Shown here piece by piece: positions 1 through 32,004 of a DNA stretch of 32,004 nt (position 1 is its first letter; each line of letters begins with the position of its first letter). Origin of the DNA: Haloferacaceae archaeon (GTDB lineage Archaea; Halobacteriota; Halobacteria; Halobacteriales; Haloferacaceae); the NCBI GenBank assembly GCA_028274865.1, contig JAQCMY010000027.1:1-32004 (forward strand). The letters run 5' to 3'. The position numbers and the translations under genes were made by a program. The notes under the pieces were generated by a model. That model did no database searches, was not told the origin of the DNA, and saw only the letters and a list, made by a program, of their open reading frames with translations.

Positions 1-452
1 TCCGACTCGAACAGGTCGAGAAACGCCGCCGCGACGACGAGGTCGGCGGTCGCGTTCGGGGCGCGCGCCAGCGCGTCGCCCGTCTCGAACCGCACGACGA
101 CGGACCGCTCGCCGTCAGAGAGCCGTGTCGGGGCCTCGTCGACCACGTCGTAGCCGGCCTCACGGGCGAGCGCCGGTAGTCTGTCTCGCGCCGCCGCGAG
201 CACCGCGTCGTCGGCGTCGACACCCCGGTAGGTCGTCTCGGGGGGCAGGTCCCACGCGAGGAGCCGACGGAGCGTCGAGCCGACGCCGGGACCGGCCTCG
301 AACACCCGGAGTCGGTCCCGGTCATCGCGCGTCACCGCTTCCCTGACCCGGTCGAGCGCCGGACGGTAGAGCGCGCGGTCGTCGACCGACTCCTTCGCGC
401 GGAGGTACCTGACCTTCGAGAACTCGTCGGGAGCGTGTGGGTGACCGGACAC
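1..452 (-). CDS. Class I SAM-dependent methyltransferase, partial (C-terminus beyond window start)
   Basis: Reverse-strand translation from GTG at 452: VSGHPHAPDEFSKVRYLRAKESVDDRALYRPALDRVRE...RLRVFEAGPGVGSTLRRLL...TYRGVDADDAVLAAARDRLP...ETGDALARAPNATADLVVAAAFLDLFES; motif I-like VFEAGPGVGS and motif II-like YRGVDAD. Not in the ORF track because it runs off the edge. Confidence 0.75.
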   Translation of the reverse strand, partial: MSGHPHAPDEFSKVRYLRAKESVDDRALYRPALDRVREAVTRDDRDRLRVFEAGPGVGSTLRRLLAWDLPPETTYRGVDADDAVLAAARDRLPALAREAGYDVVDEAPTRLSDGERSVVVRFETGDALARAPNATADLVVAAAFLDLFES

Positions 453-486
453 GACCGAACACCGGGCCGGCGGGCGAAAAAGCTAC

Positions 487-1221
487 TCAGTCCGGTCCTG
501 GGTCCGGGGTTCGGAACGCGCCGAGGTCGAGCGACCAGTCGTAGTCGTCGTACCGGAGGCGCGACCCGGCGGAGGCGCCGGGCGGGAGCGCGTCGTACTC
601 GTCCAGGAGCGCCCAGACCCCTGCGAGGCCGCCGAAGTCGCCGCGGTACCACGCGAGGATGCGGGGGACGGTCACGGTGTCGGTCCGCCGGTCGTAGCGC
701 ACGGTCCCGTCGAGGTAGGCGCGCGCCGCGAGGGAGAGCTGGTCGGCTATCCTGTCGGCGTCGTACGCCGCGACAGCGGGACACGAGGCCGCGCCACAGT
801 TCAGCGCGAAGTGGACGCGCGGGTCCGGGTCGCGCACCCGGTGGCGGCGCTCGAACGCGTCCGGAACGGGCCGCGGGAGGTAGCCGAGGCCGACAGAGAG
901 CTTCGACCCGCGGAGGAGCCCGTGTTCGATGTCACTCGGGCTCAGGTCGGTGTCGGCGACGGTGACGACGGGCGTGCGGAAGAATCGCAGGCGGGCGAAG
1001 CCGGCGAAGCGCGACGGCTCCTCCGCGAGCCGCGCGTTCACGGCGGCGTTGTAGACGTTCGTCCAGAACGCCGTCCGGGCGTCGTCGCCGAGTCTCGCGA
1101 GGCGGTCCTCGCCGAGGGCGGCGAGGGCCGCCTCCGGCGCGCCCGGCGTGTCGCCGCGCCGAACCGCGTCGAGGTACGACCGGGCGAGGTCGACCGGGGG
1201 CCGCTCCGTGGCGACTGTCAC
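487..1221 (-). CDS. DUF547-type domain protein
   Basis: C-terminal part of the 713-aa track ORF; from GTG 1221: VTVATERPPVDLARSYLDAVRRGD...ARTAFWTNVYNAAVNARL...DIEHGLLRGSK...DPRVHFALNCGAASCPAVAAYDADRIADQLSLAARAYLDG; the FWxNxYNAxxN and HFALNCGAxSCP motifs are typical of DUF547. Confidence 0.85.
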   Translation of the reverse strand: MTVATERPPVDLARSYLDAVRRGDTPGAPEAALAALGEDRLARLGDDARTAFWTNVYNAAVNARLAEEPSRFAGFARLRFFRTPVVTVADTDLSPSDIEHGLLRGSKLSVGLGYLPRPVPDAFERRHRVRDPDPRVHFALNCGAASCPAVAAYDADRIADQLSLAARAYLDGTVRYDRRTDTVTVPRILAWYRGDFGGLAGVWALLDEYDALPPGASAGSRLRYDDYDWSLDLGAFRTPDPGPD

Positions 1222-1299
1222 GGCGGGCGTACGCCGGGCTGTGGCAAAAGCGGAGCGGGGACGGGAGAGCGACCGGCACAGCCGGAAGGCATTTGTCTC

Positions 1300-1311
1300 G
1301 TTCCGCGGAAC
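1300..1311. other. Perfect palindrome GTTCCGCGGAAC (14 bp with flanking C/G, 1299-1312) just upstream of the 1321 ATG
   Basis: Direct reading: tctCGTTCCGCGGAACGgagg; overlaps the SD-like GGAGG. Confidence 0.7.
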
Positions 1312-1320
1312 GGAGGAGCG

Positions 1321-3174
1321 ATGGAGGCCGACAGCGTCACGGCTGCAGCCGAGTGGGACGTCGTGCCGGCCGGCCAGGGGCACGAGGGGCTTCGCACGCT
1401 CGCGGCCGACGGCTTCTCGGGGGGGGTCACCGACGGCGCCGCGTGGGCGATGCTGACGAACGGCCGTGTCGTCGGCGTCGTCGACGGGTCGGTGGAGTCG
1501 TTCGCCGACGCCGACCTGACGGCACACGAGGCGCCGGACCCGGCGCTCCCGCTGCTCCTCGTGATGCGCGAGCGGTCGGCGGCGCCGCGGGCGCAGTACT
1601 ACACCGAAGAGACGCCGCTCTCGGAGCTTGACGCGACGCTCCGGGGCGGCGGGTTCACCGGCTTCGTCGAGCTGTCCGAGAACGTCCTCTCCGGCGACTA
1701 CTACGTCGTCTACTACGGCGGCGACCGCCTCCCCGTCGCGTTTATCGGGGGGAACCGGCGGCTGACGACCGGCGACGAGGCGTTCGAACGCGCCGACGAC
1801 GAGGTGGGTATCTACGCCGTCCACGACGCGGACGTCTCGGTCGTCGACGTCCCCGGCGGCGACCCCGAGTCGGAGGCGGGCGGCGTGCCCGCCGGCGACG
1901 ACGCCGAGACGACGGCCACGGACGAGCCGGCGGGCGCCGACGACGGGGTGGCCGTCCCCGACAGCCGGGACGGCGCCGAGCACGACGACTCCGCCGGACA
2001 GGCGGCGGGCGGGACGGACCAGCCGGCCGTCGAGATCGACGGCGAGACGGCAGCAGCCGGCGGGCGGGCGGCGCCGACGGCCGAGGAACGAGACGACGGG
2101 TCCGAGACGGCGGCGGACGACGACACGGACGATGGCGGAGACGCACGCGGCGCGGTCGGGGCGGCTGACGTCGGCGGCGACCCGCCCGGCACGTCGCCGG
2201 TCGACGTCGACATCGACGACGGCGTGTCGGACGTGGACGGCTCCGTCGCCGACGGCACGGCAGCCACGCCAGCCGAGGGTGCCACGGCGAACCGCGACGA
2301 CGCAGACGGCAGGCACGACGACCTCCGGGAGAAACTCGACCGCGTCCGGACCGAACGCGACGACCTCCGGGAGAAACTCGACCGCGTCCGGACCGAACGC
2401 GACGACCTCCGGGAGCGCGGTAGCGGGACCGAGCACGGGTCCGCGGACGGGGCCGGAGACGAAACGGCCCTGACGGCGGCGATGGCGCTCTCGGGGACGA
2501 ACCTGTTCGTGCGCTACGGGTCGAAGGCCGACCCGACGCTGGGGGCGGCGCTCGGCGAGGGTGTCGAGCGCGAGGCCGTCGAGGAGAACCTCTCGCTGGA
2601 GGTGCACACGAGCTTCGAGCGCGAGCACGCGACGGTCGAGGGCCGACCGTTCGACGGGTTCCTCCGGGCGTCGGTGGAGTACCGGTTCGTCGAGTGGCTG
2701 GTCCGCGCGCTCCCGTACGAACTCCGGGACGCGGCGGGAAAGCGCCCGCTCGGGCGGCTCTACGAGGCGATTCCGTCGTTCGACCGTGCCGAGATCGACG
2801 GCGCGGTCACGGTCGAGGGCGACGGTGAGGTGAGCTTCGACGTGGTGCTCCGGGACCGGAAGGGCGCGCCGCTGGCCGTCGCGAGCGTGTTCGACAGCCG
2901 CGAGCCGGCCACCGAGGAGATGCTGTCGGACCTCGTCGAGCGCGCCAGGCCCGCCGCAGCCGCAAACGAGTCGCTCGGGACCGCGCTGTTCGTCACGACG
3001 AGCTACTACGCGCCCGGCGCCCTCGAACTCGCGGAGGCAGAGACGTCCGGCGGCGGCCTGTTCGGCCGCGGGGCGAAGGAGAGCTACGTCAGGCTAACTC
3101 GGAGCCACGGCTTCCACCTGTGTCTGGTGGAGGCACGCGGCGACGACTTCCACCTCGGCGTGCCGGAGCTATAG
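1321..3174 (+). CDS. Conserved haloarchaeal protein: globular N-domain, acidic low-complexity linker, coiled-coil repeat, globular C-domain
   Basis: ATG 1321 preceded by GGAGG at 1312-1316; 617 aa. The N-terminal extension in the ORF track (811-1320) is antisense to the DUF547 gene and rejected. Confidence 0.8.
   Translation: MEADSVTAAAEWDVVPAGQGHEGLRTLAADGFSGGVTDGAAWAMLTNGRVVGVVDGSVESFADADLTAHEAPDPALPLLLVMRERSAAPRAQYYTEETPLSELDATLRGGGFTGFVELSENVLSGDYYVVYYGGDRLPVAFIGGNRRLTTGDEAFERADDEVGIYAVHDADVSVVDVPGGDPESEAGGVPAGDDAETTATDEPAGADDGVAVPDSRDGAEHDDSAGQAAGGTDQPAVEIDGETAAAGGRAAPTAEERDDGSETAADDDTDDGGDARGAVGAADVGGDPPGTSPVDVDIDDGVSDVDGSVADGTAATPAEGATANRDDADGRHDDLREKLDRVRTERDDLREKLDRVRTERDDLRERGSGTEHGSADGAGDETALTAAMALSGTNLFVRYGSKADPTLGAALGEGVEREAVEENLSLEVHTSFEREHATVEGRPFDGFLRASVEYRFVEWLVRALPYELRDAAGKRPLGRLYEAIPSFDRAEIDGAVTVEGDGEVSFDVVLRDRKGAPLAVASVFDSREPATEEMLSDLVERARPAAAANESLGTALFVTTSYYAPGALELAEAETSGGGLFGRGAKESYVRLTRSHGFHLCLVEARGDDFHLGVPEL
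2317..2415 (+). repeat. Perfect 42-bp tandem repeat (2 full copies plus 15 bp) encoding DDLREKLDRVRTER
   Basis: gacgacctccgggagaaactcgaccgcgtccggaccgaacgc at 2317-2358 and 2359-2400, identical, then gacgacctccgggag 2401-2415. Confidence 0.97.
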
Positions 3175-3480
3175 TTCGGCCTCGAGTTCGGCCTCGTCGC
3201 CGACCTTCATCTCCTCGAGCTTGGTGACTATCTCCGCGACCTTCTCGTCGAGGTCCTCGACGAACTGAGCGGTCGTCTCGGTGGTGATCGCCCCCTGGCT
3301 GGACGGCTCGATGAGCGACTCCTCCTCGAGGACACGCAGCGAGTAGCGCACCTTGTGGTGTGGGTACCCGGTCTCGTTGGACATCTTGACGATGCCGATC
3401 GGCTCGTTGTTGATGACCATCTTCAGGACGAGAAGGTGGCGCTCCAGCATATCGACCTCCTTCTCAAGCCGGTCTATCAT
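3169..3480 (-). CDS. Small winged-helix transcriptional regulator, haloarchaeal
   Basis: MIDRLEKEVDMLERHLLVLKMVINNEPIGIVKMSNETGYPHHKVRYSLRVLEEESLIEPSSQGAITTETTAQFVEDLDEKVAEIVTKLEEMKV; HTH-like GIVKMSNETGYPHHKVRYSLRVLEEE. Confidence 0.85.
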   Translation of the reverse strand: MIDRLEKEVDMLERHLLVLKMVINNEPIGIVKMSNETGYPHHKVRYSLRVLEEESLIEPSSQGAITTETTAQFVEDLDEKVAEIVTKLEEMKVGDEAELEAEL

Positions 3481-3507
3481 GACGCGTGTTAACTCGCCAG
3501 TCGACCG

Positions 3508-3514
3508 CTTAAAT
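3508..3514 (-). promoter_or_regulatory. Candidate TATA box for the small HTH regulator
   Basis: Reverse complement of cttaaat = ATTTAAG, about 28-34 nt upstream of the ATG at 3480, consistent with a leaderless haloarchaeal transcript. Confidence 0.5.
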
Positions 3515-3610
3515 CTATCGTCGAGAGGCTGCGAGAGCCGACGTGTGGCGGCGACCGTGGCCTCTGGGGACCGTAATCGGTATCACTCGGCCCGGGAAAG
3601 TAGCGATCCG

Positions 3611-4969
3611 ATGACCGTCACCATCGTCGGCGCCCAGCTCGGCGACGAGGGAAAGGGCGCCCTCGTCGACCGCTGGGGCGGGCCGGCAGACGTCGTCGTC
3701 CGGTTCCAGGGCGGGGACAACGCCGGCCACACGGTAGTCCACGGCGGCGAGGAGTACAAGCTCTCGCTCGTCCCGAGCGGCGCCGTCCGCGGGAAGACGG
3801 GTGTCCTCGGTAACGGCTGCGTCGTGAACCCTCGGACCCTGTTCTCGGAGGTCGACACCCTCGGCGAGCGCGGCCTGGAGCCGGACGTGCGGGTCGCCCG
3901 CCGGGCGCACGTCATCCTGCCGTACCACCGGGTGCTCGACGGCGCCGAGGAGGGCGAGAAGGAAGACGACGGGCTGGAGGCCGGGACGACCGGCCGGGGG
4001 ATCGGCCCGACCTACGAGGACAAGGCCGGCCGGCGCGGCATCCGGGTGGGTGACCTGCTCGACCCGTCGGTGCTCCGCGACCGGCTCGAGTACGTCGTCC
4101 CGCGCACCCGCCGGCTCGCCGAGTCGGTCTACGGGATGGACCTCGACGCCGCGACGGCGCCGGACCTGCCGGTCGACCTCGCGGACGCGTTCGACGTCGA
4201 GTGGCTCCACGACGAGTTCGTCGACTACGGCCGGCGGCTCCGCGAGGAGTCGATGGCCGTCGACTGTGGCGACTACCTCGCCGAGCGGCGGGCGGCGGGC
4301 GACCGCGTGCTGTTCGAGGGCGCACAGGGTGCCAGCCTCGACATCGACCACGGCGGCTACCCCTACGTCACCTCGTCGAACCCGACGGCGGGCGGCGCAG
4401 CCGTCGGGACCGGTCTCGGACCGGGTGTCGCCGGGCGCGGCGAGGTCGTCGGCATCGTGAAGGCCTACCTCTCGAAGGTCGGGGCGGGTCCGATGCCGAC
4501 GGAGCTGGACGGGGCGCTCGCCGAGCAGATCCGCGAGCGCGGCGGCGAGTTCGGCACCGTCACGGGCCGTCCACGGCGTATCGGCTGGCTCGACCTGCCG
4601 ATGCTCCGGCACGCCGCCCGCGCGAGCGGGTTCACCGGTGTCGCGGTCAACCACCTCGACGTGCTGGCCGGCCTCGACGACCTCAGGGTCGCGACCGCGT
4701 ACGACGTCGACGGCGGTCGCGTCGAGACGCCGCCCGCGACGGCGGAGCGGTGGGCCGCCTGTGACCCGGTCTACCGCGACGTCGCGCCGTGGCCGGACGT
4801 CGACTGGGGCGCCGTCGAGGCGTACGACGACCTGCCGGCGGCGGCGCGGGACTACCTGGACGTCGTGCGCGACGCCGTCGACGCGCCCGTCTACGCCGTC
4901 GGCGTCGGCCCGGACCGCGAGGCGACCGTCGAACTGACAGACCCCTGGGGCGGGGAGGGACGCCGCTAG
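3611..4969 (+). CDS. purA: Adenylosuccinate synthase
   Basis: MTVTIVGAQLGDEGKGALVDRWGGPADVVVRFQGGDNAGHTVV...GTTGRGIGPTYEDK...LFEGAQGASLDIDHGGYPYVTSSNPTAGG...GTVTGRPRRIGWLD; family hallmarks throughout. The ORF-track extension upstream of 3611 is not needed. Confidence 0.98.
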   Translation: MTVTIVGAQLGDEGKGALVDRWGGPADVVVRFQGGDNAGHTVVHGGEEYKLSLVPSGAVRGKTGVLGNGCVVNPRTLFSEVDTLGERGLEPDVRVARRAHVILPYHRVLDGAEEGEKEDDGLEAGTTGRGIGPTYEDKAGRRGIRVGDLLDPSVLRDRLEYVVPRTRRLAESVYGMDLDAATAPDLPVDLADAFDVEWLHDEFVDYGRRLREESMAVDCGDYLAERRAAGDRVLFEGAQGASLDIDHGGYPYVTSSNPTAGGAAVGTGLGPGVAGRGEVVGIVKAYLSKVGAGPMPTELDGALAEQIRERGGEFGTVTGRPRRIGWLDLPMLRHAARASGFTGVAVNHLDVLAGLDDLRVATAYDVDGGRVETPPATAERWAACDPVYRDVAPWPDVDWGAVEAYDDLPAAARDYLDVVRDAVDAPVYAVGVGPDREATVELTDPWGGEGRR

Positions 4970-5016
4970 TCTCGTCGACCGCACTCCTTTTGTCGACGCC
5001 GGGCGGACCGAGTCGC

Positions 5017-5202
5017 ATGAAAGAGTCCCTGCTCGACATCCTGCGAGACCCGCTCGACAAGGCGGAACTCGAGATCGAGGTCGACGAACGCGACGGCGAC
5101 GAGATAGTCGAGGGACGGCTGATCGGGACGGAGACGGGCGAGGTGTACCCGATCGAGGACGGGATTCCGAACCTCCTGCCGCCGGACATGCGCGACGACT
5201 GA
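5017..5202 (+). CDS. Trm112-like (methyltransferase activator family) small protein
   Basis: MKESLLDILRDPLDKAELEIEVDERDGDEIVEGRLIGTETGEVYPIEDGIPNLLPPDMRDD; LLDIL-x-DPxDKxxL...YPIxDGIPNLLP pattern of the Trm112/YcaR family. Confidence 0.85.
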   Translation: MKESLLDILRDPLDKAELEIEVDERDGDEIVEGRLIGTETGEVYPIEDGIPNLLPPDMRDD

Positions 5203-5240
5203 CCCCCGGACCTTTTTACCTGCCCGCGACACCTCCAGCC

Positions 5241-5807
5241 GTGCCGCCGCTCCCCGTCGAACTGAACCGCGACCGGCGCCACGAGATCCGCGTCGCCGGG
5301 CGGTACGAGACCGAGGGGCCGTTCGACCTCGACCTGCGCAACCACGGCGACGGGGTCCACGTCCACGTCAACGTCGCCGGCGACCTGGCCGAGGTGGCGC
5401 GCGTCGGCGAGTCGAACCCGTACGTCGATGCCGACGCCGCCACGAGTGTCCGGGTAGACGTCGACCCCGTCGACGAGGCGGTCACGGGCGAACTGGTGCT
5501 CGCGACCGGCTACGGCGGCGAGGAGACGCGCGTCGACGTGACGGTCGACCCGTTCGAGGGCCCGAGCGACGTGCCGGTCGGCGAGGACCTCGCGGAGCCA
5601 CAGGGTGGCGGGGAGGAACCACGCGCCGCCGTGGCCGCCGACCCCGACACGGAGAGCGGGCTCCCGGTCCAGGTGTTCGCCGTCGCGGGCGGCGCCGTCC
5701 TCCTCGCCGTCGCCGCCGCGGTCTACGTCCGCGGTGATACCGTGACCGTCGGCGCGGGCGTCGTCGTCGTCGCCGCGCTGGCTGCCGTCGTCCTCGCGAC
5801 GCGCTAG
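5241..5807 (+). CDS. Conserved haloarchaeal protein with two C-terminal TM segments
   Basis: GTG start; 188 aa; soluble N-domain (EIRVAGRYETEGPFDLDLRNHGDGVHVHVNVAG...) followed by VQVFAVAGGAVLLAVAAAVYV and VTVGAGVVVVAALAAVVLATR. Confidence 0.75.
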   Translation: MPPLPVELNRDRRHEIRVAGRYETEGPFDLDLRNHGDGVHVHVNVAGDLAEVARVGESNPYVDADAATSVRVDVDPVDEAVTGELVLATGYGGEETRVDVTVDPFEGPSDVPVGEDLAEPQGGGEEPRAAVAADPDTESGLPVQVFAVAGGAVLLAVAAAVYVRGDTVTVGAGVVVVAALAAVVLATR

Positions 5808-6889
5808 TCGTCGCCGTCGTCCGGGTCTGGGTCCGTCGGCACGCCACAGAGGTTCCCCTCGTCGTCCAGCCGCTTCGCGCGGAGATACCGCGTCCGGTAG
5901 CGGTTCGCGCCCTCGTAGACGTCGGCCTCGCGGATCTCGTCGGTCGTCCCGTCGGCAACGGCGTCGATGACGGCCTCCACCTGCTCTTTCTCGCTCGGGG
6001 TCAGCGTCAGTTCGTACGTTCGCTCCTCCTCGCGCTCCAGGGTCGTCCACCGGCGCGCCGCGGCGACGACGAGCGAACACGGCTCGCGGCAGGGGAACGG
6101 GCCGTCGCCGCCGTCGACGGTGAGGTCGTCCTCCTCGTCGTACCCCCACTCGCGGCGCTTGAGACACTGCGAGTCGACACAGGCCGCCTCGGCGACCCAC
6201 TCGACGGCCTCGCGGGGGAGCTCCTCGACGACGCCGTAGATTCCCGTCTGTCGCTCCGTCGTCTCGCGCCAGTGGGTGACGTCGAGGTCGCCCGTCCGCT
6301 CGCGGTGCCAGTTCGCCACGGTCGCGGGGTAGGCGACGTCGACGGCCTCGACACAGTCCCGCCCGGTGAGCCCGCCCAGGCGCCAGCCCGTCGGGGCGTT
6401 CGGCGCCGTCTTCAGCGGCCGGTAGCGCCCGTCGTCGTCGAACTTCAGCGGTCGGCGCAGGTCCAGCGGGTCGTCGAAGCCCGTCAGGTCGTCCGGATCG
6501 GCGTCGGCGTCGTCGGCGTGCCGGAGTTCGTACCGGCGCGTCCCCGCGTCGTCGAGGTCGACACGAATCCACAGGTTCCCCCACCCGGCGGTCAGGCCCT
6601 CCTCGAGCAGGTCGTACCGCTCGTCGACGGGACGCTCGTCGGCGCCCTCGAGCCACCGGAGGAACGCCCGGCGGCTCCCGTCGAGGCGGTGCCACGTCCA
6701 CCAGTTGTCGAGCAGCCGCTCGTGCGCGGCGAGCGTCTCGCGGAGCGCCGCCTCGTCGAGTCCCTCGTGCCGGCCCTCGGGCGTCTCGACGGCGTAGCCG
6801 CCGTCGCGTTCGACCCGGAGGCCGTCGCAGTCGACCGGGCCGTCCGCGACGGCGCCGACGAGGGTGTCCAGTCTCCGTTCGGTGTCCAT
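5804..6889 (-). CDS. DR2241 family protein (chelatase-associated, candidate Fe-S binding)
   Basis: From ATG 6889: MDTERRLDTLVGAVADGPVDCDGLRVERDGGYAVETPEGRHEGLDEAALRETLAAHERLLDNWWTWHR...; cysteines in CVDSQCLKRREWGYDEEDD...FPCREPCSLVVAAARR; located next to CbiX. Confidence 0.8.
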   Translation of the reverse strand: MDTERRLDTLVGAVADGPVDCDGLRVERDGGYAVETPEGRHEGLDEAALRETLAAHERLLDNWWTWHRLDGSRRAFLRWLEGADERPVDERYDLLEEGLTAGWGNLWIRVDLDDAGTRRYELRHADDADADPDDLTGFDDPLDLRRPLKFDDDGRYRPLKTAPNAPTGWRLGGLTGRDCVEAVDVAYPATVANWHRERTGDLDVTHWRETTERQTGIYGVVEELPREAVEWVAEAACVDSQCLKRREWGYDEEDDLTVDGGDGPFPCREPCSLVVAAARRWTTLEREEERTYELTLTPSEKEQVEAVIDAVADGTTDEIREADVYEGANRYRTRYLRAKRLDDEGNLCGVPTDPDPDDGDD

Positions 6890-6928
6890 AGCTCCGCTAC
6901 CTGCGGGCCGACACAAAGCCTGTCGGTG

Positions 6929-7816
6929 TCAGTCGTCCGCCGGCTCCGGGGCCGTCGACTCGCGCACCCGCTCGACGGCGTCGCCGACGTCGGCGCCGGC
7001 GTCGGCGGCACGTTCGATGATGACGTCCGCCGTCAGGCTCTCGGTCCCGACGGCACCGGCGTACCAGAGCCGGTGGCCGTCGACCGCTGCCGGCACGTCG
7101 TAGCCGGTCCGGTAGTCGTCGGTGAGGCCCACGTCCTCCGGGATGTCCTCCTGCGTGTGGAAGCCGTCGGAGACGAACAGCGGCACGACGACGACGTCCT
7201 CGCTCTCGAAGTAGTCGGTCACGTCGTCGACCTCCGGCTCCTCGTCCATGTACAGCGCCTGTACCTCCTCGAACCGTCCGCGCTCGCGGATACGGTCGGC
7301 GTGGTACTCGATCGCCTTCGCGGAGTTCTCGTTGCGCTCGGTGCCGTGGCCGACGACGGCGAGACCGAACTCCCGTCCGACGTCCGGGTCGCCCGTCACC
7401 GACTCCGCACGGCGCACCAGCACGTCGGTGAACGACCCGTGGGTGCCGACCGGGCCGCAGTAGTGGACCGTCTTCTCGACGTCGTCCGCGGCGAGTGTCG
7501 CCGAGTCGGCGCTCAGGCCGTCGGAGTCCCACGCCGAGACGTCCCAGCCGTCGAGACGGAGTTCGCGGGGGATCACCTGTTCGGTGAAGTAGCCCTCGCT
7601 GATGAACAGCGGGACGACGTACGCCTCGTCGGCCTCGACGGTCCGGAGCACCTCGCGGAGCGACGGCTCCTCCTTCCAGAAGCCCGTACGGACCTCGTCG
7701 AACGCGCCGGACGCGCGGACGGTGTCTGCGTGCTCGTTCGCCGGCGCGCTGGAGTCGGGGTTGAGGTGCGAGCCGTGCGCGACGACGACGAGCGCCTGCG
7801 AGCGGTGGTCGGTCAC
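6929..7816 (-). CDS. cbiX: CbiX-type sirohydrochlorin cobaltochelatase/ferrochelatase, two-domain
   Basis: From GTG 7816: VTDHRSQALVVVAHGSHLNPDSSAPANEHADTVR...YVVPLFISEGYFTEQVIPREL...EFGLAVVGHGTERNENSAKAIEYHADRIRE...DVVVVPLFVSDGFHTQEDIPEDVG; duplicated HGS/HGT and VVPLFxSxGxxTxxxIP half-domains. Confidence 0.92.
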   Translation of the reverse strand: MTDHRSQALVVVAHGSHLNPDSSAPANEHADTVRASGAFDEVRTGFWKEEPSLREVLRTVEADEAYVVPLFISEGYFTEQVIPRELRLDGWDVSAWDSDGLSADSATLAADDVEKTVHYCGPVGTHGSFTDVLVRRAESVTGDPDVGREFGLAVVGHGTERNENSAKAIEYHADRIRERGRFEEVQALYMDEEPEVDDVTDYFESEDVVVVPLFVSDGFHTQEDIPEDVGLTDDYRTGYDVPAAVDGHRLWYAGAVGTESLTADVIIERAADAGADVGDAVERVRESTAPEPADD

Positions 7817-7876
7817 GTGCGACCGGAGGGCCGCGAGGCCCAAAGCGACTTCGCTCCCGGCGCACGCTCTCCCGGC

Positions 7877-8383
7877 GTGACACTCGCCGCCGAGACACGC
7901 GCCGCCGTCCGGGCGCGCCCGTTCCTCTACGACGCGCTCCGGGCGGGCGTGCTCACGCACCGCCGCGCCGCCGACCTGGTGCTCGACGACGTGTCGAGCG
8001 ACACCGACCCCGACCCCGACCCCGACACCGTCGCGACGGCGCTCCGTCGGTTCGCCGACGACCTGCCGCCGGTCGAGCGGGCAACACGGCGCGCGACCGT
8101 CCGCCTCCGCCGCGGCGTCGGCCCCGTCGACACCGACCCGCTGCTCGCGGTCGGGGGTGTCTCGCTCGGCGAGGCAGACGACGACCGGACGGCACTGCTC
8201 GCGACGGGCGAGGTCGACCCGCGGGCGCTGGAGACGGTCCTCGGACGCCTTCGGGTGGCCGGGGTCGGCGTCGGCGCCGCGGGCGTCGCGGACGGCGCGC
8301 TCGTCGTCGTCGTGGCGGACGACGACCGAACCGCGGCGCTGCGCGCCGTCGAGGCGGCGCTCGACGCGGTTCCGACGGGTTGA
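7877..8383 (+). CDS. Conserved haloarchaeal protein of unknown function
   Basis: GTG 7877; VTLAAETRAAVRARPFLYDALRAGVLTHRRAADLVLDDVSSDTDPDPDPDTVATALRRFADDLPP...; divergent from cbiX with only 60 bp between starts. Confidence 0.75.
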   Translation: MTLAAETRAAVRARPFLYDALRAGVLTHRRAADLVLDDVSSDTDPDPDPDTVATALRRFADDLPPVERATRRATVRLRRGVGPVDTDPLLAVGGVSLGEADDDRTALLATGEVDPRALETVLGRLRVAGVGVGAAGVADGALVVVVADDDRTAALRAVEAALDAVPTG

Positions 8384-8409
8384 AAGTCGACCCGCAGGGA
8401 TCACGGACG

Positions 8410-9891
8410 ATGGCACTGTCCGTGGCCAACACACTGACGGGCGAACGGGAGGCGTTCGAGGCCGACGGCGACGTGACCCTGTACGTCTGTGGGCTGACCG
8501 TCTCGGACGAGCCCCACCTCGGCCACGCCCGGGTGTGGGTCCACGCGGACGTCCTCCACCGCTGGCTCGACCACCAGGGGCGGACCGTCCGCCACGTCGA
8601 GAACGTCACGGACGTGAACGAGAAGATCGTCGCCCGCGTCGGCGAGTGTGGCGACGACGAGCGCGCGGTCGCCGAGCGGTTCACCGGGAGCGTCCTCGCG
8701 AGCATGCGCGGGCTGAACCTCCGACGCGCGGAGGTCTACCCGCGCGTGTCCGGGCACGTCCCCGAGGTGATCGACCTGGTCGAGCGGCTGCTCGACCGCG
8801 GGTACGCCTACGAGTCGAACGGCTCGGTCTACTTCGACATCTCGGCGTTCGACGACTACGGCGCGCTCTCGAACCAGTCGGTCGACGACCTCGAGGCGCA
8901 GGGCGACCCGGACGAACGCGCGGAGAAGCGGTCACCCGCCGACTTCGCGCTCTGGAAGGCCGGCGGGGTGGAACCGGACGAGGTGCGGGACCACGCGAGG
9001 GCCGACGTCGACCCGGAGACGGCTGCCGCCGGCGCCGAGACGTGGGACTCGCCGTGGGGCGAGGGACGCCCGGGCTGGCACGTCGAGTGTTCGGCGATGG
9101 CGACGGCCCACCTCGGCGACACGGTCGACGTCCACATGGGCGGGCGAGACCTCGTCTTTCCACACCACGAGAACGAGGTGGCACAGAGCGAGGCCGCGAC
9201 CGGCCAGCAGTTCGCGCGCTACTGGCTCCACGTCGGCCTCCTGGAGCGCGACGGCGAGAAGATGTCCTCGTCGCTCGGCAACTTCCTGACCGTCCCGGCG
9301 GCACTGGAGCAGTACGGCCCGAACGTCCTCCGGACGTTCTACCTCGGTGCTGCCTACGGGACGCGACAGACATACTCCGGGGACGCGCTGGCCGAGGCCG
9401 AGGAGCGCTGGGAGCGCCTGTCGCGGGCGTACGACCGCGCCGTCGAGGCCTGCGACGCCGTCGACGCCCGGGCGAAGCGAGCAGACGGGGCGCTGCGCGG
9501 CGCCGTCGAGGAGACCCGCGAGCAGTTCCGCGAGGCGATGAACGACGACCTGAACGTCCGGGTGGCTACTGCGGCGCTCTCGGACCTCGCGGCGGCGACG
9601 AACCGCCACGTCGAGGCCGCCCCGCCCCACGACTACCGCGGCCTGCGCCGCGCCGTCGAGACGTTCGACGAGCTCGGCGGCGGCGTGTTCGGCCTCCAGT
9701 TCGACGCGCCGACGCCGGGCGCCGCCGGCCTCGCGACGGAGCTCGTCGAGCGGGTGCTGGCCGTCCGCGAACAGGCGCGAGCAGCCGGCGACTACGACCG
9801 CGCGGACGACCTGCGCGACGCCCTCGTCGACGCGGGCGTCGAAGTGGAGGACGGTCCGGAGGGGCCCTCCTACCGGATCAGTCGTGACTGA
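8410..9891 (+). CDS. cysS: Cysteine--tRNA ligase
   Basis: LYVCGLTVSDEPHLGHARVWVHADVLHRWL (HIGH-like), GWHVECSAMA, HMGGRDLVFPHHENEVAQSEA, GEKMSSSLGNFLTV (KMSKS). Confidence 0.98.
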   Translation: MALSVANTLTGEREAFEADGDVTLYVCGLTVSDEPHLGHARVWVHADVLHRWLDHQGRTVRHVENVTDVNEKIVARVGECGDDERAVAERFTGSVLASMRGLNLRRAEVYPRVSGHVPEVIDLVERLLDRGYAYESNGSVYFDISAFDDYGALSNQSVDDLEAQGDPDERAEKRSPADFALWKAGGVEPDEVRDHARADVDPETAAAGAETWDSPWGEGRPGWHVECSAMATAHLGDTVDVHMGGRDLVFPHHENEVAQSEAATGQQFARYWLHVGLLERDGEKMSSSLGNFLTVPAALEQYGPNVLRTFYLGAAYGTRQTYSGDALAEAEERWERLSRAYDRAVEACDAVDARAKRADGALRGAVEETREQFREAMNDDLNVRVATAALSDLAAATNRHVEAAPPHDYRGLRRAVETFDELGGGVFGLQFDAPTPGAAGLATELVERVLAVREQARAAGDYDRADDLRDALVDAGVEVEDGPEGPSYRISRD

Positions 9892-10177
9892 CGTCGGCGT
9901 CGACGCCAATCTCGTCGAGAATCTCCTCGACGACGTCCCAGTGGTCGCGGACCCGGTCGGTCGGGTCGTACACCGCGCCGTACTCGTCGCCGCTCGACGC
10001 GACGATGTCGTGTTCGACCAGCACGTCGAGGTGGTGACGGACGGTCTTGTAGTCGAGGTCGAGCGCCTCGGCGAGTCGGTTCGGGTTGCGTGGTCGCTCG
10101 GCGACGGCGGCGAGGACGCGGGCGCGGTTGTCGCCGCCCCGTGTCCCCGTCAGCACGTACCAGAGCACCGAGTCCAT
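9878..10177 (-). CDS. ArsR-like winged-helix transcriptional regulator
   Basis: From ATG 10177: MDSVLWYVLTGTRGGDNRARVLAAVAERPRNPNRLAEALDLDYKTVRHHLDVLVEHDIVASSGDEYGAVYDPTDRVRDHWDVVEEIL. Confidence 0.85.
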   Translation of the reverse strand: MDSVLWYVLTGTRGGDNRARVLAAVAERPRNPNRLAEALDLDYKTVRHHLDVLVEHDIVASSGDEYGAVYDPTDRVRDHWDVVEEILDEIGVDADVSHD

Positions 10178-10254
10178 CGAGTAGTAACAGGAGCCGTGGG
10201 GTGGTAAGCGCGTCGCCGCCCCCGGCGGCGGCGCCCACACGCCCGGTCGGCGGC

Positions 10255-10542
10255 TCAGTTCGTGAACAGGTGTGCGGACTCGTCGGGGACCTCGAACAGG
10301 CCGACCCTGACGCCACAGTCGAGCCACCCGTGGCCGTAGGCGAAGGCCGCCAGCGCGTTCACCGGGTCGTCCTCGTCGCGGAAGTGCCGACCGTCGTCGA
10401 GGTACGACCCCGCCATCTCCGCACACGCGGCGGCGGCCTCGCCGAGCGGCGACCCGGGCGGTGCCGTCGGCTCGACGGCCGCGAGCGCGTCCGCGAGCAT
10501 CCGTTCGTACCGGTCCGTCTTCTCCGCGAGGTCTGCCGGCAT
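10255..10542 (-). CDS. DUF357 family protein
   Basis: MPADLAEKTDRYERMLADALAAVEPTAPPGSPLGEAAAACAEMAGSYLDDGRHFRDEDDPVNALAAFAYGHGWLDCGVRVGLFE; AxSYxxDGxxFxxxxDxVNALAAFxYGxGWLD matches DUF357. Confidence 0.85.
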   Translation of the reverse strand: MPADLAEKTDRYERMLADALAAVEPTAPPGSPLGEAAAACAEMAGSYLDDGRHFRDEDDPVNALAAFAYGHGWLDCGVRVGLFEVPDESAHLFTN

Positions 10543-10605
10543 GCGCGGGCGTTCGGGCGGGCGCCGGAAAGCCGGTCTGGTCGTCGCCGCGCGCCGACGC
10601 GCAAG

Positions 10606-10611
10606 GTTAAG
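10606..10611 (+). promoter_or_regulatory. Candidate TATA box for the flavoprotein gene at 10637
   Basis: gttaag in gcaaggttaagacggg, 26-31 nt upstream of the ATG. Confidence 0.4.
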
Positions 10612-10636
10612 ACGGGCCGAGAACGAACGAGCGAGT

Positions 10637-11695
10637 ATGAGCAGCCAGTCTGCGGAGGCGGCAGAACACCACCGGCTGGTGATCGCCGGGTCGGGTATCG
10701 CCGGCCTGAGCGCCGCTATCTACGCGGCGCGCTCGAACAACGAGCCGGTGGTGTTCGAGGGGCCGGAGCCGGGGGGACAGCTCACGCTCACGACCGAGGT
10801 GGAGAACTATCCGGGGTTTCCCGAGGGGATCAGCGGCCCGGACCTGATCGACCGGATGAGAGAGCAGGCCGAGCGGTTCGGCGCGGAGGTCCGAAACGGC
10901 GTCGTCGAGGACGTCGACGCGAGCGAGCGGCCGTTCGGCGTCGAGCTCGGCTCCGGGACACACATCACCGCCGACGCGGTACTCGCGGCGTCCGGCGCGA
11001 GCGCCCGCACCCTCGGCGTCCCCGGCGAGGACGAGATGATGGGCTACGGCGTCTCGACGTGTGCGACCTGTGACGGCGCGTTCTTCCGCGGCGAGGACAT
11101 CGTCGTCGTCGGCGGCGGCGACGCCGCCTGCGAGGAGGCGTCGTTCCTGACGAAGTTCGCCGACACCGTCTACATCGTCCACCGGCGCGAGGAGTTCCGC
11201 GCCGAGGACTACTGGGTCGACCGCGTCGCCGAACAGGTCGACGACGGGGAGATCGAACTCCTGCTCAACACCGAACTCGTCGAGATCCACGGGTCGCGCG
11301 AGGCGGGCGTCGAGAGCCTCGACCTGGTCCGGCACCCGGAGGGCCACCCGACGGACAGGCTCGACGACCCCGAGACCGAGCGGGTCGAGTTCGACGCCGG
11401 CGCGGTGTTCTACGCGATCGGCCACGACCCGAACACCGGCTACCTCGAGGGGACGGGCGTCGAGTTAGACGACGCGGGCTACGTCCTGACCGAGGGCGGC
11501 CGCGGCGCCGACCAGACGGCGACGGGCGTCGACGGCCTGTTCGCCGCCGGCGACGTGGTCGACTTCCACTACCAGCAGGCCGCGACCGCGGGCGGGATGG
11601 GCGTCGAGGCAGCGCTCGACGCCGACGACTACCTCGACGACGTCGACAGGGAGCGCCGGGCAGCCGGGTCGGCAGAGGCCGCCGCGGACGACTGA
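10637..11695 (+). CDS. trxB: Thioredoxin-reductase-like NAD(P)/FAD-dependent oxidoreductase
   Basis: LVIAGSGIAGLSAAIYAARSN (FAD), GGQLTLTTEVENYPGFPEGISGPDL, GVSTCATCDGAFFRGEDIVVVGGGDAACEEASFLTKFA (CxxC and NAD(P) motif), GLFAAGDVVDFHYQQAATAGGMGVEAALDADDYL. Confidence 0.93.
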   Translation: MSSQSAEAAEHHRLVIAGSGIAGLSAAIYAARSNNEPVVFEGPEPGGQLTLTTEVENYPGFPEGISGPDLIDRMREQAERFGAEVRNGVVEDVDASERPFGVELGSGTHITADAVLAASGASARTLGVPGEDEMMGYGVSTCATCDGAFFRGEDIVVVGGGDAACEEASFLTKFADTVYIVHRREEFRAEDYWVDRVAEQVDDGEIELLLNTELVEIHGSREAGVESLDLVRHPEGHPTDRLDDPETERVEFDAGAVFYAIGHDPNTGYLEGTGVELDDAGYVLTEGGRGADQTATGVDGLFAAGDVVDFHYQQAATAGGMGVEAALDADDYLDDVDRERRAAGSAEAAADD

Positions 11696-11748
11696 CGCGG
11701 GGCGCCGGCGACCCACAGGCACTTCCCTCTCCGCCGCGGCCGGACGGT

Positions 11749-12045
11749 ATGGCAGACGAATCCACCGAGACCGAGGCGTTCACGATCGAGGGACCGGGCG
11801 GCGCGAGCGAGACGGTCAGCCTCCCCGCTGGCCTCGCCGACGTGTTCGCCGAACAGGGCGAGGACACCACCGACGTCGTGGCCGACTTCGCCGTCCAGGC
11901 GTTCGCACAGCAGACCCACGCCGTCGTCCACCACTCGCAGGACGAGGTGCCCGCCGACCTCGACGCGTTGAACGCGCAGATGGAGGAGATCTTCGAGGAG
12001 CGGTTCGGCGTCTCGCTGGCCGATGCGATGGGCCACGACCACTAG
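11749..12045 (+). CDS. Conserved small haloarchaeal protein
   Basis: MADESTETEAFTIEGPGGASETVSLPAGLADVFAEQGEDTTDVVADFAVQAFAQQTHAVVHHSQDEVPADLDALNAQMEEIFEERFG; acidic composition and gene-like codon bias. Confidence 0.75.
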   Translation: MADESTETEAFTIEGPGGASETVSLPAGLADVFAEQGEDTTDVVADFAVQAFAQQTHAVVHHSQDEVPADLDALNAQMEEIFEERFGVSLADAMGHDH

Positions 12046-13163
12046 TCGCCGGTCTCCGGCCCGCGCGGCGTCCGGTTCAGCCGCTCGCAGCCGTCGTCGG
12101 TGACGAGCACGAGGTCCTCGATTCTGACCCCGAACGCGCCGTCGAGGTAGACCCCCGGTTCGACGCTGAAGACCATTCCCGGCTCCAGTCGCCGCCCGGA
12201 CCCGCTCGCGACGTACGGCTCCTCGTGGACCTCCAGGCCGACGCCGTGGCCGGTGCGGTGGACGAACGCGTCGCCGTAGCCCGCGTCCTCGATCACGGTG
12301 CGCGCCGCGGCGTCGACGTCGCCCGCCCGCGCGCCCGGTTCGACCGCCGCGACGCCCGCGCGCTGGGCCTCCCAGACGGCGTCGTGGACCGCGCGGACCC
12401 GGTCGGACGGCTCGTCGCCGAAGACGAGCGTCCGGGTCTGGTCGCTCGGGTAGCCGTCGACGCGCGTCCCGAAGTCCAGGACGACCGGGTCGCCCGCCTC
12501 GATTCGCCTGTCGGTCGGCGTGTGGTGAGGCCGGGCGCCGTTCGGCCCCGCCGCGACGACGGGGTCGAACGGGAGGCCCTCGCCGCCGGCCCCGTCGAGG
12601 AGCCGCTCGACCGTCCGGGCGAGGTCGCGTTCTGTCGTCCCGACGACGTCGGCGCCCCGGTCGCGGAGCTGGCCGACCACGCCGTCTGCGACGCTCGCGG
12701 CGCGCCGGAGCGCGTCGCGCTCGGCCTCGTCCTTCCGGACGCGGAGCGGACCACAGACCTCGCTCGCGAGGCCGAGCGGCGCGTCGACCGCGTCACGGAG
12801 GGCGAGCAGGTGGCTCGCCCAGAGCCGGTCGTCGACGAGGAGCCGGCCCGGCCCGTCCGCGAGGTGGGCGGCGGCGAACGCCGCGAGCGCCGGGTGCGGG
12901 CCATCGTCGTCGCGCCACGTCCGGACCCGGTCGTCGGCGAGACCGGGCGCGTCGCGGGCGTCCGGGGCCGCCAGCGCCGGGGCGAGCGCCGCCGGGTCGT
13001 CGTCACGCGGGACGACGACGAGGAACCGGCGCTCGGACTGCTCTGCCGTGAGACCGGTCAGGTAGCGGGCGTTCGGACCGGGCGCGAGGACGAGCGCGCG
13101 GTCGCCGCGGTCGCGGAGCGCGGCGCGCGCGCGGTCCAGCCGGCTGGCGTGAGGGTCGGACAC
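12042..13163 (-). CDS. M24 family Xaa-Pro aminopeptidase/dipeptidase
   Basis: From GTG 13163: VSDPHASRLDRARAALRDRGDRALVLAPGPNARYLTGL...VVLDFGTRVDGYPSDQTRTLVFG...FVHRTGHGVGLEVHEEPYVASG...LEPGMVFSVEPGVYLDGAFGVRIEDLVLV. Confidence 0.95.
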   Translation of the reverse strand: MSDPHASRLDRARAALRDRGDRALVLAPGPNARYLTGLTAEQSERRFLVVVPRDDDPAALAPALAAPDARDAPGLADDRVRTWRDDDGPHPALAAFAAAHLADGPGRLLVDDRLWASHLLALRDAVDAPLGLASEVCGPLRVRKDEAERDALRRAASVADGVVGQLRDRGADVVGTTERDLARTVERLLDGAGGEGLPFDPVVAAGPNGARPHHTPTDRRIEAGDPVVLDFGTRVDGYPSDQTRTLVFGDEPSDRVRAVHDAVWEAQRAGVAAVEPGARAGDVDAAARTVIEDAGYGDAFVHRTGHGVGLEVHEEPYVASGSGRRLEPGMVFSVEPGVYLDGAFGVRIEDLVLVTDDGCERLNRTPRGPETGD

Positions 13164-13239
13164 GGCTGTGTCGACGTCCGTCGGACGCTTAGACCCCCCG
13201 ACCGCGGGATTGAACCGCGCCCCGGCCCGACCTGTCGGC

Positions 13240-14268
13240 GTGTCCCGCCCGGCCCTCGCCGCGCTCGAGGAGGCCCGCGAACGCGCCGCCGCGCTGCTCT
13301 GGCCGCCGGACCTCGGTCGGTGGCTCCGGCTCGCGGTGCTGACGACGTTCGTCGGCGGCGCCGGCAGCGCCGGGAGCACCGGGGGGAACCTCCAGAGTTC
13401 GCTGCCGGCGACGACGGGGGGAACCGGGCTGCTCCCCGACCGACCGGCTCCCGCGCTCGACCCCGCGACCCTCCCGGCGCTCGGGACCGCGGTCCGGCTG
13501 CTGGCCGTCGTCGCCGCGGTCGTGGTCGTGGCCGCCCTCGCGTACGCGCTCGTCGGCTCCGTCGCCGAGTTCGCCATCGTCGGCGCGCTCCGCGACGGCG
13601 AGGTGGGCCTGCGCACGAGCGCACGACGGTACGCGAGCCGGGGCGTCCGGCTGTTCCTCTTTCGCCTCGTCGTCGTCGCCCTCGCCGCCGTCGTCGCCCT
13701 GGGGCCACTCGGGCTCGTCGTCCGGGGCGCGCTGACGGAGGGCGCCGCGCTCGGGCTGCTGGCGGTGCCGGCGCTCCTGTTCGCCGGCGTCGTCGCGCTC
13801 GTGACGTGGGGCGTGCTGACGCTCACGACCGACCTCGTCGTCCCGGCGGTGCTGGCGAGCGGCGTCGCCGGGCCGCTGGCTGGCTGGCGACGGGTGCTGC
13901 CGGTCCTCGCGGCGAACCCCGTCGACGCCGGGCTCTACCTCCTCACGCGCGTCGTCCTCGGCGTCGCCGCGGGCGTGGCCGTCGGCCTCGTCGGCGGGCT
14001 GGTCGCGCTCGTGGTCGGCGTCCCGTTCGCCGTCGCGGGGGCGGCGACACTCGCGGCTGCGGGCGCGACGCTCTCACCGGCGGAACTCGGCGCGCTCGTC
14101 GTGCTCGCGGCTCTCTTCGCTCTCGTCGTCGGCGCCCTGCTCCAGGTGGTCCGTACCCCCGTGGTCGTCTACCTGCGGGCGTACGCCGTCTCTGTGCTGG
14201 GCCGACTCGCGCCGGACCTCGCGCTGTTCGCCGAAACCGACGGAGCCGAGTCCCCGGCGGTCGGGTGA
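13240..14268 (+). CDS. Multi-TM haloarchaeal membrane protein
   Basis: GTG 13240; VSRPALAALEEARERAAALLWPPDLGRWLRLAVLTTFVGGAGSAGST... followed by several hydrophobic segments. Confidence 0.8.
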   Translation: MSRPALAALEEARERAAALLWPPDLGRWLRLAVLTTFVGGAGSAGSTGGNLQSSLPATTGGTGLLPDRPAPALDPATLPALGTAVRLLAVVAAVVVVAALAYALVGSVAEFAIVGALRDGEVGLRTSARRYASRGVRLFLFRLVVVALAAVVALGPLGLVVRGALTEGAALGLLAVPALLFAGVVALVTWGVLTLTTDLVVPAVLASGVAGPLAGWRRVLPVLAANPVDAGLYLLTRVVLGVAAGVAVGLVGGLVALVVGVPFAVAGAATLAAAGATLSPAELGALVVLAALFALVVGALLQVVRTPVVVYLRAYAVSVLGRLAPDLALFAETDGAESPAVG

Positions 14269-14274
14269 CGCGGT

Positions 14275-14490
14275 ATGGAGTGGGAGCAGACGCGCGAGGG
14301 CGCCGTCGACGAGTGGACTCGCCGCGACGGACTGGCGACGGTCAGGGTGCGCGAGCGCCCGGACGGCGGGTTCGTGACACGGTACGACCGGCTGGAGCAG
14401 GCACCGGAGGGGCGGGCCTACCGCCGCGAGCGGTGCCAGGACCGGGCTGCAGCGGAGCGGCTGGCCGCAGAGTGGCGCGCGGCGGAGTGA
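14275..14490 (+). CDS. Conserved small haloarchaeal protein
   Basis: MEWEQTREGAVDEWTRRDGLATVRVRERPDGGFVTRYDRLEQAPEGRAYRRERCQDRAAAERLAAEWRAAE; 6 bp downstream of the membrane protein. Confidence 0.75.
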   Translation: MEWEQTREGAVDEWTRRDGLATVRVRERPDGGFVTRYDRLEQAPEGRAYRRERCQDRAAAERLAAEWRAAE

Positions 14491-15273
14491 CTACTGGAGC
14501 CGCTCGGTCGTCTCGACCAGCGGGTGGTGGGCGTAGTCGACGACGTCGACGTCGTCGAGGCCCGTCAGCCCCTCCCGCTCGGCGGTCCGGGCGATACCGA
14601 GGTCGACGTCGCGAGGCAGGACGACGACGTAGGCGTCCATCTCCTCGATCTCGAGGCGGCTCGCCGCCATCACGCGGTGGTGGCCGTCGGCGAGGAGGAG
14701 GTCGCCGTCGTTGTCGATGACCACGAGCGGTTCGGCCAGCCCCCGTTCGAGTTCGTAGCTCCGTCCCTCGAGCTCGTCCGCGTAGACGCGGGTCTGCGTC
14801 GGCGTGAGACGGTCGAGGCCGACCGTCCGGCGCTCCTGGTCGACCTCGACCTCGTGGATGCGCTCCATCGTCCGGATCAGCTTGCCGACCTTCTCCGGCG
14901 TCGCACGCTCGATCTGTGACCGGACGACGTCGGCGTTCGAGATGATGCCGACGAGATTGTTTGTGTCGTCGACGACCGGGAGCTTCTGGATCCCCGAGCG
15001 GAGGATCACCCGCGCGGCGTCGGTCACCTCCATGTCCGGGTGGGCGACGATGATGTCCTCCGTCATCACGGTGAAGATGCGAGCGTTTTCGCCGGCGAGA
15101 AGCAGGTCTCGTGCCGAGACGAACCCCTCGACCTGGCGGCCATCGCAGACCGGGAAGCCGTCGTGACCCTCGCTCTCGACGATCCGGTCTGTCACCTCAC
15201 CGACCGTCTCCTCGGGCGGGACCGTCGCGACGTCCCGGGTCATGTATTCCCCGACGGTGGGCGTCTCGTCCAT
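14491..15273 (-). CDS. CBS-domain pair fused to a ParB/sulfiredoxin-like domain
   Basis: From ATG 15273: MDETPTVGEYMTRDVATVPPEETVGEVTDRIVESEGHDGFPVCDG...VMTEDIIVAHPDMEVTDAARVILRSGIQKLPVVDDTNNLVGIISNADVV (two CBS motifs), then ...EPLVVIDNDGDLLLADGHHRVMAASRL (ParB-like DGHHR box). Confidence 0.9.
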   Translation of the reverse strand: MDETPTVGEYMTRDVATVPPEETVGEVTDRIVESEGHDGFPVCDGRQVEGFVSARDLLLAGENARIFTVMTEDIIVAHPDMEVTDAARVILRSGIQKLPVVDDTNNLVGIISNADVVRSQIERATPEKVGKLIRTMERIHEVEVDQERRTVGLDRLTPTQTRVYADELEGRSYELERGLAEPLVVIDNDGDLLLADGHHRVMAASRLEIEEMDAYVVVLPRDVDLGIARTAEREGLTGLDDVDVVDYAHHPLVETTERLQ

Positions 15274-15289
15274 AGGCCGGCGTTGGGGA

Positions 15290-15309
15290 GCGGTGGTCAA
15301 AAACACCGC
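15290..15309. promoter_or_regulatory. Inverted repeat GCGGTG-N8-CACCGC with A5/T5 tract between the DHH and CBS-ParB genes
   Basis: gcggtggtcaaaaacaccgc; on the minus strand GGTGTTTTTGACC lies about 25-30 nt upstream of the CBS-ParB ATG and just past the DHH stop. Confidence 0.4.
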
Positions 15310-15324
15310 CCCCGCCCGCCCCGG

Positions 15325-16773
15325 TCAGCCGTCCGAGGCCTCGTCGTGTGGGGTCTCGAGGATCATCTCGGCTGTCGAGGACAGGCGCGGTGCCGGGAGC
15401 GCCGTCTCCATCGCCTCGAAGAACCGGTCCGAGACCACGTCGTCGACGATCGACCGCAGGTCGTCGGCGCCCGCCTCGACGTCGCCCCAGACGCCGAGCG
15501 ATATCTGTGCGCCAGCCATATCGGCGTGGCCGCCGGCCGACCCCACCTGTCCGAAGGCGTCGCGAAACGTCTCGCCGATGTCGACGCCGCCGCCGCGGGC
15601 GCGGCCCGAGACGTGGACGGTGTCGTCGAGTACCCCGTAGACGACGACGGCGTCGACGCCGCCCAGTCCGAGCAGGAAGTCCGCGGCCTGTGCGAGCGCG
15701 TCCGTCTCGCGTATCTCGCCGACGCCCGCCGCCAGGGTGCTGTCTCGCACGTCTCGCGACCGGACGGCCCGCGCGAGGACGTCCACCACGTCCGGGCGGA
15801 GCGAGGGGGACTCGACCTGTTCGAGCACCGACCCGTCGACGTGTGGCAGGAGGAAGGCGGCGGCCTCGAAGTCGCGGTCGCTCGCCTCGCGCACGAACTC
15901 CCGGGTGTCGACCCGGATGCCGAACAGGAGCGCCGTCGCCGTCGCCGTCGCCGGTTCGATCCCGTACCCCTCGAGGTAGTCGGCGAGGAGCGTACTCGTC
16001 GCGCCGGCCTCGGCCCGGACGTCGACGAACGCCGCCGACACCGGCTCGCGCGGCGGGTGGTGGTCGACGACGACGTCGACCGGGGTGTCGGGGTCGAGAC
16101 TGTCGTTCACGCCGGGCCGGGAGTGGTCGACCAGCGCCAGTCCCCCGAACCCGTCGAGGCCGTCGTCCGACAGGCGGCGCAGGTCGATGCCGAGGAGGTT
16201 GACCAGCGCCCGGTTCTCCTGGTGGCTGATCTCGCCGGTGTAACACGGCACCGCGTCGACACCGACCGACCGTGCGATGTCGACGAGCGCCAGCGCCGCC
16301 CCGATGGCGTCCGGGTCCGGGTTGTCGTGGGTGACGACGGCGAGCGGCTGGTCGGCGTCGGTGAGCACGCGGCGAAGCCGCCGGAGGCGGCTGCTCTCCT
16401 CGCCGGTCACGGCGTCGAGAACGCGTTCGCCGACGGCGTCGGTCGCGTCTACGACCCGGTCCGCGACACCGTCGGCGGACCACCCGGCGTCGGCGTCGCG
16501 CCGGACGACCAGCAGGGCGTCCGGGTAGCGCCCGCGAGCCGCGCGGGCGACCCGTGGGGTGTCCGCGCCGGCGGCGACGTAGACGCTCTCGACGTCGTCG
16601 GGCGCGTCGTCGAGCGTCGCCGGGTCGCCGACCCGGACGTCTGAGAGGCCGGCAGCCCGGAGGTCGCTCGCGGTCGCGTCGTCGGCGACGACGGCGACGA
16701 GGTCGCCCGGCCACGTCGAGAGCACACCGGCGACCCGGTCGGCGGCGCCGGCGCCGAGTACGAGCCGTCGCAT
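15325..16773 (-). CDS. DHH-DHHA1 phosphoesterase with N-terminal TrkA_N/RCK-like domain
   Basis: From ATG 16773: MRRLVLGAGAADRVAGVLSTWPGDLVAVVADDATASDLRAAGLSDVRVGD..., then VVTHDNPDPDAIGAALAL, LALVDHSRPG, VDVVVDHHPP (DHH) and GETFRDAFGQVGSAGGHADMAGAQ (DHHA1 GGGH-like). Confidence 0.92.
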   Translation of the reverse strand: MRRLVLGAGAADRVAGVLSTWPGDLVAVVADDATASDLRAAGLSDVRVGDPATLDDAPDDVESVYVAAGADTPRVARAARGRYPDALLVVRRDADAGWSADGVADRVVDATDAVGERVLDAVTGEESSRLRRLRRVLTDADQPLAVVTHDNPDPDAIGAALALVDIARSVGVDAVPCYTGEISHQENRALVNLLGIDLRRLSDDGLDGFGGLALVDHSRPGVNDSLDPDTPVDVVVDHHPPREPVSAAFVDVRAEAGATSTLLADYLEGYGIEPATATATALLFGIRVDTREFVREASDRDFEAAAFLLPHVDGSVLEQVESPSLRPDVVDVLARAVRSRDVRDSTLAAGVGEIRETDALAQAADFLLGLGGVDAVVVYGVLDDTVHVSGRARGGGVDIGETFRDAFGQVGSAGGHADMAGAQISLGVWGDVEAGADDLRSIVDDVVSDRFFEAMETALPAPRLSSTAEMILETPHDEASDG

Positions 16774-16796
16774 ACCGACGCTGAGACCGGCCCGGC

Positions 16797-16833
16797 GATA
16801 AGGCTGCCGCACCCCGAGGGAGTAGAGTTATTG
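16797..16833. promoter_or_regulatory. Back-to-back TATA candidates in the divergent DHH/16858 intergenic region
   Basis: Minus: ccttatc (16797-16803), 24-30 nt from ATG 16773. Plus: gagttattg (16825-16833), 25-33 nt from ATG 16858. Confidence 0.45.
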
Positions 16834-16857
16834 GCGGCAGCCACGACACGGGGTCAC

Positions 16858-17238
16858 ATGCGCCGCGACTCCGGACTCGCCGACGAGGAGCTCGAGAGCC
16901 GACTCGTCGCCGCCTCTCGGACAGCCGTCGGCGACTCGCTCCGCAGCGTGACGTACTTTACGCCGGAGGCGTACGACCAGGTCTACCTCCGTGCGGGCCT
17001 CGACAGCGACGCCGACATCACCGGCTTCGTCGAGCACGAGTCCGTCGGCTTCCGTGCGCACACGGCGTACCGCGGCTCCGAGCTCGGCGGATACCGCTAC
17101 ACCGTCCGCGCGTTCCAGAACGGGTTCCTCGTCCGGGTCACCGAGGCGGACCACGGCCTGTTTTTCACCGTCGACGACATCTCACTCCGGTCCGCGGAGG
17201 AGGGAGCAGAGGCGGTGAGCCGCGTCCTCGCCGACTAG
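16858..17238 (+). CDS. Conserved haloarchaeal protein of unknown function
   Basis: MRRDSGLADEELESRLVAASRTAVGDSLRSVTYFTPEAYDQVYLRAGLDSDADITGFVEHESVGFRAHTAYRGSELGGYRYTVRAFQNGFLVRVTEADHGLFFTVDDI. Confidence 0.8.
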   Translation: MRRDSGLADEELESRLVAASRTAVGDSLRSVTYFTPEAYDQVYLRAGLDSDADITGFVEHESVGFRAHTAYRGSELGGYRYTVRAFQNGFLVRVTEADHGLFFTVDDISLRSAEEGAEAVSRVLAD

Positions 17239-18731
17239 AACAGCGTCGCCGCGACGGTCTGTGCCGTCTCGACGACCGGCCCGAACGCCGGGAGCAGGAG
17301 GAGCGTGGCGAGCGCCGCGCCGACGACCGCGACGTAGAGCCCGACCGGCCGGCGCCCGAGCGAGAGGTCGACCGCCGGCTCCTCGATCCAGAGCGCCCGC
17401 ACTACCCGCGAGTAGTAGAACAGGCTGAGCGCGGAGTTGACCGCGCCGACGGCGGCGAGCCACCAGAATCCGCTGTCGACGGCGGCGTAGAACAGCGCGT
17501 ACTTCGAGAAGAAGCCGCCGAACGGCGGCAGTCCCGCGAGCGAGAACATGAACACCGTCATCGCGACGGAGGCCATCGGCGCCCGTGTCGCGAGGCCGTT
17601 GTAGTCCTCGAACGTCCGGCCGACGCCCCAGTGCTCGACCATCGCGACGAACAGGAACGCGCCGGTGTTCATGAAGCCGTAGACAAACAGGTGCGCCATC
17701 GACGCGCCGAGGACGGCGCCGTTCGGCCCGTCTGCGGACAGCGCGGCGAGGCCGATGAGCGCGTAGCCCGCGTGGCCGATCGAGGAGTACGCGAGCATTC
17801 GCTTGACGTTCTCCTGGGTCGCCGCGGCGAAGTTCCCGAGCGTCATCGTCACCACCGCGAGCACCTGGAAGATGAGGACCCAGTCGACGCCCATCGGGAC
17901 GAGGACGTCGAGCGGGAACGCGCCGACGAACACCCGGAACGCCAGCGCGAAGCCGGCGGCCTTCGACGCCGACGAGAGGAAGGCGCTGACCGGCGCCGGC
18001 GCGCCCTCGTACGCCTCCGGCGCCCAGAAGTGGAACGGGACGGCGGCGGTCTTGAACGCCATCCCGCCGGCGATCATCACGACCCCGAGTCCGACGATTC
18101 CGACCAGGTCGTCGGCTGTCGTCAGCCCCTCGGCGACGGCGCCGAAGGTGAGCGCGCCGGTCGCGGCGTACACCAGCGAGATGCCGAAGACGAGCACCGC
18201 CGACGACACCGCGCCGACGAGGAAGTACTTCAGGCCGGCCTCGCTGCTCCCCTCGTTCTGCTTGAGAAAGGCAACGAGGGCGTACGAGGGCAGAGAGGTG
18301 AGCTCCAGCGCGACGAACGCCGTCGCCAGCGAGTTCGCGGCGGCCATGAGGCTCATGCCCGTCGCGGAGAACAGCACCAGCGCGTAGAACTCCCCGGCGT
18401 AGTCCTGTCCGCGCAGGTAGTCGTACGACGCGACGGACACCAGCGCGGTGACGCTCGCGAACACGAGCGTGAAATAGAGGCTGGTGCCGTCGAGCATCAC
18501 CGCGCCGCCGTAGACGGTCGTCGGGTCGACGCCGCCGGCCAGGAGAGCGGCGGCGACGCCGAAGGCGACGAGCGACCCCGCGGCACCCACGCCGCCGAGG
18601 AGCGCGAGGCTTGTCTCGTCGGGCCGGACAGTGTCGATGACCAGGAGCGTGAGCGCCGTCACGCCGAGCACCACGGGCGGCAGGAGCCCGTCGGCGACAC
18701 CCGCCACCACCTGGACGGGCGTGTCGAGCAT
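17235..18731 (-). CDS. nuoN: Complex I subunit N
   Basis: 498-aa polytopic antiporter-like subunit: LELTSLPSYALVAFLKQNEGSSEAGLKYFLVGAVSSAVLVFGISLVY...AVPFHFWAPEAYEGAPAPVSAFLSSASKAAGF...RMLAYSSIGHAGYALIG. Confidence 0.96.
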   Translation of the reverse strand: MLDTPVQVVAGVADGLLPPVVLGVTALTLLVIDTVRPDETSLALLGGVGAAGSLVAFGVAAALLAGGVDPTTVYGGAVMLDGTSLYFTLVFASVTALVSVASYDYLRGQDYAGEFYALVLFSATGMSLMAAANSLATAFVALELTSLPSYALVAFLKQNEGSSEAGLKYFLVGAVSSAVLVFGISLVYAATGALTFGAVAEGLTTADDLVGIVGLGVVMIAGGMAFKTAAVPFHFWAPEAYEGAPAPVSAFLSSASKAAGFALAFRVFVGAFPLDVLVPMGVDWVLIFQVLAVVTMTLGNFAAATQENVKRMLAYSSIGHAGYALIGLAALSADGPNGAVLGASMAHLFVYGFMNTGAFLFVAMVEHWGVGRTFEDYNGLATRAPMASVAMTVFMFSLAGLPPFGGFFSKYALFYAAVDSGFWWLAAVGAVNSALSLFYYSRVVRALWIEEPAVDLSLGRRPVGLYVAVVGAALATLLLLPAFGPVVETAQTVAATLF

Positions 18732-20252
18732 CTACAGCCCACCCCCCTGGAGAATCGGGACGACGGCGTCCTTTATCATCCCGAACAGGAGGTCCGGGGC
18801 GACGCCGAGGGCGACGATACAGAGGAGCAACACCGCGAGCGGGACGGTGTCGCGGAGCGGCGCCTCCTGAACCTCGTAGTCGGTGTCCAGCCGGAACGGC
18901 CCGAACAGCGTGCGCTGCATCGCCAGCAGGAGGTAGCCAGCCACGACGACGATGCCGAACATCGCCGTCGCAGTGAACACCGGAGCGAACGGCAGCGTGG
19001 TGGAGGCGAAGGAGCCGACGAAGACGAAGAACTCGCCCGCGAACCCGGCCATCAGCGGCAGGCCCATGTAGCCGAACGCGCCCGCGACGAGGATGCCCGT
19101 CGTCACCGGCATCCGGTCGGCCATCCCGCTCATGTCGCCCACCATCCGGGTGTGTGTCGAGTGGTAGATGACCCCGACAGCCATGAACATCAGCCCGGAG
19201 ATGAGCCCGTGGGCCACCATCTGGAACGTCGCGCCCCCGACGCCGTACAGCGTGTACGCGACGAGGCCGAGGATGACGTAGCCCATCGAGGAGACGGAGG
19301 AGTAGGCGACGATACGCTTCAGGTCCTCCTGTGCCAGCGCGAGCATCGCGCCGTACAGCACCGAGAGCACCGCGACCGCGGCGATCGGCACCGCGAGCGC
19401 CGCCGCCGTCTCGGGCAGCATCGTGAAGTTGTACCGGAGCAGGGCGTAGGTGCCCATCTTCAACAGGACGCCCGCCAGCAGCACCGAGACCGGCGAGGGC
19501 GCCTCGACGTGGGCGTCCGGCAGCCACGTGTGGAACGGGACAACGGGGACTTTCACCGCGAAGCCGACGAACATCACGGCGAAGGCGGCGGTCCGCAGGG
19601 CACCCGGCGACAGGCCGAGCAGGGCCGAGATCTGCTCGTTGCGGAGCGCCGCCGCGACGGTCGGGAGGTCGAACGTCTGAACCGGCGCCGCGAGGACGAG
19701 GGCGACGAAGCCGATGAACATCGCCAGCGACGCGACGTTCGTGTAGACGAAGAACTTGATCGCGGCGTACTTCCGGCGCGGGCCGCCCCAGACGCCGATG
19801 AGGAGATACATCGGGACGAGGACAGCCTCCCAGAAGACGAACCAGAGCAGGAAGTCGAGCGACACGAACACGCCGATGAGCGTCGTCTCCATGAACAGCA
19901 CCAGCCCGTAGAACTGCGACCGGCGCTCGTCGATCGCCGACCAGGCCGAGACGATCGCGAGCGTCGTCAGGACGGCGGTGAGGACCACCAGCGGCAGGGA
20001 GACGCCGTCGAGACCGACGTGCCAGCTCACCTCGTAGCCGCCGAGGGTCAGCCACGGCGACACCGTCTCGAAGGCGACCTCGCCGTCGACGAGGGCGTTA
20101 CCCCGTCCGTCGAAGCCGGCCCACAGCAGCAGGCTGCCGACGAGCGGCAGGGCGGAGAACGCCGCCGCCGCCCCGCCCGCGTACTCGTCGGGAACCAGGA
20201 AGGTGACGAGCGCGGCGGCGGCGGTGACGGCCATCAGGGCCGCCAGTATCAC
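18732..20252 (-). CDS. nuoM: Complex I subunit M
   Basis: DFLLWFVFWEAVLVPMYLLIGVWGGPRRKYAAIKFFVYT...VPVVPFHTWLPDAHVEAPSPVSVLLAGVLLKMGTYALLR...LKRIVAYSSVSSMGYV. GTGA start/stop overlap with nuoL at 20249-20252 (alternative GTG at 20261). Confidence 0.95.
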   Translation of the reverse strand: MILAALMAVTAAAALVTFLVPDEYAGGAAAAFSALPLVGSLLLWAGFDGRGNALVDGEVAFETVSPWLTLGGYEVSWHVGLDGVSLPLVVLTAVLTTLAIVSAWSAIDERRSQFYGLVLFMETTLIGVFVSLDFLLWFVFWEAVLVPMYLLIGVWGGPRRKYAAIKFFVYTNVASLAMFIGFVALVLAAPVQTFDLPTVAAALRNEQISALLGLSPGALRTAAFAVMFVGFAVKVPVVPFHTWLPDAHVEAPSPVSVLLAGVLLKMGTYALLRYNFTMLPETAAALAVPIAAVAVLSVLYGAMLALAQEDLKRIVAYSSVSSMGYVILGLVAYTLYGVGGATFQMVAHGLISGLMFMAVGVIYHSTHTRMVGDMSGMADRMPVTTGILVAGAFGYMGLPLMAGFAGEFFVFVGSFASTTLPFAPVFTATAMFGIVVVAGYLLLAMQRTLFGPFRLDTDYEVQEAPLRDTVPLAVLLLCIVALGVAPDLLFGMIKDAVVPILQGGGL

Positions 20253-22291
20253 GTGAACCACCCCCCGACGAGCGCGGCGGCGACGACGAGCGCCGTCAGC
20301 CCGAGCGTCAGCAGGGCGGCGTAGTTCGACACCACGCCGGTCTGGACGTACCGGAGCCGCCGCCCCGAGAACAGCGAGACGGAGGAGACGGCGTTTACCC
20401 CGCCGTCGACGACGCCCTGGTCGACCCCGTCGAGTACCCGCGCGAGGGGCCGGACGAACGACTCGGCCAGCCACGCCTGGTACTCGTCCTGGTAGTAGTT
20501 GTTGTACAGCACCGTCCGCGCCGCGCCGAGCTTCTCGGTGTGCGGGTCCGGGTCGGGGCCGCGGTACAGCACGACAGCCGCGCCCGCACCCACCAGCGCC
20601 AGCGCCAGCGAGACGAGTCCGGCGGCGACCGACGACACCTCCGCGGACGCGTAGCCCGCCTGTGTCTTCAGCAACTCGCCGTAGTGCTCGCTCGTCAGCG
20701 CAGCGAACGCCGACTGCCCGCCGTCGTGGGCCAGCCAGTCGTGGAGGTACTCCGGCGGGAAGCCGAGCACCTCGTGGACCGGCACCGCGTTCAGGGCACC
20801 GGCGGTCGTCGCGAGGACGCCGAGGACCACCAGCGGGGCCTTGACGCTCCAGCCGACACCGTGGGGGTCGCGTGCCGTCTCCGTCCGCGGGTCGCCGTGG
20901 AAGGTGAGCAGGACCATCCGGAAGGTGTAGAAGCCGGTGAAAAGCACCGCGAGCAGCCCCATCGCGTACGCGACGAGCACCGCAGGCGAGCCCGCCAGCC
21001 CGTGAATCAGCGCCTCGTACAGCACCTCGTCCTTCGACCAGAACCCGGAGAACGGGACGATACCGGCGAGCGCGAGCGACCCGGCGAGGAAGGTGTAGTA
21101 GGTGACGGGCATCTTCTCGCGCAGTCCGCCCATGTTCCACATGTCCTCGTCGTGGTGCATCGCGATGATGACCGACCCGGCGCCGAGGAACAGGAGCGCC
21201 TTGAACATGGCGTGGGTGAGCAGGTGGAACGTGGCGGCGACGTAGCCGCCCGCACCCAGCCCGAGCATCATGTAGCCGTACTGGCTGATCGTGGAGTAGG
21301 CGAGCACCTGCTTTATTTCCCGCTTGACGACGCACATCGTCGCCGCGAACAGCGCGGTGAACCCGCCGACGAGCGCGATGACGGCGAGCACCGTCGGGAG
21401 CAGGGCGTAGAACCCGTACACCCGGGCGACGAGGTACACCCCGGCGGCCACCATCGTCGCGGCGTGGATGAGCGCGGAGACGGGCGTCGGGCCCTCCATC
21501 GCGTCCGGGAGCCACGTGTGGAGCGGGAACTGCGCCGACTTGCCGAGGACGCCGCCGAGGATCAGGAGTCCGAGGACAGAGAACCACGTCCGGGCCTCGA
21601 ACCCGAACGTCCGGGCCGACGCCTCACCAGCGAGCACCGCCTCGGCGAGCACCGGGAACGACTCCGGGCCGGCGAACGCCGCCGTACCGAAGGTGGCGAA
21701 GACACCGACGAGGCCGACGAGGAAGAAGTAGTCCCCGAACCGCGTCACGAGGAACGCCTTCTTCGCGGCGCTCGGCGGTCCGGGCTCGCGGAACCAGAAG
21801 CCGATGAGGAGGTACGAACAGAGGCCGACGAGTTCGAAGAAGACGAACGCCATCAGCAGGTTGCCCGCGACGACGAAGCCGAGCATCGACGCCGTGAACA
21901 GCCCGAGTCCGGCGTAGTAGCGTGGCAGCCCCGTCTCGCCCTCGTCGTTCATGTAGCCGAGCGAGAAGACGTGGACCAGGAGGGCGACGAGCGAGACGAC
22001 GAGCAGCATCAGCGCCGCGAGCGGGTCGAGCAGCAGCGAGAAGACGAGCTCCGGGACGCCCGCTGCCGGCGCAGCCGACCAGACGTACACCGTCTCGGCG
22101 GCTCTGTCGCCGGCGAGCACCTGGAGCGCGACCCACGCCGACAGGAGCAGCGACCCGACCGTCGCGGCGATGCCGGGGAGCGCGCCGCCCTTCGGGAGGA
22201 CGCCGGGCCGTGTCAGCGCCGCGCCGACGGCGACGAGGAAGCCCGCGAACGGGAGCAAGACGATCAGGGGCGCGAAGTCGAAGGCCGCCAT
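20249..22291 (-). CDS. nuoL: Complex I subunit L
   Basis: 680 aa; FFELVGLCSYLLIGFWF...KSAQFPLHTWLPDAMEGPTPVSALIHAATMVAAGVYLVARV...IKQVLAYSTISQYGYMMLGLG. Confidence 0.97.
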   Translation of the reverse strand: MAAFDFAPLIVLLPFAGFLVAVGAALTRPGVLPKGGALPGIAATVGSLLLSAWVALQVLAGDRAAETVYVWSAAPAAGVPELVFSLLLDPLAALMLLVVSLVALLVHVFSLGYMNDEGETGLPRYYAGLGLFTASMLGFVVAGNLLMAFVFFELVGLCSYLLIGFWFREPGPPSAAKKAFLVTRFGDYFFLVGLVGVFATFGTAAFAGPESFPVLAEAVLAGEASARTFGFEARTWFSVLGLLILGGVLGKSAQFPLHTWLPDAMEGPTPVSALIHAATMVAAGVYLVARVYGFYALLPTVLAVIALVGGFTALFAATMCVVKREIKQVLAYSTISQYGYMMLGLGAGGYVAATFHLLTHAMFKALLFLGAGSVIIAMHHDEDMWNMGGLREKMPVTYYTFLAGSLALAGIVPFSGFWSKDEVLYEALIHGLAGSPAVLVAYAMGLLAVLFTGFYTFRMVLLTFHGDPRTETARDPHGVGWSVKAPLVVLGVLATTAGALNAVPVHEVLGFPPEYLHDWLAHDGGQSAFAALTSEHYGELLKTQAGYASAEVSSVAAGLVSLALALVGAGAAVVLYRGPDPDPHTEKLGAARTVLYNNYYQDEYQAWLAESFVRPLARVLDGVDQGVVDGGVNAVSSVSLFSGRRLRYVQTGVVSNYAALLTLGLTALVVAAALVGGWFT

Positions 22292-22292
22292 C

Positions 22293-22598
22293 TCACCACC
22301 TCATCGTCGTCGCCTGCGTCACGTCCACGCCGTCGAAGTTGCGGTACAACACCAGCACGATGCCGATGCCGACCGCCACCTCGGCGGCGGCGATCGCGAT
22401 GACGAACAGGCTGAACGTCTGTCCCGTCACGTTCCCCCAGAACTGTGAGAAGTAGACGAAGTTGATATTCGCGGCGTTGAGCATCAGTTCGACGGACATC
22501 AGGAAGAGGAGGGCGTTCTGGCGGATCAACACGCCGGCGACCCCGATGCAGAACACCGCCACGGACAGCAGGAGGTAGTACGTCGGCGGGACCGCCAT
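22293..22598 (-). CDS. nuoK: Complex I subunit K
   Basis: 101 aa; YYLLLSVAVFCIGVAGVLIRQNALLFLMSVELMLNAANINFVYFSQF...IAIAAAEVAVGIGIVLVLYRN. Confidence 0.96.
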   Translation of the reverse strand: MAVPPTYYLLLSVAVFCIGVAGVLIRQNALLFLMSVELMLNAANINFVYFSQFWGNVTGQTFSLFVIAIAAAEVAVGIGIVLVLYRNFDGVDVTQATTMRW

Positions 22599-22957
22599 CA
22601 GTCGTCGTCCTCCTCGCCGGAGCGGCCGACCAGCCGGCGCCCGCCGTCCGAGAGCAGCGCGACGGCGGCGCCGTCCTCCTCGCGCTTCGCCAGCAGGAGC
22701 GACCCGTCGAGGGCGGCGTCCAGCAGGAGCGCGACGGCGATGAACGCCACGAGGAAGCTCTCGCCGGGGACGTCCCCACCCCCCAGCCCGAACATCGCCC
22801 GGCCGATGCTCGCGACCACGTTCGCGTCCGCCGGGAACCCCTGCGAGGCGCCGAACGTCGAGGTGAGCACGAGCGCGGCGGCGACACAGAACAGCGCCAG
22901 CGCCGCGAGCGCCGGGAGGAGGTGCGACCCGAGCCGGAGACGAGGGCGCGTCGTCAC
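22598..22957 (-). CDS. Complex I subunit J, C-terminal half (split NuoJ)
   Basis: 119 aa: MTTRPRLRLGSHLLPALAALALFCVAAALVLTSTFG...GESFLVAFIAVALLLDAALDGSLLLAKREEDG; positioned between NuoJ N-half and NuoK. Confidence 0.85.
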   Translation of the reverse strand: MTTRPRLRLGSHLLPALAALALFCVAAALVLTSTFGASQGFPADANVVASIGRAMFGLGGGDVPGESFLVAFIAVALLLDAALDGSLLLAKREEDGAAVALLSDGGRRLVGRSGEEDDD

Positions 22958-23253
22958 GAGAGCACCTCCGGGTCGGGATCGACGTCGACGTCGGTCTCGC
23001 CGTCGTCCGACCCCTCGCCGCGGACGAGCATCACCGCGAACGTGATGAGGATGAGCACCCCGCCGACGTAGACGAGGACCTGCATCGCCGCGATGAACTC
23101 CGCCCGGAGGATCACGTAGTGGGCCGCGACGGACAGCAGCGCGCCGCCGAGCAGGAGCGCCGAGTGCCAGACGTCACGGACCAGTATCACGCCGAGGCTG
23201 CACCCCACCGTGACGAGGGCGAACAGCGCGAACGCGACCGTTTCGTACACCAT
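22954..23253 (-). CDS. Complex I subunit J, N-terminal half (split NuoJ)
   Basis: 99 aa: MVYETVAFALFALVTVGCSLGVILVRDVWHSALLLGGALLSVAAHYVILRAEFIAAMQVLVYVGGVLILITFAVMLV; NuoJ AxxQVLVYVGGVxVLxxFAVML motif. Confidence 0.92.
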   Translation of the reverse strand: MVYETVAFALFALVTVGCSLGVILVRDVWHSALLLGGALLSVAAHYVILRAEFIAAMQVLVYVGGVLILITFAVMLVRGEGSDDGETDVDVDPDPEVLS

Positions 23254-23334
23254 TGCTCCACGGTCGCTCCGGTACTCGTTTCAAGGTTTCGAGTGTGGCC
23301 GACCCGTCGGGCGTCGCCGGGAGGAGGAGCGCGC

Positions 23335-23796
23335 CTACTCGTAGTCGATCTCGCCCTCGCCCTCGCCGATCCACGCGTCGCGGTCGGGGTTGCGGGAGTT
23401 GAGCGGGTCGATGCCCTTGTACCAGGGGACGTTCTTCAGCTGCTCTTTGTTGTAGACGAACTCGTCTTTCGTGTCCGCCGTGAACTCGAAGTTCTGGGTG
23501 AGGAGGATGGCGTCGACGGGGCAGACCTCCTCACACAGCCGGCAGTAGATACACTGCCCGATGTGGAGGTTGTACTGCTCGCCGTTTCGCTTGTCGTCCA
23601 TCACGATCTGGATGGTGTCGTTCGGACAGACGTTCTCGCACTGCCGACACCAGATACACCGCTCCTGGCTGAACTTGTGGACCCCGCGGAACCGGGGACT
23701 GACCTCCGGCGCCACGTCGGGGTACTCCACGGTGAACGTCTTTCCGTCCAGTGCGTGCTTCATCGTCGTCGCCATGCCCTTGAGGATGCCAATCAT
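23335..23796 (-). CDS. nuoI: Complex I subunit I (2x[4Fe-4S])
   Basis: CIWCRQCENVCPNDTIQI and CIYCRLCEEVCPVDAILL. Confidence 0.97.
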   Translation of the reverse strand: MIGILKGMATTMKHALDGKTFTVEYPDVAPEVSPRFRGVHKFSQERCIWCRQCENVCPNDTIQIVMDDKRNGEQYNLHIGQCIYCRLCEEVCPVDAILLTQNFEFTADTKDEFVYNKEQLKNVPWYKGIDPLNSRNPDRDAWIGEGEGEIDYE

Positions 23797-23797
23797 G

Positions 23798-24913
23798 TTA
23801 CACGATCACTCCCACGAGGATGGCCGTCAGCGCGAGGTTGGCGAAGGAGAGCACGAGCATCCCCTTCCACCCCGCGTCGAGGAACTGGTCGATCCGCAGG
23901 CGCGGGACGGCCGACCGCGCCCACTGGGTGAACAGGAAGAACGCCCACATCTTGACGTAGAACCAGACGAAGCCCGGGAGTACCGGCCCCGCCGGTCCGC
24001 CGAGGAACAGCGTCGCCGCGATGGCGCCGCCGAGGAAGATGTGGATGAACTCCCCGAGGTACAGCAACACGAAGTAGACCGAGGAGTACTCGGTCTGGAA
24101 GCCCGCGACGATCTCGGTCGGCGCCTCGGGCAGGTCGAACGGGTTGCGACCGATCTCCGCGAGGTTCGCGAGGGTGAACAGCGCGAACGCGAACGGGTTG
24201 ACGATCGCGAACCACTGCGGGATCGTCACGCCCGCGACCGTCACGAGGGGCTGGCGCTGGACCGCGACGATCTCCGACATCTGGAGCGTCCCGGCGAAGA
24301 TCACCACCGACGCGGCGGTGACGATCAGCGGAATCTCGTACGCGATGTTCGACGCGATCGCCCGCAGGCCGCCGAGCAGCGAGTACTTGTTGTTCGACGC
24401 GTAGCCCGCCATCACGACGCCGACGGAGGCGATCGATGCCGCGGCGAAGACGAACACCACGCCCGTCTCCGGGTCGGCCAACTGGAGACCGGAGCCGAAG
24501 GGGATCACAGCGAACCCGATGAGCGCCGAGAACGTGATGACGATCGGCGCGAGGTCCCACGCCGGCCGGTCGACGCCGTCCGGGACGATCAGCTCCTTCG
24601 ACAGCAGCCGGACCGAGTCGGCCACGATGATCAGCAGGCCGAACGGCCCGACCCGGTTGACCGCGATCCGGTCGGTAAACGACGCGGTGATCTTCCGCTT
24701 CGCCCACGGTCCGGCGATCGCGGTCGTCGTCAGCATCACGTTCGCGATGAGGAACGCGCCGATCAGTCCGCCGACGACCGCGCCGACGACGCCGTCGAGA
24801 CCGAGCATCCCCGCGATGCTGTCCGCGAGCGGCGCGCTGGGCGGGCGGGAGACCCCCGCGCCCGTCGCGTTCGTCGCGTTCGTGGTCTGTAAGACGACGT
24901 CGCCGCCGGTCAC
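23798..24913 (-). CDS. nuoH: Complex I subunit H
   Basis: RVGPFGLLIIVADSVRLLSKELIVP...ANLAEIGRNPFDLPEAPTEIVAGFQTEYSSVYFVLLYLGEFIHIF...RLRIDQFLDAGWKGML. Confidence 0.97.
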   Translation of the reverse strand: MTGGDVVLQTTNATNATGAGVSRPPSAPLADSIAGMLGLDGVVGAVVGGLIGAFLIANVMLTTTAIAGPWAKRKITASFTDRIAVNRVGPFGLLIIVADSVRLLSKELIVPDGVDRPAWDLAPIVITFSALIGFAVIPFGSGLQLADPETGVVFVFAAASIASVGVVMAGYASNNKYSLLGGLRAIASNIAYEIPLIVTAASVVIFAGTLQMSEIVAVQRQPLVTVAGVTIPQWFAIVNPFAFALFTLANLAEIGRNPFDLPEAPTEIVAGFQTEYSSVYFVLLYLGEFIHIFLGGAIAATLFLGGPAGPVLPGFVWFYVKMWAFFLFTQWARSAVPRLRIDQFLDAGWKGMLVLSFANLALTAILVGVIV

Positions 24914-26577
24914 CGGTCCACCTCACCGAGGACGATGTCGAGGCTGCCGAGCGACGCCACGAGGTCGGGGATGTACTCGCCGTTGGACATCTCCGGGAGC
25001 GTCTGGAGGTTCGAGAAGCACGGCGACCGGATCTTGAACCGCGCCGGCTGCTCGGTCCCGTCCGAGCGCATGTAGATCCCGAGTTCGCCCTTCGCGGCCT
25101 CCACCGCGCGGTAGACCTCCGTGTCGTCGTCCGGGCGGATGGTCCGTGGGACGTTCGACTGGATCGTCCGGTCGTCCGTCGGCCAGTCCTCGAGCAGGTC
25201 GACACACTGCTCGATTATCTTCGCCGACTCCTCCACCTCGCGCAGGCGCACGAGCAGCCGCGAGTAGTTGTCCATCCCGTCCTCCGTGACGACGTCCCAG
25301 TCGAGTTCGTCGTAGTAGCCGTACGGGTCGTCGCGCCGCAGGTCGTAGTCGACCCCCGACCCGCGGGCGACCGGCCCGGTCGCGCCGTAGGACTTCGCCA
25401 CCTCCGGCGGGAGGACGCCGGTGTCGACGGTGCGGACCTGGAGAATCTCGTTCGCCGAGATGAGGTCGTGGTACTCCTCCAGGGAGCCGGGCAGGTGGTC
25501 GAGGAAGTCCCGAATCGACTCGAAGAACTCCTCGCGCGGGTCTGGGAGGTCCCAGACCACGCCGCCGAGTCGGAAGTAGTTGAACATCAGCCGCTGGCCC
25601 GTCAGGTCCTCGAGGATGTTCTGGACCTTCTCGCGGTCCCGCACAGCGTACATGAAGATAGCCGTAAAGTCGCCGTAGACGTCCAGCGCGAACGTCCCGA
25701 CCGCGAGCATGTGTGCCGCGATGCGGCAGAGCTCGGCGCCCATCGTCCGGATCACCTGTGCGTACTCCGGCACCTCGATGTCGGCCATGTCCTCGATCGC
25801 GCGGGCGTACGCCCACTCGTTGAGGAGTCCCGCCGAGATGTAGTCCCAGCGGTCCGGATACGGCATGATCTGGTAGCGGTAGGTGCTCTTCTGACACAGC
25901 TGCTCCTCGCACCGGTGGAGGTAGCCGATGTCCGGGTCGACGTCGATCACCTGCTCGCCGTCGAGCGTCGTCTTGAGGTGGAGTACCCCGTGGGTCGCCG
26001 GGTGGTGCGGGCCGATGTTGAGGTACATCGTCTCGCCCTCGTCGCCCTCTTGGTCGTCCTCGAGCGGGTTGGCGTGCTCGCGAAGCGGGACGATCTGCGG
26101 GCGCTCCTGGTCGTAATCGAGCGAGAGCGGGTGGCCCTGCCACGTCTCGGGCAGGAGGATGCGTCGCAGGTCCGGGTGGTCCTCGTACTCGACCCCGACG
26201 AGGTCGTACGCCTCGCGCTCGTGCCAGTCGGCGGTTCGGAAGACGGGCGCGGCGGACTCGCTCCGTGGGTCGTCCTTCGGCGTCGGGACGACGACACTCG
26301 CCTCGTGTGTCGGGTCGTCGTACGACTTCAGGTGGTAGATCGACTCGTAGCGGTCCTCGTACTCCTGTGCGGTGACACAGGAGAGGTGGTCGAGGTTCGC
26401 CTCCTCGCGGAGCGTCCCGAGGACGTCCTGTACGGCGTCGGGACGGACCACGTAGCCCGGCGCGTTCAGGTGGTCGTCGCGGGAGCGGACGTGCTCGCCG
26501 ACCAGCGCCTCCATCTCGTCGGCGGCGCGGGCGACCGCCGCGGCGTCCGCGTCGGGGCCCGGCTCCTCTAGGCTCAT
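24910..26577 (-). CDS. nuoCD: Complex I fused subunit C/D
   Basis: From ATG 26577: MSLEEPGPDADAAAVARAADEMEALVGEHVRSRDD... NuoC-like ...ADWHEREAYDLVGVEYEDHPDLRRILLPETWQGHPLSLDY, then NuoD-like MYLNIGPHHPATHGVLHLKTTLDGE...DIGYLHRCEEQLCQKSTYRYQIMPYPDRWDY. Confidence 0.96.
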   Translation of the reverse strand: MSLEEPGPDADAAAVARAADEMEALVGEHVRSRDDHLNAPGYVVRPDAVQDVLGTLREEANLDHLSCVTAQEYEDRYESIYHLKSYDDPTHEASVVVPTPKDDPRSESAAPVFRTADWHEREAYDLVGVEYEDHPDLRRILLPETWQGHPLSLDYDQERPQIVPLREHANPLEDDQEGDEGETMYLNIGPHHPATHGVLHLKTTLDGEQVIDVDPDIGYLHRCEEQLCQKSTYRYQIMPYPDRWDYISAGLLNEWAYARAIEDMADIEVPEYAQVIRTMGAELCRIAAHMLAVGTFALDVYGDFTAIFMYAVRDREKVQNILEDLTGQRLMFNYFRLGGVVWDLPDPREEFFESIRDFLDHLPGSLEEYHDLISANEILQVRTVDTGVLPPEVAKSYGATGPVARGSGVDYDLRRDDPYGYYDELDWDVVTEDGMDNYSRLLVRLREVEESAKIIEQCVDLLEDWPTDDRTIQSNVPRTIRPDDDTEVYRAVEAAKGELGIYMRSDGTEQPARFKIRSPCFSNLQTLPEMSNGEYIPDLVASLGSLDIVLGEVDR

Positions 26578-27278
26578 GGCGAGTCGGCCCAGTTGTACCG
26601 CATCACGAGGTCGTCCTCGTCTATCTCCTCGGCGAGCTGGTCGACGACCTCGTCGCGGTCGAGGTCGCCGAACTCCTCGAGCTCGTACGGCTTCACGACG
26701 ACCGGCGAGGACTCGCCGGTCGCGATGCGCTCCTGTAGCTTCGCGACCCCGTAGATGAGCGCCTCGGGCCGCGGGGGACAGCCCGGGACGTGGATATCCA
26801 CCGGGATGACCTCCTCTGCGCCCTTGACGACGTTGTACCCCTCCTGGAACGGGCCACCGGAGATGGTACACGAGCCCATGCCGACGACGAACTTCGGCTC
26901 GGGCATCTGGTCGTAGACGCGCTTCATCCGCGGGGCGAACTTCGAGACGATCGTCCCGGGGACGATGATCACGTCCGCCTGGCGCGGGGAGGCGCGCGGG
27001 ACCCCGGCGCCGAAGCGATCGAGGTCGTGTTTCACCGCGTAGGTGTGCATCATCTCGATGCTACAGCAGGCGATGCCGAACTGTAGCATGAACATCGACG
27101 ACCCTCGCACCCAGTTCATGAACTGGTCGAACTTGGTGAGGATGAACGGCGAGGCGCCGAACGCCTGCCGGAGCTTCGAGTTGAAACGGTCGTCGGTGCC
27201 GCTGATGCGCGCGTCGCGGGTGTCGGTCTCGACCTGTGTCGGGTCCGACCGGAACCGGTCGGGTGCGCTGTCACTCAT
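26574..27278 (-). CDS. nuoB: Complex I subunit B
   Basis: FMLQFGIACCSIEMMHTYAVKHDLDRFGAGVPRASPRQADVIIVPGTIVSKFAPRMKRVYDQMPEPKFVVGMGSCTISGGPFQEGYNVVKGAEEVIPVDIHVPGCPPRPEALI. Confidence 0.98.
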   Translation of the reverse strand: MSDSAPDRFRSDPTQVETDTRDARISGTDDRFNSKLRQAFGASPFILTKFDQFMNWVRGSSMFMLQFGIACCSIEMMHTYAVKHDLDRFGAGVPRASPRQADVIIVPGTIVSKFAPRMKRVYDQMPEPKFVVGMGSCTISGGPFQEGYNVVKGAEEVIPVDIHVPGCPPRPEALIYGVAKLQERIATGESSPVVVKPYELEEFGDLDRDEVVDQLAEEIDEDDLVMRYNWADSP

Positions 27279-27279
27279 G

Positions 27280-27687
27280 TTATGATTCCGTCTTCTGCCG
27301 CTGTGCCCGGGGACTCCTCACCCACTCGACGGCCCCGTTTCGCCAGGCGTAGACGAGGCCGACGACGAGGACGCCGAGGAACACGAACATCGGGACGAGC
27401 ACCGCCGCGAGCGAGACACCCTCCTCCAGCGCGGGCCGGTAGATGACGGTCCACGGGAAGATGAGGACTGTCTCGACGTCGAAGATGACGAACAGCAGCG
27501 CGATCATGTAGTACTGGATGTTGAACTGGACGCGCGCTGTCCCGGTCGGGACCTCTCCCGACTCGTACGTCGCGGCCTTTCCCTGTTCGGGGACGGTCGG
27601 GCGCAGCATCGCGGACGCAGCCATCATCCCGAGCGGGATGCCGACGGCGACGACCCCGAGTGCCCCGACTGCTATCCACTCATTCAT
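27280..27687 (-). CDS. nuoA: Complex I subunit A
   Basis: YESGEVPTGTARVQFNIQYYMIALLFVIFDVETVLIFPWTVIY. Confidence 0.97.
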   Translation of the reverse strand: MNEWIAVGALGVVAVGIPLGMMAASAMLRPTVPEQGKAATYESGEVPTGTARVQFNIQYYMIALLFVIFDVETVLIFPWTVIYRPALEEGVSLAAVLVPMFVFLGVLVVGLVYAWRNGAVEWVRSPRAQRQKTES

Positions 27688-27728
27688 GTGGTCGGGTGTC
27701 TCCCAGTGGTCGCGGGTTGGGAACCCAC

Positions 27729-27738
27729 CGTCATAAGC
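27729..27738 (-). promoter_or_regulatory. Candidate core promoter of the nuo operon
   Basis: Reverse complement CTTATGACGG about 42-51 nt upstream of nuoA ATG; a GGGTT-GGG-AACCC inverted repeat (27714-27726) lies between it and the start codon. Confidence 0.35.
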
Positions 27739-27800
27739 GTTGAGTTACATCGGTTCTGGCCTTTCGACCGTTTGAGCCCGTCTCGCGGCAGTGCGTGGCG

Positions 27801-28415
27801 TCAGCGCCGGCTATCGCGGTAGCCGTCGACGCCGTGGTCGTGTATCGCCCGCGAGACGTCGGCCACGCCTGTCCGGCGCTCGTCACGCAGGGCCGCCAGC
27901 CGCTCGCGCAGGTCGGGGTCAGAGACGGCCAGCATCTGGGCCGCCGACAGCGCCGCGTTGTACGACTTGCCGGCGTCGACCGCCGTGAGCGGCGCGCCGG
28001 TCGGCATCCCGACGACGGAGTCTACCGACTTCTCCTGAACCGGCACCCCGACGGTCGGGAGCGGGTAGGCGACAGAGGCGGTCATGTTCGGCAGGTCTGC
28101 CGACTTCCCGCCCGCGCCGGCTATCAGGACGTCCAGCCCCCGGGCAGCCGCCGTCTCCGCGTACGCGTACATCAGGTCCGGCGTCCGGTGGGCCGACACC
28201 ACCCACGTCTCGTAGCTGTACCGCTCTGTGGGTGGGTCGTCGTAGTCCGTCTGCTCGCCGAACCCGAGAGCGTCGAACGCCTCGCTCGCGCCCGCCATCC
28301 GGTCGAGGTCCGAGTCAGAGCCCATGACGACGCCGACGTCCGGCGTCGCCGCGGGGCCGCGGTCGGACTCGGCCTGCGCGCGCAGGTCGGCGACGACGTC
28401 CTCGACGCTCGTCAT
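27801..28415 (-). CDS. purE: 5-(carboxyamino)imidazole ribonucleotide mutase
   Basis: From ATG 28415: ...DVGVVMGSDSDLDRMAGASEAFDALGFG...WVVSAHRTPDLMYAYAETAAARGLDVLIAGAGGKSADLPNMTASVAYPLPTVGVPV. Confidence 0.97.
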   Translation of the reverse strand: MTSVEDVVADLRAQAESDRGPAATPDVGVVMGSDSDLDRMAGASEAFDALGFGEQTDYDDPPTERYSYETWVVSAHRTPDLMYAYAETAAARGLDVLIAGAGGKSADLPNMTASVAYPLPTVGVPVQEKSVDSVVGMPTGAPLTAVDAGKSYNAALSAAQMLAVSDPDLRERLAALRDERRTGVADVSRAIHDHGVDGYRDSRR

Positions 28416-29605
28416 CCGTCTCCTCCGGCCCCGTCGCCGCGGAACGTCGCCGCGGCGGCGGCTGTCCGTGCCCGGTCGAGCGCCGCGACCCGCCCGTCGT
28501 CCTCGCCGGTCACGGTGACGTGGCCCATCTTCCGGAGCGGCCGGGCCTCGCGCTTGCCGTACCAGTGGAGGTGTGCGCCGGGCGTCGAGAGCGCCGTCTC
28601 GGCGCCGGACAGCCGCGCCGCACGCGGGTCGTCGACGTCGCCGAGCAGGTTCGCCGAGGCCGTGGGACACCGGCGGTGGGTCGTCCCGAGCGGCCAGCCG
28701 AGCACCGCGCGGAGGTGCTGTTCGAACTGTGAGACCTGCGCGCCCTCGATTGTCCAGTGTCCGGAGTTGTGTGGCCGCGGCGCGGCCTCGTTGAACAGCA
28801 CCCGTCCGTCGGGCGTCTCGAACAGCTCGATCCCGAACACGCCCCGACCGTCGAACGTGTCGAGCACGTCCAGCGCGGTTGCTCGTGCGCGCTCGACGGT
28901 CGCCTCGTCGGTCCGGGGCGGTGACGTCGTCGCGCGCAGGATCTGCTCGCGGTGTATCGTCTCGGTGACGGGGAACAGCGCGCGCCGGCTGTCGGCGCCC
29001 CGGACACCGACTGCGGCCAGTTCGCGCTCGAAGTCGAGCATCGCCTCCGCAAGCGCGTCGGCGCCCGGGCCGTCCTCGCGGCGCCAGTCGGCGTCGGGGC
29101 GAATCTCGTCGAGCGCCGCCGCGTAGTCGTCGCCCGGACGGACGGGGCGGTTCCCCCGCCCGTCGTAGCCGCCGGTGCGGGCCTTCAGCATCACCTCGCC
29201 GAGGTCGTCGACCGCGGCGGCGAGGTCGTCGGCGTCGTCGACCCGCCGGAACTCGGGAACCGGAACGCCGGCGTCGGCGGCGGCCCGCTTCTCGACCAGC
29301 TTGTCGCCCGTCGTGCGGAGCGTGTCTGGCGCCGGGTGGACGGGCACCTCCGCGTCGAGCAGGAGGTCCGGGTCCGCGAGTTCGATCTCGTAGGTCAGGA
29401 CGTCGACGCGGGCGGCGAGCTCCGCGACCGCGTCGGGGTCGTCGAACTCGCCGACGACCTGCGTCGCGACGCCGTTCGCCGGGCAGTCGGGGGTCGGGTC
29501 GAGGACGACGAGGTCGACGCCGAGCGGCGAAGCCGCCTCGCCGAGCATCCGACCCAGCTGGCCGCCGCCGACGACGCCGACGGTCGGGCCGGGGAGTGTC
29601 GTCAT
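28412..29605 (-). CDS. purK: 5-(carboxyamino)imidazole ribonucleotide synthase (ATP-grasp)
   Basis: VGVVGGGQLGRMLGEAASPLGVDLVVLDPTPDCPA...VMLKARTGGYDGRGNRPVR...FGIELFETPDGRVLFNEAAPRPHNSGHWTIEGAQVSQFEQHLRAVLGWPLG; ATGA overlap with purE. Confidence 0.97.
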   Translation of the reverse strand: MTTLPGPTVGVVGGGQLGRMLGEAASPLGVDLVVLDPTPDCPANGVATQVVGEFDDPDAVAELAARVDVLTYEIELADPDLLLDAEVPVHPAPDTLRTTGDKLVEKRAAADAGVPVPEFRRVDDADDLAAAVDDLGEVMLKARTGGYDGRGNRPVRPGDDYAAALDEIRPDADWRREDGPGADALAEAMLDFERELAAVGVRGADSRRALFPVTETIHREQILRATTSPPRTDEATVERARATALDVLDTFDGRGVFGIELFETPDGRVLFNEAAPRPHNSGHWTIEGAQVSQFEQHLRAVLGWPLGTTHRRCPTASANLLGDVDDPRAARLSGAETALSTPGAHLHWYGKREARPLRKMGHVTVTGEDDGRVAALDRARTAAAAATFRGDGAGGDG

Positions 29606-29630
29606 GCGCGGCGAGTGAGCGGGACGGCGG

Positions 29631-31367
29631 TTAAGCCTGCCGTGCCGCCGAGCGGTCGACGAAGACGACGACTCGACTCCCCCAGAGCCGGTGGCGGTGT
29701 TCGTAGACGGCGTAGCCGTCCAGTCGCGGTTCGAGCTCGGAGCGGTCCCAGTCCATCGCCACCACGACCGGCGGCGGGTCGGCCGGGAGGCCGGCGGCGG
29801 GTGCGGTGCTCGTGACCTCGGCGCCGTAGCGCTCGAAGTACCACGGGAGCGGGAGCCGGCTGTGCCAGTTCGGCCCCCCGACCGGCGGCTGGTCGGCGCT
29901 CGACTCGTCTGCCACGTGCAGGACGGTGTCGCCGTTCGCCGGGCTGGGCGTGCCGTAGTAGAGCACGTCCGGCTCCGGACCGTCGTCGGTCGCCGCGACG
30001 ACGGGCCCGACGTTGTCCTCCAGAGTCGCTTTCAGCCCGTTACCGGGCTGAGCGTACTGGAGCACCGCGCCGTCGGACCGGTCCGTGCTGTTGTGGTAGG
30101 CGACGTTCGCGCCCGCTACGCCGGAGGCGGCGGCGAGAACGACCAGCGCAGCCGCGAGGGTCGCTGCCCGGCCCGGCACCCGGTCGCCGTCGAGCGGCGC
30201 GGACGCCGCGGTGGCGCGCCGGTAGAGCGCCGCCAGCCCGACCGACGCCGGCACCGCGAGCGGGAGCACCGCGTGGACCGCCGCCCACGGCGCCCGGATA
30301 TCGGTCGCGATCGGGTAGCCGAGGACGCTCGCGAGTCCCCAGTATGCCGCGAACGCGACGGCGTCGCGCCGCCCGCGGTCGGGAGCGTAGCCGTCGACGA
30401 CGAAGCCCACGACGGCGAGGACGACGACGGCGGGCGCACCGTACACCAGCGTCTCGAGGTAGTCGTAGACGTACGGGAGGTACGGGTGTGACTGGTGCGG
30501 GCCGCTGAGCCACGTCCCGGTGAACTTCGTCCACGACCCGACCGTCGCCTCGCCGGCGACGCCCGGCAGCTGCGCGGGCGACCCGAGCGCGGTCCACAGC
30601 GTGGGCCGGGGCGCGTAGAAGAAGACCACGACGGCGACGAAGACGGCGAGCCACCCGCCGACGGCGAGCGCCGAGAGCGCCACGCCGCGCCGCGTCGACC
30701 CGCCCCACGAGCGCAGTCGGCTGTCGAGCGCGTCGACCCACGCGCCGAACACCCGTCGGAGCGACTCGCCCCCCGCCGTCCGCTCGACGAGTCGGTGGTC
30801 GACCAGGAGCGCCCCCGCGCCGGCGAAACAGAGGACGTAGACGAGTGCGTTCTCCTTCGAGGCGAACGCGAGCGCGAGCGAGACGGCGCCGAGGACGGCG
30901 AACGACGCCCGGCGTGTGTCGAACGCCCGGACGACGAGGACGAGCGCGGTGACGGCGAAGGCGCCGACGAGCACGTCGCTGCGCATGAACCGCGAGTAGT
31001 AGAGCAACACCGGGTTCGCCGCGAGCACCAGCGAGAGCGCGACGGTCTCGTCGTCGCGCAGACGCCCCCGGAGTCCGAGCGCCGCGAGGGGGAGCAGCCC
31101 GCCGACGAGGGCGACGGCGAGGCGCGCGCTGAAGTCCGAGGCGCCGAGGAGCGCGAAGACCGGGTCACTCACCACCGGGAGGAACGGGCCGTGGATGATC
31201 GGTCGGTAGGTGAGCTGGCCCGTCTCGTGGTACCGCAGCGCCCAGTAGGCGACGCGTGCCTCGTCGAAGTGCATCACCCGGCTGCCGAGACCGACGAGCC
31301 GGGCGGCGAGCGCGAGAACGGTCAGTCCGACGACGGCGAGCGCGGGTCGGTCGAGCGCGCGGCGCAT
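29631..31367 (-). CDS. TIGR03663/Agl23-type membrane protein (glycosyltransferase-like, flippase-associated)
   Basis: MRRALDRPALAVVGLTVLALAARLVGLGSRVMHFDEARVAYWALRYHETGQLTYRPIIHGPFLPVVSDPVFALLGASDFSARLAVALVGGLLPLAAL...; typical N-terminal HFDEARVAYWxLRYxETGxxxYRPIxHGPFLP. Confidence 0.88.
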   Translation of the reverse strand: MRRALDRPALAVVGLTVLALAARLVGLGSRVMHFDEARVAYWALRYHETGQLTYRPIIHGPFLPVVSDPVFALLGASDFSARLAVALVGGLLPLAALGLRGRLRDDETVALSLVLAANPVLLYYSRFMRSDVLVGAFAVTALVLVVRAFDTRRASFAVLGAVSLALAFASKENALVYVLCFAGAGALLVDHRLVERTAGGESLRRVFGAWVDALDSRLRSWGGSTRRGVALSALAVGGWLAVFVAVVVFFYAPRPTLWTALGSPAQLPGVAGEATVGSWTKFTGTWLSGPHQSHPYLPYVYDYLETLVYGAPAVVVLAVVGFVVDGYAPDRGRRDAVAFAAYWGLASVLGYPIATDIRAPWAAVHAVLPLAVPASVGLAALYRRATAASAPLDGDRVPGRAATLAAALVVLAAASGVAGANVAYHNSTDRSDGAVLQYAQPGNGLKATLEDNVGPVVAATDDGPEPDVLYYGTPSPANGDTVLHVADESSADQPPVGGPNWHSRLPLPWYFERYGAEVTSTAPAAGLPADPPPVVVAMDWDRSELEPRLDGYAVYEHRHRLWGSRVVVFVDRSAARQA

Positions 31368-31513
31368 CTGCGGCGTCGGTGGGCGTCGGGCGCTTAGGAC
31401 TCTTGTGGTCCGTCGCCCTCGGGGGCGAAGCTACTTGTCCCCTCAATTGAAAAGTATCACATGGGTTTTTTGATCGTCATCCAGACGTGGCCGGCTGCTC
31501 GCACCCCGACAGC

Positions 31514-32004
31514 GTGAACCCGGACCGTGTCGACTCGGCTGTCGACCTCGTGTACGGACTGTTGATCGCCGTCTCTGTCGGGCTCATCGTCGTCGTCGGC
31601 ACCGCCGTCGGGGTCGCGTTCGGCTTCGGCGTCCTCGTCTCGTACGTCCTCCACGTCTCGTGGAAGATGGCGCGGTTCGACCCGGACTGGATGACCAGGG
31701 CCGTCGAGGAGACGGTCGACGAAACCGTCGAGCAGGCTGTCGGCGACACCGTCGAGGACGCAGTCGACGAAACCGTCGAGGAGACCGTCGAGAAGACCGT
31801 CGGTGAAACTGTCGAGGACGCAGTCGACGAAACCGTCGAAGAGAGGGTGCGAGAGACCGTCGACGAAACCGTCGAGGAGACCGTCGAGAAGACTGTCGGT
31901 GAAACTGTCGAGGACGCAGTCGACGAAACCGTCGAAGAGAGGGTGCGAGAGACCGTCGACGAGACCGTGAAACAGACCGTCGACGAGCAGATGCAGGCGG
32001 AGGA
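31514..32004 (+). CDS. Membrane-anchored tetrapeptide-repeat protein, partial (3' end beyond window)
   Basis: Open frame to the window end from GTG 31514 (alternative in-frame GTG 31487): VNPDRVDSAVDLVYGLLIAVSVGLIVVVGTAVGVAFGFGVLVSYVLHVSWKMARFDPDWMTR + AVEE TVDE TVEQ AVGD TVED AVDE TVEE TVEK TVGE TVED AVDE TVEE RVRE TVDE ... Not in the ORF track because no stop is reached. Confidence 0.85.
   Translation, partial: MNPDRVDSAVDLVYGLLIAVSVGLIVVVGTAVGVAFGFGVLVSYVLHVSWKMARFDPDWMTRAVEETVDETVEQAVGDTVEDAVDETVEETVEKTVGETVEDAVDETVEERVRETVDETVEETVEKTVGETVEDAVDETVEERVRETVDETVKQTVDEQMQAE
31700..31987 (+). repeat. 24 consecutive 12-bp units encoding (T/A/R)V-x-x tetrapeptides
   Basis: Codon-by-codon reading from gccgtcgaggag (31700) to accgtcgacgag (31987), no frame interruptions. 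Confidence 0.97.
31766..31957 (+). repeat. 96-bp tandem duplication (8 tetrads, 32 aa) with one mismatch
   Basis: gacgaaaccgtcgaggag...gagagaccgtc at 31766-31861 and 31862-31957; sole difference C31798 vs T31894, synonymous (acc/act). Confidence 0.96.

Follow-up and report, generated by a model that had tools for sequence, protein, structure and literature searches.

What is the role of a protein that is little more than a hydrophobic segment followed by a monotonous four-residue repeat? The question is raised by the last reading frame of the window, i.e., the whole 32,004-nucleotide stretch of Haloferacaceae DNA analyzed here.

The reading frame at the contig end

The frame begins with a GTG at 31514 (GTG AAC CCG), where the homologues align with [M/V/L]NPxRVD, and it stays open up to 32004, the last base of the contig. 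The 3' extension proposed in an earlier sequence-only reading thus stops at the contig end itself, and the C-terminus was not recovered. Judging from the final residues, VDEQMQAEE, which resemble the ends of homologous arrays (e.g., TLEEQRAAE), the array may be almost complete within the window. In A07HB70 (L036/L060), the next closest genome, the array is interrupted by an N-run, leaving the window frame without a full-length close relative. According to the list of open reading frames, the complementary strand of the GC-rich repeat is also open in places. Therefore, openness alone proves nothing, and it is conservation that shows a real gene. The features of the frame are summarized in Table 1.

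Table 1 Features of the hairpin-tetrad protein gene in the window
Feature	Position	Strand	Basis
Whole frame of the PiT-associated hairpin-tetrad protein, 3' end missing at the contig end	31514..32004	+	Homologues
First hydrophobic helix of the hairpin, residues 3-28	31520..31597	+	AF2; conserved P3, V6, D7, D11, Y14, G15
Second hydrophobic helix, residues 30-54, ending WKMAR	31601..31675	+	AF2; invariant residues in the alignment
Basic/aromatic junction WKMARFDPDWMTR, invariant core WKM-x-R-x-DP-x-WMT	31661..31699	+	Alignment A1
25 uninterrupted x-V-x-x tetrads, putative cytoplasmic acidic helix	31700..31999	+	In-register count; DNA tandem repeats
96-bp tandem duplication, 2.3 copies, 95% match, which doubled part of the array	31763..31983	+	TRF

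Elsewhere in the window, a long run of respiratory complex I (nuo-like) genes occupies 17235-27687 on the minus strand. Next come purE/purK-like genes and a gene for a TIGR03663-like membrane glycosyltransferase (29631-31367, minus strand), all of these genes being named from their translations.

An unnamed haloarchaeal family

With the first 69 residues as query, matches were obtained in 105 of the 148 genomes of the same taxonomic family. The profile A1 detected the family in 175/295 genomes and 61/89 genera of the order, named members being found, among others, in Halobacterium salinarum, Haloglomus, Haloarchaeobius, Halorientalis, Natronorubrum and Halobiforma. The tetrad protein is thus a real, conserved and unnamed haloarchaeal family. 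The lack of any homologue combining a membrane segment and tetrads, named in the sequence-only reading as grounds against it, is contradicted by this distribution. A Pfam scan up to E=10 gave nothing above the cut-off, and PF01865 was absent among the best 25 of the 30 weak matches. CdrL_M, GvpQ, MarP and a T3SS translocon (Pfam/NCBIfam) were rejected, as these matches were all far under the cut-off and of low complexity, most of them lying in the array. Neither a sequence search nor a fold search of the PDB with the tetrad protein gave a match, and a literature text search with tetrad strings retrieved no paper on the family.

The membrane hairpin is the most uniform part of the protein, with ~77% identity (mean column identity, alignment A1). 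AF2 predicted two helices in the window protein (H3-28 and H30-54) and reproduced the same hairpin in the H. salinarum protein (H3-28 and H30-55). The membrane anchor of the sequence-only reading is therefore retained, and of its two options for the ~40-residue hydrophobic segment, the hairpin is favored over a single transmembrane helix. Besides the first-helix residues given in Table 1, which are invariant, G33, A35, F36, G39, H47, W50-K51-M52, R54, D56-P57 and W59-M60-T61 do not vary from the second helix onward. As for topology, basic residues mark the cytoplasmic side of membrane segments (positive-inside rule). They are found in the N-terminal segment and after the second helix, and none in the hairpin loop, which would place the array in the cytoplasm. 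The earlier suggestion of a cytoplasmic or surface stalk can thus be narrowed to the predicted cytoplasmic location, the surface being unlikely.

The tetrad array

After WKMARFDPDWMTR, 25 tetrads follow one another without a break, with V in the second position (M once), which agrees with the earlier count of at least 24. In 20,000 composition shuffles of the 100 array residues, the longest in-register run was 10 and the mean 3.0. Across homologues, uninterrupted runs of 3 to 66 tetrads start in the same register after the junction, some of the shortest being arrays that a single 3-residue spacing interrupts, and others being truncated at contig ends. Homologues with different tetrad numbers, as anticipated in the sequence-only reading, therefore exist. 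Natural register-shift variants are represented by L022, L023 and L026, whose related arrays are broken once near the start (TVQDVERSV / TVQEVEQSV) before the tetrads resume. Beyond the array comes either an acidic tail or VDERIDRRPREDEIEELI; in Natrialbaceae-type members, heptad-spaced residues stand before VDERIDRRPREDEIEELI.

The composition of the arrays is strongly position-dependent. The four positions hold T (72%), V (95%), E, G or D (50, 25 and 13%) and E or K (67 and 21%), respectively. At the DNA level, TRF detected nested 24-, 60- and 96-bp tandem repeats, which indicates that the array grew by duplication. The tetrads of the window differ from one another chiefly in the third bases of their codons (0.65, 0.28, 0.72 and 0.61), against a difference of 0.00 for the second base of the codon for Val, indicating that the protein pattern has been maintained. 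All four codons are used across the arrays for both Thr (ACG 493, ACC 349, ACA 132, ACT 90) and Val (GTC 998, GTG 241, GTT 87, GTA 82). Together with the variable third positions, this usage points to selection on the protein, and conservation of the protein under free mixing of synonymous codons excludes a mere DNA repeat.

Could the array nonetheless be a low-complexity expansion without selected function, the hairpin alone being functional? The 12/24/60/96-bp DNA repeats of which it is built, the wide range of run lengths, and a member beside a PiT permease gene with only 4 tetrads (L044) would be in line with such an origin. We consider it improbable, since the spacing of V/I/L/M residues is exactly 4 in 97.6% of cases (44 proteins), substitutions concentrate at third codon positions, and the E/K pairing is ordered. 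Indeed, K-K at successive tetrads is rare (5 observed vs 66 expected), and E-K and K-E are enriched (298 and 300 vs 207 expected). This pattern fits an alpha-helix with i/i+4 salt bridges.

The region after the junction has a median net charge of -0.27 per residue. AF2 modeled the hairpin and one long helix, and Foldseek of this model gave no PDB match. As AF2 models the array with low confidence (57-72 for the window protein and <50 over most of the H. salinarum array), the long acidic alpha-helical rod is a structure that we infer rather than read from the model. The conclusion that the repeat is neither a heptad nor a hendecad holds. The spacing of canonical coiled coils (3.5-3.67, heptad/hendecad) is not that of the tetrad arrays, and 3-4 spacing is confined to the C-tails of Natrialbaceae-type members. 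The upper limit of the coiled-coil period is expected near 3.9, with 3.8 as the known extreme (PMC4786415). With a strict period of 4.0, the array therefore lies beyond known coiled-coil geometry.

Linkage to PiT permeases

The best functional clue lies outside the window and was hence missed by the sequence-only reading. Clustering of the reading frames around 35 tetrad loci revealed one strongly conserved neighbor of ~392 aa, read from its sequence as a PiT permease. PF01384 permeases transport inorganic anions and are usually called phosphate transporters; for the cognate subtype, sulfate is also a possible substrate. A PiT was found in 148/148 genomes in the PF01384 search, and the cognate subtype was defined with the PiT of L033 as query at E<1e-143. 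At this threshold, it is present in 101/105 tetrad-positive vs 2/43 tetrad-negative genomes of the taxonomic family; the threshold was chosen after a gap was seen in the score list, and 1e-140 gives 101/105 vs 3/43. The corresponding Fisher P of 2e-29 ignores phylogeny. Within the eight mixed genera, the tetrad gene and the cognate PiT go together with one exception, and the exact stratified P of 5e-9 is still subject to joint loss of adjacent genes in one deletion. No tetrad array was seen nearby on inspection of the two genomes with a cognate PiT and no tetrad gene (G020 and G093).

The two genes lie within 6 kb of each other in 60/104 genomes, on the same strand in 44 and divergently in 16, the latter arrangement being seen in Natrialbaceae-type loci. 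At most of the clustered loci, PiT follows the tetrad gene directly on the same strand. It is downstream in 43 of the 44 same-strand pairs and upstream in the remaining one (G031). Stop and start codons overlap (ATGA or TGATG) at 7/15 junctions examined (L033, L034, L035, L051, L052, L053 and L055). In H. volcanii, among gene pairs with a spacing of -8 to +10 nt, 45.2% code for subunits of heteromeric complexes, vs 5.6% among pairs more than 20 nt apart (PMC10666635). A partnership with specific PiT subtypes is thus well supported by operon structure, gene order in two orientations and co-occurrence. UspA and an AsnC-type regulator were also considered as partners and rejected, because they occur near some loci only inconsistently. 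The AsnC-type HTH regulator (~256 aa), whose C-terminal part resembles TrkA-C, lies within ~5 kb of the tetrad gene at L057, L059, L065 and L069.

The overlapping junctions could also mean that the upstream frame is a translational leader, setting PiT expression by termination-reinitiation while its protein product matters little. This coupling is established in haloarchaea (PMC10666635). Such a role seems very improbable for a gene whose hairpin is near-invariant across the order and whose tetrad residues stay the same while synonymous codons vary, and which also occurs in divergent and unlinked arrangements.

The cognate PiT is not within 6 kb in 44/104 genomes, including most of the large genus g13. 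These unlinked cases, the great variation in array length and the long acidic rod, typical of scaffolds, are what would be expected if the protein were a general tether or scaffold at the membrane, serving cell shape, the envelope or the organization of the cytoplasm, with PiT proximity being incidental. This alternative is unlikely, as the co-occurrence with one PiT subtype holds without adjacency and within genera: in nearly all genomes with unlinked genes, the cognate PiT is present elsewhere. Adjacency in two orientations and a second clade found independently beside other PiT subtypes also speak against it.

In the window's own genome (80% complete), an intact cognate PiT was not found, which ruled out joining the window to a PiT-bearing contig. 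In the nearest relative, PiT lies ~4 kb upstream of the tetrad gene rather than directly downstream. The own genome also holds a PiT-like frame with one in-frame TAG (L074, G000:C212:5068-5475). Its match to the PiT profile is confined to the two ends, and it looks decayed or misassembled.

Other observations concern PiT paralogues. Several haloarchaeal paralogues (L076, L078, L081, L084 and L089) lie amid homoserine acetyltransferase and O-acetylhomoserine sulfhydrylase-like genes, with a 2Fe-2S ferredoxin gene also nearby. Given these neighbors from methionine biosynthesis, it is possible that some "phosphate" PiTs carry sulfate. A protein of ~388 aa (MTDATPADASEPADSDVSDLVRRLREARDAVDD...) recurs near the tetrad-less PiT loci L081, L082, L083 and L086.

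A second hairpin-tetrad clade

A distant relative (L090:6299-6877) was found around a different PiT subtype. The hairpin of this second clade reads D/E-x-x-YG ... AAF-x-GGLV-x-GY ... W-E-x-M and is followed by V tetrads. Profile comparison related the two clades with a probability of 88, an E-value of 3e-6 and 28% identity, and a search with the second clade picked up a protein of the first (L106) at E 6e-4. A PiT is located within 1.5 kb at 11/11 loci of the taxonomic family and at 5/8 further loci (L109, L112, L113, L114 and L116), and none was found within this distance at L115, L117 and L118. In all, the second clade stands beside PiT subtypes other than those of the first at 16/19 loci, a very divergent subtype among them.

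Comparison with known systems

In bacteria, the pairing of a distinct accessory protein, PhoU or PitR, with each phosphate importer family is established, and PitR adjusts phosphate homeostasis together with its PiT (PMC13170248). Like PitR/DUF47 (PF01865, PhoU-like), which is found in bacteria and many archaea, the tetrad gene is a small gene beside one PiT permease that travels with its cognate transporter. Unlike PitR, which is PhoU-like and has no hairpin, the tetrad protein consists of a membrane hairpin and a repeat rod, and its sequence gave no match to the PhoU-like domain (PF01865) above the Pfam cut-off or among the best 25 of the 30 weak matches. Small membrane proteins of the SCO1846 type are encoded beside pitA, often where the genome has no PitR (PMC13170248). 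The haloarchaeal hairpin protein resembles this bacterial type in these respects.

As for the array, single alpha-helix (ER/K) rods are charged helices with i/i+4 E-K pairing. The array has the same pairing but differs in its Val at every fourth residue and its strongly negative net charge. Right-handed coiled coils (hendecad, pentadecad and the 19/5 of YadA) also have a long in-register hydrophobic stripe with a period above 3.63, whereas the period of the tetrad array is strictly 4.0, kept for as many as 66 tetrads.

Proposed role and significance

PF01865 was detected in only 8/60 of these haloarchaeal genomes. As PiT is universal in the sampled genomes and PF01865 rare, the most economical interpretation is that the accessory position is filled by the hairpin-tetrad protein. 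We put the probability that the frame encodes a membrane accessory subunit of PiT-family permeases, with a cytoplasmic acidic alpha-helical rod, at about 0.7. It is probably a previously undescribed PiT partner.

Both the structure of the rod and the regulatory mechanism are what we infer from these patterns. The hairpin, with its N and C termini in the cytoplasm, would dock on the permease within the membrane. The acidic helix, stiffened by i/i+4 Glu-Lys pairs, would project into the cytoplasm. The protein may then act on the permease much as PitR/DUF47 acts on bacterial PiT, by adjusting its activity, its clustering or its coupling to a partner in the cytoplasm. The number of tetrads would determine how far the rod reaches, and not its specificity.

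A bolder version, put forward only tentatively and rather doubtful as a whole, is a non-PhoU class of PiT accessories that has split into two clades paired with different PiT subtypes, and that has a continuous helical rod with a true period of 4.0 beyond known coiled coils. Arrays of up to 66 tetrads offer a natural test of the upper helical coiled-coil period in molar salt. If the accessory role is true, a widespread membrane protein unlike PhoU/PitR would explain how haloarchaea control the import of phosphate or a related anion.
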